Source: Patescibacteria group bacterium
GTDB lineage: Bacteria > Patescibacteriota > Minisyncoccia > UBA6257 > GWB1-50-10
NCBI GenBank assembly: GCA_030017555.1
Contig: JASEIC010000003.1
Span: 1 to 53,556, forward strand
Direction of reading: 5' to 3'
Length of the DNA: 53,556 bases
The position numbers and the translations under genes were made by a program. Shown here in pieces: positions 1 to 53,556 of this stretch; within the stretch, counting starts at the first letter, position 1; every line of letters begins with the position of its first letter. A model generated the notes under the pieces. That model did not search any database. It had not been told where the DNA came from and saw nothing but the letters and a program-made list of their open reading frames with translations.

Positions 1-2
1 AT

Positions 3-995
3 GGCCAGGATGTTATTATTTCATCCGGTCCGACCTTGACTGTTGCCGTTGATTCAGCGACTCCATCAGCGAAGCAAATGGTTATGAGCACGATCGATAA
101 TTCGGTTTTTGCTGTTCGTTTGAGCGCAAACAACGTTGAAAATATTAAAGTCACTGATCTTTCATTCTTAGACACGATTACCGGCAATACTGCTGGCAGA
201 ACTTCGTTCAAGGATATGAAGGTTTATGATGGCGCGTCTTTTGTTGGTCCAAGAACTCCGACAATTGCTGGTACGACAACTTCAACCGTGCCATTCAGTT
301 TCACTACTCCGATTATTGTTCCTAAAAACGGTTCCAAGACTTTGGTCTTGAAAGGCGACTTAGGCACATATGATGAAGGCGCGATTTCTGGTTCAGGCCA
401 TACTTGGAGCATTAATGCCACTTCAACAGATGTGACAGCTTATGGTGAGTCTTCAAATAATTCAGCGGTTGTGAGCTTTAGCGGCACAGTTGGCGGCAGC
501 GCTATGACTGTTTATCGCACCAAACTTAGCTTGACTGCCAGTTTGCTTGGCGCGGCCACAGGCCGATCACGAGCCTCGGTTGATGATTTAGCGACTGTTA
601 ACTGGACTGCGAATTCCGCATATCAAGTTCTTTTAGGCACAGTATCCATTAAATTCAATGGTTTTGCGGTTTCAAATGGTTCACCTAATTTTACGGTTGA
701 TCTTTTGAAATCTGATGGCACTGCTTTTGGCGGTTCAACCGAAACTTGTTCGCCGGGCGCGGGCAATTCTTGCTCTGTGACCTTTAGTCCGCAGTTTACG
801 ATTTCCTCTGGCGCGACGCAGGGTACGAAAGTTCGGGTTAATTCTTCGAGCTTCTATGATGTTGCGTACGGTCAAGGACTTTCTGTTTTGATTAACGCCG
901 CAAGTGATATTGCTTGGAATGATGGCGTAATTGGTGGTATTGGCCTTGAAGCGAGTGCAGTTCCGTTTACTCTTGCTAACACGAGTTACGAATAA
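3..995 (+). CDS. C-terminal part of an exported/surface beta-rich Ser/Thr-rich protein, 5' truncated by the window edge
   Basis: Frame 3 is open from base 3 (GQDVIISSGPTLTVAVDS...) into the listed 36-995 ORF; low-complexity T/S/G/N-rich sequence. Confidence 0.7.
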   Translation, partial: GQDVIISSGPTLTVAVDSATPSAKQMVMSTIDNSVFAVRLSANNVENIKVTDLSFLDTITGNTAGRTSFKDMKVYDGASFVGPRTPTIAGTTTSTVPFSFTTPIIVPKNGSKTLVLKGDLGTYDEGAISGSGHTWSINATSTDVTAYGESSNNSAVVSFSGTVGGSAMTVYRTKLSLTASLLGAATGRSRASVDDLATVNWTANSAYQVLLGTVSIKFNGFAVSNGSPNFTVDLLKSDGTAFGGSTETCSPGAGNSCSVTFSPQFTISSGATQGTKVRVNSSSFYDVAYGQGLSVLINAASDIAWNDGVIGGIGLEASAVPFTLANTSYE

Positions 996-1031
996 TAATT
1001 TCCTGATCCTTGAACAGGAATTCCTTAATAG

Positions 1032-1067
1032 GAATCAAAAACCGCCTTTCGGGGCGGTTTTTGATTC
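1032..1067 (+). terminator. Intrinsic terminator, bidirectional hairpin
   Basis: Perfect inverted repeat gaatcaaaaaccgcc-tttcgg-ggcggtttttgattc after the stop at 995. Confidence 0.85.
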
Positions 1068-1121
1068 ACTTATAAGCTGATATTGCTGATTAATACTGAT
1101 TTTTAAGAACGTTTTCTATCT

Positions 1122-1153
1122 CTTCAAAATCTTCCATATGGAAGATTTTGAAG
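1122..1153. repeat. Perfect 32-bp palindrome CTTCAAAATCTTCCATATGGAAGATTTTGAAG, 3' of the PaaX/Cas2-like gene
   Basis: Direct reading; self-complementary throughout. Confidence 0.95.
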
Positions 1154-1180
1154 AAACCCTTTTTCTACCACAGAATCAAA

Positions 1181-1711
1181 CTATTTATTTGAAGTTGTAA
1201 ACCGCTTAAAATGACGTTTTATATCCTCGTCGTTTTCTAAAAATTCTACCAACATTATTTTGCAATACTGGTTTATTTCTAAATCCACCAATAATTTCCA
1301 GAATTTTTCCGCTAAATAATCGGGGTAGATCCAAACGCTTTTTTGAAGTTGATAAAAACCTAAATCTTTAAGCAAACTTCTTAATATGTAGCGCTTTTTA
1401 TCAAAATTCACAGGCACGTCAAAAGTCACGAGCCGCCATTTTCCATCCCACGATTTGATATTTTTAAACTCGTCTTTAATAACTAATCGGTCAAAGAACA
1501 TGATTCCTTTTTTCGTAACTAAAAATTTCCCGTCTTGTTTCGTAATAAGACTATTTTTAATAAATCTATTGAGGCTTTGTCGGAGATATTTATTCTTTTG
1601 ACGATTTTTAAGAAACTCGTTGATAAGTGTTTCGGTTACGGTTTTAGCGCCAGCAAAAAATAGACCCCATTCCTTTATGTGTTGCCGCGCATCAATGGAA
1701 GTTTTTGCCAT
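1181..1711 (-). CDS. PaaX/Cas2-fold protein: wHTH-like N-terminus plus Cas2-like C-terminal domain
   Basis: Motif WDGKWRLVTFDVP...RSLLKDLGFYQLQKSVWIYP, as in PaaX C-terminal/Cas2-like families; shared with the ORF at 52489. Confidence 0.7.
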   Translation of the reverse strand: MAKTSIDARQHIKEWGLFFAGAKTVTETLINEFLKNRQKNKYLRQSLNRFIKNSLITKQDGKFLVTKKGIMFFDRLVIKDEFKNIKSWDGKWRLVTFDVPVNFDKKRYILRSLLKDLGFYQLQKSVWIYPDYLAEKFWKLLVDLEINQYCKIMLVEFLENDEDIKRHFKRFTTSNK

Positions 1712-1712
1712 A

Positions 1713-1744
1713 CTTCAAATTTTACCATATGGAAGATTTTGAGG
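1713..1744. repeat. Second, imperfect copy (28/32) of the 32-bp palindrome, abutting the start codon of the 1181-1711 gene
   Basis: cttcaaattttaccatatggaagattttgagg aligned without gaps to 1122-1153. Confidence 0.9.
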
Positions 1745-1903
1745 AAAGTCATTATGCTATCGTCTCAAAAGTGCCTGCGGAGCGCAAACAAAATTGGGTG
1801 CGGTTATAAATTAACTTTGTTTTTTAGCATATTTTTATTATACTAATCAGTACAAATCCGTCTAAGTCCGCATTAATCAGCGTCCAATTAATAGCGATTA
1901 CTT

Positions 1904-4213
1904 ATGCCTACTGAATCAAAATTAGTTAAATTTATTAAATTCGGTTTGTATTTAGTGCTTTTCACGCCATTTGTTTTTGGGCATAGTTTTATGTATCCGT
2001 TTATCTCTCTCAAGGTTTTTATTTTTCAATTTTTAGTTGAGGTAATTTTCGCTTTATGGCTCGCGCTTATTATCTTTTATAAAGAATATCGGCCGAAAAT
2101 CACAATGATTCGGCTCGCGTTTTTAATTTTTCTTGCCGTGATTTTTCTATCCTCGGTTTTTGGCATTGATTTTCACCGTTCGCTTTGGTCAACTCAAGCT
2201 CGCTCAATCGGTTTTATTGCTTTGGTTCATTTCGCGGCGCTGTTTTTCATACTTTCAAGTCTTGGCAGGTATTTGGATTTGAAAAAATATTTTACTGTAT
2301 CATTTTTTGTAAGTTCAATCATCAGTTTAATGACAATTCTTGTTAGTTTTAAATTGTTCGGCACAGATTCTTTTTTAGGCCAAAGTAGTATTCGGCCCGG
2401 CACTTTTTTCGGCAATCCTTCTTTTCTGGCGGCTTATCTTTTGCCTCATATTTTTATTGGTTTTTGGCTTTTAGTTGAAAATAAGGGGTTAAGGTTGCGT
2501 TTTTTGAAGTTTTCTTTGTTAGGGCTCGGTATTATTTTAACTATTGTTGCGCTTTTTATAACGCAGACGCGCGGGGCGATTTTAGGATTGGGGGCTGGGC
2601 TTGTTGCCCTTCTGATTTATTTTTCTTTTTCTAGAAAGGTACGCCTGCCTGCCGAAGTTTTAACGAAGGCGGGGATAGATACGGATAATTATCCGTATAA
2701 ATCCGCTAAAATCCGTATAAATCCGCGTCTTATTTCGATTGTATTGTTGACCTTGATTGTATTATTCAGCACGGCATTTGTCTTTACGCGCAATATTGAA
2801 ATATGGCAAAAAATTCCCGGGGTTAGCCGTTTTGCCGATTTAACGAAATTAAAAACAGGAAATGAACCGCGGCTTATTACTTGGAGTATTGCGTGGAAGT
2901 CGTTTTTATCTCGGCCGATATTGGGTTATGGGTTTGAGAATTTTAAATATCCTTTCGACCGCTATTATGATCCGAAACTGCTCCGTTTTAATTTTGAGGA
3001 AACTTATTTTGACAAGCCGCACAATGTTTTGTTTGAATATTTGGTTAACGGCGGCATGGTTGTTTTTTTGTCTTATGTTTTTTTGTTTTTTGCTTTATTT
3101 TTTGCGATGTTTCGTTCTAAATTATTAAATCGATTTTTGCCGTTTGGCATTGGATTAGTAATCGCATATATTGTTCAAAATTTGTTTCTTTTTGATACTT
3201 TCGGCTCCTATTTAGTGTTTTTTGTTGTCGCGGCTTTTATTGATTCGGTTTACGCGCAAGAAAAAAAGGGAGTATCGGAAAAATATGTTGTTGATGCGCC
3301 AAAATATCTAAAACCGGCATTCTTAATAATTTTTATTTTTTTATCTTTAATTCCAATTTATTTTTTAAATTACCGTTCGGTTTATGCTAACAATAAGCAG
3401 TATTGGGGTTTGAATTATTTTTTGAATCGTTTGTCGCAAGACGCGCTTGATTCTTATTTTTTGGCATTGACGACGCCTAATCCTTATCTTAATGAAGCGA
3501 GAAAAGACCTTGCCAATAATATTTCAGAAATATACATGCAGGGCATTGAAATACCGGAAATTGAAAAAGTTTCAGCAAAAGCAATGGAAGAATTTGCCAA
3601 AGCAATCAGAAAATCGCCCAATGATTATTTTCTACGCGTTAATTTTGCCGATTTAGCGGCGGTTTTTTATGTTTTTGATGAAGATTATTTAAAATTAGCC
3701 GAAGAGCAATTAAATTTAGCGTTTAAATTAAGTCCTAATCGGCAACAAGTTTATTATTCATTGGCTAAATTAAAAACAATAAAAGGCGATTTAAATAGCG
3801 CCAAAGCGCTTATGGAAAAGGCCGTTGCTCTTGACCCGAAAGCGCCCGATCCGCATATTTATTATGGTTTTGTTCTTTTGAAATCAGGAGACGAAGTAAA
3901 AGGTTTTGAAGAAATTGAAAAAGCCAAAGCTTTAGGTTGGCAGCCTAAGTCGGCTAATGACACGAGAATCCTCGCTAATTATTATGGCGAAGCCGGGAAT
4001 TATAAAGAAGCTATTTATTGGTATTTAGAAGCCATTGGAAGGAATCGAAGGGATTTAGAATCTTGGTTAAAATTAGGCATAGTTTATTTTTATAACGGTG
4101 AAAAAGACAAAGCGCGCGAAGCTATAAAGTTAGTGCTTGATGAAAAGCCGGATTTTAGAAATTCGCCCAATTTTGATTTTGTAAAACCAGTTGTTGAAAG
4201 TTTAGGACTGTAG
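1904..4213 (+). CDS. O-antigen ligase family (Wzy_C) membrane protein with C-terminal TPR domain
   Basis: Multi-TM; TQTRGAILGL, GYGFENF, PHNVLFEYLVNGG motifs; C-terminal TPRs. Confidence 0.8.
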   Translation: MPTESKLVKFIKFGLYLVLFTPFVFGHSFMYPFISLKVFIFQFLVEVIFALWLALIIFYKEYRPKITMIRLAFLIFLAVIFLSSVFGIDFHRSLWSTQARSIGFIALVHFAALFFILSSLGRYLDLKKYFTVSFFVSSIISLMTILVSFKLFGTDSFLGQSSIRPGTFFGNPSFLAAYLLPHIFIGFWLLVENKGLRLRFLKFSLLGLGIILTIVALFITQTRGAILGLGAGLVALLIYFSFSRKVRLPAEVLTKAGIDTDNYPYKSAKIRINPRLISIVLLTLIVLFSTAFVFTRNIEIWQKIPGVSRFADLTKLKTGNEPRLITWSIAWKSFLSRPILGYGFENFKYPFDRYYDPKLLRFNFEETYFDKPHNVLFEYLVNGGMVVFLSYVFLFFALFFAMFRSKLLNRFLPFGIGLVIAYIVQNLFLFDTFGSYLVFFVVAAFIDSVYAQEKKGVSEKYVVDAPKYLKPAFLIIFIFLSLIPIYFLNYRSVYANNKQYWGLNYFLNRLSQDALDSYFLALTTPNPYLNEARKDLANNISEIYMQGIEIPEIEKVSAKAMEEFAKAIRKSPNDYFLRVNFADLAAVFYVFDEDYLKLAEEQLNLAFKLSPNRQQVYYSLAKLKTIKGDLNSAKALMEKAVALDPKAPDPHIYYGFVLLKSGDEVKGFEEIEKAKALGWQPKSANDTRILANYYGEAGNYKEAIYWYLEAIGRNRRDLESWLKLGIVYFYNGEKDKAREAIKLVLDEKPDFRNSPNFDFVKPVVESLGL

Positions 4214-4231
4214 TAAAATTTATCGTATTAT

Positions 4232-5650
4232 TTGCTGATGTCAATAGATTTTTTCAAAATTTCAAAATTCTTCCTGTATTTAGTTCCTCTTTGCGTAGTG
4301 GTTGTTTCAACTGCGACCTTATTTCCTTTTATTGTAGGTAAATATGTTTGGTTTCGGACGGCCATTGATCTCGCGTTTATCTTTTTTTTGCTAGGGCTTT
4401 TACTTTTACAAGAAGAAGCCAAAGAGCACGAAAACCGCTTGCGTAAAATTTTTAGTTCTCCGCTTACAATAATAATTTCGCTTTTTGTTCTTTTTTTTAT
4501 TTTAGCCGGATTTTTTGGTATTGATCCCTCTGCTTCTTTCTGGTCGAATTTTGAACGCGGCGAAGGCGGACTTCAGATTTTACATCTTTATGTTTTCTTT
4601 TTGCTTCTTTGCACTTTGTTTAAAAGAGAAAACTGGCTGACTTTATTCCGGGTTTCTCTTTTCGCGGCCGTGTTTTTGATATTATACGGAATTGCTGCTA
4701 CCGCTTTAATCGGCGGTTTTGTCGGGACTTTTCATGATCAAGGCGGTAAACTGATTGCGGATTCTTTTTTGGGTAGGCTTAACGTAGCTCGATTTCAGGG
4801 CAGTCTTGGCAATCCAGCTTACGTGGGTGTGTATTTGATCTTTATTATGTTTTACGCGCTTTACTTATTTACTGAAACTAAAGCGCGATGGCGAAAAAAT
4901 TTTTTAGTAGCGCTTTTGATTTTTTACTTTTTGTTTTTTTGGCTTGCTCAAACAAGAGGTGTCTTTCTTGGTTTGTTCGCGGCAATTTTTGCCGGAGTAG
5001 TTTATTTTATTTTTTCTTCCCGAGGCAGATTAAAAAAATGGGGGATCGGCATATTGGCGTTTTTTGTTGCAGTTACAAGTATTTTATTTTATTTCCGCGA
5101 TACTAGTTTTATAAATAATCTGCCCGGTAGCCGCGTTTTTCAAATTTCGCTAACAGAAGAAACGGCTCAAACCAGATTGTGGACTTGGGGTTCGGCTCTC
5201 AAAGGCTGGAAAGAACGGCCGATTTTAGGTTGGGGACCGGAAAATTTTAGCGTTGTTTTTGATAAGTATTTTGATACTCGTCATTTTTCGCCGGATAAAA
5301 AATCAGAAACTTGGTTTGATCGGGCTCACAGTATTTATTTTGATTATTTAACCGAAACCGGCATTTTAGGATATTTGAGTTTTGTCGGAATTTTTGTAGT
5401 TCTTTATGTGCTTATTTTAAGACGGCGAAAAACAATTGAACGCACAGATTCCAAACTAAAGATAAATAAAGAAATAATTAGTTTTCAGAATCTTAGTTTG
5501 GGTCAAAAATCATTAATTTTTGCAATACCTTTTGCGTATCTTGTTCAGGGCATCGTGCTTTTTGATATTTTACCGACCTATCTTAATTTATTTTTATTTT
5601 TAGCTTTTGCTAATTTTCATTTTACTAACGTAATAAAACAAAATGATTAA
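4232..5650 (+). CDS. O-antigen ligase family membrane protein, paralogue of the preceding gene
   Basis: AQTRGVFLGL, GWGPENF, AHSIYFDYLTETG motifs; multi-TM. Confidence 0.8.
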   Translation: MLMSIDFFKISKFFLYLVPLCVVVVSTATLFPFIVGKYVWFRTAIDLAFIFFLLGLLLLQEEAKEHENRLRKIFSSPLTIIISLFVLFFILAGFFGIDPSASFWSNFERGEGGLQILHLYVFFLLLCTLFKRENWLTLFRVSLFAAVFLILYGIAATALIGGFVGTFHDQGGKLIADSFLGRLNVARFQGSLGNPAYVGVYLIFIMFYALYLFTETKARWRKNFLVALLIFYFLFFWLAQTRGVFLGLFAAIFAGVVYFIFSSRGRLKKWGIGILAFFVAVTSILFYFRDTSFINNLPGSRVFQISLTEETAQTRLWTWGSALKGWKERPILGWGPENFSVVFDKYFDTRHFSPDKKSETWFDRAHSIYFDYLTETGILGYLSFVGIFVVLYVLILRRRKTIERTDSKLKINKEIISFQNLSLGQKSLIFAIPFAYLVQGIVLFDILPTYLNLFLFLAFANFHFTNVIKQND

Positions 5651-6248
5651 GAAAATTGTTATTATTATTCTTATTATTCTTGCCGTAGCTGCGATTTTTT
5701 TTGGTTCTTATCTGCCTTATCAAAAAGCGCAGCTTTTTATTAACGCGTATAGGGCCTTGGGTTCAAGCCAGCAGTTTAGTTTTGATGATTTCAAAACTAT
5801 TTTTGACCGGGCGCTTAATTTTTATTCTCCGGTTGGGCAAGAAGAAGAAGTAAGATTTTTAGGCAATCAAATTCTCGATTTAGTTCAAAGAAAACCGCCA
5901 GAGGAAATTCTTAAAAAGCTGCAAATTTACGCGGAAGAAACAATCGGGATAAGCATTCGAGATTCAAGGGGTTTAAATTATACCCAAAATTTTTTGATTT
6001 TGGGCGGAATTTATCAAATGAGCTGGTCTTTTTATAAAAATCCGGCAGATTTAGAAAAAGCCATATCTTATTACGAATCCGGATTGAAATTAAGTCCGGA
6101 TCGGCCACAATTTCTTTTTGCGCTTTTTGATCTTTACCGGGCAAGCGGGCGCAATGAAGACGTTAAGCCTGTTGGTGAAAAAATTATGAAGTTCTGGCCC
6201 AGCAGTTTCCAGCCGCTTGTTGATGTTAAGCCGGCTAATGAGAAATGA
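5643..6248 (+). CDS. Membrane-anchored TPR-like protein
   Basis: N-terminal TM, C-terminal TPR-like helices; overlaps the upstream ligase stop. Confidence 0.55.
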   Translation: MIKKIVIIILIILAVAAIFFGSYLPYQKAQLFINAYRALGSSQQFSFDDFKTIFDRALNFYSPVGQEEEVRFLGNQILDLVQRKPPEEILKKLQIYAEETIGISIRDSRGLNYTQNFLILGGIYQMSWSFYKNPADLEKAISYYESGLKLSPDRPQFLFALFDLYRASGRNEDVKPVGEKIMKFWPSSFQPLVDVKPANEK

Positions 6249-6303
6249 GCCAAATAACGAATATAATTGACAGAAAGATAAATGTGATTTAAAATCGATA
6301 TGT

Positions 6304-7326
6304 ATGAAGAAAGCTTTAATTACGGGCATCACCGGGCAGGACGGCAGTTATTTAGCCGAACTTTTATTATCAAAAGGTTATGAGGTTCACGGGATAATTC
6401 GTCGCACTTCAACTTTTAATACTTCCCGGATTGATCATATTTTTCAAAATGTGCACGATAATGATCGACGCGTCTTTCTCCATTACGGCGATTTGGCAGA
6501 TGCTAATACTATTAGAAAATTAATTTATCAAATTCAGCCAGACGAGATTTACCATTTAGGCGCCCAATCTCATGTGCGAGTAAGCTTTGATATTCCCGAG
6601 TATACCGCCAATATTACGGGCTTGGGGACATTGAGAGTTTTGGAGGCTATTAAAGATTTTCAAGACCATACCGGCAAGAAAATAAAATTTTATCAAGCAA
6701 GTTCTTCGGAGATGTTTGGCGCAACGCCGCCGCCGCAAAACGAAAATTCTCCTTTTTTGCCGCGTAGTCCTTATGGCGCATCGAAAGCTTTCGCTTATTA
6801 TACAACCAGAAATTATCGTGATGCTTATGGCATTTTTGCCGTAAATGGAATTCTTTTTAATCATGAGTCGCCGCGAAGAGGTGAAACCTTTGTTACTCGA
6901 AAAATTACTCGCGGTATTGCAAGGATTTTAAAAGGTTTAGATAAGAAAATTTATTTAGGCAATTTAGATGCGCGGCGTGATTGGGGTTATGCGCCGGAAT
7001 ATTGCGAAGCAATGTATTTGATGCTACAACAGCCAAAACCCGAAGATTTTGTTATTGGTACCGGCAAATCTCATTCTGTCCGTGATTTTGTAGAAGCCGC
7101 TTTTAAGTTGGTTGGTATTAATAATTGGAAAGATTATATTGGCATTGATTCAAAATATTATCGGCCAACTGAGGTAGAACATTTAATCGCCGATACATCA
7201 AAAGCGAAACAAAAACTTGGCTGGGAAGCCAAAACAAAATTTGAAGACTTGGTGAAGTTAATGATGAAACACGATCTTGAAAAACAGGGTCTTCACGATT
7301 ATTCGTCAAAAATCAGTCTTGAATAA
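6304..7326 (+). CDS. gmd: GDP-mannose 4,6-dehydratase
   Basis: [63 protein letters not shown]. Confidence 0.95.
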
Positions 7327-7350
7327 GATAGTTCTCTCTGATTTGTTAGT

Positions 7351-7869
7351 ATGATAAGCATAAAACCAGGGTTCAAAATTAAGGAACCAAAAAATAAAAA
7401 AAATTTAGTTATAGGCGATAATGGTTTTTTACCATCCGTTACATATAAAAAGATTTTTGCCGTCATACCCATTGTTTGTGTTGATGTGGTTGTAAAACAT
7501 AAAAATAAAGCTCTGCTGTGTAAAAGAACAAATAAGCCGGGGCAAGGAAAATTATTTTTGCCGGGCGGAAGAGTTTTTAAAAATGAATATTTAAAAAAAG
7601 CGGTTGTTCGTAAAACTTTTGAGGAGCTCGGCATAAGGGCTAAGCAGTCCGATTTTAAGTTTTTAACAATTTCCGAAGGAATATTTAAAGGTTCGCAAAT
7701 AGGCGGTTCAATGCATAATATTAATACTGTTTATTTGATTGAATTTAAAAAAAAACCGGTTATAAATTTTGATAAAACACAAACTTCAAAAATTGTGTGG
7801 GTTCGTAAGATTAATGATAAATTACACCCGTCCGTGAAAAGATCATTAAAAGCAGCAGGTTTAAAATAA
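7351..7869 (+). CDS. NUDIX hydrolase, GDP-mannose mannosyl hydrolase (Gmm)-like
   Basis: LPGGRVFKNEYLKKAVVRKTFEELGI: Nudix box lacking the canonical REU glutamate, as in Gmm. Confidence 0.75.
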   Translation: MISIKPGFKIKEPKNKKNLVIGDNGFLPSVTYKKIFAVIPIVCVDVVVKHKNKALLCKRTNKPGQGKLFLPGGRVFKNEYLKKAVVRKTFEELGIRAKQSDFKFLTISEGIFKGSQIGGSMHNINTVYLIEFKKKPVINFDKTQTSKIVWVRKINDKLHPSVKRSLKAAGLK

Positions 7870-7870
7870 A

Positions 7871-9040
7871 ATGATAAAGCTAATAAAATCAACATTTTAT
7901 AATGAAGAACTAACCAAAAAAGAATTGGTTGATTTTATCAAATTTGCAACTCAATTAAGCTTTGGTTCGGAGTGTGAAAAATTTGAAAATAATTTTGCCA
8001 AATATCAAGGAAGGAAATACTGTACTTTTTTTAATAGCGGAAGTTCCGCCAATCTCGCGCTTATTCAAGCTCTTTTGAATCTTGGAAAGTTAAAAAAGGG
8101 AGATACAGTTGGTTTTTCCGCGCTTACTTGGGCAACTAATGTTATGCCGTTTATCCAACTCGGCCTCAATCCCGTTCCGGCCGACGTTGAGATAGATACT
8201 TTGAATGTTTCAAGCGCAAAACTTAAAAAAGTCCTTTTAGCTATTCCTCTTAAAGCGTTTTTTCTGACAAATCTTTTGGGCTTTTGCGATGATATAGATG
8301 AAATATGGCGTTTATGCAAAGAGAAAAAAATAATTTTGATAGAAGATAACTGTGAGTCTCTTGGTACTGTATATAAAGGAAAAAAACTTGGAAATTTTGG
8401 CCTTGCTGGCACATTTTCTTTTTTTGTTGGCCATCATATGTCTATGATTGAAGGCGGGGCCGTCTGCACCGATGATGAAGAATTGGCCAATATGCTTAGA
8501 ATGGTGAGAGCTCATGGTTGGGATAGGCACCTTAATACCGAGGCGCAAAGCAAGCTGCGTGGGCAGTTTGGCGTTGACGATTTTTATGCCCGTTATTCCT
8601 TTTATGATCTCGCGTACAATTTAAGGCCGACCGAGATAAATGGTTTTTTGGGGAATATTCAGTTGCGATATCTTGACGAAATAGTGACGAAAAGGAAAGA
8701 CAATTTTATTGAATTAGCTGATTTTATTTATGGCAATAAAAATAAATTTTTGCCGATAAAATTTAATCATATTGATTTGATTTCAAATTTTGCCGTGCCT
8801 ATTTTATGCAGAACAAAAGCCATAAAAGAAGAGTTAATTAAAAAATGCGAAGGAAAAATAGAAATAAGGCCTATTGTCGGCGGTGACATAACTAAACAGC
8901 CATTTTTTAAAAAATATAATCCGGACACGGATTTTTCATGTTTGAATGCCGGGTTTATCCACGAAAATGGATTTTACTTCGGAAATAATCCGGAATTAAC
9001 AAACTCAGAAATACAGGAAATAAAAAATGTTTTTCAATAA
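7871..9040 (+). CDS. DegT/DnrJ/EryC1/StrS-fold PLP enzyme, 3-dehydrase type (ColD/RfbH-like)
   Basis: DNCESLG and FSFFVGHHMSMIEGGAV: His where aminotransferases have the Schiff-base Lys. Confidence 0.75.
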   Translation: MIKLIKSTFYNEELTKKELVDFIKFATQLSFGSECEKFENNFAKYQGRKYCTFFNSGSSANLALIQALLNLGKLKKGDTVGFSALTWATNVMPFIQLGLNPVPADVEIDTLNVSSAKLKKVLLAIPLKAFFLTNLLGFCDDIDEIWRLCKEKKIILIEDNCESLGTVYKGKKLGNFGLAGTFSFFVGHHMSMIEGGAVCTDDEELANMLRMVRAHGWDRHLNTEAQSKLRGQFGVDDFYARYSFYDLAYNLRPTEINGFLGNIQLRYLDEIVTKRKDNFIELADFIYGNKNKFLPIKFNHIDLISNFAVPILCRTKAIKEELIKKCEGKIEIRPIVGGDITKQPFFKKYNPDTDFSCLNAGFIHENGFYFGNNPELTNSEIQEIKNVFQ

Positions 9041-9962
9041 CAAGAAAATTTTATTAACGGGTGGAGTCGGCTTCCTGGGAAGTTGTGTCGTGGAGAAATT
9101 GATTAGCAAAGGCGTCAAAGAAGAAAATATAATTATTCCCCGGTCGCGGGAATATGATCTGCGTGACAGATCGGCGTGCGATAAACTTGTTGATGGCGTT
9201 TGTTTGGTCATTCATTGTGCCGCCAAAGTCGGAGGGATCGGATTTAACAAAGAGCATGCCGGAGAAGTTTTTTACGACAACGCCGCCATGGCCCTTAATT
9301 TGATTAATGCCGCGTATCGGGCGGGAGCGGAAAAATTTGTGGGCATTGGGAGCGTTTGCGAATATCCGAAATACGTCCCTATTCCGTTTAAGGAAGAAGA
9401 TTTATGGATTGGTTATCCGGAAGAGATAAACGCCCCGTATGGTTTAGCGAAAAAAATGATGCTTGCGCAGTCGCAGGCGTACCGCAAGGAATACGGTTTC
9501 AATGCCATTCATCTTCTTATAATCAATCTTTATGGCCCGGGTGATAATTTTAACCCTAAATCTTCCCATGTTATTCCGGCTTTAATTAAAAAAGTGTTTG
9601 ATGCGAAAAAAGAAAAAAAGAATTTTATAGAAGTTTGGGGAACCGGAAAAGCAAGCCGTGAGTTTTTGTATGTTGAAGATGCGGCCGAAGGAATAATTTT
9701 AGCAACAGAGAATTATAACAAAGAAGAACCAGTTAATTTAGGTTCGGGTATGGAAATTACAATTAAAGATTTAGTGGAATTAATTTGCCGCTTGATGGAT
9801 TTTAAAGGAGAAATACGGTGGGATGCTTCAAAGCCGGACGGTCAGCCGCGGCGTTGTCTTGATGTGAGCCGGGCCGAAAAAGAGTTTGGTTTTGGGGCTA
9901 AAACTGATTTTAAGGAAGGTTTGAAAAAAACAATTGATTGGTATGTCATGAAAAATAATTAA
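9027..9962 (+). CDS. GDP-L-fucose synthase / GDP-L-colitose synthase family (Fcl/ColC)
   Basis: GGVGFLGSCVVEKL, GIGSVCEYPK, PYGLAKK, GPGDNFNPKSSHVIPALI; Cys/His epimerase pair retained. Confidence 0.85.
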   Translation: MFFNNKKILLTGGVGFLGSCVVEKLISKGVKEENIIIPRSREYDLRDRSACDKLVDGVCLVIHCAAKVGGIGFNKEHAGEVFYDNAAMALNLINAAYRAGAEKFVGIGSVCEYPKYVPIPFKEEDLWIGYPEEINAPYGLAKKMMLAQSQAYRKEYGFNAIHLLIINLYGPGDNFNPKSSHVIPALIKKVFDAKKEKKNFIEVWGTGKASREFLYVEDAAEGIILATENYNKEEPVNLGSGMEITIKDLVELICRLMDFKGEIRWDASKPDGQPRRCLDVSRAEKEFGFGAKTDFKEGLKKTIDWYVMKNN

Positions 9963-9966
9963 TTTT

Positions 9967-10068
9967 ATGAGAAAGACTACGAAAAAAGCTCTTGTTGCTG
10001 GCGCCGGAGGTTTTATTGATTGTTATTTGGTGAGTTTCTTGAAGAAAGACCAAAAAGATTGTAATTGA
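9967..10068 (+). pseudogene. N-terminal relic of an extended-SDR NAD-dependent epimerase
   Basis: MRKTTKKALVAGAGGFIDCYLVSFLKKDQKDCN*: Rossmann GxGGFI start followed by an immediate stop. Confidence 0.6.
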
Positions 10069-10078
10069 AAATTAAAAA

Positions 10079-10840
10079 ATGAAGTTTTTACGATTTGTAA
10101 AGAAAATAATGGAATTTACTAAGAATTATATTTTCCGATTTTTTATATTTTCCGATTTTTTAAAATTTAGAAAAGCAATAGGAGGAAAACGATTTTCTAT
10201 AAAGTGGAAAGATTTTTACCCTCAAATACGTGATAAAACCAGAACTACCAATTTTGACCGACATTATTTATATCACACTGCGTGGGCGGCACGGAAAATA
10301 AAAGAAATTAATCCAAAGTTTCATATTGATATAGCATCAAGTTTATATTTTTGTTCTTTGGTTTCTGCATTTGTCTCGGTTAAATTTTATGATTATAGAC
10401 CGCCAGATTTAGAGCTGTCTAATTTAGAAGTACACCGCGGTGATCTTACGAAGCTTCTTTTTGCGGATAATAGCGTATATAGCATTTCGTGCATGCATAC
10501 TATAGAGCATATTGGACTCGGTAGATACGGAGAATCAATTGATCCAGACGGCGATTTGAAAGCGATAAAAGAATTAAAACGCGTTTTAGTGTCCGATGGT
10601 TCATTGCTTTTTGTTGTGCCAATTGGTGGGGAGTCGAAAATAATGTTCAATGCTCATAGAATTTATAGCTACGATCAGATTGTAGATTATTTTAAAGATT
10701 TTGAGTTGAAGGAATTTTCTCTTATCACGGAATTTGCAAAAAACAGCCTTGGAATTATTATTAATGCAACCAAAAAACAGGCAGAAAAAGAAAGTTATGG
10801 TTGTGGATGCTTTTGGTTTATAAAAAGAAGCAAAGTATGA
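10079..10840 (+). CDS. DUF268-like / SAM methyltransferase-like protein
   Basis: DIASSLYFCSLVSAFVSVKFYDYRPP...HTIEHIGLGRYGESIDPDGDLKAIKELKRVL. Confidence 0.7.
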   Translation: MKFLRFVKKIMEFTKNYIFRFFIFSDFLKFRKAIGGKRFSIKWKDFYPQIRDKTRTTNFDRHYLYHTAWAARKIKEINPKFHIDIASSLYFCSLVSAFVSVKFYDYRPPDLELSNLEVHRGDLTKLLFADNSVYSISCMHTIEHIGLGRYGESIDPDGDLKAIKELKRVLVSDGSLLFVVPIGGESKIMFNAHRIYSYDQIVDYFKDFELKEFSLITEFAKNSLGIIINATKKQAEKESYGCGCFWFIKRSKV

Positions 10841-11625
10841 AAAAACGTGTTTCAGTAATTATCCCCACTTATAATTTTTCTCAATATATCGGGGAAGCCA
10901 TTGATTCTGTTTTGAATCAAACATACAAAAATATTGAAATTATTGTTATTGATGACGGCTCTACTGATAATATCCATGTCGTTTTAGGAAAATATATTAA
11001 GAATGGGCAAATAAAATATTTCTATCAGGAGAATAGAGGACCGGGAGTGGCGCGAAATTTGGGTATCAAAAATTCTTTCGGAGATTTTATTGCGTTTTTG
11101 GACGCAGATGATGTTTGGCGTTCGGATAAACTTGAAAAGCAGATGAAGCTTTTCGAAAATCCGAAAGTTGGGTTGGTATATTCTGATATGGAGTTTTTTG
11201 GAAACAATTTTCATTTTAAAAAATATTCAGAAATGACTAAGAGATTTTATCAAGGAGAAGCAATGATGGAGCTTATTAAGAGAAATTTTATACCCGTCTC
11301 ATCTGTTATTCTCCGACGTGGGGTGTTTGATAGAACAGATTATTTTACTGAAGATTTTAAAAATCTTGCCATAATTGAGGATTATGAACTTTGGTTGCGA
11401 GTTGCAAAGATTTTCGAAATAGATTTTATTCCAGATGCGCTTGTGCGATATCGTATTCATGGAGCTCAAATGTCGCACGGCCGCGCAAGAAATTATCGCT
11501 CCCTTGCATTCCTTTATAAAAAACTTCTTAAAGACTCATCTTTTCCGCGAAGTTGTTTTATCATTTATGTTCGTTATTTAGAGAATAAACTGAAATTTTT
11601 TATTGCTTCTCTTTTTAATTTATGA
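10837..11625 (+). CDS. Glycosyltransferase family 2
   Basis: MKKRVSVIIPTYNFSQYIGEAIDSVLNQTYKNIEIIVIDDGSTD...FLDADD. Confidence 0.9.
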   Translation: MKKRVSVIIPTYNFSQYIGEAIDSVLNQTYKNIEIIVIDDGSTDNIHVVLGKYIKNGQIKYFYQENRGPGVARNLGIKNSFGDFIAFLDADDVWRSDKLEKQMKLFENPKVGLVYSDMEFFGNNFHFKKYSEMTKRFYQGEAMMELIKRNFIPVSSVILRRGVFDRTDYFTEDFKNLAIIEDYELWLRVAKIFEIDFIPDALVRYRIHGAQMSHGRARNYRSLAFLYKKLLKDSSFPRSCFIIYVRYLENKLKFFIASLFNL

Positions 11626-12707
11626 AAATCCTTTATATCGCGATGAAATATGATTATGGTGATTTGACGCGGGGATTTGGTTTTGAACATTATAATTTTT
11701 ATGATTCGCTCGTTAAAATGAACGACAGTCGGTATCAAATAATTTATTTCCCTTTTGATGAAATAATAAGTAAGAAAGGACGGCAAGAAATGAATAGGGA
11801 ATTATTAGAAACGGTTTGGCGAGAAAAGCCAAATCTTTGTTTTTTTTTTCTTTTTACCGATGAAATTAAAAAGGAAGTTATCAAAGAAATTTCAGAGAAA
11901 AGTGGTTCTATAACTTTTAATTGGTTTGCTGATGACCACTGGCGTTTTGATATTTTTTCAAAATATTGGGCGCCATTGTTTCATTGGATTTCTACGACGG
12001 ATTCTCGTGCTCCGGAGAAATACAAAAAAATAGGATATGAGAATGTAATTAAAACGCAGTGGGCCTGTAATCAATTTTTATATAAGCCGCCAGCGAATTT
12101 TAATTTTGAGAAACCAGAATATAAATACGACGTTACTTTTATCGGTCAACCGCACGGTAATCGAAAGCGGATTGTAAATTATGTCAAAGGAGCCGGAACT
12201 GATATTCAGTGTTGGGGGAACGGTTGGCCTAATGGTAGAATTTTGCAGGAAAAAATGATTGAAGTATTTAACACCAGTAAAATAAATCTAAATTTTACAA
12301 AATCGTCTGGTCGTTTCCTGAGTATAAAAGAAATTGCCAAGATTTTTTTAAATAGACGTGCAGACGGATCTTTATATTTGCGCCACCCACTTAGCTGGTA
12401 TGACAATTTAAAATCATTATGGCATAAACAAAGAGAGATGATCAAGGGAAGAAATTTTGAGATTCCCGGATGTGGCGGATTCTTTCTAACTACGAATGCC
12501 GACAACCTTCAAGATTACTATGAAGACGGCAAGGAAATGGTTCTTTTTAAAGACGCCAACGATTTAATTGATAAAATAAAGTACTATCTAGGAAATGAGG
12601 AAAAAATAAAAAGAATCGCTAAAGCTGGTTATAGGAGAACTCTCAAAGACCATACTTATGAATGGAGATTTAACGAGATTTTTAAAAAAATAGGACTAAT
12701 AAAATGA
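11622..12707 (+). CDS. CgeB-like glycosyltransferase (family 1 type)
   Basis: FNWFADDHWRFD, YDVTFIGQPHGNRKRIV, EIPGCGGFFLT. Confidence 0.7.
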   Translation: MKILYIAMKYDYGDLTRGFGFEHYNFYDSLVKMNDSRYQIIYFPFDEIISKKGRQEMNRELLETVWREKPNLCFFFLFTDEIKKEVIKEISEKSGSITFNWFADDHWRFDIFSKYWAPLFHWISTTDSRAPEKYKKIGYENVIKTQWACNQFLYKPPANFNFEKPEYKYDVTFIGQPHGNRKRIVNYVKGAGTDIQCWGNGWPNGRILQEKMIEVFNTSKINLNFTKSSGRFLSIKEIAKIFLNRRADGSLYLRHPLSWYDNLKSLWHKQREMIKGRNFEIPGCGGFFLTTNADNLQDYYEDGKEMVLFKDANDLIDKIKYYLGNEEKIKRIAKAGYRRTLKDHTYEWRFNEIFKKIGLIK

Positions 12708-13840
12708 AGATACTTTTTACAGTTGAATTTTATGAGCCACATAAGGGAGGGGCGGAAGAAGCAGTGAAACAAATTTCCGAAAGATTAATTTTAAAAGGTC
12801 ATGAAGTAACCATTGCCACAAGTTTTATATCCCAAAGGCGATTCTCTGAACTGAACGGTATTAAAATAGAGAGTTTTAAAATTTTTGGTAATTTAGTAAA
12901 TGGTATTTATGGCAGCAATAAAGAAATAAAAAAATATCAAATGCTCTTGCTTAGAAATTTCGACGTAATAATCAACTACGCCACTCAAATTTGGACAACG
13001 GATTTAACCTTTAATTTTCTTGATAAAATTCCCGCCAAAAAGATACTTATTCCCTGCGGATATTCTGGATTGAAAAACTCAAAATACAGAGAGTATTTTT
13101 ATAATCTTCCGAGATTTCTCAAAAAATATGATTCCTTGGTGTATATGTCGCCCAGTTATCAGGATAAGATTTTTGGCGATCAAAATGGAGTAGGAGAAAA
13201 AGCGGTGATAATACCTAATGGAGCATCCGAAGAGGAATTTTTAAAAGAGGATACTTTTAATATTAGGGGAAAACTTGATATAAAGACTAAATATCTTCTT
13301 ATTTCCGTTTCAAATCATTATAAAACAAAAGGACACGCGTTTATCATTAACGCTTTTAGAAAAACAAAAAGAAAAGATACAACTCTTCTTATCATCGGAG
13401 AAAAATTTGTCTCTTTTGGGATAAAGAAAATAGCTCATTTTCTTTTGGATTATTGTCATTGTGCGCTTTATTCGTTGATAGACAAAAATGTAAGATTTTC
13501 CGAAGGGAATGATCGAGAACTTGTTTTATCCGCTTATAAAAGCGCCGATCTTTTTCTTTTTGGGTCTGAAATTGAATGTGCTCCACTCGTGATGTATGAA
13601 TCTTTTGCAAGCAAAACCATTTTTATAACCACAAATGTTGGTAATATAAGCGATTATATCGGATATCTAAAAATAGTTTCTTCTCCAAGTGAAATGTCTA
13701 ATGTTGTAAATATTTTTTTAAACGACAGGGAAAAGAGGGAAAAATTAACAGAGAAAGCCTTTCGATTATGGAAAGAAAAATATACATGGCAGAAAATTAC
13801 AGAGCTTTATGAAAAACTTTTTGCCTCGTTTGTGCGGTAA
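12704..13840 (+). CDS. Glycosyltransferase family 4
   Basis: FYEPHKGGAEEAVKQISERL, IPNGASEEEF, SEIECAPLVMYESFASKT. Confidence 0.85.
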   Translation: MKILFTVEFYEPHKGGAEEAVKQISERLILKGHEVTIATSFISQRRFSELNGIKIESFKIFGNLVNGIYGSNKEIKKYQMLLLRNFDVIINYATQIWTTDLTFNFLDKIPAKKILIPCGYSGLKNSKYREYFYNLPRFLKKYDSLVYMSPSYQDKIFGDQNGVGEKAVIIPNGASEEEFLKEDTFNIRGKLDIKTKYLLISVSNHYKTKGHAFIINAFRKTKRKDTTLLIIGEKFVSFGIKKIAHFLLDYCHCALYSLIDKNVRFSEGNDRELVLSAYKSADLFLFGSEIECAPLVMYESFASKTIFITTNVGNISDYIGYLKIVSSPSEMSNVVNIFLNDREKREKLTEKAFRLWKEKYTWQKITELYEKLFASFVR

Positions 13841-15141
13841 AGATCATAAATTGCAAGAATTGTCATAATAAACCACAGGGTTTTCGCTTGGAAGAAACTA
13901 TTTAAGAATATAAGAATGAAAACTCCTATAAATGCCATAAGAGATCCGATAAGAAGGGTATTGGACGGCGCGCGAAGAATGTCTTTAATTGTATTCGAAA
14001 AAATAATGTAGAGGAGATAAACAAATATGATAATTGCACCCCATCCGCCCCAGGCGCCCACTTGTAAAATTGTGTTATGCTCTGCTTTTTCGTATAAAAA
14101 CGTGTTTTTTTTAAAAAAAATAGCGGGTCCGAATTGACCAAATGGATGTGTTGCTACGAAGAGTATATATTTAGGCCAAAGTGCTTGGCGGTCTTGAGCA
14201 TGTAATAAATCTATATGAGAGGAAAAGATGTTTTTAACAATATATGGAGAGAGAACAAGAACGTTTGTTTGTTGAATATCGTAAGTAAGTTGTGGGTAAA
14301 AACGTTTAAAAATAAAAATTTGAGCTTGTGAGGGTAGAATCAATAATCCTAAGATAGGAATAGAAATAAAGAGTGTGAGAAGTTTGATAAAAGTGATTTC
14401 TCGGCGCCATTTAGCGAAAAATCCGCTTATGAGGATAATAAGAAGCGCTGCGAGGATTGTTCCTCGTGAATTCGTCCACCAAATAAGTCCCATCATAGCA
14501 ACGAGTAGTGGGAATATTACAAAAAAGCGTTTAAGAGAATTAATTTTCGTAAATATAAAAGGCGTTATAATTCCAATGGCTGTGATGAGCCATAATCCTA
14601 AACTGCTTTGATTGTGTTGAAATGCTTGGAGCGCGTAGCCGCTAAAAAAATCAAAAGAAAACCATAAACGTGCGGCATCGATGTTTCTCGCAAAAAAAAT
14701 GATCGGTGTAATAAGTAATGGAACAAGTAGGGCGCCTATTATCCAATAAAGGGAAGATAATTCACGACTGGCATGGAAAAGGATAGCGATAGAGAAAATC
14801 ATTAAGAAAATGACGCGTAATAAGTCTTTATAATAATGAATTGTAATCGTTTCTGTCGTAGCGACGAAGAAAGCTATATTTATGGCAAAAAATATGAGTA
14901 GAAGAAAAAAGAGTATCGTATAAAAACTGATTTTCCTTTCCTTTTCTTTAGATAAGGAAGGAGAAGAGAATGACTGGATCGCGATTCCGGTTATGGCGAT
15001 AATGGCGAAAAAATAAAAGAACTGCGGGAATAAAATTCCATCAATGCGGATTTCTTGTATAATAAAGAAAGAGCTTGCAACCGCTAGCGCAAGATTTAAG
15101 TTTATAATTATATTTAAAAAACTATGCCACGAGAATTTCAT
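13807..15141 (-). CDS. O-antigen ligase family membrane protein
   Basis: Multi-TM; WWTNSRGTILAALL, AEHNTILQVGAWGG. Confidence 0.75.
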   Translation of the reverse strand: MKFSWHSFLNIIINLNLALAVASSFFIIQEIRIDGILFPQFFYFFAIIAITGIAIQSFSSPSLSKEKERKISFYTILFFLLLIFFAINIAFFVATTETITIHYYKDLLRVIFLMIFSIAILFHASRELSSLYWIIGALLVPLLITPIIFFARNIDAARLWFSFDFFSGYALQAFQHNQSSLGLWLITAIGIITPFIFTKINSLKRFFVIFPLLVAMMGLIWWTNSRGTILAALLIILISGFFAKWRREITFIKLLTLFISIPILGLLILPSQAQIFIFKRFYPQLTYDIQQTNVLVLSPYIVKNIFSSHIDLLHAQDRQALWPKYILFVATHPFGQFGPAIFFKKNTFLYEKAEHNTILQVGAWGGWGAIIIFVYLLYIIFSNTIKDILRAPSNTLLIGSLMAFIGVFILIFLNSFFQAKTLWFIMTILAIYDLYRTNEAKSFS

Positions 15142-15954
15142 ATAAAAGTCAGTGTTATTTTACCTACCTACAATGGGTCGTATTTTATCGCACGTGCTTT
15201 GCAAAGCATTATAACACAAAGCATGCGCGAATTAGAAATTATCGTTATTGATGATGGATCGACTGATGGGACCGCAGAAATAGTAAAAAGGTTTGGCGCA
15301 ACGGATAGCCGCGTGAGATATTTTAAAAACGAGCGCAATCTCGGCATCCAAAAATCATTGAACCGTGGTCTCCGCGAGGCGGCGGGGAAGTATATCGCGC
15401 GGATTGACGACGACGACGAGTGGATGGATAAAGAAAAACTCCAAAAACAGGTGGATTTTTTGGATAGGAATACCGACTATGTGCTTGTGGGGACTGGTGC
15501 TGTTTTTACGGACGAGGAAGGGCGGGAACTTTTTAGATTCGTTGGGTCTAAGACCAATTTGGCAATACGAAAAACAATGCTCTCTAAAAACTGTTTTATT
15601 CATTCAAGCGTGCTCTTCAGGAGAGATTTGGTCATGCGTTTTGGTGGGTATGATGAAAGCGAAGAAATGAAGCATGTTGAGGATTATAATTTATGGCTGA
15701 AGCTTGGTTCTGTTGGGAAATTAGCAAATTTGCCGATTTACGGAGTTAAATTCCGTGTTCGTAAGACAAGCTTGAGCTGGAAAAATAAAAAAGAGCAGTT
15801 TAAAAAAGATTTAAAACTCTCAAAACAATTTAGGAAGATCTACCCCGGATATATAAAGGGGATTTTGATAGGATATGCAAGAATATTTTTCTATAACTTT
15901 TTTTATTTACTTCCGTTCAAAAGTTTTATTTTAAGATTATATAAGTTGTTTTGA
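15124..15954 (+). CDS. Glycosyltransferase family 2
   Basis: VSVILPTYNGSYFIARALQSIITQSMRELEIIVIDDGSTDGT...IARIDDDDEW. Confidence 0.9.
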   Translation: MPREFHIKVSVILPTYNGSYFIARALQSIITQSMRELEIIVIDDGSTDGTAEIVKRFGATDSRVRYFKNERNLGIQKSLNRGLREAAGKYIARIDDDDEWMDKEKLQKQVDFLDRNTDYVLVGTGAVFTDEEGRELFRFVGSKTNLAIRKTMLSKNCFIHSSVLFRRDLVMRFGGYDESEEMKHVEDYNLWLKLGSVGKLANLPIYGVKFRVRKTSLSWKNKKEQFKKDLKLSKQFRKIYPGYIKGILIGYARIFFYNFFYLLPFKSFILRLYKLF

Positions 15955-17400
15955 TTTCAAGCCGATTATTTCAAGAAACGGTTCTTTTAATAAGAAAAGC
16001 ATCGCGCCGTAAACTGTTATTGAGAAAATAATATTCAAGATAACATTTATGTGGAGGAAAAATAAGATTAAGGTTACGAATCCCATAATAAGACTCGCGA
16101 TTAAGATTTTAGATAGAAAAGGCAGAATTTTGAAATCATTAATTTGCTTCATTTTATGCCAATTATAGCCATTGGCGAACAGCAGTGAAATAATTGTTGC
16201 GACAGCTGATCCGGCGATGCCATAGATCGGGATAAGAATAAGGTCTAACGCAATATTGCTTAAGGCGCCGAATAAGGTTGAGGTAATAAAAATTTTTTGC
16301 CGGTCATAGGCAAAAATCGTGTTGCCGATTATAGTGCCCGGAAAAACAAGAAGAGTTGTTATAAGCAAGAGCTGGAAGGTTAACGTAGCGTCAACATATT
16401 TGACGCCAAAGATAAGACTGATTAGCGGTTTTCCTAAAATTATTCCGCCTAATGTAATTGGAATGGCTAAGCCAATAACCGATGTTAAAGATTTTTCAAG
16501 AATTTTTTTTATCCGTTCGTAATTTTTATTTTTGATTAACTCATTTGTAAGCGGAAACAAACTAATACTAAGCAATGCGGGGATGGCATAAAGAAGCATA
16601 ACCGGCCTTTGAGCGGCGGCGTAGAGTCCTAATTCATGGGCGCTTCTGAACCAGCCAATGATTAGGGTGTCAATATTTATCATAAAGCCGCCAAGAAGAC
16701 CCATAATGGCAAATGGCCATGCCGAAGTTAATATCGGTTTTATGAGCGATTTTTGGAAGTGTTTAAAAATATCTTTGAAATGATGGCGGAGGATAATTAC
16801 TACTAACATAAAACCAATGGCCGAGCCGGCAATATAAGCGATTGTTAAAGAAAAAGCAGTGGGACGCATTATTAAACTTAAAAATCCTAAGGCGGCGACG
16901 GCAAGATTTGTTAAAATAAGAAGAATTGCTTCAAGTTCCATGCGACTTTGGGCGCGGATTAAAGCAAAACCAAAATTAGAAAGACTGTCAAAAGCAAGCA
17001 AAAGCGCTACTAAAGGAATGAGTGTTTTTGCGGCTTCCAGGCGAATGAAATTCGGGGCAATAAAAATTGTGATAAGTATTGTAAGAACAACAAGACCAAG
17101 TTTGATTAAAAAGGTTGTTGAAAAATATTCGGCTATTTTCTCTGGTTTTTTTATTGATTCTCTGGTGAGTAGACCGGAAAGGCCGATATCGGAAAAAATA
17201 GTAAAAAACGCGGCAAGACTTAAGGCATAAGAAAAAACTCCGTAACCTTCCGTGCCTAAGATACGCGCCGCATAGATTATTAAGGTGGCCCGAATTAAGC
17301 GGCTGGTAATATTTCCGAACGCCAACCAAAAGCTGTTTTTTATAACTGTTTGTTTTTCACTCTTATTTTTAAATAAGTAATCTTTAATGATTTTTAACAT
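15937..17400 (-). CDS. Polysaccharide flippase (Wzx/MATE-like)
   Basis: TSRLIRATLIIYAARILGTEGYGVFSYALSLAAFFTIFSDIGLSGLLTRE. Confidence 0.85.
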   Translation of the reverse strand: MLKIIKDYLFKNKSEKQTVIKNSFWLAFGNITSRLIRATLIIYAARILGTEGYGVFSYALSLAAFFTIFSDIGLSGLLTRESIKKPEKIAEYFSTTFLIKLGLVVLTILITIFIAPNFIRLEAAKTLIPLVALLLAFDSLSNFGFALIRAQSRMELEAILLILTNLAVAALGFLSLIMRPTAFSLTIAYIAGSAIGFMLVVIILRHHFKDIFKHFQKSLIKPILTSAWPFAIMGLLGGFMINIDTLIIGWFRSAHELGLYAAAQRPVMLLYAIPALLSISLFPLTNELIKNKNYERIKKILEKSLTSVIGLAIPITLGGIILGKPLISLIFGVKYVDATLTFQLLLITTLLVFPGTIIGNTIFAYDRQKIFITSTLFGALSNIALDLILIPIYGIAGSAVATIISLLFANGYNWHKMKQINDFKILPFLSKILIASLIMGFVTLILFFLHINVILNIIFSITVYGAMLFLLKEPFLEIIGLKSKQLI

Positions 17401-17421
17401 TTAAAATTTTGTTAGCGGATT

Positions 17422-18756
17422 TTATTTCGGAGTGATAAAAAAAGTTTTAATGGTTTTTAAGATAATTAAAAGGTCAAGTATGATTGAACGATTCTTGATA
17501 TAAAAAATATCGTATTGAAGTTTTTCGTAAGCGTCTTCAATTGAAGAGCCGTAGTGATAATTTATTTGTGCCCAACCGGTAAGACCCGGCCTTACAATAT
17601 GACGTATATCATAAAAGGGTATTTTTTCTCTTAATTCTCTTACGAATTCCGGCCGTTCCGGCCGGGGTCCTACAAAAGAAATGTCGCCCTTAAAAAGGTT
17701 GAATAATTGGGGCAGTTCATCGAGATGGCTTGAGCGAAGAATTTTGCCGATTGGCGTAATACGCTCATCATTTGGTTGCGACCATTCAGGACCGTTTTTT
17801 TCGGCATTGATTCTCATTGTTCTAAATTTATAAAGAGTAAATATTTTTTCTTTCCTGCCAGCCCTTATTTGTTTGTAAATAGCCGGTCCGGGTGATGTTA
17901 ATTTAATCAAAAGATAAATTATTATAAGAAATGGCGCGAAAATTACAGTAAGAAAAAAGGCAATAAAAGTTTCTTCTATTTTTTTAATGCTTTCATAAAA
18001 CATTCTTTTTCGGGCAACATTTTCCAAAAACCACATTTCTTCGAGTTCGGTTAGCGGCGTTTTGCTAAATATTTGTTCGTAAAAAGTTAAAGTATCTAAA
18101 ATTTCTATTCCTTTAGTAAGTTGGTCGAAAATTACTTTTGCCGCTTCCTGGTTCTTTTTTATGTGCGGCGCAATCACAAGAGTCGATATTTGGTCTTTTC
18201 TGATGATTTCCGGAAGCGAAAGCCAAAGAGGATCATCAATACCGTTTTTGAGAATTAATTTTATATTTAAACCAAGCTGCGGGTTGGTTTTTAGATATTG
18301 AGCCACTTTTTCTATATCGGGCGTTGAGCCGATAACAAGGACGTTTTGGAGTCTTGTGTTTTTAACCAGTCTGTTGAAAAAGTAGCGCCAAACAATAAGT
18401 AAGGATGTGGAAATAACGGCAAAAAGCAAAAGATTGGTGCGCGGAGAAACTCCGAAAAATGGGAATAAATAGAAAAAAGCAAAAGCGATTAAGAGATTAA
18501 TGCTTTGGGCCGTGGAAAGTATTTTGAAAAAAGCCGGTTCGTTTTTTAAATGCTTCAAGTCATAAAGACCGCTGATATAAAAAGCGATTATTGAAACCAC
18601 AAAAATTATTGAAAAAGGAACGAGGTGTTGGTTCAATAAATATCGGGAAAAGCCGGTTTGGTAGCGCAAAACAAGCGTTAAAATAAGCGCTATGTAAAAG
18701 ACAATTACATCGCTCAAAAGAAGAAAAAGGGCTTTTGATTTTGCTTGACCGAACAT
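17422..18756 (-). CDS. Polyprenyl-phosphate glycosylphosphotransferase (WbaP/WcaJ-like)
   Basis: KLTSPGPAIYKQIRAGRKEKIFTLYKFRTM...SHLDELPQLFNLFKGDISFVGPRPERPEF. Confidence 0.95.
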   Translation of the reverse strand: MFGQAKSKALFLLLSDVIVFYIALILTLVLRYQTGFSRYLLNQHLVPFSIIFVVSIIAFYISGLYDLKHLKNEPAFFKILSTAQSINLLIAFAFFYLFPFFGVSPRTNLLLFAVISTSLLIVWRYFFNRLVKNTRLQNVLVIGSTPDIEKVAQYLKTNPQLGLNIKLILKNGIDDPLWLSLPEIIRKDQISTLVIAPHIKKNQEAAKVIFDQLTKGIEILDTLTFYEQIFSKTPLTELEEMWFLENVARKRMFYESIKKIEETFIAFFLTVIFAPFLIIIYLLIKLTSPGPAIYKQIRAGRKEKIFTLYKFRTMRINAEKNGPEWSQPNDERITPIGKILRSSHLDELPQLFNLFKGDISFVGPRPERPEFVRELREKIPFYDIRHIVRPGLTGWAQINYHYGSSIEDAYEKLQYDIFYIKNRSIILDLLIILKTIKTFFITPK

Positions 18757-18826
18757 TTGACTTTATCCTAGAGAGAATATAACATTTTATTAACAAATTC
18801 GCGAGGTCGTAAGAATATTTATTTTT

Positions 18827-19594
18827 ATGGAAGAAATAAAAACAAATTCGGATAATAATCTTGAAGTAAAGCCCAAGCGGGATTATGTTTTGCCGGCAAG
18901 CATTTTAATTGCCGCTCTTCTTGTTTCTATATCGCTTGTTTATAGCGCAGGTAAAAAGGCCGATGATAGCGAAAGCGCTAATTTAGTTCAAAAAATCGAT
19001 AGAGGCATAAATAACGAAGATCGAAATCTAATGCCCGCGCCAGCCGACATTAAACCAGTAACTTCAGCTGATCATATTTTAGGCAATTTGAATGCGTCAG
19101 TTAAAATTGTTACGTTTTCTGATTTTGAGTGCCCTTTTTGTAAAACATTTCACTTAACAATGAAGCAAATTTTACCGCTTTATGGTGATAAGATAGCTTG
19201 GGTTTTTAGACAACTTCCATTAGATATCCTTCATCAAAAAGCAAAAAAAGTGGCTTTGGCAACAGAATGCGTATCGGCGTTGGGCGGCAATGATAAGTTT
19301 TGGAAATATGTTGATAAGATCTTTGAAATTACTCCTTCTAATGATGGTTTAGATCTAAATGAATTACCAAAAATTGCTGAACAAGTTGGCGTTGACCGAG
19401 CTAAATTTCAATCGTGTTTGGATAGCAATAAATATATAGATAAAATAGAAGCGAGTCAGAAAGAAGCCGAAAATGTCGGTATTCGCGGAACGCCTTTTTC
19501 TTTAGTAATTGCGAAAGACGGCAAGAAATACGCGATTAATGGCGCTTTGCCGTTTTCAGATATTAAGTTAATTATTGACGAAGCTTTGAAATAA
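18827..19594 (+). CDS. DsbA-family membrane-anchored thioredoxin-like protein
   Basis: TFSDFECPFCKTFHLTMKQI...RQLPLDILHQKA...GIRGTPFSLV. Confidence 0.9.
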   Translation: MEEIKTNSDNNLEVKPKRDYVLPASILIAALLVSISLVYSAGKKADDSESANLVQKIDRGINNEDRNLMPAPADIKPVTSADHILGNLNASVKIVTFSDFECPFCKTFHLTMKQILPLYGDKIAWVFRQLPLDILHQKAKKVALATECVSALGGNDKFWKYVDKIFEITPSNDGLDLNELPKIAEQVGVDRAKFQSCLDSNKYIDKIEASQKEAENVGIRGTPFSLVIAKDGKKYAINGALPFSDIKLIIDEALK

Positions 19595-19635
19595 ATTGGC
19601 TTTTAGTAGTTATTTTTACTTTTTTGTGAAATAAT

Positions 19636-19800
19636 ATGAAACGGCAACATTGGATTATTGTTGTGCTTAGCATTTGGCTTCTTGTTTCGCCTTGGATTTT
19701 GGGTTTTTCAGCTTTAAATTTAGTGGTTTGGAATAATGTCGCGATCTCTTTTCTTATAATTATTTTGATTTTTTGGGATTTTTCTCCGCCTCTATCATAA
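19636..19800 (+). CDS. 54-aa SPW-repeat-like membrane protein (absent from the ORF track)
   Basis: MKRQHWIIVVLSIWLLVSPWILGFSALNLVVWNNVAISFLIIILIFWDFSPPLS*. Confidence 0.65.
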   Translation: MKRQHWIIVVLSIWLLVSPWILGFSALNLVVWNNVAISFLIIILIFWDFSPPLS

Positions 19801-19802
19801 AA

Positions 19803-20054
19803 ATGATTATTAAAGTAAAAATTTACACGATTCCAACTTGCGTTTATTGTAAAATGGCGAAAGATTTTTTTGCCAAAAATGAGATTGAGTATGAAGAGTA
19901 TGATGTGTCAAAAGACAAAAAAGCTTTAGCAGAAATGGTTGAAAAGTCTCATCAAATGAGCGTGCCGGTTATTGATATAGAAAATGAAATTTTTGTTGGT
20001 TTTAACAGATCAGACATTGAAAAGGTTCTAAGAATTTTAAAACAAAAGAAATAA
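19803..20054 (+). CDS. Glutaredoxin-like protein
   Basis: KIYTIPTCVYCKMAKDFFAKNEIEYEEYDV...SVPVIDIENEIFVGF. Confidence 0.85.
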   Translation: MIIKVKIYTIPTCVYCKMAKDFFAKNEIEYEEYDVSKDKKALAEMVEKSHQMSVPVIDIENEIFVGFNRSDIEKVLRILKQKK

Positions 20055-20061
20055 TTTAAGT

Positions 20062-20979
20062 ATGTATGATTTAGCTATTATCGGCGGCGGTCCGGCTGGT
20101 GTGGCGGCTGGAATTTACGCATCTAGAAAACAAATAAAAACCGTGATTATTACAGATATTTTTGGCGGTCAATCGCTTGTTTCTGCGAGTATAGAAAATT
20201 GGGTTGGGGACAAGTCGATTTCTGGATTTAATTTAGCCAAGAAACTTGAGGATCACTTAAAAGTACAGCAAGGCATTGATATAGTTGATGGCGACTTTGT
20301 TTTAAAAATAACAAAAAACAAAGATTTATTTGTAATCTTGACTAAGAATAATAAAAAAATCGAAGCAAAAACTTTGATTGTTGCTTCAGGTAGTCGACGC
20401 AGAAAATTGAATGTCCCCGGCGAACAAAAATTTGAAGGGCGAGGCGTAGCTTATTGTTCTACTTGTGATGCGCCGCTTTTTAAAAATAAATCTGTTGCGG
20501 TCGTGGGTACTGGTAATGCTGGTCTTGAGGCCACACAAGATCTTTTGTCTTACGCAAAACAAATTTATCTTTTCGGTCGGGCGAGTGATATCAGAGGCGA
20601 TGCTTCAACTCAAGCGAAAATAATAAAAAGCGAAAAAATTAAAATAATATTAAATGTTCAAGTGAAAGAAATTTTAGGAGATAAGGTTGTAACCGGACTG
20701 CGTTACATTGATTTAAATAAAAATAAAGAAGACATATTAGAAATCGAAGGCATTTTTGTTGAAATCGGTTCAATCCCCAACAGCGAACTTGTTAAAGATC
20801 TCGTGTTAATTAATAAATTTGGTGAAATTGTTGTTGATCATAAAACCCAACAAACTTCGATGCGAGGCATTTGGGCGGCGGGGGATGTTACCAACGGTCT
20901 TTATAAACAGAATAATATTTCCGTTGGTGACGCGATCAAAGCCGTTTTAAATATTCAAAGCCATTTAAATAGTTTGTAA
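20062..20979 (+). CDS. trxB: Thioredoxin reductase
   Basis: IIGGGPAGVAAGIYASR, GVAYCSTCDAPLFKNKSVAVVGTGNAG, GIWAAGDV. Confidence 0.92.
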   Translation: MYDLAIIGGGPAGVAAGIYASRKQIKTVIITDIFGGQSLVSASIENWVGDKSISGFNLAKKLEDHLKVQQGIDIVDGDFVLKITKNKDLFVILTKNNKKIEAKTLIVASGSRRRKLNVPGEQKFEGRGVAYCSTCDAPLFKNKSVAVVGTGNAGLEATQDLLSYAKQIYLFGRASDIRGDASTQAKIIKSEKIKIILNVQVKEILGDKVVTGLRYIDLNKNKEDILEIEGIFVEIGSIPNSELVKDLVLINKFGEIVVDHKTQQTSMRGIWAAGDVTNGLYKQNNISVGDAIKAVLNIQSHLNSL

Positions 20980-21048
20980 AAGTTTGCATAAATTACTTAT
21001 CCACATAGTAAGTTTTTAAAGTGTGCTATAATTGTTAAAATAAATAAT

Positions 21049-21462
21049 ATGAGTGTTTTAAATAAAAAGATCCTTCTTATTATTGTAATTGTTCTTTTAG
21101 TTGCGCTTATCGCTTTATTTGTTTGGCGGTGGGGGTTTGTTAAGTCACCGCCCAATTATTACGCTCTATATTTAAAAACTGGCGAGCTTTATTTTGGCCG
21201 ATTAGTTCATTTTCCTCGTTTTGGCCTGAAGCAAGTTTATATGATGCAAATTAATAACGATAATGCTCAAACGCCTTTCAGCATCCAGAAATTCGCTAAA
21301 ATCTTTTGGGGGCCGGAGGATTATTTAAGGATAAATCGCGATGAAGTTGTTTGGATGACCCGTCTTTCTGAAAATAGTGAATTAGCAAAGGTTATTGCCG
21401 CAAATCCAGATTTAATGCCGCAAAATCCTCAAGTAATTTCACCAATCAAAGAAAGCAATTAA
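21049..21462 (+). CDS. Single-TM protein of unknown function
   Basis: N-terminal TM, intact ORF with TATAAT upstream. Confidence 0.6.
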   Translation: MSVLNKKILLIIVIVLLVALIALFVWRWGFVKSPPNYYALYLKTGELYFGRLVHFPRFGLKQVYMMQINNDNAQTPFSIQKFAKIFWGPEDYLRINRDEVVWMTRLSENSELAKVIAANPDLMPQNPQVISPIKESN

Positions 21463-21571
21463 TTGCCCGGTAATCAAAACAAATAATCAGTAAAAAATAC
21501 GGATTAATTCGTTATTTTATTCCCGGTACTATTAAAACGTACTGGGTTTTGTTATTATAGTGTTAAGATAT

Positions 21572-22006
21572 ATGTCAGGGTTGTTTAAAAGCGGTCAAGC
21601 TACTTTAGCTTTTGTGCTTCTTGTTGGTGGCATTGTTATTGAAATTGCAATCGCTGGTGCTTTTGTTACTTATTTCCTAAGCACCTCTGGATTAGGAGAG
21701 CGTCTGTCGGCTCGTGCTCTTACAACAGCTCATGCTGGCGTAAGGGATGTACAGATTAAAATTACTCGAAATAAAGAATGGTGTTCGTCAGTTGGTTGTC
21801 CGTACGTTTATCCTATAGCGGTTGGCAACGATTCGGCATCAGTTACGGTTGGTTGGATGTCCGATGATAGTGATAATTACGTGTATACGATTGATTCTGT
21901 TGGGACTGCTTCAACTCGCGCTCGAAGATTAATTGCTACTTTAGTCGTAAATAGAACCACAGGGTTAGTTCAGTTTAGTTCATTAGTTGAAACGCCAATT
22001 CAATGA
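21572..22006 (+). CDS. Type IV pilin-like/pseudopilin protein
   Basis: SGQATLAFVLLVGGIVIEIAIAGAFVTYFLSTSGLGERLSARALTTAHAGVRDV; precedes a PilM-like gene. Confidence 0.55.
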   Translation: MSGLFKSGQATLAFVLLVGGIVIEIAIAGAFVTYFLSTSGLGERLSARALTTAHAGVRDVQIKITRNKEWCSSVGCPYVYPIAVGNDSASVTVGWMSDDSDNYVYTIDSVGTASTRARRLIATLVVNRTTGLVQFSSLVETPIQ

Positions 22007-22019
22007 TTAGATTTTACAA

Positions 22020-23516
22020 ATGAAGAACTTTTTAAAAGGAATTACATATTTTTTAGAGCGATTAAACGCTAAACCAAAAGTTGGCGGAATTCAACTCAGT
22101 GATTCGGTATTACAATACGTTTTTGTTGATAAAGAACTCGAAGTTTTTTCTTTACGTTTACCGCCGGGCGTGGTGAAAGAAGGCAAAATAATTGATCTTA
22201 ATCAGTTTCTCAGTTCGTTGCGGCAGTTTCACCAAATGATTGATCCGGAAAAAAACAATCGAACCATACCAGTAATCGTTTCTTTGCCGCCAGCCTTAGT
22301 TTATACTCAAAGTTTTATTGTGCCTAATGTTGGGCCGGACCATCTTGAAGAATCAGCGTTTTTAAATCTTCAAATGATTTCACCAATACCTAAAGAATTG
22401 GCTTATATGAGTTGGGAAATAATTGGCGTAAGCGAAGATCAGTACGAGCTTTTAGGCGCTTTTGTTGAAAAGTCGGTTATTGATCAATTTGGATCTTTTT
22501 TAGAACAGGCAGGATTTTCACCAATAGCTTTTGAATTTCCAGGTCTCGCTCTTACTCGGCTTGCTGGTCATGTTTTAAGCGCAAGCGCTAAACCAGTTTT
22601 AGTTTTTCAGATTTCAAGCGATGGCTTGGAGCTGTTTATTATTCGTAACGGCTCGCTTTATTTTGATTATTTTAGATCTTGGCGTTCGATTCAGGGTGAA
22701 AATAGAGAGATTCCTAAAACACTTTTTGAACAAGTGGTGAATGAAGAAGTTCAAAAAGTTATTAATTTTACTCTTAGTCGATTCCATGAGAATTTATCAG
22801 AGGTTTTGCTTATTATGCCCGGTTTCGAACGAGAAGTTAGTGAATTTTTAGAGAAACGTTTTAGTTTACAAGTCAGGCCGCTTGAGCTTAAATCATGGTC
22901 TCTTAATTCGAGCTGGTACGCGCCTTTAGGATCAGCTTTGCGCGGAGCAATTGATCGAAAAGAGGACAAGTTTATTAGTTTATCAAATTTAAGTCCAATT
23001 GAAATATTTTATCGAGAACATCTTCTTGATTTTATTTGGTTTTGGAAAAATATTGTGATTGGAGTAATGGTTTTATTTTTAATATTTTTTGGAGGATCAG
23101 CTTATTTTTTAGTCAGTAATGCAAACGAACTTACTCAAAAACTTGAAGGTTTTAAAGTTCAGCCGTACCAACAAGAATTTTCAATTTTAAGTGATAAGGC
23201 AATTGAATTTAACCGATTGGTAAAAATGGTAACTGATGTTAAATTTTCTGCGCCACCTTGGTATTTTTTAGTTAATCAGTTAGAACTTTTAGCTTCACAA
23301 CATGAAGTAGTTGTTGTTCGTCTAGAAGTTAATTCTGCGAGCGAACCAATCTCTTTGCTTGCTCATTCTCTGCCGTCAAAACTTAAGACATTTACCAACG
23401 CCTTATATAAGGAAGATGGATTTTCTGAAATAAATTTACCAGCAACAGCTATAACTTCATTAAGTAATGGTTTGTTTAGTTTCAGGGTTGATTTTAAATA
23501 TAAAGCGCCCAAGTAA
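22020..23516 (+). CDS. PilM-like type IV pilus assembly protein with C-terminal PilN/O-like TM region
   Basis: VGGIQLSDSVLQYVFV...PVIVSLPPALVYTQSFIVP...NLQMISPIPKELAYMSWEII. Confidence 0.65.
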   Translation: MKNFLKGITYFLERLNAKPKVGGIQLSDSVLQYVFVDKELEVFSLRLPPGVVKEGKIIDLNQFLSSLRQFHQMIDPEKNNRTIPVIVSLPPALVYTQSFIVPNVGPDHLEESAFLNLQMISPIPKELAYMSWEIIGVSEDQYELLGAFVEKSVIDQFGSFLEQAGFSPIAFEFPGLALTRLAGHVLSASAKPVLVFQISSDGLELFIIRNGSLYFDYFRSWRSIQGENREIPKTLFEQVVNEEVQKVINFTLSRFHENLSEVLLIMPGFEREVSEFLEKRFSLQVRPLELKSWSLNSSWYAPLGSALRGAIDRKEDKFISLSNLSPIEIFYREHLLDFIWFWKNIVIGVMVLFLIFFGGSAYFLVSNANELTQKLEGFKVQPYQQEFSILSDKAIEFNRLVKMVTDVKFSAPPWYFLVNQLELLASQHEVVVVRLEVNSASEPISLLAHSLPSKLKTFTNALYKEDGFSEINLPATAITSLSNGLFSFRVDFKYKAPK

Positions 23517-23529
23517 GGCTAATTTGTAA

Positions 23530-24075
23530 TTAACTCATTTCATTAAGATTTCGATTTATTTCTTCGAAGACATCTATTAATTTTTCTAATTCACCTTTTT
23601 TAATTTTTTTAAGAATAAATTCTTCAGCTTTTTGTCGTTTGATTTCGCTTTTTTCTCGAACGCCTATTCTAATACGCCAGAAGAGCCTTGAGCCAATCGA
23701 ATTAATTATAGATTCAATGCCTTTGTGGCCCGCCGGACCCCTATCGAATTCTATTTTATAATTTCCTAATTTAATATCAGAGTCATCGTGAACTATTACT
23801 GTGTTTTCCGGTTTAATATTAAAATATTTCAAAATTTCTTTTATTGCTCGACCGGATTCATTCATGAATATTTCCGGTTTCGAAATTACCAGGCCATCCG
23901 TGGTTTTTATAAAAGAAAAATTTTTTATCGACTTGAAATTTAATTTTTGATTGATGAATTGTTTTAACAAATAATCTAAAAAAATCATTCCGATATTATG
24001 GTAGGTATTTTCATATTCTTTGCCAGGATTACCGAGTCCAATAATCAATTTTATGATCGGTTTTTGTTGCGGCAT
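23530..24075 (-). CDS. pth: Peptidyl-tRNA hydrolase
   Basis: IIGLGNPGKEYENTYHNIGMIFLD, KPEIFMNESG, VIVHDDSDIKLGNYKIEFDRGPAGHKGIESI. Confidence 0.95.
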   Translation of the reverse strand: MPQQKPIIKLIIGLGNPGKEYENTYHNIGMIFLDYLLKQFINQKLNFKSIKNFSFIKTTDGLVISKPEIFMNESGRAIKEILKYFNIKPENTVIVHDDSDIKLGNYKIEFDRGPAGHKGIESIINSIGSRLFWRIRIGVREKSEIKRQKAEEFILKKIKKGELEKLIDVFEEINRNLNEMS

Positions 24076-24165
24076 AATACTTTTGATTGGGGTTGAATTT
24101 AACTATTTTATTGTATACAATTATCGCATACTTTTTGAGTATTAACTAATACATATAATAAATTT

Positions 24166-24705
24166 ATGCGTAAATTTTTATGGTCTTTTTTTGAAATTGT
24201 CGAAACAGTGACAATTGCTATTATTGCTGTTTTTCTTGTGAGAACTTTTGTTGCTCAACCATTTTTGGTTAGCGGTTCTAGCATGGAACCAACCTTTGAT
24301 AATGGTAATTATCTTTTAGTTGATGAGTTGGTTTATCGTTTTCGAGAACCACAACGTGGCGAAGTGATGGTTTTTAAATATCCTGGAGATCATCGTTCTT
24401 ATTACATAAAACGAGTAATTGGTTTGCCGGGCGAACGACTCGTTATTGATCGTGGCACGGTTACGGTTTTTAGGAATGGAGAGGAAAAAATTTTACAAGA
24501 GCCGTATCTGGGTTCTGTTAAAACAACGGAGTATGTTGAGATGGAATTAGGAAGCGGTCAATATTTTGTCATGGGTGATAATCGTAATTTTAGTTTTGAT
24601 TCGCGAATTTGGGGACCAATAAATCATTCTGATATTATGGGATTAGTTCGTTTGCGTTTATGGCCGATTAATGAAGCTCAAGCTTTTAGCGCGCCGGTTT
24701 ATTAG
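24166..24705 (+). CDS. lepB: Signal peptidase I
   Basis: FLVSGSSMEPTFDNGNYLLVDEL, YYIKRVIGLPGE, VMGDNRNFSFDSRIWGPI. Confidence 0.95.
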   Translation: MRKFLWSFFEIVETVTIAIIAVFLVRTFVAQPFLVSGSSMEPTFDNGNYLLVDELVYRFREPQRGEVMVFKYPGDHRSYYIKRVIGLPGERLVIDRGTVTVFRNGEEKILQEPYLGSVKTTEYVEMELGSGQYFVMGDNRNFSFDSRIWGPINHSDIMGLVRLRLWPINEAQAFSAPVY

Positions 24706-24711
24706 AAATTT

Positions 24712-26022
24712 ATGCCAAAAACAAAAAAAAATAAAAAGACAATCTTAACCAAATCAAATAAATTTGATTTGTTAAAAAGCGTGAAAGGAATGCCCGATAT
24801 TCTTCCGAAAGATGGAGCATGGTGGAAATCGATTATTCAGACTGGGCAATCAGTTAGCGAATTACACGACTTCCATTTTATTGAAACGCCGATTCTTGAA
24901 CCGGCTACTCTTTTTGAACTAGCGGTTGGCGCTTCTACCGATATTATTGAAAAAGAAATGTACGTTTTTAAAACAAAGGGTGGCGATCGAGTGGCTTTAA
25001 GACCGGAAGGCACAGCGCCGGTTGTGAGAAGTTACATTGAACACCATTTAGGTTATTTCGCTTCCCCATTAAAAGTTTATTATTACGGACCTATGTTTCG
25101 ATATGGTCGGCCGCAAGCTGGTCGAGAAAGACAATTTCACCAATTTGGCTTTGAGATTTTAAGCGATAACGATCCGGTTTATGACGGTGAAATTATTTTG
25201 GTTGCGCTTGAATTTTTGAAATCGCTCAAGTTTAAAAATTTATCACTAAAAATAAATACGATTGGATGTAAGATTTGTCGTTCTAACTATCGAGAAAAGT
25301 TAAGAAAATACTATCAAGACATTAAATCGAAACTTTGTTGCGATTGCGAACGGCGATTAGAAAAAAACCCCTTCAGACTTTTAGATTGTAAAAACGAAAA
25401 TTGTATGCCTTTAAGGAATAATGCGCCGATTATTCTTGACTATCTTTGTCAGAATTGCAATAATCACTTTAAAACCGTTCTTGAATTAATAGAGGATAAT
25501 AACATTTCTTATGAACCGGATCCTTATTTAGTTCGCGGTTTAGATTATTATAATCGAACGGTTTTTGAAATTTACAGTCTGGATTTCAAATGGGCATTAG
25601 CCGGCGGCGGTCGTTATGATTATCTTTCGGAAATGTTAGGCGGGAGGTGTATTCCCGGCGTTGGCGTCGCAATCGGTATAGAGAGATTGATTGAGACGAT
25701 GAAGCTTCAGCAAATGACCCCTCATTTAAAATTAAAGCCCCGCCTTCTTTTTGCGGCGGTAGGCGATCAGGCAAAAAAAGCTAGTTTGCGTTTAATGAAT
25801 GAATTACGTTCAAACGGCATAGTTGTAATTGAGGCGTTAGGCAAGAAATCGTTGCGCGCGCAGATGAAAATTGCCGATAAATTTAAAGTGCCTTTAGTGT
25901 TGATATTTGGTCAGAAAGAGTTTTTTGAAAAAACAATAATCGTAAGAGATATGAAAACTGGCGCTCAAGAAAGTATAATTTTAAGTAAATTAGTCGAGGA
26001 AGTTAAAAAAAGAATAAAATAG
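24712..26022 (+). CDS. hisS: Histidyl-tRNA synthetase
   Basis: VKGMPDILP, GGDRVALRPEGTAPVVRSYIEH, FRYGRPQAGRERQFHQFGFE, LVRGLDYYNRTVFE. Confidence 0.95.
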   Translation: MPKTKKNKKTILTKSNKFDLLKSVKGMPDILPKDGAWWKSIIQTGQSVSELHDFHFIETPILEPATLFELAVGASTDIIEKEMYVFKTKGGDRVALRPEGTAPVVRSYIEHHLGYFASPLKVYYYGPMFRYGRPQAGRERQFHQFGFEILSDNDPVYDGEIILVALEFLKSLKFKNLSLKINTIGCKICRSNYREKLRKYYQDIKSKLCCDCERRLEKNPFRLLDCKNENCMPLRNNAPIILDYLCQNCNNHFKTVLELIEDNNISYEPDPYLVRGLDYYNRTVFEIYSLDFKWALAGGGRYDYLSEMLGGRCIPGVGVAIGIERLIETMKLQQMTPHLKLKPRLLFAAVGDQAKKASLRLMNELRSNGIVVIEALGKKSLRAQMKIADKFKVPLVLIFGQKEFFEKTIIVRDMKTGAQESIILSKLVEEVKKRIK

Positions 26023-26024
26023 CT

Positions 26025-26441
26025 ATGGATTGTTTATTTTGTCGAATTATTCAAAAAAAAATTACCGCCCAAGTTATTTATGAAAATGATACCGTCTTGG
26101 CGATTTTAGATATTCATCCCAAAGCGCCGGGGCATACAATAATTTTGCCAAGAATTCATACCGAAACAATTCTCGGCTATCCCGTAAGTAAAGGAAGCGA
26201 TCTTTTTGAATCAGTGAAAAAAGTGACGACTATACTCAATAAAGTTTTAAAACCGGACGGTTTTACAATTGGTATTAATCATGGAAAATCAGCTGGTCAG
26301 GCAATCGGGCATTTGCATATTCACATTATTCCTCGTTGGAGTAATGATGGCGGCAGTTCGATTCATGGAGTTGTAGATAATAGGTCGAACTCCAATCCAG
26401 AAGAAATAAAAGAATTAATTTCCCAGAGTTATAAAAAATAA
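26025..26441 (+). CDS. HIT-family protein
   Basis: CLFCRIIQKKITAQVIYENDTVLAILDIHPKAPGHTIILPR...GHLHIHIIPRW. Confidence 0.93.
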   Translation: MDCLFCRIIQKKITAQVIYENDTVLAILDIHPKAPGHTIILPRIHTETILGYPVSKGSDLFESVKKVTTILNKVLKPDGFTIGINHGKSAGQAIGHLHIHIIPRWSNDGGSSIHGVVDNRSNSNPEEIKELISQSYKK

Positions 26442-26444
26442 AAA

Positions 26445-26660
26445 ATGGCTATTGAAATAAAAAAGAAAGAGGGTGAGAATTTGAATTCATTTCTTTACCG
26501 CTTCAATAAAAAAATTCAACATAGCGGTTTAGTAAAAGAAGTAAAACGACGCCAGTTTAAAAAGCGCGTCGTCAATAAAACCAAGAGACGATTAGCCGCT
26601 CTTTATCGTTTGCAGAAAAAAGAAGAATTTGTCGCCAACAAAAAATACGGTTATCATTAG
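26445..26660 (+). CDS. rpsU: 30S ribosomal protein S21
   Basis: MAIEIKKKEGENLNSFLYRFNKKIQHSGLVKEVKRRQF, basic tail. Confidence 0.85.
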   Translation: MAIEIKKKEGENLNSFLYRFNKKIQHSGLVKEVKRRQFKKRVVNKTKRRLAALYRLQKKEEFVANKKYGYH

Positions 26661-26665
26661 ATTTA

Positions 26666-27127
26666 GTGGATTCAGAACTTAAGAAAAAAATTACAAAGGA
26701 TCTCGAACAGTCTTTTAAAAGCCGTCATACTTCCAGGGTTGAAACATTAAGAATGCTTATGGCTGCGGTTCATAATAAAGAGATTGAAAAAAAAGGAAAA
26801 TTAAACAATTCGGATTTAAGCGAAGAAGAGGTTTTGGAAGTTATTGCTAAGGAAGCAAAAAAAAGAAAAGAAGCAATTGAACTTTATATTAAAGGAAATC
26901 GGAAGGATTTAGCTGAAAAAGAAAAAGGAGAATTAAAAATACTTGAAGAATATTTACCGGTTCAAATAGGTGAAGCAGAAGTAAGAAAAGTAGTTAAAGA
27001 AGTTTTGAATGGTTTGGGCGCGGTTCAGGATTTTGGCAAGGCAATGGGTGAGGTAATGAAGAAATTAAAAGGCAAAGCTGACGCAAAATTAATAAGCGAT
27101 GTGTTGAAAAAAGAACTTGGTCAATAG
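26666..27127 (+). CDS. GatB/YqeY domain protein
   Basis: LRMLMAAVHNKEIEKKGKL...YLPVQIGEAEVRKVVKEVL; GTG start. Confidence 0.85.
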   Translation: MDSELKKKITKDLEQSFKSRHTSRVETLRMLMAAVHNKEIEKKGKLNNSDLSEEEVLEVIAKEAKKRKEAIELYIKGNRKDLAEKEKGELKILEEYLPVQIGEAEVRKVVKEVLNGLGAVQDFGKAMGEVMKKLKGKADAKLISDVLKKELGQ

Positions 27128-27143
27128 TGATATAATAAATTTA

Positions 27144-28565
27144 ATGAATTGTAAAATCACTTTTGTTGACAAACGGGGGTTTGCTACAATACCAGCAATT
27201 TTAATTGTTTTAGCTCTTATTACGGTCATCGGTGGATATTTTGCGATTTTCAGAAAACCAGCCCTGTCGCCACTAATAACCCAAAAACCGCCGCAATTAG
27301 TGGAATATAAGGCGCCGATAAAAACGGTGATATCTCCGGAAGGGACAAAATTAACCATATTTAGTCAATCTTCAGTAATTGGCGAAATATCTTTAGATAA
27401 TTTACCCGATTTAAATATTAGCGTTAATCCAACTGCCAAAATTATTAATGCCTGGATAGTTCCGTACACAATGTCTGTCAATATGATTCTAAACAGCGAG
27501 ATTTTATTTTTTGTCACTGCAAAAAATACTGTTCCTTCTTTTTGGTTGGTAGGGTTAGATGGAGAGAATGCCCGAAAAATTTTGAGAGTTAGTTTAATAA
27601 GTGGAGACATTTCGGTAGTTGGCGGCGCGCCAATATTTTCTCCAGATGGCAGTAAGTTTGTTATTTTGTTAAAATCACCCAGCTTTTACAAAAACAGAGC
27701 AGTGATTTGTAAAGACATTCAAGATATATTTGGTGGCGACAGCATTAGTGACGATTTCGTAGATATAATTGGCTATGATTTGATGCTAAGAAGTTCTGTT
27801 TTTAATAATCTTCCCTTCCCCGGTAGTAAGGACCCGACCTTTTTGGGGATAAGAGTCATAAATGCAAAATGGATAGATAATAATTCTTTAGAATTTACAA
27901 ACAGCCCACTACAATATCCTTATGTGGATACGCGAGCATTAGGTTGGTCGTCGTCTATATGTCCCGATAAATTGCCCGTCGAAACATATCATTTATCCCC
28001 CGTCTTTAAAAACGCATCTGATCGTCCATACTTTCATTCTAATTTTCCTAAGTCGTTGTCCAATCAAGATTGGCAAACTTATCGTGATGAGCAACAAGGG
28101 TTTCTGGTGCAATATCCGTCGGCATGGAAGAAAATTGCGAATTCTTTGACTTCTGGCGAGATAATACGGTTTAATAGTGAGCACTATACTGATAAAAGGG
28201 GTGATTATTGGGCCATGCTTAAAATATATTTATTAAATGACAAAAAAATCAAGACTGTTATTGAGGAACGGCTTGCAAGCGCAAAGCAAGGCTTCATAAA
28301 AATTGATTCAAGCAAGAATATAAATTTAAATAGTTATCAAGGCATTGAATTTATTTATACCAATTATAATATTTCTCCAGCAGGATCGCAAAGTATTGAA
28401 TATTTTATTCCTAAGGACAAGAAACTATATCAAATTCAATTTACTTTGTCTTATGTTTTTTCGCCGCCAAGAGAGAATTGGCTTAATGTATTCGATAAAA
28501 TTCTCTCCACTTTCAAATTTATCCCATCACCAAGTGGTAAGGGACAAGTTGGACCGTATGAATAA
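27144..28565 (+). CDS. Membrane-anchored protein of unknown function (possible TolB/PsbP-like regions)
   Basis: N-terminal TM, FSPDGSKFVIL-like beta-repeat motif, C-terminal WQTYRDEQQGFLVQYPSAWKK. Confidence 0.55.
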   Translation: MNCKITFVDKRGFATIPAILIVLALITVIGGYFAIFRKPALSPLITQKPPQLVEYKAPIKTVISPEGTKLTIFSQSSVIGEISLDNLPDLNISVNPTAKIINAWIVPYTMSVNMILNSEILFFVTAKNTVPSFWLVGLDGENARKILRVSLISGDISVVGGAPIFSPDGSKFVILLKSPSFYKNRAVICKDIQDIFGGDSISDDFVDIIGYDLMLRSSVFNNLPFPGSKDPTFLGIRVINAKWIDNNSLEFTNSPLQYPYVDTRALGWSSSICPDKLPVETYHLSPVFKNASDRPYFHSNFPKSLSNQDWQTYRDEQQGFLVQYPSAWKKIANSLTSGEIIRFNSEHYTDKRGDYWAMLKIYLLNDKKIKTVIEERLASAKQGFIKIDSSKNINLNSYQGIEFIYTNYNISPAGSQSIEYFIPKDKKLYQIQFTLSYVFSPPRENWLNVFDKILSTFKFIPSPSGKGQVGPYE

Positions 28566-28980
28566 AGTAGTGGTGGTTTCGGATTTGAGATTTAGAAAGC
28601 TCGGGCTACATTTGAAAGCTACAATCCAAAAATCCCTTAAGGTTTTAAACAAAAACAATCTTGCTTTTGATGTTTATTTGATAAAAGACGTTGAAATGAA
28701 GCGTCTTAATTTGCGTTTTCGAGGTAAAAATAAAATTACCAGTGTTCTTTCGTTTGTTGCTTCGCCTAAATTTCCACAGCCAGATCTTCGGCCGCCACTT
28801 CGTTATATTGGAGAGATATATTTAGCGCCGGATTATATAGAAAAACAAAAACAGAATATTGAATTACTCGCTATTCATGGACTTTTGCATTTATTGGGAT
28901 ATACACATAGAAAAAAAAATGATAAGCTCAAGATGGAGCATAAAGAATTAGAAATTATATCTAAGTTAAAAAATTTCTAA
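28558..28980 (+). CDS. ybeY: Endoribonuclease YbeY
   Basis: LNLRFRGKNKITSVLSF, GEIYLAPDYI, HGLLHLLGYTH. Confidence 0.88.
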   Translation: MNKVVVVSDLRFRKLGLHLKATIQKSLKVLNKNNLAFDVYLIKDVEMKRLNLRFRGKNKITSVLSFVASPKFPQPDLRPPLRYIGEIYLAPDYIEKQKQNIELLAIHGLLHLLGYTHRKKNDKLKMEHKELEIISKLKNF

Positions 28981-29006
28981 TTTTTATTCAGTTTTTAATT
29001 AGGACT

Positions 29007-30224
29007 ATGTCTAATATTATCACCGGGCTCGATATTGGTTCTTCGCAGATAAGGGGTGTTGTTGTTGAGCAAAAAAAAGACGGCGCTCTTTCTCTTATTA
29101 CCGCTTTTAAAAATCCTTCTACCGGTTTTAGAAGGGGCGTGCTTGTTGATATTGAAGAGGCGACATCGGTTCTTCGTGATGTTGCTTTAGATCTTCATAA
29201 AATTTCAAAGCGCGCTACTAAAAATATTTTTGTGAATGTTAATAGCGAATATGTTAAAGCTCGATCTTCTCGAGGTATTGTCGCGGTATCTCGCGCTGAT
29301 CAAGAAATTCATCAAGACGATATCGATCGAGTTGTTCAGGCTTCGCGCGCCGTAAAACTTCTACCCAATTATTTAATTCTTCACAATATTATTCGTGAAT
29401 ATTTTGTTGATGACGTTGGCGATATTGCCGATCCTTTGGGTATGACCGGTAATCGTCTTGAGGCGAGCACATTAATAGTTGAAGCGTTTGCTCCGCAGGT
29501 TAATCTTTTAGTTAAAAATCTAGAGCGCGTTGGTTTTAAAATTGGTGGCTTGATATTTAATCCGCTTGCTTCTTCGCGATCGGTTCTTACTAAACGTCAG
29601 AAAGATTTGGGCGTTCTTATGATTGATTTTGGTTTTGGCGCGACTTCAATGGCGGTTTATGAGGAAAATAAAGTTTTGCATACAAAAAGTTTGCCAGTTG
29701 GTTCGGGTTATATAACAAACGATATCGCTATTGGATTTAAGGTTTCTATTGACGCGGCTGAAAAATTAAAAGTAACTTATGGATTTGCGGTGGCTAAAGA
29801 TATTTCTCGGCGAGAAATGGTAAAATTAAGCGAAATTGATCCCTCAAATAAGAGTGAAGTTTCACGACGTTTTTTAGCCGAGATTATTGAAATAAGACTT
29901 GCGGAAATTTTAGATCTAATTAATAATGAGCTCAAAGTATTAGGACGGTCAGTTCAGTTGCCGGCTGGAGTAGTGATTGCGGGGGGTGGAGTGAAATTAG
30001 CCGGCATTACCGAACTTATCAAGCAAGAATTGAAATTACCAGTTCAAATAGGATTTCCAAATTTACAAGGTTTAGAAATAATGAATCCCGCTCATCAAGA
30101 ATTGTTAGATGATCCGGAATTCGCGAGCGCTGTTGGTTTAGTTCGGTGGGGAAGCGCGGAAGAAAAAAAGTCTTTAAGCGGCGCCGAAGTTATAAAGAAT
30201 TTTTTTAAAAATTTGGTTCCGTAA
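29007..30224 (+). CDS. ftsA: Cell division protein FtsA
   Basis: TGLDIGSSQIRGVVVE..., GVLVDIEEA, adjacent to ftsZ. Confidence 0.93.
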   Translation: MSNIITGLDIGSSQIRGVVVEQKKDGALSLITAFKNPSTGFRRGVLVDIEEATSVLRDVALDLHKISKRATKNIFVNVNSEYVKARSSRGIVAVSRADQEIHQDDIDRVVQASRAVKLLPNYLILHNIIREYFVDDVGDIADPLGMTGNRLEASTLIVEAFAPQVNLLVKNLERVGFKIGGLIFNPLASSRSVLTKRQKDLGVLMIDFGFGATSMAVYEENKVLHTKSLPVGSGYITNDIAIGFKVSIDAAEKLKVTYGFAVAKDISRREMVKLSEIDPSNKSEVSRRFLAEIIEIRLAEILDLINNELKVLGRSVQLPAGVVIAGGGVKLAGITELIKQELKLPVQIGFPNLQGLEIMNPAHQELLDDPEFASAVGLVRWGSAEEKKSLSGAEVIKNFFKNLVP

Positions 30225-30239
30225 ATTAAATTTAAGAAA

Positions 30240-31475
30240 ATGACAAAAAGATCATTACGATCAAAAATAGTTCCTCAAAAAGCATCGCGACCCAAGAATA
30301 AAAATATGTTAACGAGAATTAAGGTTGTCGGCGTTGGCGGCGGTGGAGGCAATATTGTTAGTCGAATGATGCAAGGCGATCGGATTCGTGGCGTTGAATT
30401 TATTGCTATTAATACTGATGCGCAAGATTTAGACCATGTAACAGCTCATCGCAAGATTTATGTCGGTAAGGCGCTTACCCATGGTTTGGGCGCGGGTATG
30501 AATCCTGAAATTGGCAAACAAGCGATTGAGGAAAATCGTTCTGAAATTGGAGAAGCGCTTGATAATGCCGATATTGTTTTTGTAACCGTTGGCCTTGGTG
30601 GTGGTACTGGTACTGGTGGTGGACCGGTGGTGGCGGAAATTGCTCGCGAGAAAGGAATTTTAACTATAGCAATTATCACTAAACCGTTTGCTTTTGAAGG
30701 TCCGCAGCGCGCTAATATTGCTCAAGAAGGCTTAGTTAGATTTAAAGATAAAGTTGACGCGCTTGTGGTTGTTCCTAATGACCGTATTTTTAGTTTAATA
30801 AATAAAGATACTCCTCTTTTGAGAGCTTTTGGTTATGTTGACGATGTTTTAAAAAATGCAGTTCAAGCTATTGCCGATTTAATTAATGTGCCGGGTATTA
30901 TTAATGTCGATTTTGCTGATATAAAAGCTATTTTAAAAGACGCTGGCGTTACTCTTATTGGCACTGGTTTTGCGTCTGGTCCTGAGCGGAGTATAAAAGC
31001 AGTAAATTTTGCTATAAATTCACCGCTTTTGGAGATTTCTATTGATGGCGCAAAGGGCGTTCTTTTCAGTGTTTCTGGAGGGCGAGATTTGAGGATGGCT
31101 GAGATAAATGATATTGCAAAGGCCGTAGCTTCTAATTTAGATGTTAATGCCCGTATAATTTTTGGCACGTATCATGATCGAAGCCTTAAAGATAAAAATA
31201 TTAAAGTTACGGTAATAGCTACGGGCTTTAACGGTATTTTTAATCGGCCGACTTCAACTCCAACACTTTTCATAAATAGCGAATATACCAAGAAAAAGGA
31301 ATCAAATTTAGAAAAATTTGAAAAAATGGATAAAGCCGAAAGAGAAAAATCTGAAAAAAAGACGCAGATTAGTGTTCCTGATGAAGGATCAAAAGGAGAA
31401 AAAGCGGAAAAAGACCTTGAATCTAAGTCTGAGCCGTGGGAAATCCCAGCTTTTTTAAGAAAGCGAAGAAGATAG
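30240..31475 (+). CDS. ftsZ: Cell division protein FtsZ
   Basis: VGVGGGGGNIVSRM, VTVGLGGGTGTGGGPVVAEIA, C-terminal WEIPAFLRKRR. Confidence 0.97.
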   Translation: MTKRSLRSKIVPQKASRPKNKNMLTRIKVVGVGGGGGNIVSRMMQGDRIRGVEFIAINTDAQDLDHVTAHRKIYVGKALTHGLGAGMNPEIGKQAIEENRSEIGEALDNADIVFVTVGLGGGTGTGGGPVVAEIAREKGILTIAIITKPFAFEGPQRANIAQEGLVRFKDKVDALVVVPNDRIFSLINKDTPLLRAFGYVDDVLKNAVQAIADLINVPGIINVDFADIKAILKDAGVTLIGTGFASGPERSIKAVNFAINSPLLEISIDGAKGVLFSVSGGRDLRMAEINDIAKAVASNLDVNARIIFGTYHDRSLKDKNIKVTVIATGFNGIFNRPTSTPTLFINSEYTKKKESNLEKFEKMDKAEREKSEKKTQISVPDEGSKGEKAEKDLESKSEPWEIPAFLRKRRR

Positions 31476-31499
31476 TCTTGACTGTTTTTAAAAAAACTT

Positions 31500-31527
31500 G
31501 ATCGCGAGGCAACACTCGCGATTTTTT
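31500..31527 (+). terminator. Intrinsic terminator after ftsZ
   Basis: atcgcgag-gcaaca... ctcgcgat followed by tttttg. Confidence 0.75.
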
Positions 31528-31552
31528 GTCAAAAAAGTTTTATAATTTTTAT

Positions 31553-31561
31553 TTATCCACA
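31553..31561 (+). promoter_or_regulatory. DnaA-box-like TTATCCACA upstream of nrdJ
   Basis: Exact match to TTATNCACA, adjoining TTGTAT-N16-TATAGT promoter-like sequence. Confidence 0.45.
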
Positions 31562-31614
31562 CTTGTATGAACCTTCTCCTCTGTTATAGTGATTTCGGCG
31601 AATGAAAAATATTT

Positions 31615-34368
31615 ATGCTTACTCAAACTTTAGAAGTTAAAAAACAATCCCTGAATAAAAAAAATTCTTTTTCTTTAAAAAGAATTTTTACCAAAAAAAA
31701 TATCCATCCATTTGATGAAATTAATTGGGTAAAACGTGATGTGGTGATCGGAAGCGGCGATAAGAAGGTTTTTGAGCAAAAAGACGTTGAATTTCCTGAT
31801 TTTTGGTCAGCCAACGCAATAAATATCACAACTTCTAAATATTTTCGCGGTAAATTAGATTCATCAGAAAGAGAAGTCAGCGCGAAACAAATGATTAGCC
31901 GCGTGGCAAAAACTATTCGTGATTGGGGTGAAAAATACGGTTATTTTTTTGGTCGTGAACAAGCGCAAATTTTTGAAGACGAACTTACCCACCTTCTTGT
32001 TTATCAAAAAGCGGCGTTTAATAGTCCAGTTTGGTTTAATGTCGGCGTGGTTGAGAAGCCTCAATGTTCCGCTTGTTTTATTCTTTCCGTAGAAGATAAT
32101 ATGTCCGCGATTCTTGATTGGATAAAAACCGAAGGGATGATTTTCAAAGGCGGTTCGGGTTCTGGAGTTAATTTGTCATTGCTTCGTTCAAAACGAGAAT
32201 TTCTTTCTAAGGGCGGACGAGCATCTGGTCCGGTTTCGTTTATGCGCGGCGCTGATTCGGTGGCGGGTATGATTAAGTCTGGCGGTACGACGCGTCGCGC
32301 CGCTAAAATGGTAATTTTAAATATTGATCATCCGGACATTGTTGATTTTATTCGTTGTAAAACCGAAGAAGAGAAAAAAGTTCGCGCTTTTGCCGCGGCC
32401 GGTTATGATATGTCTGATTTGAATAATGAAGCTTGGACATCAATTCAATTTCAAAACGCCAACAATACTGTTCGCATCACTGATGATTTTATGAAAGCGG
32501 TTGAAACTGACGGCAAGTGGAAAACAAAATTCATAGCGAGTGGCGAAGCAGCCGATACTCATAAGGCTCGTGAGCTTCTTACCGAAATTGCCGAAGCGGC
32601 TTGGGCGTGCGGTGACCCGGGTGTTCAATTCGATACCATTATAAATAATTGGCACACCTGTCCGAACTCAGGACGAATTAATGGTTCAAATCCTTGCTCA
32701 GAATATATGCATCTTGATAATTCCGCGTGTAATTTGGCGTCAATAAATCTTATTAAATTTTTGAAAGAAGACGGTTCTTTCGCGACAAAAGAATTTAAGC
32801 ACGCGGTAGATATTTTAATACTTGCTCAAGAAATTTTGGTTAGTAATTCAAGTTATCCAACCGAGAAAATAAGTGAAAACGCCAATAATTTTAGGCAATT
32901 AGGTTTGGGATATGCTAATTTAGGTTTACTTCTAATGACTAAGGGTTTGCCTTATGATTCGCTTCAAGGAAGAACGCTTGCCGCTTCAATTTCTTCACTT
33001 TTAACAGGGGAAGCCTATTATTTTTCTGCTTTAATTTCAGTTAAAAAAGGCCCATTTTACGGTTATTTATTAAATCGTGAGCCAATGCTTAAAGTTATTG
33101 AAAAACATCGTACTGCTTCACAGGCAATTAATTCAAAATTAGTAGAAGACAAGGAGTTAGCAGTGGAATCTCGTCGGGTTTGGGATAAGGCTTTTTCTTT
33201 GGGTCAAGAATACGGATTTAGAAATTCTCAAGTGACCGTCCTTGCGCCCACGGGCACAATTGCTTTTATGATGGATTGCGATACAACCGGTATTGAGCCG
33301 GATTTTTCTCTTGTTAAAATGAAACAATTAGTCGGCGGCGGTTGGATGAAAATTGTAAATAGCGGTATTGAAAATGCTTTGCGCAAACTCGGTTATTCAA
33401 AAGAAGAAATTATAAAAATTCTTGAGCGGATTATTGAGCAAGGCACAGCAGAGGGCGCGCCGAATTTTAAAAACGAGCATTTACCGATTTTTGATTGCGC
33501 GGTTAAAGTTCCAAAAGGCACTCGTTATATTTCATGGCAAGGCCACGTTCGGATGGTGGGCGCGGTTCAGCCGTTTATATCCGGCGCGATTTCAAAAACT
33601 TTTAATATGCCGCATGAAACAACGAAGGAAGAAATTATTGAAGCATATATGATGGCTTGGAAATTAGGCATTAAAGCTTTCGCTGTTTATCGCGACGGTT
33701 CTAAATCAACCCAACCTCTTCATTCTGCTCAAGCAAAAGACGTGAAGGACAATAATAAGAAGGTCAGCGACTCCCGGGTTTTTAGAAGGCGATTGCCGAC
33801 CACTCGCGATTCTGAAACTCATAAGTTTGCGATTGCCGGCCACGAGGGTTATCTGACTTACAGTACTTATGAAGACGGGTCTTTGGCAGAAATTTTTATT
33901 CGCGTAGCAAAACAGGGCAGTACGCTTTCCGGGCTTCTTGATGCTTTTGCAATTTCTGTTTCTATGGCTCTTCAATACGGCGTACCCTTAAAAGCTTTAG
34001 CTCATAAATTTATTTATACTCGTTTTGAGCCGGCTGGTTTTACCGAAAACTCTGATATTAGGATTGCGACAAGTATTGTTGATTATATTTTCCGTTATTT
34101 AGCAATTCGATTCTTAACTGAGCAGGAACTTGCTGAATTTGGTATGACACCTGTTCATCATGAAGTAAAAAAAGTTAGAACATCGACAACGCCGCCACTT
34201 CTTGAAGAAGACAAAGAAATAAATAATGTTCAAGATGTGTCAAAGAATTCAAAAGAAAGAACTGTGCTTGCTGATATTGTTTGTCGGAAGTGCGGGGGAA
34301 TGATGGTTCGAACCGGATCGTGCCTTACTTGCCTTCAGTGCGGGGAATCTTCCGGCGGGTGTTCTTAA
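31615..34368 (+). CDS. nrdJ: Class II adenosylcobalamin-dependent ribonucleotide reductase
   Basis: AAFNSPVWFNVGVVEKPQCSACFILSVEDNM, GGSGSGVNLS, NPCSEYMHLDNSACNLASINL, C-terminal CxxC pairs. Confidence 0.92.
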   Translation: MLTQTLEVKKQSLNKKNSFSLKRIFTKKNIHPFDEINWVKRDVVIGSGDKKVFEQKDVEFPDFWSANAINITTSKYFRGKLDSSEREVSAKQMISRVAKTIRDWGEKYGYFFGREQAQIFEDELTHLLVYQKAAFNSPVWFNVGVVEKPQCSACFILSVEDNMSAILDWIKTEGMIFKGGSGSGVNLSLLRSKREFLSKGGRASGPVSFMRGADSVAGMIKSGGTTRRAAKMVILNIDHPDIVDFIRCKTEEEKKVRAFAAAGYDMSDLNNEAWTSIQFQNANNTVRITDDFMKAVETDGKWKTKFIASGEAADTHKARELLTEIAEAAWACGDPGVQFDTIINNWHTCPNSGRINGSNPCSEYMHLDNSACNLASINLIKFLKEDGSFATKEFKHAVDILILAQEILVSNSSYPTEKISENANNFRQLGLGYANLGLLLMTKGLPYDSLQGRTLAASISSLLTGEAYYFSALISVKKGPFYGYLLNREPMLKVIEKHRTASQAINSKLVEDKELAVESRRVWDKAFSLGQEYGFRNSQVTVLAPTGTIAFMMDCDTTGIEPDFSLVKMKQLVGGGWMKIVNSGIENALRKLGYSKEEIIKILERIIEQGTAEGAPNFKNEHLPIFDCAVKVPKGTRYISWQGHVRMVGAVQPFISGAISKTFNMPHETTKEEIIEAYMMAWKLGIKAFAVYRDGSKSTQPLHSAQAKDVKDNNKKVSDSRVFRRRLPTTRDSETHKFAIAGHEGYLTYSTYEDGSLAEIFIRVAKQGSTLSGLLDAFAISVSMALQYGVPLKALAHKFIYTRFEPAGFTENSDIRIATSIVDYIFRYLAIRFLTEQELAEFGMTPVHHEVKKVRTSTTPPLLEEDKEINNVQDVSKNSKERTVLADIVCRKCGGMMVRTGSCLTCLQCGESSGGCS

Positions 34369-34376
34369 TTTTCTTG

Positions 34377-34449
34377 TCCCCTCACCAGGACTCGAACCTG
34401 GGACCCACTGCTTAAAAGGCAGGTGCTCTACCAACTGAGCTATGAGGGG
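34377..34449 (-). tRNA. tRNA-Lys(TTT)
   Basis: CCCCTCATAGCTCAGTTGGTAGAGCACCTGCCTTTTAAGCAGTGGGTCCCAGGTTCGAGTCCTGGTGAGGGGA; anticodon loop CTTTTAA; no encoded CCA. Confidence 0.92.
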
Positions 34450-34470
34450 ATTTACGTAAATTATAAATAT

Positions 34471-34514
34471 CTGCTTAAAAGTCCGCCAGTTGGCGGATGA
34501 GCTATGCGGGGATT
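34471..34514 (-). repeat. Partial tRNA-Lys duplication with its centre replaced by palindrome TCCGCCAGTTGGCGGA
   Basis: ctgcttaaaag and tgagctatg[c]ggggattt match the neighbouring tRNA; middle is the palindrome also found at 45113. Confidence 0.7.
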
Positions 34515-34550
34515 TTAATTGATTATAGATAGTGTAGATAAATTATAGTA

Positions 34551-34640
34551 AAAATTCAATCCCGTAGTGAAAATTCGACTGTCTGCAATTTTGTTCCGTA
34601 AAACGGAACAAGTCAAATTTCTACTACGGGATCAAATTTT
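34551..34640. repeat. 90-bp nested inverted-repeat element
   Basis: ATCCCGTAGT...ACTACGGGAT outer arms and TTGTTCCGT-AAA-ACGGAACAA inner hairpin. Confidence 0.85.
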
Positions 34641-34681
34641 ACGCTTTGCTTATAAATGATAGTTTTTGTAGGATAAAAATA

Positions 34682-35380
34682 ATGCATATTCACAGATTTT
34701 TCGGGGATTTTGATTTTAGTAAGCGAGATATTAAAATTTTTGATAAAGAACAAATAAACCAAATAAAAAACGTTCTAAGGTTGGGCGCGGATGATTATGT
34801 TATTCTTTGCGACGGCGAGTTAATTGAAGCTAACGCAAAAATTGTAAACATAAAAAAAGACTTTATCGAATTAAAAGTTTTGAATGTTTGGCAAAACAAA
34901 AGTGAATCTCCGCGATTTGTTCGTCTTTTTCTTTCGGTTTTAAGAAGAGAAAATTTTGAGTGGGCAGTCCAAAAAGCAGTTGAGGTCGGCGTAAAAGAAA
35001 TTATTCCAATTATTACTAAACATACGGTAAAACTTAATTTCAAAAAAGATCGGCTGGAAAAGATTATAAAGGAAGCAGCCGAGCAATCCGGCAGAGGATT
35101 TATGCCAAAATTAAGAGATGTGATAGTTTTTGAGCAAGCCGTTTTAAAGTTTAATAAAGATCAATACAATCTACTTTTTGATAAAAACGGAGAACAATTT
35201 GACGGTGTTTTTAAAGAAATAAATGAAGTTGGCATTTGGATTGGACCGGAAGGCGGTTGGGAAGATAGCGAAATTAAAATTGCCCATAATAATGATTTTA
35301 GGATTATGAGATTAGGCAATCTTATTTTGCGATCAGAGACCGCAACGGCGATTGCCGTATTTTTGGCTTGCAAAGGGTAA
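34682..35380 (+). CDS. rsmE: 16S rRNA m3U1498 methyltransferase
   Basis: MHIHRFFGDF..., AVQKAVEVGVKEIIPIIT, WIGPEGGWEDSEI, RLGNLILRSETATAIAVF. Confidence 0.92.
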   Translation: MHIHRFFGDFDFSKRDIKIFDKEQINQIKNVLRLGADDYVILCDGELIEANAKIVNIKKDFIELKVLNVWQNKSESPRFVRLFLSVLRRENFEWAVQKAVEVGVKEIIPIITKHTVKLNFKKDRLEKIIKEAAEQSGRGFMPKLRDVIVFEQAVLKFNKDQYNLLFDKNGEQFDGVFKEINEVGIWIGPEGGWEDSEIKIAHNNDFRIMRLGNLILRSETATAIAVFLACKG

Positions 35381-35406
35381 TTAAAAAATTATAATAGGAA
35401 AGTTAT

Positions 35407-35481
35407 TCCCCGGTAGCTCAATGGTAGAGCGACGCTCTGTTAAAGCGTGGGTTGTAGGTTCGAATCCTACCCGGGGAGCCA
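35407..35481 (+). tRNA. tRNA-Asn(GTT), CCA encoded
   Basis: TCCCCGGTAGCTCAATGGTAGAGCGACGCTCTGTTAAAGCGTGGGTTGTAGGTTCGAATCCTACCCGGGGAGCCA; loop CTGTTAA. Confidence 0.95.
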
Positions 35482-35562
35482 GTGTGCACGAACAGAGGCG
35501 AAAATCGGCATTTTTTTGTAGCAAGGGTTTTTTTCGGTTTATAATCGCCATTTAAAAAATTT

Positions 35563-35591
35563 TTGACAAAATTTTATTTCTTCGATATCAT
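35563..35591 (+). promoter_or_regulatory. Sigma70-like promoter for the cold-shock gene
   Basis: TTGACA-N17-TATCAT. Confidence 0.6.
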
Positions 35592-35657
35592 TAAAAATAT
35601 AAAATTAAACAATCAAGAGACAAGGTCGAGTTTCTAAGTAAAAAAATAATTAAACAA

Positions 35658-35858
35658 ATGAACGGAACTATCAAAAAGCTTGTCACGGAAAGAGGATTTG
35701 GATTCATTACCCGTGAAGGCGAAACAAAGGATCTTTTCTTTCACTCCAAAGAATTAAAAGGAGTGACATTTGACGAATTGAAGGAAGGCGATGCTGTTAC
35801 CTTTGAAGTCGTTGATGGCGAAAAGGGTCCGAGCGCCACAAACGTATCGCGCGCCTAA
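35658..35858 (+). CDS. Cold-shock domain protein
   Basis: MNGTIKKLVTERGFGFITREGETKDLFFHSKEL...GDAVTFEV. Confidence 0.92.
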   Translation: MNGTIKKLVTERGFGFITREGETKDLFFHSKELKGVTFDELKEGDAVTFEVVDGEKGPSATNVSRA

Positions 35859-35870
35859 GCGCCGATTTTT

Positions 35871-35907
35871 AAAAACCGCCCTTTGATTTTTCTTTGGGTG
35901 GTTTTTA
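35871..35907 (+). terminator. Intrinsic terminator after the cold-shock gene
   Basis: aaaaaccgccctttg...ttgggtggttttt. Confidence 0.75.
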
Positions 35908-35928
35908 ATTTTATTAAATTGTATTCTG

Positions 35929-35957
35929 TTGACAAACTTCAAAGATTTTGTTAGGTT
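35929..35957 (+). promoter_or_regulatory. Sigma70-like promoter
   Basis: TTGACA-N17-TAGGTT; downstream SD aaaggag before ATG 36010. Confidence 0.5.
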
Positions 35958-36009
35958 GATATTGGTTAATTTTGACAAATAAATAAAGTAAAGAAAGGAG
36001 ATTTATAAA

Positions 36010-36588
36010 ATGTCAGAAAATCAAAAATCTAGCCAAGAAACTACAACACAGCCTTATCGGCATAAACCCAGTTGGGAACGAGAATCGTCTGACGGAAAAG
36101 GCTTTCTATGGCTTCTAATGATTTCGATTGTTATAGGGATTCTGGTAATAATCGGCTTTGTTAGCGGTTGGTTTAGCGGTAAGAGTGATATTCCGCAAGC
36201 CGAACTTAAAGCAAAATATGAACTTTGCAAAAGTACTTCAGATGAAATTACTGCTATAACAGTAACTATAAGTTCGCTTGAAAAACGCAAAGTCGGGATT
36301 GAGAATGCTAATAAAAAGAAACCTCAAGCCAAATGGTCGAAAAAAGTCAAAGCGGATTATAATTTATTACTTTCTCAAATTAATTCTTTGAAAGCAAAAT
36401 ATGACAGTCTTAGTAATATGTATAACACCGAGATGGCTAAGCTCAATTGGCGTTTTACAAAACCTGATAGTTTGCCGGCTGATAAAATCGAAATATTGCC
36501 ACGAGAATTAGAACCCATTTTAAAAGATAAAATTTCCGGTTCGAAAGAAAAAATTTCTGGTCCTAGTGGTCAAATTCTGATTTTCTGA
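36010..36588 (+). CDS. Membrane protein with coiled coil, unknown function
   Basis: Intact ORF with SD aaaggag; one TM. Confidence 0.6.
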   Translation: MSENQKSSQETTTQPYRHKPSWERESSDGKGFLWLLMISIVIGILVIIGFVSGWFSGKSDIPQAELKAKYELCKSTSDEITAITVTISSLEKRKVGIENANKKKPQAKWSKKVKADYNLLLSQINSLKAKYDSLSNMYNTEMAKLNWRFTKPDSLPADKIEILPRELEPILKDKISGSKEKISGPSGQILIF

Positions 36589-36616
36589 GGAAACAACCAT
36601 AGAGTAATTAATTTTA

Positions 36617-36646
36617 AACTCCCAGTTTTCATAGGGAGTTTTTTGT
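36617..36646 (+). terminator. Intrinsic terminator
   Basis: aaactccc-agttttcata-gggagtttttt. Confidence 0.75.
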
Positions 36647-36687
36647 TTGCGGTTGAAATTATTATTGAATTGTGTAATTATTAGACT

Positions 36688-37062
36688 ATGGAAAGAAAAG
36701 AATTAATTAGAACGATTTATTTATATCTTTTTTCCTTAGTTGGTTTGGTGCTTGTAATTATCGGGCTTGTAAGATTGGTTGATTTAGGTTTAAAGATTTA
36801 TGTTTTTCCAAAAGCCGATGAGGCGGTTGTTTATCCAGAATATCCTATGCCAAAGCCAGTTCCAGTAGCGGAAAAACAAGGCGAGCCGACAAAAGAAGAT
36901 TTGGCCCGTTATAAGGCTGATCAAGAAATATCTCAAATAAAACAAAAAGAAAGCGAGCGGGCGCGGACAGCTTCTAATTCAATTGCAATGCTTATTATTG
37001 GTTTGCCGATATTTTTTTATCATTGGCGGAGCGTGCAAAAAGATCGGAAAATAAAAATCTAA
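36688..37062 (+). CDS. Two-TM protein of unknown function
   Basis: Intact ORF with two hydrophobic segments, followed by a terminator. Confidence 0.55.
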   Translation: MERKELIRTIYLYLFSLVGLVLVIIGLVRLVDLGLKIYVFPKADEAVVYPEYPMPKPVPVAEKQGEPTKEDLARYKADQEISQIKQKESERARTASNSIAMLIIGLPIFFYHWRSVQKDRKIKI

Positions 37063-37084
37063 CTCCTCTTTAAGGAGTTTTTTG
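37061..37084 (+). terminator. Intrinsic terminator
   Basis: aactcc-tcttta-aggagttttttg. Confidence 0.75.
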
Positions 37085-37194
37085 TTGAGGCAATTTTTCG
37101 CAGAATCTTGACTATTAATAATTTGCGACCGTTAAAAAAACAGGTAGAAATACCCGCTTTTTTCATTTTGTGGTTAAATTAAGAAGTAATCAAA

Positions 37195-39699
37195 ATGCGC
37201 CACATTAAATATGAGCCGTATCCGGGAGATATAAAAGGATTATCTCAAAGAGAGGCTAAAAAGAAGTTTTTGGAATTTGGCCCGAATGTCGTCTATAAAA
37301 AAGAAAAATTGCGGCCGTTGGTTGTTTTTCTGGAGAAGTTTAAAAGTCCGCTTTTGGTTGTTTTAATTGTTGCTTCGGTAATTTCGTTTTTCTTGGGGGA
37401 AAGTATTAGCGCCGCGACTATTATTTTTATGGTTTTGCTTTCCGCGGTTTTAGATTTTGTAAATACTTATAAATCGGAAAAGGCGGCAAAACTTTTGAAT
37501 TCAAAAGTTATTACTAAAGCAGCGGTCATTAGGGATAATAAAGAAGAGGAAATTAATTTAAAAAATATCGTACCCGGCGATATTGTTCTTCTTTCGGCCG
37601 GTAATATCGTGCCGGCAGATTGCGAACTTATTTCCGCCAAAGATTTTTTTATTGATCAATCTTCATTAACCGGAGAATCTTTTCCGATCGAAAAAAGACC
37701 TAGAGATTTAAGTGTTGAGGAAAAAGAAAAAAATAATTCTTTATTAAATACCGAACATCTTCTTTTTATGGGTACGACGGTTTTAACTGGTTATGCCACT
37801 GCCGTTGTGCGATTGACCGGCACTCGGACTGAATTTGGCAAAGTAGCGTTGCGGCTTTCGCAGGAGGCGCCGGAAACTGAATTTGAAAAAGGCGTAAAAC
37901 GTTTTAGTTTTTTTATGATGCGTGTAACTTTGGTTCTGGTTTCAGTTGTTTTTTTAATAAACGCATTAAGTAAAGATGTTTTTGATTCTTTTCTTTTTGC
38001 TATAGCGGTGGCGGTCGGACTTACGCCGGAACTTTTACCGGTAATTATGACGATAGCAATGAGTCATGGTTCGCTTAAAATGTCCAAGAAAGACGTGATT
38101 GTAAAAAATCTTTCGGCGATTCCAAGTTTCGGCAGTATGAACATTCTTTGTACCGATAAAACCGGCACACTTACGGAAAATAAAATTGTGCTTGTTAAGT
38201 ATCTTGATGTTTTTGGGGAAAAAGCCGATTCGGTTTTATTCTACGCTTATTTAAATAGTATTTTTCACACCTCGATTAAAAGCCCGTTAGATGACGCAAT
38301 TCAATCTTTTAAAGAATTGGCGGTTTCCGGTTATTACAAAATTGATGAAGTGCCTTTTGATTTTTCGCGGCGTCGCGATTCGATAGTTGTTGAAAAAGAA
38401 GGAGTAAGAACCATGATTACCAAGGGTGCGCCGGAGGATGTTTTGAGATCAGCAAAATTTTATCTGAAAAATAATCGTAAAAATATTATAAGTCAAAAAA
38501 TTAAAGAAGATATTCAAAACCAATTTAATTTTTTGAGCAACGATGGTTTTCGAGTGCTTGGGGTGGCGATAAAAAAAATCAATCAAAACAACAAAAAGGT
38601 TTATGAGGAGAAAGATGAGCGCGATATGGTTTTTTTGGGTTTTGTGGCTTTTCTTGATCCGCCAAAAAAAACCGTTACAGGAACTTTACGGGAATTAGAA
38701 CGACTTGGTCTCGAAATCAAAATTTTAACCGGGGATAGTGAAATTTTAACTGAAAAAATTTGTAAGGAAATTAATCTGTCAATAAAAGGCGTAATAACCG
38801 GCAAGGAGGTTAAAAATATGAGCGATGGCGAACTTGAACATCGCGTTTTGCGGACTACGATTTTTGCCCGTGTTTCGCCCGATGATAAAGTTCGTATTAT
38901 TTTAGCGCTTAAGAAAATCGGCAAAGCGGTCGGTTATTTAGGTGATGGTATAAATGATGCGCCGGCGCTTAGGGCCGCTGACATCGGTATTTCAGTGAAT
39001 AACGCCGTTGATGTAGCTAAGGAGAGCGCCGATATTATTCTCCTTCAGAAAAGCTTGCATGTCTTGAAAGACGGGGTTATTGAAGGCAGAAAGACTTTTC
39101 AGAATACCATAAAATATATTCTTATGAATTTTAGTTCCAATTTCGGCAATATGATTTCTATGACGGGGATTTCGTTTTTTATTCCGTTTTTGCCGATGTT
39201 ACCTCAGCAAATACTTCTCAATAATTTTATTTATGATACGAGTCAAGTAACTTTACCGACCGATTCGGTTGATGAAAGCGATATTGATCGGCCAGTTTTT
39301 TGGGATTTGAAATTTATTAAAAGATTTATGTTGGTTTTCGGGTCAATTAGTTCTGTTTTTGATTTTTTGACTTTTGCTGTTTTGATCTGGATTTTTAAAT
39401 TTTCGGGCAGTCATTTTCAAACAGGCTGGTTTATTGTTTCTCTCGCCACCCAAGTTTTTGTGATATATATTATTCGTACCAGAAAAATACCATTTTTAAA
39501 AAGCAGTCCCAGCAAACCGCTTTTTATTACTACTCTTGTTGCGGTAGTTATTGGTTGGATTATTCCTTATACGTCACTTGCTCGCGTTTTCGGTTTTTCT
39601 CAATTACCAATTTCTGTTTTAATTGCTAGTTTTGCAATTATGATTGCTTATTTAGCAGTTGTGGAGATTGCAAAAAGAAGATTTTATCGAAAGTTTTAA
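37195..39699 (+). CDS. P-type cation ATPase, magnesium-translocating (MgtA-like)
   Basis: SSLTGESFPIEK, CTDKTGTLTENK, GDGINDAPALRAADIGISV, MISMTGISFFIPFLPMLPQQILLNNFIYD. Confidence 0.88.
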   Translation: MRHIKYEPYPGDIKGLSQREAKKKFLEFGPNVVYKKEKLRPLVVFLEKFKSPLLVVLIVASVISFFLGESISAATIIFMVLLSAVLDFVNTYKSEKAAKLLNSKVITKAAVIRDNKEEEINLKNIVPGDIVLLSAGNIVPADCELISAKDFFIDQSSLTGESFPIEKRPRDLSVEEKEKNNSLLNTEHLLFMGTTVLTGYATAVVRLTGTRTEFGKVALRLSQEAPETEFEKGVKRFSFFMMRVTLVLVSVVFLINALSKDVFDSFLFAIAVAVGLTPELLPVIMTIAMSHGSLKMSKKDVIVKNLSAIPSFGSMNILCTDKTGTLTENKIVLVKYLDVFGEKADSVLFYAYLNSIFHTSIKSPLDDAIQSFKELAVSGYYKIDEVPFDFSRRRDSIVVEKEGVRTMITKGAPEDVLRSAKFYLKNNRKNIISQKIKEDIQNQFNFLSNDGFRVLGVAIKKINQNNKKVYEEKDERDMVFLGFVAFLDPPKKTVTGTLRELERLGLEIKILTGDSEILTEKICKEINLSIKGVITGKEVKNMSDGELEHRVLRTTIFARVSPDDKVRIILALKKIGKAVGYLGDGINDAPALRAADIGISVNNAVDVAKESADIILLQKSLHVLKDGVIEGRKTFQNTIKYILMNFSSNFGNMISMTGISFFIPFLPMLPQQILLNNFIYDTSQVTLPTDSVDESDIDRPVFWDLKFIKRFMLVFGSISSVFDFLTFAVLIWIFKFSGSHFQTGWFIVSLATQVFVIYIIRTRKIPFLKSSPSKPLFITTLVAVVIGWIIPYTSLARVFGFSQLPISVLIASFAIMIAYLAVVEIAKRRFYRKF

Positions 39700-39767
39700 T
39701 TTGACATTTTTTAGTTGCAGTATTAAAATAAGGAAAAGTTCTTTGATAAATTTAAAAAGGAAAAACA

Positions 39768-40349
39768 ATGAAAGAAATTTATATTTCTATTGACGTGGAA
39801 ACGACTGGGCCGATTCCTAGTGAATATAGCATGTATCAATTGGGTGCTTGCATGGTAGGTAAATTTGATGTTCTGTTTTTTAAAGAAATCAAACTTTTAA
39901 ATGAAAATTTTGAGCAGAGCGCATTAGATTCTTGTAAGGTAACAATTGAGGAATTAAAAAATAAAGGCGAAGATCCGATTATTGTGATGGATTCTTTTGA
40001 TTCTTGGATAAAAGAGGCGATTGGCAATTGCCGGCCGGTTTTTATTGGTTTTAACGCTACATTTGATTGGATGTTTTTGCATTGGTATTTTATTAAATTT
40101 TTAAAGAAAAATCCTTTTGGCATCAGCGGTTTGGATATCAAGGCTTATTATATGGGCATGATGAATAAAAAATGGGGAGACACAACAAAGCGGGAAATAA
40201 AAAAGAAAATGCATTTATCATTGCCGCATACACACAATGCTTTGAGTGATGCTATTGAACAGGCCGAAATTTTTGAGAAACTTTTAGAAAAAAATGATGA
40301 CATTCGAAGAAAATTGAGAAATGCTTTAATTTTAAAAGCTGCTTCTTGA
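39768..40349 (+). CDS. DnaQ-like 3'-5' exonuclease
   Basis: IYISIDVETTGPIP, FNATFDWMFL, HNALSDAIEQAEIF. Confidence 0.8.
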   Translation: MKEIYISIDVETTGPIPSEYSMYQLGACMVGKFDVLFFKEIKLLNENFEQSALDSCKVTIEELKNKGEDPIIVMDSFDSWIKEAIGNCRPVFIGFNATFDWMFLHWYFIKFLKKNPFGISGLDIKAYYMGMMNKKWGDTTKREIKKKMHLSLPHTHNALSDAIEQAEIFEKLLEKNDDIRRKLRNALILKAAS

Positions 40350-40360
40350 GGCGGCTTTTT
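40334..40360 (+). terminator. Intrinsic terminator overlapping the exonuclease stop codon
   Basis: aaaagctgcttcttgaggcggcttttt. Confidence 0.6.
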
Positions 40361-40463
40361 GTTTGCGTTTTTTGACTTTAATTGCGTTTTCAGTATACTA
40401 GATAAAAAGATGAAATACGCTTTTTCATTCTTTTAATAATTCAGGATTTTTATTTTCGTTGTT

Positions 40464-41246
40464 ATGAGTAAAAAATTTGTAGTTCTTATAATTTTTTTAG
40501 TATTGATTTTTGTTTCAGTTGTGTTTTTTAGGATTAGTCCGTCTGGCGTGACTTTGTTTCAGAATTTGGAACAAAGCGGAAGGTGGCTTCCTTTTATAAT
40601 TGGCGCTTCCGCGCTTATCGATAGCATTAATCCTTGCGCTTTTTCCGTGCTTTTGCTTACAATCGCTTTTCTTTTTAGTATTGGTAAATTACGTTCGAGT
40701 ATCTTGAAGATAGGAGTGTCTTATGTTTTTGGAGTTTTTTTAGTTTATATTCTGATTGGTTTGGGTATTTTGGAGGCTCTTAGTTTTTTCGGTATTCCGC
40801 GTTTTATGTCCAGGATTGGGGCGACCATTCTGATTTTATTTGGTTTGATTGAAATAATTAACGAGTTTTTCCCAAGCTTTCCGATAAAATTAAAGATTCC
40901 ACAGAGCACTCATCATAAAATGGCCGAGCTTATGAAAAAAGCATCGTTCTTTACTGCTTTCCTTTTGGGCGGATTTGTTGGACTTTGTGAATTTCCCTGC
41001 ACCGGCGGTCCCTATCTTTTTGTTTTAGGATTATTACATGATCAGGCAACTTTCTTTAAGGGATTTGGTTATTTAGTTGTTTATAATCTTATTTTTGTAT
41101 TGCCGCTTGTAATTATTCTTTTTATTGCAAGCGATAAAATTCTCTTAGAAAAAGTTCGGGATTGGAAAAAAGATAAAACCGGAAAGATGAGATTGTGGGG
41201 AGGATTAATAATGGTCGTTTTGGGCATTTTTATCTTTGTCTTATAA
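40464..41246 (+). CDS. CcdA/DsbD-like transmembrane thiol transporter
   Basis: ASALIDSINPCAFSVLLLTIAFLFSIG...GGFVGLCEFPCTGGPYLFVLGLL. Confidence 0.8.
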   Translation: MSKKFVVLIIFLVLIFVSVVFFRISPSGVTLFQNLEQSGRWLPFIIGASALIDSINPCAFSVLLLTIAFLFSIGKLRSSILKIGVSYVFGVFLVYILIGLGILEALSFFGIPRFMSRIGATILILFGLIEIINEFFPSFPIKLKIPQSTHHKMAELMKKASFFTAFLLGGFVGLCEFPCTGGPYLFVLGLLHDQATFFKGFGYLVVYNLIFVLPLVIILFIASDKILLEKVRDWKKDKTGKMRLWGGLIMVVLGIFIFVL

Positions 41247-41257
41247 TTATTAATAAT

Positions 41258-41779
41258 ATGAACACCCAACAAAAATTTGAAGAAGTAATAAAAAAAGTCG
41301 AAGCATTAAAAAAATCAGGAAGCGTCGATTTATCGAACGAAGAAGATTTAAGCATCGCAATTATGAATTTAATCAGTCTTGAAGAGCATTTTTACTTCAC
41401 TGGAGAAAAAACCGGAAAAAATGAATATTTTGATATGCTTAATGAAGTAAGATCAATGAGAAAAGAATTGCTATCGAGATTAATTGATAAGCACGAAGGT
41501 GAAACTTGGTGTATTACTAAGCACTTACTTGCGGCCACGATGCGTCTTATTGAAGTCGGCACAAAATTCCAATCCGACGGTAAGAAAAAAGAAGCGAGTG
41601 AAATGTTTGAGCGCGCCCATAAAACTTATTCAATGTTTTGGGCATTACGGTTAAAACTTATTGATATTTCCGGATTTAAAAAAATAGCAGCGAGTGAATC
41701 CATTCAAGATGCTCAAGATAAGAAACCATGGACGCTACAGGACATAGTTGATAAACTCGTTGATTGTTGCGATGAATAA
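41258..41779 (+). CDS. Conserved protein of unknown function, helical
   Basis: Intact ORF MNTQQKFEEVIKKVEALKK...CITKHLLAATMRLIEVGTKF. Confidence 0.6.
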   Translation: MNTQQKFEEVIKKVEALKKSGSVDLSNEEDLSIAIMNLISLEEHFYFTGEKTGKNEYFDMLNEVRSMRKELLSRLIDKHEGETWCITKHLLAATMRLIEVGTKFQSDGKKKEASEMFERAHKTYSMFWALRLKLIDISGFKKIAASESIQDAQDKKPWTLQDIVDKLVDCCDE

Positions 41780-42152
41780 AAAATCAATTATAAACATAGC
41801 TATTATTTTATTGGTTATAGTCTTAATTGCTGTAATGTGGTATTTTTCTCGTCCTGGAGGCGGAGTCTTTACAGATTTGGATGATTTTGCCAAATGTTTA
41901 ACGGGTAGAGGGGCGGTTATGTATGGAGCAGAATGGTGTTCTCATTGTCAGAATGAGAAAAAAGCTTTTGGCGATTCTTTTCAGTATATTAATTATGTTG
42001 AATGTCCTCAAGAACCTCAAAGATGCACAGCCGCCGGCATTGAAGGATATCCAACTTGGATTTTCAGCGATGGGAAAAAACTTGAGGGCGAACAAGGATT
42101 AAAAAGACTTTCTGAAGCAAGCAATTGTCCGCTTCAGGAGCAGATTAAATAA
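41772..42152 (+). CDS. Membrane-anchored thioredoxin-like protein
   Basis: MYGAEWCSHCQNEKKAFG...GIEGYPTWIF. Confidence 0.85.
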   Translation: MNKKSIINIAIILLVIVLIAVMWYFSRPGGGVFTDLDDFAKCLTGRGAVMYGAEWCSHCQNEKKAFGDSFQYINYVECPQEPQRCTAAGIEGYPTWIFSDGKKLEGEQGLKRLSEASNCPLQEQIK

Positions 42153-42180
42153 ATTAATCTAATTAAAAATACTAAGAAGG

Positions 42181-42230
42181 TCAGGAAAAATCCTGATTCT
42201 TTTAAAAATCGCGGAAATTGCGGTTTTAAT
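42181..42230 (+). terminator. Tandem terminator-like hairpins
   Basis: tcagga-aaaa-tcctga-ttctttt and aaaatcgc-ggaaatt-gcggtttt. Confidence 0.65.
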
Positions 42231-42248
42231 GATAAAATAGTAAAAGGG

Positions 42249-43529
42249 ATGAAAATCAAAAATTTTAACAACCTTGCTTTAACGCCTATCCGTAAAAATC
42301 TTCTGGAAATAATAGAGGCGGGACTTCAGGCAATTGATACAAAAATTGTTTTGGAAAAAAACATAAAATATGAAAATAATAGACTTTTTATCAATGAGCA
42401 AGTTTTTGAAATTTTACCGCAGAATAAGGTTTTGGTTATTGGAATAGGTAAGTGTTCGTTTGACGCGGGTCTCGCAATGGAAAAAATCCTTGGTGATCGA
42501 ATAAATGACGGCATTGTTTTTGATATTCGCGGCGGGCAGTTAAAGAAACTAAAATCTTTTGTCGGTACTCATCCATATCCCAGTGATAAAAATGTTGATG
42601 CGACAAAGGAGATAATAAAATTACTTTCTAATTTGGAGAAGGAAGATTTAGTAATTTTTATTATTTCGGGTGGCGGGTCAACTTTACTTTGTCAGCCCAC
42701 CAATTTTGAGCCGGAAGAAGAAACGAATCTTATTAAATATTTATTTAAAGCTGGCGCCGACATAGAAAAAATAAATATTGTTCGTAAACACATTTCTTTG
42801 GCTCGTGGCGGTAATCTTGCAAAATTTGCTTATCCGTCGCGAGCGGTATCGCTTATTTTTTCAGACGTGCCCGGCGATAATTTAGAATTTATTGCGTCCG
42901 GTCCAACCGTGAGAGATACCACGACTGTTGTCCAGGCCGAAGATTTGTTAAGAAAATATAACGCAAGAGAGATGGGTGATTTTAAAGGGCAATTAGTTGA
43001 AACGCCTAAGGAAGATAAATATTTTGAGAATTTGAAAAATATTTTGATTGTTACTAATCGGATTGCGTTGGATGTTATGGTAAAAAAAGCAAATGAATTT
43101 GGTTTTAAATCAAAAATTATGACAAATCAATTATATGGAGAGGCGCGTGAAATTGGCAAAAAAGTAATAAATGATTTAGAAATAGCCGGCCCTCGAGCAG
43201 CATTATTTTATGGAGGCGAAACAACAGTTTCAATAAAAGTCAGCGGCAAGGGTGGTCGTAATCAGGAACTGGTTTTGTCCGCGCTTCGGTTTGTAGGCGA
43301 TAATCAGATTGTGGCGTCAATTGCTTCAGATGGTCGTGACAATACTGAATTTGGCGGCGCAATTTGTGATAAAATAACCAAAGAAAGAGCGCAAAGGTTA
43401 AATTTGGATCCAAAAAAACATTTAGAGGAAAATAATTCGTTCGAATTTTTCTCTAAAACTGGTGATTATCTCTTAACAGGAGATACCGGATCAAATGTTT
43501 CGGATTTAATTATTGCTATCAATGAATAA
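42249..43529 (+). CDS. Glycerate 2-kinase (MOFRL/DUF4147 family)
   Basis: VIGIGKCSFDAGLAMEKIL, FIISGGGSTLLCQP, YGGETTVSIKVSGKGGRNQELVLSA. Confidence 0.9.
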   Translation: MKIKNFNNLALTPIRKNLLEIIEAGLQAIDTKIVLEKNIKYENNRLFINEQVFEILPQNKVLVIGIGKCSFDAGLAMEKILGDRINDGIVFDIRGGQLKKLKSFVGTHPYPSDKNVDATKEIIKLLSNLEKEDLVIFIISGGGSTLLCQPTNFEPEEETNLIKYLFKAGADIEKINIVRKHISLARGGNLAKFAYPSRAVSLIFSDVPGDNLEFIASGPTVRDTTTVVQAEDLLRKYNAREMGDFKGQLVETPKEDKYFENLKNILIVTNRIALDVMVKKANEFGFKSKIMTNQLYGEAREIGKKVINDLEIAGPRAALFYGGETTVSIKVSGKGGRNQELVLSALRFVGDNQIVASIASDGRDNTEFGGAICDKITKERAQRLNLDPKKHLEENNSFEFFSKTGDYLLTGDTGSNVSDLIIAINE

Positions 43530-43530
43530 C

Positions 43531-43657
43531 CCCTCACCCTTCAAAGATTGTTTAATACAAAAATCAAAAACATCCTTATGAATCATAAGCAATTAAAAAC
43601 AACAAGTTCCAAAACGCTTCTCTGGTCGCGAAGCGACTTATCTTTGAAAGGTGAGGG
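43531..43657. repeat. 127-bp element bounded by 18-bp terminal inverted repeats, filling the glycerate kinase-ppsA gap
   Basis: CCCTCACCCTTCAAAGAT ... ATCTTTGAAAGGTGAGGG (17/18 paired), internal hairpins. Confidence 0.85.
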
Positions 43658-46066
43658 ATGAATAAAAAACAAAAATTAATACTTTGGTTTAAAGATATTG
43701 GCATTGAAGATGTGCCTCTTGTTGGAGGAAAAAATGCGTCTTTAGGCGAAATGATAAAAAATTTAGTGCCTAAAGGAATGAATATTCCCGATGGTTTTGT
43801 CGTAACGGCTTATGCTTATCAAAAATTTTTAGAAAAAACGGGTTTAAAGCAGTTTATTAAAAAAACATTAACCGGGTTAAACACAAAGAATCTTTCTGAT
43901 TTATCGAAGCGCGCTAAGCTTATTCGCGAAACTTTTAAAAAAACAGAATTTTCAGAAGATTTAAAAATGGAAATTGTTAAAGCTTATCGAATTTTCGATA
44001 AGTTATATCCGGGCACGGTTGATGTGGCGGTCAGGTCAAGCGCGACGGCCGAGGATTTGCCTGGCGCGAGTTTTGCTGGTGAACATGAAACTTATTTGAA
44101 CATCAGAGGCGAAAAAGAAGTTTTAAAAGCGGTTCGAGCCGCCATGGCGTCACTTTTTACTGACCGGGCTATTTCTTATCGGGTTGATAAAGGATTTGAT
44201 CATTTTAAGGTAGCCCTTTCAGTGGGTGTCCAGAAAATGGTTCGTTCCGACCTTCATTCTTCGGGTGTAATGTTTACGCTTGATACTGAATCGGGTTTTA
44301 AAGATATTGTGCTTATTAACGGTTCGTGGGGTTTGGGAGAAATGATTGTTCAGGGAGAAGTGACGCCCGATGAGTTTCTTGTTTTTAAAAGGAAAATTGG
44401 AATTGCCTCAAAACCAATTATTGATAAAAAGCTCGGTCAAAAAAATCGGAAAATGATTTATTCAACCGGCGCCGGCATTAAGAAAACAAAAATTATCCCG
44501 ACATCTCAAAAAGAAAAGCAAACTTTTGTGCTTAATGATCAAGAAATTTTAAAACTTGCTAAATGGGCCAAGTTTATTGAAGACCATTATACAAAAAAAC
44601 GCGGCAAATGGACGCCAATGGATATTGAGTGGGCAAAAGACGGAAAAACCGGTGAGCTTTTTATTGTTCAAGCTCGGCCGGAAACTGTTCATGCGGAAAG
44701 AGATTTTTCAAAAATTAAAGAATACACAAGAAAAGAAAATGGCGCTTTACTGGTTCAAGGCGCTTCGGTTGGGAGCAAGATTGTTACTGGTAAAGTTAAT
44801 ATTATTTTGGACGCGAAAAATATAAAAACTTTTAAAAAAGACGAGGTGCTTGTAACTGATATGACTGATCCTGATTGGGAACCGATTATGAAAATTGCTT
44901 CGGCTATTATTACCGATAAGGGCGGTCGGACATCTCATGCGGCTATTGTTTCGCGCGAATTAGGCATTCCTTGTATTGTTGGGACGGAAAATGCGACTCG
45001 TAAATTAAAAACCGGGCAGGTCGTTACAGTTGATACAACCGGCAGTAAGGGATATGTTTTTGCCGGCGTTTTGAAATTTAGTGTAAATGAGCGCGATGTA
45101 AAAAAGCTGCCATCCGCCAGTTGGCGGACGAAAACTAAAATTATGGTGAATATAGCAACGCCAGATACGGCTTTTGAAAAATCATTTTTACCGACTTCGG
45201 GCGTTGGTCTTGCTCGAGAAGAATTTATTATTGCTTCAGAGATCGGCATTCATCCAAACGCACTTCTTGATTTTAGAAATCTTAAAGACAAAAAACTTAT
45301 TGCCGTCATTGGAAAAAAAACAGTTGGCTATGATGATAAAATTAAATTTTATGTTGATAAATTAGCATACGGTATTGCTAAAATCTGCGTGGCTTTTTAT
45401 CCAAAGTCAGTAATTGTAAGATTTTCTGATTTTAAGACTAATGAATATCGAACGCTTTTAGGCGGTGATATTTATGAACCGAATGAAGAAAATCCAATGA
45501 TTGGTTGGCGTGGCGCTTCGCGTTATTATCATCCAAAATTTGCGAAGGCCTTTGCGCTTGAGTGTAGGGCAATTAAGAAAGTTAGAGGCGAAATGGGTTT
45601 GGATAATATAATTCCAATGATTCCATTTTGCCGAACAGTTGAAGAAGGGCAAAAGGTAATTGAGATTATGGTTCAAAACGGCCTTGATCGCAAAAAAGAC
45701 AAAACTTTAAAAGTTTATGTAATGTGTGAAATACCATCAAATGTTATTTTAGCCGATAAGTTTTTAGATATTTTTGACGGTATGTCTATTGGTTCTAATG
45801 ATTTGACCCAGCTTACGGTTGGTATTGATCGCGATGGCAACGAGCTTATTCGCGGTATTGCTAACGAAAAAGACGAATCAGTAAAAACTTTAATTCGGGA
45901 AGTTATTCAAGTTTGTAAAAAACGAAAAAAATATATTGGCATTTGCGGACAGGGTCCGTCAGATTATCCTGATTTTGCGGAATTTTTAGTCAAACAAGGA
46001 ATTGAAAGCATATCATTGAATCCCGACACAGTCATAAAAACGATTTTGATGATTAGTAAGAAATAA
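43658..46066 (+). CDS. ppsA: Phosphoenolpyruvate synthase
   Basis: VPLVGGKNASLGEMI, AVRSSATAEDLPGASFAGEHETYLN, GGRTSHAAIVSRELGIPCIVG, MIGWRGASRYY. Confidence 0.95.
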   Translation: MNKKQKLILWFKDIGIEDVPLVGGKNASLGEMIKNLVPKGMNIPDGFVVTAYAYQKFLEKTGLKQFIKKTLTGLNTKNLSDLSKRAKLIRETFKKTEFSEDLKMEIVKAYRIFDKLYPGTVDVAVRSSATAEDLPGASFAGEHETYLNIRGEKEVLKAVRAAMASLFTDRAISYRVDKGFDHFKVALSVGVQKMVRSDLHSSGVMFTLDTESGFKDIVLINGSWGLGEMIVQGEVTPDEFLVFKRKIGIASKPIIDKKLGQKNRKMIYSTGAGIKKTKIIPTSQKEKQTFVLNDQEILKLAKWAKFIEDHYTKKRGKWTPMDIEWAKDGKTGELFIVQARPETVHAERDFSKIKEYTRKENGALLVQGASVGSKIVTGKVNIILDAKNIKTFKKDEVLVTDMTDPDWEPIMKIASAIITDKGGRTSHAAIVSRELGIPCIVGTENATRKLKTGQVVTVDTTGSKGYVFAGVLKFSVNERDVKKLPSASWRTKTKIMVNIATPDTAFEKSFLPTSGVGLAREEFIIASEIGIHPNALLDFRNLKDKKLIAVIGKKTVGYDDKIKFYVDKLAYGIAKICVAFYPKSVIVRFSDFKTNEYRTLLGGDIYEPNEENPMIGWRGASRYYHPKFAKAFALECRAIKKVRGEMGLDNIIPMIPFCRTVEEGQKVIEIMVQNGLDRKKDKTLKVYVMCEIPSNVILADKFLDIFDGMSIGSNDLTQLTVGIDRDGNELIRGIANEKDESVKTLIREVIQVCKKRKKYIGICGQGPSDYPDFAEFLVKQGIESISLNPDTVIKTILMISKK

Positions 46067-46078
46067 AATAAGTTATTT

Positions 46079-46357
46079 ATGGCGATTATCAAGAAAAAAT
46101 GTTGGCCGGAATGGTTTGATAAATTTTGTTCGGGCGAAAGAACATTTGAATTAAGATTAGCTGATTTTGATCTTAAGGACGGTGATATTCTTTTGTTTGA
46201 AGAATATGATCCAAAATTAAAGAAATATACAGGAAGAGAAGCTAGATTTAAATGTATAAAAGTTGAACATTCCGCTCAAAATCCTTTGCAATTTTATGAT
46301 GTTGAAGATGTAAAAAAACATGGTTTTTGGATTATTAAATTAAAAAAAGAAAAATAG
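46079..46357 (+). CDS. DUF3850/ASCH-like PUA-fold protein
   Basis: KKKCWPEWFDKFCSGERTFELRLADFDLKDGDILLFEEYDPKLKKYTGR. Confidence 0.75.
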   Translation: MAIIKKKCWPEWFDKFCSGERTFELRLADFDLKDGDILLFEEYDPKLKKYTGREARFKCIKVEHSAQNPLQFYDVEDVKKHGFWIIKLKKEK

Positions 46358-46367
46358 TATAGAAAAT

Positions 46368-46391
46368 AAAAAGCCCCGATATGGGGCTTTT
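46368..46391 (+). terminator. Intrinsic terminator
   Basis: aaaagcccc-gatat-ggggctttt. Confidence 0.8.
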
Positions 46392-46467
46392 GAATTAGTG
46401 CAAATTGACAATCAAATATTAGTTATGTTTAACTGTATAAGGTTCAAAAGTAATTTAAAAACTAAAC

Positions 46468-46758
46468 ATGAAAGGAAATATAGAAACGAGTGAATTTTTT
46501 TCAATAAATAAAGGAGATTTGTTAGTAATCAGGATAGTGGGAATGTCTGGTAAATATATTGCTGAAGTGATTAGAAAATATCCTTTGAAGCTTAAAGTTA
46601 CGGAAGCCGGCCCATTTGCTAAACTGATTCAAAAAGATTTAAAATTAAACAAGCTTCTTCATGAAGCAGTTGTTTCTGGGAAGCCGCTTATTTCAGGATT
46701 GAAGTGTCTCGGTGTTATTGATAATAAACTTCATGAGATATTGCCATTTGAAAATTAA
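46468..46758 (+). CDS. Protein of unknown function
   Basis: Intact 96-aa ORF. Confidence 0.5.
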   Translation: MKGNIETSEFFSINKGDLLVIRIVGMSGKYIAEVIRKYPLKLKVTEAGPFAKLIQKDLKLNKLLHEAVVSGKPLISGLKCLGVIDNKLHEILPFEN

Positions 46759-46775
46759 CAAAAAAAGGATAATAA

Positions 46776-46909
46776 ATGAAAAATGTGATTGCAATAGTGC
46801 TTGCCGGCGGTGCGGGAAAACGTTTGCGCGTGCTTACGATAAAAGAAGCAAAACCCGCGGATTTTTTGTGGAAGATGGTATTACAATTGTAACCGCTGAT
46901 ATGTTTTAA
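46776..46909 (+). pseudogene. glgC (glucose-1-phosphate adenylyltransferase) relic: N- and C-termini joined by an internal deletion
   Basis: MKNVIAIVLAGGAGKRLRVLTIKEAKPA in one frame, then RGFFVEDGITIVTADMF* in another. Confidence 0.7.
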
Positions 46910-46925
46910 AAAATAAGTGAAATAG

Positions 46926-46952
46926 AAAACCCCGAAATTTTTTCGGGGTTTT
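46926..46952 (+). terminator. Intrinsic terminator, bidirectional
   Basis: aaaaccccgaaa-ttt-tttcggggtttt. Confidence 0.8.
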
Positions 46953-46975
46953 ATTATTTTAAAATAATTAAAATT

Positions 46976-47983
46976 TCATTCTATTGGCGACGTATTAAAC
47001 ATACCATCAATTTCACTGATTGATTGATGGGTGTGATTTCGGTAAATAGTTTCACCAATTAATTCGCCAGCTGAAACAATCTCAATAAAATTGGATGGTA
47101 GATTACTTTTTTCGTGGTTAATCGAATCAGTAATGAAGATTTGTTTTATGCCTGCTTCCATTAAATTTTCAATTGCTTTTTCGGCAAAAATACCATGAGT
47201 TGCGCAAATATATATATCGTTTTGTTCGGCGCTTATTTCATCTAATTTCAATACTACTTTAATAATCGTGCCGGCAGTAGAAATCATATCTTCAGGAATT
47301 AGTAGAGTTCTGCCGGAGACAAAACCAATAATATCTCTAATATATGCGTGATCATCTTTATCCCGTCGTTTATCAGCCATAGCAAACGTATCGCAGTTTA
47401 AGCGTTTTGCAAAAATACTTGCAAGTTTCGCGCCTCCGGCATCGGCAGCAAGAGGTTCTAATTTTGAAAGATCTCCGCCAATACGTATTTCAAGATGCCG
47501 ACAGAATATTTCTGTGGGGTAAATAAGATCTACTGGAATTTCAAAAAAACCTTGAATTTGAGGAAAATGAGGATGAAGAATAATCGCGTGTTTTCTTGGG
47601 GTGGCGCCCATAGCAGCTTCAATTTCTTTGGCATTTTCTTTGGCAGTGATTGCCACTCTCGGTCTATCTTTTTTATCTTGTCGCAATCCGCCCATATAAG
47701 GTATAACCGCAGTAAGAGAATCAGCTGAAGCACGCGCTACGGCATTGAGTAGTAGTTTTAAATATTTAAAGTTGGATTCGGGTGAGTTAGTTGATTGTAT
47801 GATATAAACGTCAGCGCCTCGCACATTTTCCATAATTTGCGGTAAAAACTCGCCATCACAGAACTTAATATCTTTCCACAAAGTGAGTTTGAATGGTTTT
47901 TTGGATAATTCACTGATTCTTTTTTCTGCCCCTTCTTTTAACGTGGCAGCACAAGCTGGTCCAGCAATAACTACAAGTTCCAT
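46976..47983 (-). CDS. prs: Ribose-phosphate pyrophosphokinase family protein
   Basis: GADVYIIQSTNSPESNFKYLKLLLNAVARASADSLTAVIPYMGGLRQDKKDRPR, LIPEDMISTAGTI. Confidence 0.88.
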   Translation of the reverse strand: MELVVIAGPACAATLKEGAEKRISELSKKPFKLTLWKDIKFCDGEFLPQIMENVRGADVYIIQSTNSPESNFKYLKLLLNAVARASADSLTAVIPYMGGLRQDKKDRPRVAITAKENAKEIEAAMGATPRKHAIILHPHFPQIQGFFEIPVDLIYPTEIFCRHLEIRIGGDLSKLEPLAADAGGAKLASIFAKRLNCDTFAMADKRRDKDDHAYIRDIIGFVSGRTLLIPEDMISTAGTIIKVVLKLDEISAEQNDIYICATHGIFAEKAIENLMEAGIKQIFITDSINHEKSNLPSNFIEIVSAGELIGETIYRNHTHQSISEIDGMFNTSPIE

Positions 47984-48054
47984 TATTTCTCCTAATATAA
48001 GATTAGATTTTAAATTTCTGTTTCTAGTATAAACTTAAAAAGTTTTATTTGTCA

Positions 48055-48110
48055 ACTCGGTACTACAACTTCAGCGTAAAAAATGCATCACTGAAGTTGT
48101 AGTGCTGGGT
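48055..48110 (+). repeat. Hairpin element, 13-bp perfect arms extended to about 20 bp by G-U pairs
   Basis: ACTACAACTTCAG-N16-CTGAAGTTGTAGT. Confidence 0.85.
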
Positions 48111-48154
48111 CAATTTTGTAGTAAAATTCCAATTCATTTTATTGTATGCTTTAT

Positions 48155-48214
48155 CTCCACACCTTCCTGCGTGGTGTTGAACCCCGCGGGAAGGGTATTC
48201 TGGAAGGTGTGGGG
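48155..48214 (+). repeat. Hairpin element with CCACACCTTCC/GGAAGGTGTGG arms
   Basis: 11-bp perfect arms with GC-rich interior accccgcgggaagggt. Confidence 0.85.
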
Positions 48215-48243
48215 ATTTATCGAATAAGCTATAATTAAATTAA

Positions 48244-49446
48244 ATGAAAATAAAAGATATAATTTTGCGTGAAATTTTTAATTCTCGCGGTGAACCGGTT
48301 TTAGAAGTCGGCATTGAAGACTCGTTGGGACATAAATTTATTGCCCAAAATCCTTATGGCGTGAGTCGCGGTAGGAACGAGGCTTTGGTTTTTTCTTATG
48401 AGCGCGCAAAAAAAGTTTTAAACGGCGGTTTGGCTCGTGAAATCGTTAAAAAAAGTTTTGGATCAGTCAGAAGTTTTGATCATCTTCTTTTTAATTTTGA
48501 CGGTACTTGTCAGAAAGAAAAAATTGGCGGTAATTTAGCGTTGGGATTGTCAGTGGCGTTTGCGCGAGGATTGGCTTACGAAAGAGGGCAAGTATTGTGG
48601 GAGCTTTTGAATGAAGAATTTTTTTCGAGTCGGCCTTTTCGCAACCATCCTTTAATTTTTTCTAATCTTATAAATGGCGGCGCTCACGCCAATAATAATC
48701 TTGATTTTCAAGAATATATGGTGGTGGTGAAAATTACCGGTTCAGTAAGAGATACCGTGGAAAAACTTATAAATTTTTACAAAAGACTTGGCAGCCTTTT
48801 GGAAAAGAAATTCAAAAAAAACGGATTAATTATTGGCGATGAAGGCGGATATTCTTTAGAATTTGAAAATAATTTTGAACCAATTACTATTCTCGAAAGT
48901 TTTATTGAAAAGGAACGACTAGTCGGAAAATACAGCATTGGATTAGATATTGCCGCTTCCAATTTTTACAGTAATGGCCGTTATTCTTTTGAAGGCAAGA
49001 GAATTTCAAAAAAAGATTTATATAATCAATATGTTGAATATTTTAAAAAATCTAAGTTTTTGTTTTCAATTGAAGATCCTTTTGAAGAACGCGATATTCA
49101 ATCTTTTAAAGACTTGGCGAGCGAGCTTAATGATAAGCTTACGATCGGCGACGATTTGACCGCCACTAATCCGGTCGCAATCCTCGCGCTTTCGAAAGCG
49201 AAAGTCATAAACGGCGTAATTATTAAACCTAATCAAATAGGCACTGTTACAGAAAGTTGCGAAGCAGTAAGAGTGGCGCACGAAAATGGAGTAAGGTGTA
49301 TAATTTCTCATCGTTCCGGAGAAACCGAGGATAATTTTATTATTAATCTTGCTCGAGCAAGCGGCGCTGATGGAGTGAAAATTGGAGCGCCTATTCGGGA
49401 AAGACTTTCAAAGTTCAATGAATTAATCAGGGTTTATGATAGGTAA
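48244..49446 (+). CDS. eno: Enolase, divergent catalytic loop 1
   Basis: NGGAHANNNLDFQEYM, GDEGGY, SIEDPFEE, GDDLTATNP, IIKPNQIGTVTE, ISHRSGETEDNFI. Confidence 0.9.
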   Translation: MKIKDIILREIFNSRGEPVLEVGIEDSLGHKFIAQNPYGVSRGRNEALVFSYERAKKVLNGGLAREIVKKSFGSVRSFDHLLFNFDGTCQKEKIGGNLALGLSVAFARGLAYERGQVLWELLNEEFFSSRPFRNHPLIFSNLINGGAHANNNLDFQEYMVVVKITGSVRDTVEKLINFYKRLGSLLEKKFKKNGLIIGDEGGYSLEFENNFEPITILESFIEKERLVGKYSIGLDIAASNFYSNGRYSFEGKRISKKDLYNQYVEYFKKSKFLFSIEDPFEERDIQSFKDLASELNDKLTIGDDLTATNPVAILALSKAKVINGVIIKPNQIGTVTESCEAVRVAHENGVRCIISHRSGETEDNFIINLARASGADGVKIGAPIRERLSKFNELIRVYDR

Positions 49447-49516
49447 AAAATTAATATAATTCCAATTAAATATAATTAATAACATAATTAAAAAATTCGG
49501 TTTTTTAAAAAAGAAA

Positions 49517-49912
49517 TTGTTTTTACTCGGCATACTGATAATTATTGTCGTGGTATTTTTTTTAATTTCAAATTCCAATAATAAAAACAACCCTGATTTA
49601 GTGATGGCGAAAAAAGCGACAATAAATCAAGAAGTTTCAATTACGGGCAAGATTAAATCAATAAAAAAAGTAGATTTGGGTTTTGAGCGAAGCGGGACCT
49701 TGAGCGAGGTTAAGGCAAAGATTGGAGATAAGATTAATGCTAATTCCATTATTTTAAAATTAGATATAAGCGAACTTATGGCTAAATTAAAATCAGCGGA
49801 AGCCGCATTAGAAGTTGAACGAGCAAAATTTGATGGATTAAAATTAGGAACGCGGCCGGCATTGGAAAATTTTACAAACCGGAAAATCTTATTGGCCGGA
49901 AAATTGTGGTAG
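49517..49912 (+). pseudogene. Truncated HlyD/RND-adaptor-like protein; TTG or decayed start
   Basis: ITGKIKSIKKVDLGFERSGTLSEVKAKIGDKINANSIILKLD...AEAALEVERAKFDGLKLGTRP then loss of homology. Confidence 0.65.
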
Positions 49913-50040
49913 TGACTAATTTAGAGCCGCGGACGCTTATGGGTCTTGAAAGCCGGGGAATGCTTTTGGCGGCAGAGAACGGGGGAGTTGTTTTGCTTAT
50001 GCCGGATAAAGAAGTGCCGGCCGGCAGTTTAATTCATTAA
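49855..50040 (+). pseudogene. Relic of the C-terminal tRNA-binding (EMAP/OB) domain of methionyl-tRNA synthetase
   Basis: AGIGKFYKPENLIGRKIVVVTNLEPRTLMGLESRGMLLAAENGGVVLLMPDKEVPAGSLIH*. Confidence 0.8.
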
Positions 50041-50049
50041 TTTTAATCT

Positions 50050-50724
50050 ATGGATTTTTTATTTGGTTCGTTTTTAACATGGTTGCCGCGGATTTTTTGG
50101 TGGTTGGTTTTTGTTTTTGCGGCAATTTTATATATCTTTCGGAATAAACAAAAATTGTTTTTTAAATTACCAACCTTCTTAAATTATCGTTTTCTTATTA
50201 AAAGCTCGATTATCTTTAGAATTTTTTACGCAATTTTGCTTACAGCCGGCCAATATTATATTTGGTCTGCCGATGCTTTCGGAAAATTATTTTTGAATTC
50301 GCCGCTTAATAGCGCTGTGCCGCTTAGTTTGGTTCAAAAGCTTCCTTGGCTTTTTAATCATCCGCTCGGCTATTTTATTTTTTACTCATGGGGAAGGTTT
50401 TGGCTTAATGTTTTTGTTTCGATTGGCGTGGCTTTGCTTTTTTTCTGGTTTTTAAAATTTTTAAAAAAACACAAAGAGCGATTTTTTGAAGAAGGGGAGA
50501 TTGAACTTGGTTTTTTATGCATGCTTATTTTAAATTGGCCTGTTAATTTAATTTACGTTCTTTTTGTTTTCGTTTTTGTTGTTATTTCGTCAATTTTCAG
50601 GAGTATTGTTCTAAAGCGAAACTTAACTACGCTTGGCTTACCTTTTATTTTTTCGTCATTGATTCTTCTTATTTGGGGAAATGCGCTTTTGATGTTTTTA
50701 AATTTAGGCATTTTAAAGATTTAG
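50050..50724 (+). CDS. Multi-TM membrane protein of unknown function
   Basis: Intact hydrophobic ORF. Confidence 0.6.
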   Translation: MDFLFGSFLTWLPRIFWWLVFVFAAILYIFRNKQKLFFKLPTFLNYRFLIKSSIIFRIFYAILLTAGQYYIWSADAFGKLFLNSPLNSAVPLSLVQKLPWLFNHPLGYFIFYSWGRFWLNVFVSIGVALLFFWFLKFLKKHKERFFEEGEIELGFLCMLILNWPVNLIYVLFVFVFVVISSIFRSIVLKRNLTTLGLPFIFSSLILLIWGNALLMFLNLGILKI

Positions 50725-50772
50725 CCGCTTTTTAAGATAGAATCGGAAAGCAATAAATGTTAAAATAAAGAC

Positions 50773-52326
50773 GTGAAGACCTCAATAAGGCGAGAACAAA
50801 AAAAGAGGGTATTTTTTGATATTCAGAATGATAAACCCAAAGATTGGTGGTTAAGTTGGATAAGTTCAAGAAAAACTCTTAATTTAAAGAAAAGATTTTA
50901 TGAACGAAGGCCTCTTATAGCATTATTTATTGTGCTTTTGATTGGCGGTGGAGTTTTTGTCTTGAGAAGCGCTTTGACCAAGGCAGAAGTTGCGGATTTT
51001 TATCCTGGTAGTTGTCTCGGTACTTGGCAAAGTCCTCAAAACGCGCAAGGTATGCCGGAAACTTTTAATTCTTCAGAATTAATTTTAGACGAAAACAATT
51101 CCGCTGTTTTTTCAAGCGGAACTGAAAAAATATTTTGTGGCAGTTTCGTGCCTGATAGCTATGAATCAAAAGGTGATTTGAAAAACGTTGGTTTAACTCT
51201 TGTCTGGCGCGTAGAAGATTTAACCTCATCCAGTTCGGATGCCCAGTTTGCGCCTGCGACATCCACGCTTGAAAATATTCCTGAAAATATTTCAACGAGC
51301 ACCGAAGAAGAGTTAAAACCGCAAAGTTTTTTGCGCTATTTATTTAATTTTGCTTTTGCCCGCCTGCCATCGCCTACGGCTCAGGCCACTGACGGGCAGG
51401 CCGAAGAATCAAATGAGTCCGCCGAAGATTTAACTATTCAAGCTACAACCACCGAAGTCATGGTGCCTGTATTAGAAAGCACGACAACTGCCGATGTTTT
51501 AGGCGTTTCCACTTCTACAACAACTGAAACTACAACCATTATTATTGCTCCGCCGATTATAGCGCCTCTTGGGCCAATTAGTTCATCAAGTGACGTCATT
51601 TTATTTGAAACCAGCACTGTAACTTCTACAGCCACTACCACCGCTTTAGAAGTGATAGAGCTGATAATCGATGAAAATTTTATTCGGGTAAGTTTTAGTT
51701 TGAATGGTTATGATTGGTTTGAATTAGGCAGAGTTAATTTAAAAAACTGGTCAAGTTTTACCGCTACTTTGCCTGTAAAAACCTGGGATGAGCTTAAAAC
51801 TTTACAGATAAGCATAGAGGGGATGCCGACTATTTTAACAAATATGCCGCGGATATTTTTAGATGGTATGTTTGTAGAGGCGCGTTTTGAACTGCCGCCG
51901 GCTCTAGATACTATTATTTCGTTAATGCCCAAATCAGATGAGCAAGCCGTTAAAATTGTACTTCCCGCTGCAGAATTCCCGAAGCCGTCAATTCAGATAT
52001 TTGACCCGGAAGCTCGGCACTCATGCCGCGTTGAGCCGTTTTCAGTGACGATCAAAAGGGGCGGTGAGGCGCAATATTCAATTTTGCTTACGTCATTCGA
52101 CGACGATGCGGCTTACGAGCTTTTAACGGGCGATCTGCCCTCGGGCGTTTCCGCATCAATCTCGCCCATGGCCGGTAGAGAGACGTCGTCTTCCTCGTCG
52201 GCCTACTTCACGGTCGCCGAAGAAGCACAGCAAGGATCATTCAATATTGTGGTTATCTATCGTGAAGAAAACAAAGATAACAGGTTTATTCCTAATTTTT
52301 GTCAGCTAAACTTAATAATTGAATAA
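50773..52326 (+). CDS. Membrane-anchored exported Thr/Ser-rich protein of unknown function (GTG start)
   Basis: N-terminal TM, long T/S-rich linker, beta-type C-terminal domain. Confidence 0.6.
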   Translation: MKTSIRREQKKRVFFDIQNDKPKDWWLSWISSRKTLNLKKRFYERRPLIALFIVLLIGGGVFVLRSALTKAEVADFYPGSCLGTWQSPQNAQGMPETFNSSELILDENNSAVFSSGTEKIFCGSFVPDSYESKGDLKNVGLTLVWRVEDLTSSSSDAQFAPATSTLENIPENISTSTEEELKPQSFLRYLFNFAFARLPSPTAQATDGQAEESNESAEDLTIQATTTEVMVPVLESTTTADVLGVSTSTTTETTTIIIAPPIIAPLGPISSSSDVILFETSTVTSTATTTALEVIELIIDENFIRVSFSLNGYDWFELGRVNLKNWSSFTATLPVKTWDELKTLQISIEGMPTILTNMPRIFLDGMFVEARFELPPALDTIISLMPKSDEQAVKIVLPAAEFPKPSIQIFDPEARHSCRVEPFSVTIKRGGEAQYSILLTSFDDDAAYELLTGDLPSGVSASISPMAGRETSSSSSAYFTVAEEAQQGSFNIVVIYREENKDNRFIPNFCQLNLIIE

Positions 52327-52442
52327 TTGTGGAGTTTGTTCAAAATTTAAATTTTAAAGGCATTGGCTGTTCTTATATAAAAAGAAAGACGTGAAAATTA
52401 CTGATATATATAATGGTGAGTATTCTAGATGTTTTTGTTTAA

Positions 52443-52456
52443 TCTACGATCGTGGA
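52443..52456. repeat. Degenerate copy of the palindrome core (TCTACGATCGTGGA) upstream of the PaaX/Cas2-like gene
   Basis: Shares ACGATCGTGG with repeats at 53119 and 53212. Confidence 0.75.
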
Positions 52457-52488
52457 TATAACGAAAATATACTTTATTATTATAAATA

Positions 52489-53079
52489 ATGTTTAAACAA
52501 AAAAGATTTAGAGAGAAAATAGGAGGGAAAACCATTATTATAGGATTAAGTGGTATTGCGGTTTTGTTGGCTTTTGCTGATGCCGCCGCGAAAACATTTT
52601 TGAGTTTTCCCGATCATAGAACTTCAATTGGTCACGTTTGGAAAAATCTACGGCGTTATCCGTCAAAATCAGTACGTGAATATTTTGAAGAACTTAAAGA
52701 AATAAGCGGCGTTAATTTGAGAAATATTTTATATCGTTTGGAACGGAAGGGATTGGTTAGAAAAACAGGTGACGGTTATGTTGCCACGTCTCTGGGCGGG
52801 GAAGTTGCCGAAAATGTAAAAGATTTGATTGAAAAATCCGCCCTTTGGGATGGCAGATGGCGGCTTATTACTTTTGATGTACCAGAAAAAAGTCGAAGAG
52901 ATAGAGATTGGCTTCGTGATATTTTACGATTGTACGATTATAAATCTCTTCACAAAAGCGTTTTTCTTGGCAAAATCCCTTTACCGGAAAAAATTTATCG
53001 AGAAATTTATGAACGAAAAATGAGCAGTTATATAAGACTTCTAACGGTGGGGGAAATAGATGAGGATGAATTAACATAA
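52489..53079 (+). CDS. PaaX/Cas2-fold protein: TM/wHTH N-terminus plus Cas2-like C-terminal domain
   Basis: WDGRWRLITFDVPEKSRRDRDWLRDILRLYDYKSLHKSVFLGKIPL; wHTH-like NLRNILYRLERKGLVRKTGDGYVATSLG. Confidence 0.75.
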   Translation: MFKQKRFREKIGGKTIIIGLSGIAVLLAFADAAAKTFLSFPDHRTSIGHVWKNLRRYPSKSVREYFEELKEISGVNLRNILYRLERKGLVRKTGDGYVATSLGGEVAENVKDLIEKSALWDGRWRLITFDVPEKSRRDRDWLRDILRLYDYKSLHKSVFLGKIPLPEKIYREIYERKMSSYIRLLTVGEIDEDELT

Positions 53080-53113
53080 AAAGATTAATATAGGAAAGTA
53101 TAGAGTGAATTAA

Positions 53114-53159
53114 TGGTCGGATTTCTATTTATCCCACGATCGTGGGCGGAGAGGAAATA
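53114..53159 (+). repeat. 46-bp repeat copy 1, core CCCACGATCGTGGG
   Basis: tggtcggatttctatttatcccacgatcgtgggcggagaggaaata. Confidence 0.95.
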
Positions 53160-53206
53160 TAGTTTTTTCATTTAGTTTTGTTTTGATTTTGTTTGATATT
53201 GGATAT

Positions 53207-53252
53207 TGGTTGGATTTCTATTTATCCCACGATCGTGGGTGGAGAGGAAATA
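53207..53252 (+). repeat. 46-bp repeat copy 2, core CCCACGATCGTGGG
   Basis: tggttggatttctatttatcccacgatcgtgggtggagaggaaata; two differences from copy 1. Confidence 0.95.
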
Positions 53253-53260
53253 CGGGAATT

Positions 53261-53356
53261 TTGGTTTAATATCGCGACTTTTTTGTTTATAATTAAAATT
53301 GGTTTAATTTGATTCGGTTTGATATCGCGGGCTTTTTGTTATAATTAAAAAAATGG
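53261..53356 (+). repeat. Degenerate tandem duplication (~53-bp period) containing gatatcgcg and TATAATTAAAA
   Basis: ttggtttaatatcgcgacttttttgtttataattaaaattgg versus ttcggtttgatatcgcgggctttttgttataattaaaaaaatgg. Confidence 0.8.
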
Positions 53357-53361
53357 AGAGT

Positions 53362-53556
53362 TTGGAAAAATTCGTGATATTTTTCAAAGTCAAAACGCAA
53401 GGCAATAACATCGGACGTCAATATATTGAAAAACGGAATTATGATTGGAAAAATTCGTGATATTTTTCAAAGTCAAAACGCACGGCAATGACATCGGACG
53501 TCAATATATTGAAAAACGGAATTATGATTGGAAAAATTCGTGATATTTTTCAAAGT
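53362..53556 (+). repeat. 83-bp tandem repeat, at least 2.3 copies, running off the window
   Basis: ttggaaaaattcgtgatatttttcaaagt at 53362, 53445 and 53528 with near-identical intervening sequence. Confidence 0.97.

Follow-up and report, generated by a model that had tools for sequence, protein, structure and literature searches.

The locus analysed here raises the question of why an O-antigen ligase gene of a Patescibacteria bacterium contains an in-frame palindromic segment, and whether this segment belongs to the gene or came from elsewhere in the genome. The window (the whole analysed stretch of 53,556 nucleotides) is contig C33 of the very small, reduced genome G000, an assembly of 674,215 bases in 39 contigs, which is 99% complete and includes 12,671 bases N. 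Our reading, which we hold with considerable confidence, is that the segment consists of protein-coding palindromic repeats resembling the Rickettsia palindromic elements (RPEs): small, non-autonomous, and surviving in genes where an open frame meets a tolerant loop.

The composite insert of the ligase gene

The features of the locus are presented in Table 1. Homologues of the Wzy_C ligase are present in 47 of 59 relatives. The insert is located in the loop joining helices 223–242 and 274–295 and is an 86-nt composite of two elements, H and D, placed back to back. The preliminary description regarded it as a single palindromic insertion of about 30 extra residues. It is indeed in frame and palindromic, but it comprises two independent repeat elements; the segment has no equivalent in the adjacent paralogue, but its net excess over the orthologues L012 and L013 is 10–15 amino acids. 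The sequence details described earlier were all recovered: the arms CCTGCCT (2644–2650) and AGGCGGG (2667–2673), the perfect 20-bp palindrome ATACGGATAATTATCCGTAT, and the repeated ATCCGTATAAATCCGC, which is found at 2691–2706 and 2711–2726 with a 75% copy in between. An example of the predicted peptide across the insert is LPAEVLTKAGIDTDNYPYK. The AlphaFold model of the ligase (16 sequences) has a mean pLDDT of 85.4, and values below 50 at residues 246–251, 257–259 and 262–271 coincide with the insert, which is the main low-confidence loop of the model and is predicted to be unstructured.

Table 1. Coordinates of the features of the ligase locus in the window.
Feature	Position	Strand	Basis
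Intergenic element D array, 3 units, beyond the PaaX-like gene	1076..1100	-	Array scan of genome
Intergenic element D array, immediately upstream of the ligase start	1846..1881	+	Array scan of genome
Host gene: Wzy_C O-antigen ligase with C-terminal TPRs, 769 aa	1904..4213	+	Pfam PF04932, E 5.4e-21; TPR families
Whole in-frame insert, residues ~247–275	2643..2728	+	Orthologue alignment, AlphaFold
Element H hairpin repeat CTGCCTGCCGAAGTTTTAACGAAGGCGGG, peptide LPAEVLTKAG	2645..2673	+	Family scan; further copies in UvrC and P-type ATPase
Element D, truncated inverted left half GGATAGATACGGATAA, peptide GIDTDN	2673..2688	-	Inverted repeat 2673–2688 / 2689–2704, 88%
Perfect 20-bp palindrome, junction of inverted and forward halves of element D	2679..2698	.	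Palindrome scan
Element D, forward 4-unit array ATCCGTATAAATCCGCTAAAATCCGTATAAATCCGCGT, peptide PYKSAKIRINPR	2691..2728	+	Family and class scans
Paralogous O-antigen ligase, insert absent	4232..5650	+	Pfam PF04932, alignment

The 16-nt unit pattern has eight matches in the window against a shuffle mean of 1.47, a count reached by none of 100 shuffles, and there are three loop-free perfect palindromes of at least 20 bp against a mean of 0.15 per simulated window. Folding of the complete segment as single-stranded DNA is only a little better than that of its shuffles (z −1.61); a strong single-strand hairpin was therefore rejected as its explanation, and the evidence lies in the identity of the repeats, not in hairpin energy. 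The Rfam search of the window returned two tRNAs only.

Other repeats are also found in the window. A minus-strand gene for a PaaX-like protein with a Cas2-like domain (1181–1711) has palindromes on both flanks (1121–1154 and 1713–1745), one a perfect 34-bp palindrome and the other matching it imperfectly, with the core TTCCATATGGAA; they are possibly autoregulatory operators. Element D arrays also stand on either side of this gene. At 53362–53556 an 83-nt tandem repeat with near-identical copies continues past the contig end.

Elements H and D are dispersed and stand in frame in conserved genes

Element H, CTGCCNGCCGWAGYTTYARCRAAGGCRGG, is a hairpin of 29 nt or, taken more broadly, of roughly 29–36 nt. 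Read directly, the consensus has four open frames out of six, mainly giving LPAEALAKAG forward and PAFAKASAG in reverse; the LPAE and PAFAK frames are also the dominant ones among coding copies. The scan of the family gave 17 matches in 11 of 42 genomes, and matches were found in 32 of 150 genomes of the order, with none in the control of either scan. All three copies in G000 are coding, in the ligase, UvrC (SYFERAPAFAKATAGRHDLRI) and the N-terminus of a P-type ATPase. In relatives, in-frame copies are located in LeuRS, SOD, MnmA and LigA, and also in a PBP, PheT, a SIS/PGI protein, ThrRS and an M23 peptidase, these host genes being confirmed by Pfam like UvrC and the ATPase; in the PBP, the orientation of the element at one and the same loop is opposite between two families. 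Intergenic copies are common as well: among the order-level loci examined, rather more than half lack an ORF of 150 aa across the element.

Element D is a 38–39-nt array of four ATCMGY units with a spacing of about 10 nt, either single or paired with an inverted copy in head-to-head arrangement. Copies are found forward, in reverse and head to head, and the element is only partially palindromic, as many copies consist of the forward half only. In the ligase, it is the inverted half ahead of the array that creates the 20-bp palindrome; fuller inverted halves are present in L111, L176 and L261. A single open frame dominates the forward strand and encodes (Y)QHKSAxISINQR-type peptides; the reverse strand encodes LIYADxKLIYAD. 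The reading-frame bias that the preliminary description proposed to look for is present: the frame yielding QHKS-type peptides dominates among coding copies. Since the other forward frames of canonical D hold stops, survival of a single frame is expected from selection alone and no special targeting is necessary.

Concerning the distribution of element D, the family scan gave 48 matches in 11 of 42 genomes (none with the reversed-pattern control), and the class scan found the consensus form in 4 of 384 genomes (control 0); this form is rare outside the family. It is patchy even at the genus level, being absent from G001. The carriers and relatives in the family include Ca. Jorgensenbacteria CG23_54_14 (G023, PCRZ01), GW2011_GWA1_48_11 (G004) and CG03_38_39 (G005), and a Paceibacterota MAG (G018). 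In-frame copies are present in the Pfam-confirmed genes for IF-2, a PEP-utilising enzyme, LeuRS, asparagine synthase, cysteine desulfurase and ThrRS, and also in GyrA, PheT and several other Wzy_C ligases, with several element-bearing loci being MAG contigs of doubtful binning. One ligase ORF (L176, MAG DRR093005_bin.15) contains a pair of identical 38-nt arrays separated by 447 bp and differing in their flanks; judged from its sequence, this pair would be a copy-paste signature. In the 674-kb genome G000, arrays of at least three units are limited to three, which lie within 1.7 kb of each other and in the opening 2.8 kb of the window; given this rarity and proximity, the ligase copy may be of local origin, from an intergenic array.

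A looser decamer pattern is matched, among the matches listed, in Methanophagales, Methanosarcinaceae, Bacteroidota, Flavobacterium, Treponema and others, mostly with no ORF over the array; these matches show breadth and not frequency. The loci L140–L258 belong here: (AATCHGYRTN)n arrays, mostly outside ORFs, in ANME-1, Methanosarcinaceae, Flavobacterium, Treponema and others (again among the matches listed). The GyrA gene of Ca. Jorgensenbacteria CG23_54_14 (L151:3131-7012) contains a LAGLIDADG intein as well as a D array. Viral carriage of element D was considered and rejected, as the pattern search in viral contigs gave no match.

Insert-free sites in the ligase and in other genes

The comparison of orthologues suggested in the preliminary description shows that insert-free orthologues exist. 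In L012 and L013, the true orthologues with 52–53% identity, the ligase loop already has about 17–20 aa; most other relatives have 0–15 aa there, a few have large inserts, and the sequence is unrelated in all. The segment is thus not a protein sequence conserved throughout the orthologues, the outcome that the preliminary description had named as refuting its reading. In the ligase of G011, the same loop contains a 45-nt tandem array of the D decamer theme, and G058, which has a close ligase orthologue, carries a reverse-oriented D array in a different loop of the protein.

Sites with and without inserts are also found in other genes. About 12 family members read YKTGD-VFLDLCRGGHV in ThrRS with no insert, and at the same point G005 and G011 have D arrays and others have unrelated inserts. 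The three D sites of asparagine synthase are filled in L204, L181 and G002 and all absent in G008 and G021; the proteins of the genomes with filled sites are about 57% identical, and some of these copies could be old, inherited insertions. One of the arrays of G002 is itself broken by two hairpins. At site 2 of L331, the D array is interrupted by the different hairpins CTGCCCGCCGATGGGCGGGAG and TCCGCCAGTTGGCGGA, which are nested repeats in a coding region.

Cysteine desulfurase has D arrays at one loop in G025, G023 and G011. The site in G002, of the same genus as G025, is not empty but contains a different palindromic insert of 117 nt. This insert (L328, G002:C5 ~40454–40572) is in frame, has 18-bp terminal inverted repeats (CACGCACAGTTTCTTTTT) and represents a third palindromic type. 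Many family members (L268–L297) have hypervariable inserts at query positions 205–245 and 278–322 of this enzyme, several of which resemble other translated intergenic repeats, e.g. SPPKAGQPRAEK and SKLETRNPKQTRN. Compared by sequence with solved structures, the inserts of ThrRS, cysteine desulfurase and IF-2 fall where the solved chains have few or no residues. Neither a target-site duplication nor exact insert ends could be fixed against the available insert-free orthologues, because the nearest of these are too diverged.

Origin of the elements and relation to known repeats

In Rickettsia, RPEs make up ten families of repeats with a length of about 150 bp (Ogata 2000/2002, reviewed in PMC10969869). 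The likeness in concept that was noted earlier is borne out, as both elements are dispersed and stand in frame in unrelated conserved genes; like RPEs, they are palindromic (D in part), give a recurrent peptide each from a preferred frame, form several families and also occur between genes. However, the modules are of 29–39 nt (86 nt in the composite) and the hosts are Patescibacteria, of a family that includes Ca. Jorgensenbacteria. Because of these differences in size and host range, as described for RPEs, whose sequences were not compared directly, H and D were not filed as RPEs, and kinship with them is not supported. The WPE-like regions of Wolbachia, of about 170–840 nt (PMC4224334), are likewise stop-free, in-frame palindromic gene inserts in a reduced genome, but they are longer and belong to another phylum. 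REP/REPIN sequences with RAYT (Y1) transposases are also palindromes of 20–40 nt at many sites; REPs, however, are extragenic (PMC3733652, PMC2817692, PMC3116915), whereas the H copies of G000 are all coding, and GTAG/CGTC tags were not established in H or D. The TAACTGA repeats of Beggiatoaceae, arrays of a 7-nt direct repeat scattered over the genome, are intergenic as described (PMC4679880). TIGR arrays are known from Patescibacteria and consist of two distinct alternating repeats of 8–12 nt, separated by variable 9-nt spacers and located next to a Tas gene (PMC12045711); they share with D the array of short repeats and the host group, but this identity was rejected on unit structure, since D has four near-identical units with linkers of about 4 nt, often within genes. 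The open-access literature yielded no paper containing the unit strings of the elements and none on in-frame repeats in Patescibacteria.

Could the insert be an ordinary fast-evolving loop, built by local slippage and duplication and only incidentally like repeats elsewhere? The hypervariable length of this loop in relatives, its several unrelated inserts, the tandem array in G011 and the tandem build of D itself would suit such a history. However, the same 29-nt and 38-nt consensus recurs in unrelated genes and genomes with no control match, slippage does not yield inverted halves, and H is not tandem; the dispersed copies already disfavour this explanation, which we regard as improbable. A somewhat better case, still an unlikely one, can be made for a functional site at the DNA or RNA level (a binding site with helical period, or a processing signal) placed by selection in and between genes, given that the period of about 10 nt is close to a helical turn, that arrays of the same theme are mostly non-coding across archaea, Bacteroidota, Spirochaetes and others (among the matches listed), and that some copies stand immediately upstream of a gene in the same direction. 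No regulatory logic, however, unites the genes hit, orthologues lacking the insert are common, and D is patchy even within a genus, G001 having none.

Recruitment of the encoded basic, polar linkers for protein function would account for asparagine synthase sites that stay filled in three genomes at the identity given above, but differing frames and both orientations place unrelated peptides at similar loops, and other loops have entirely different inserts; adaptation of the peptides is highly improbable. An artefact of assembly or binning has next to no likelihood: the named records are MAGs, some with doubtful taxon names, and the window genome has N bases, but stop-free, in-frame copies are found in complete ORFs of many independent assemblies, and artefacts would not respect frame.

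We therefore favour RPE-like coding repeats. Non-autonomous repeats would scatter across the genome, inserted as whole units, and genic copies would persist only where an open frame coincides with a tolerant surface or linker loop, out-of-frame insertions presumably being purged. At this locus, two such dispersed palindromic repeats would have entered a disordered ligase loop in frame and be read as protein; genic copies are probably translated as part of their proteins. Of the family genomes, 6 of 10 with arrays and 11 of 25 without them have a Y1 transposase gene, which the richest D carrier, G023, lacks; by gene presence per family genome, no link between a resident Y1 transposase and D arrays is seen. 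Our guess is that copying may proceed by a replication-coupled template switch, or by a hairpin-processing activity in trans, rather than by a resident Y1 transposase. More tentatively, a copy-paste system of minimal repeats (~29–39 nt) may be, or may have been, active in Patescibacteria with no linked transposase, repeatedly lengthening loops of essential proteins (the G domain of IF-2, LigA, UvrC, GyrA and tRNA synthetases).

Rickettsia and Wolbachia, which both have reduced intracellular genomes, are the main known sources of in-frame 'selfish DNA in proteins'. Patescibacteria reach the same type of outcome in another phylum and with different, much shorter sequences, which suggests that small, coding-dense genomes repeatedly turn the spread of repeats into protein insertions. 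The elements provide a natural catalogue of places where essential proteins tolerate insertions, and they are a warning that some odd loops of Patescibacterial proteins may be translated repeats. The copying of such small repeats becomes a testable question through close strain pairs and, if the copy-paste reading is true, part of the protein-length diversity of Patescibacteria would be translated mobile DNA.
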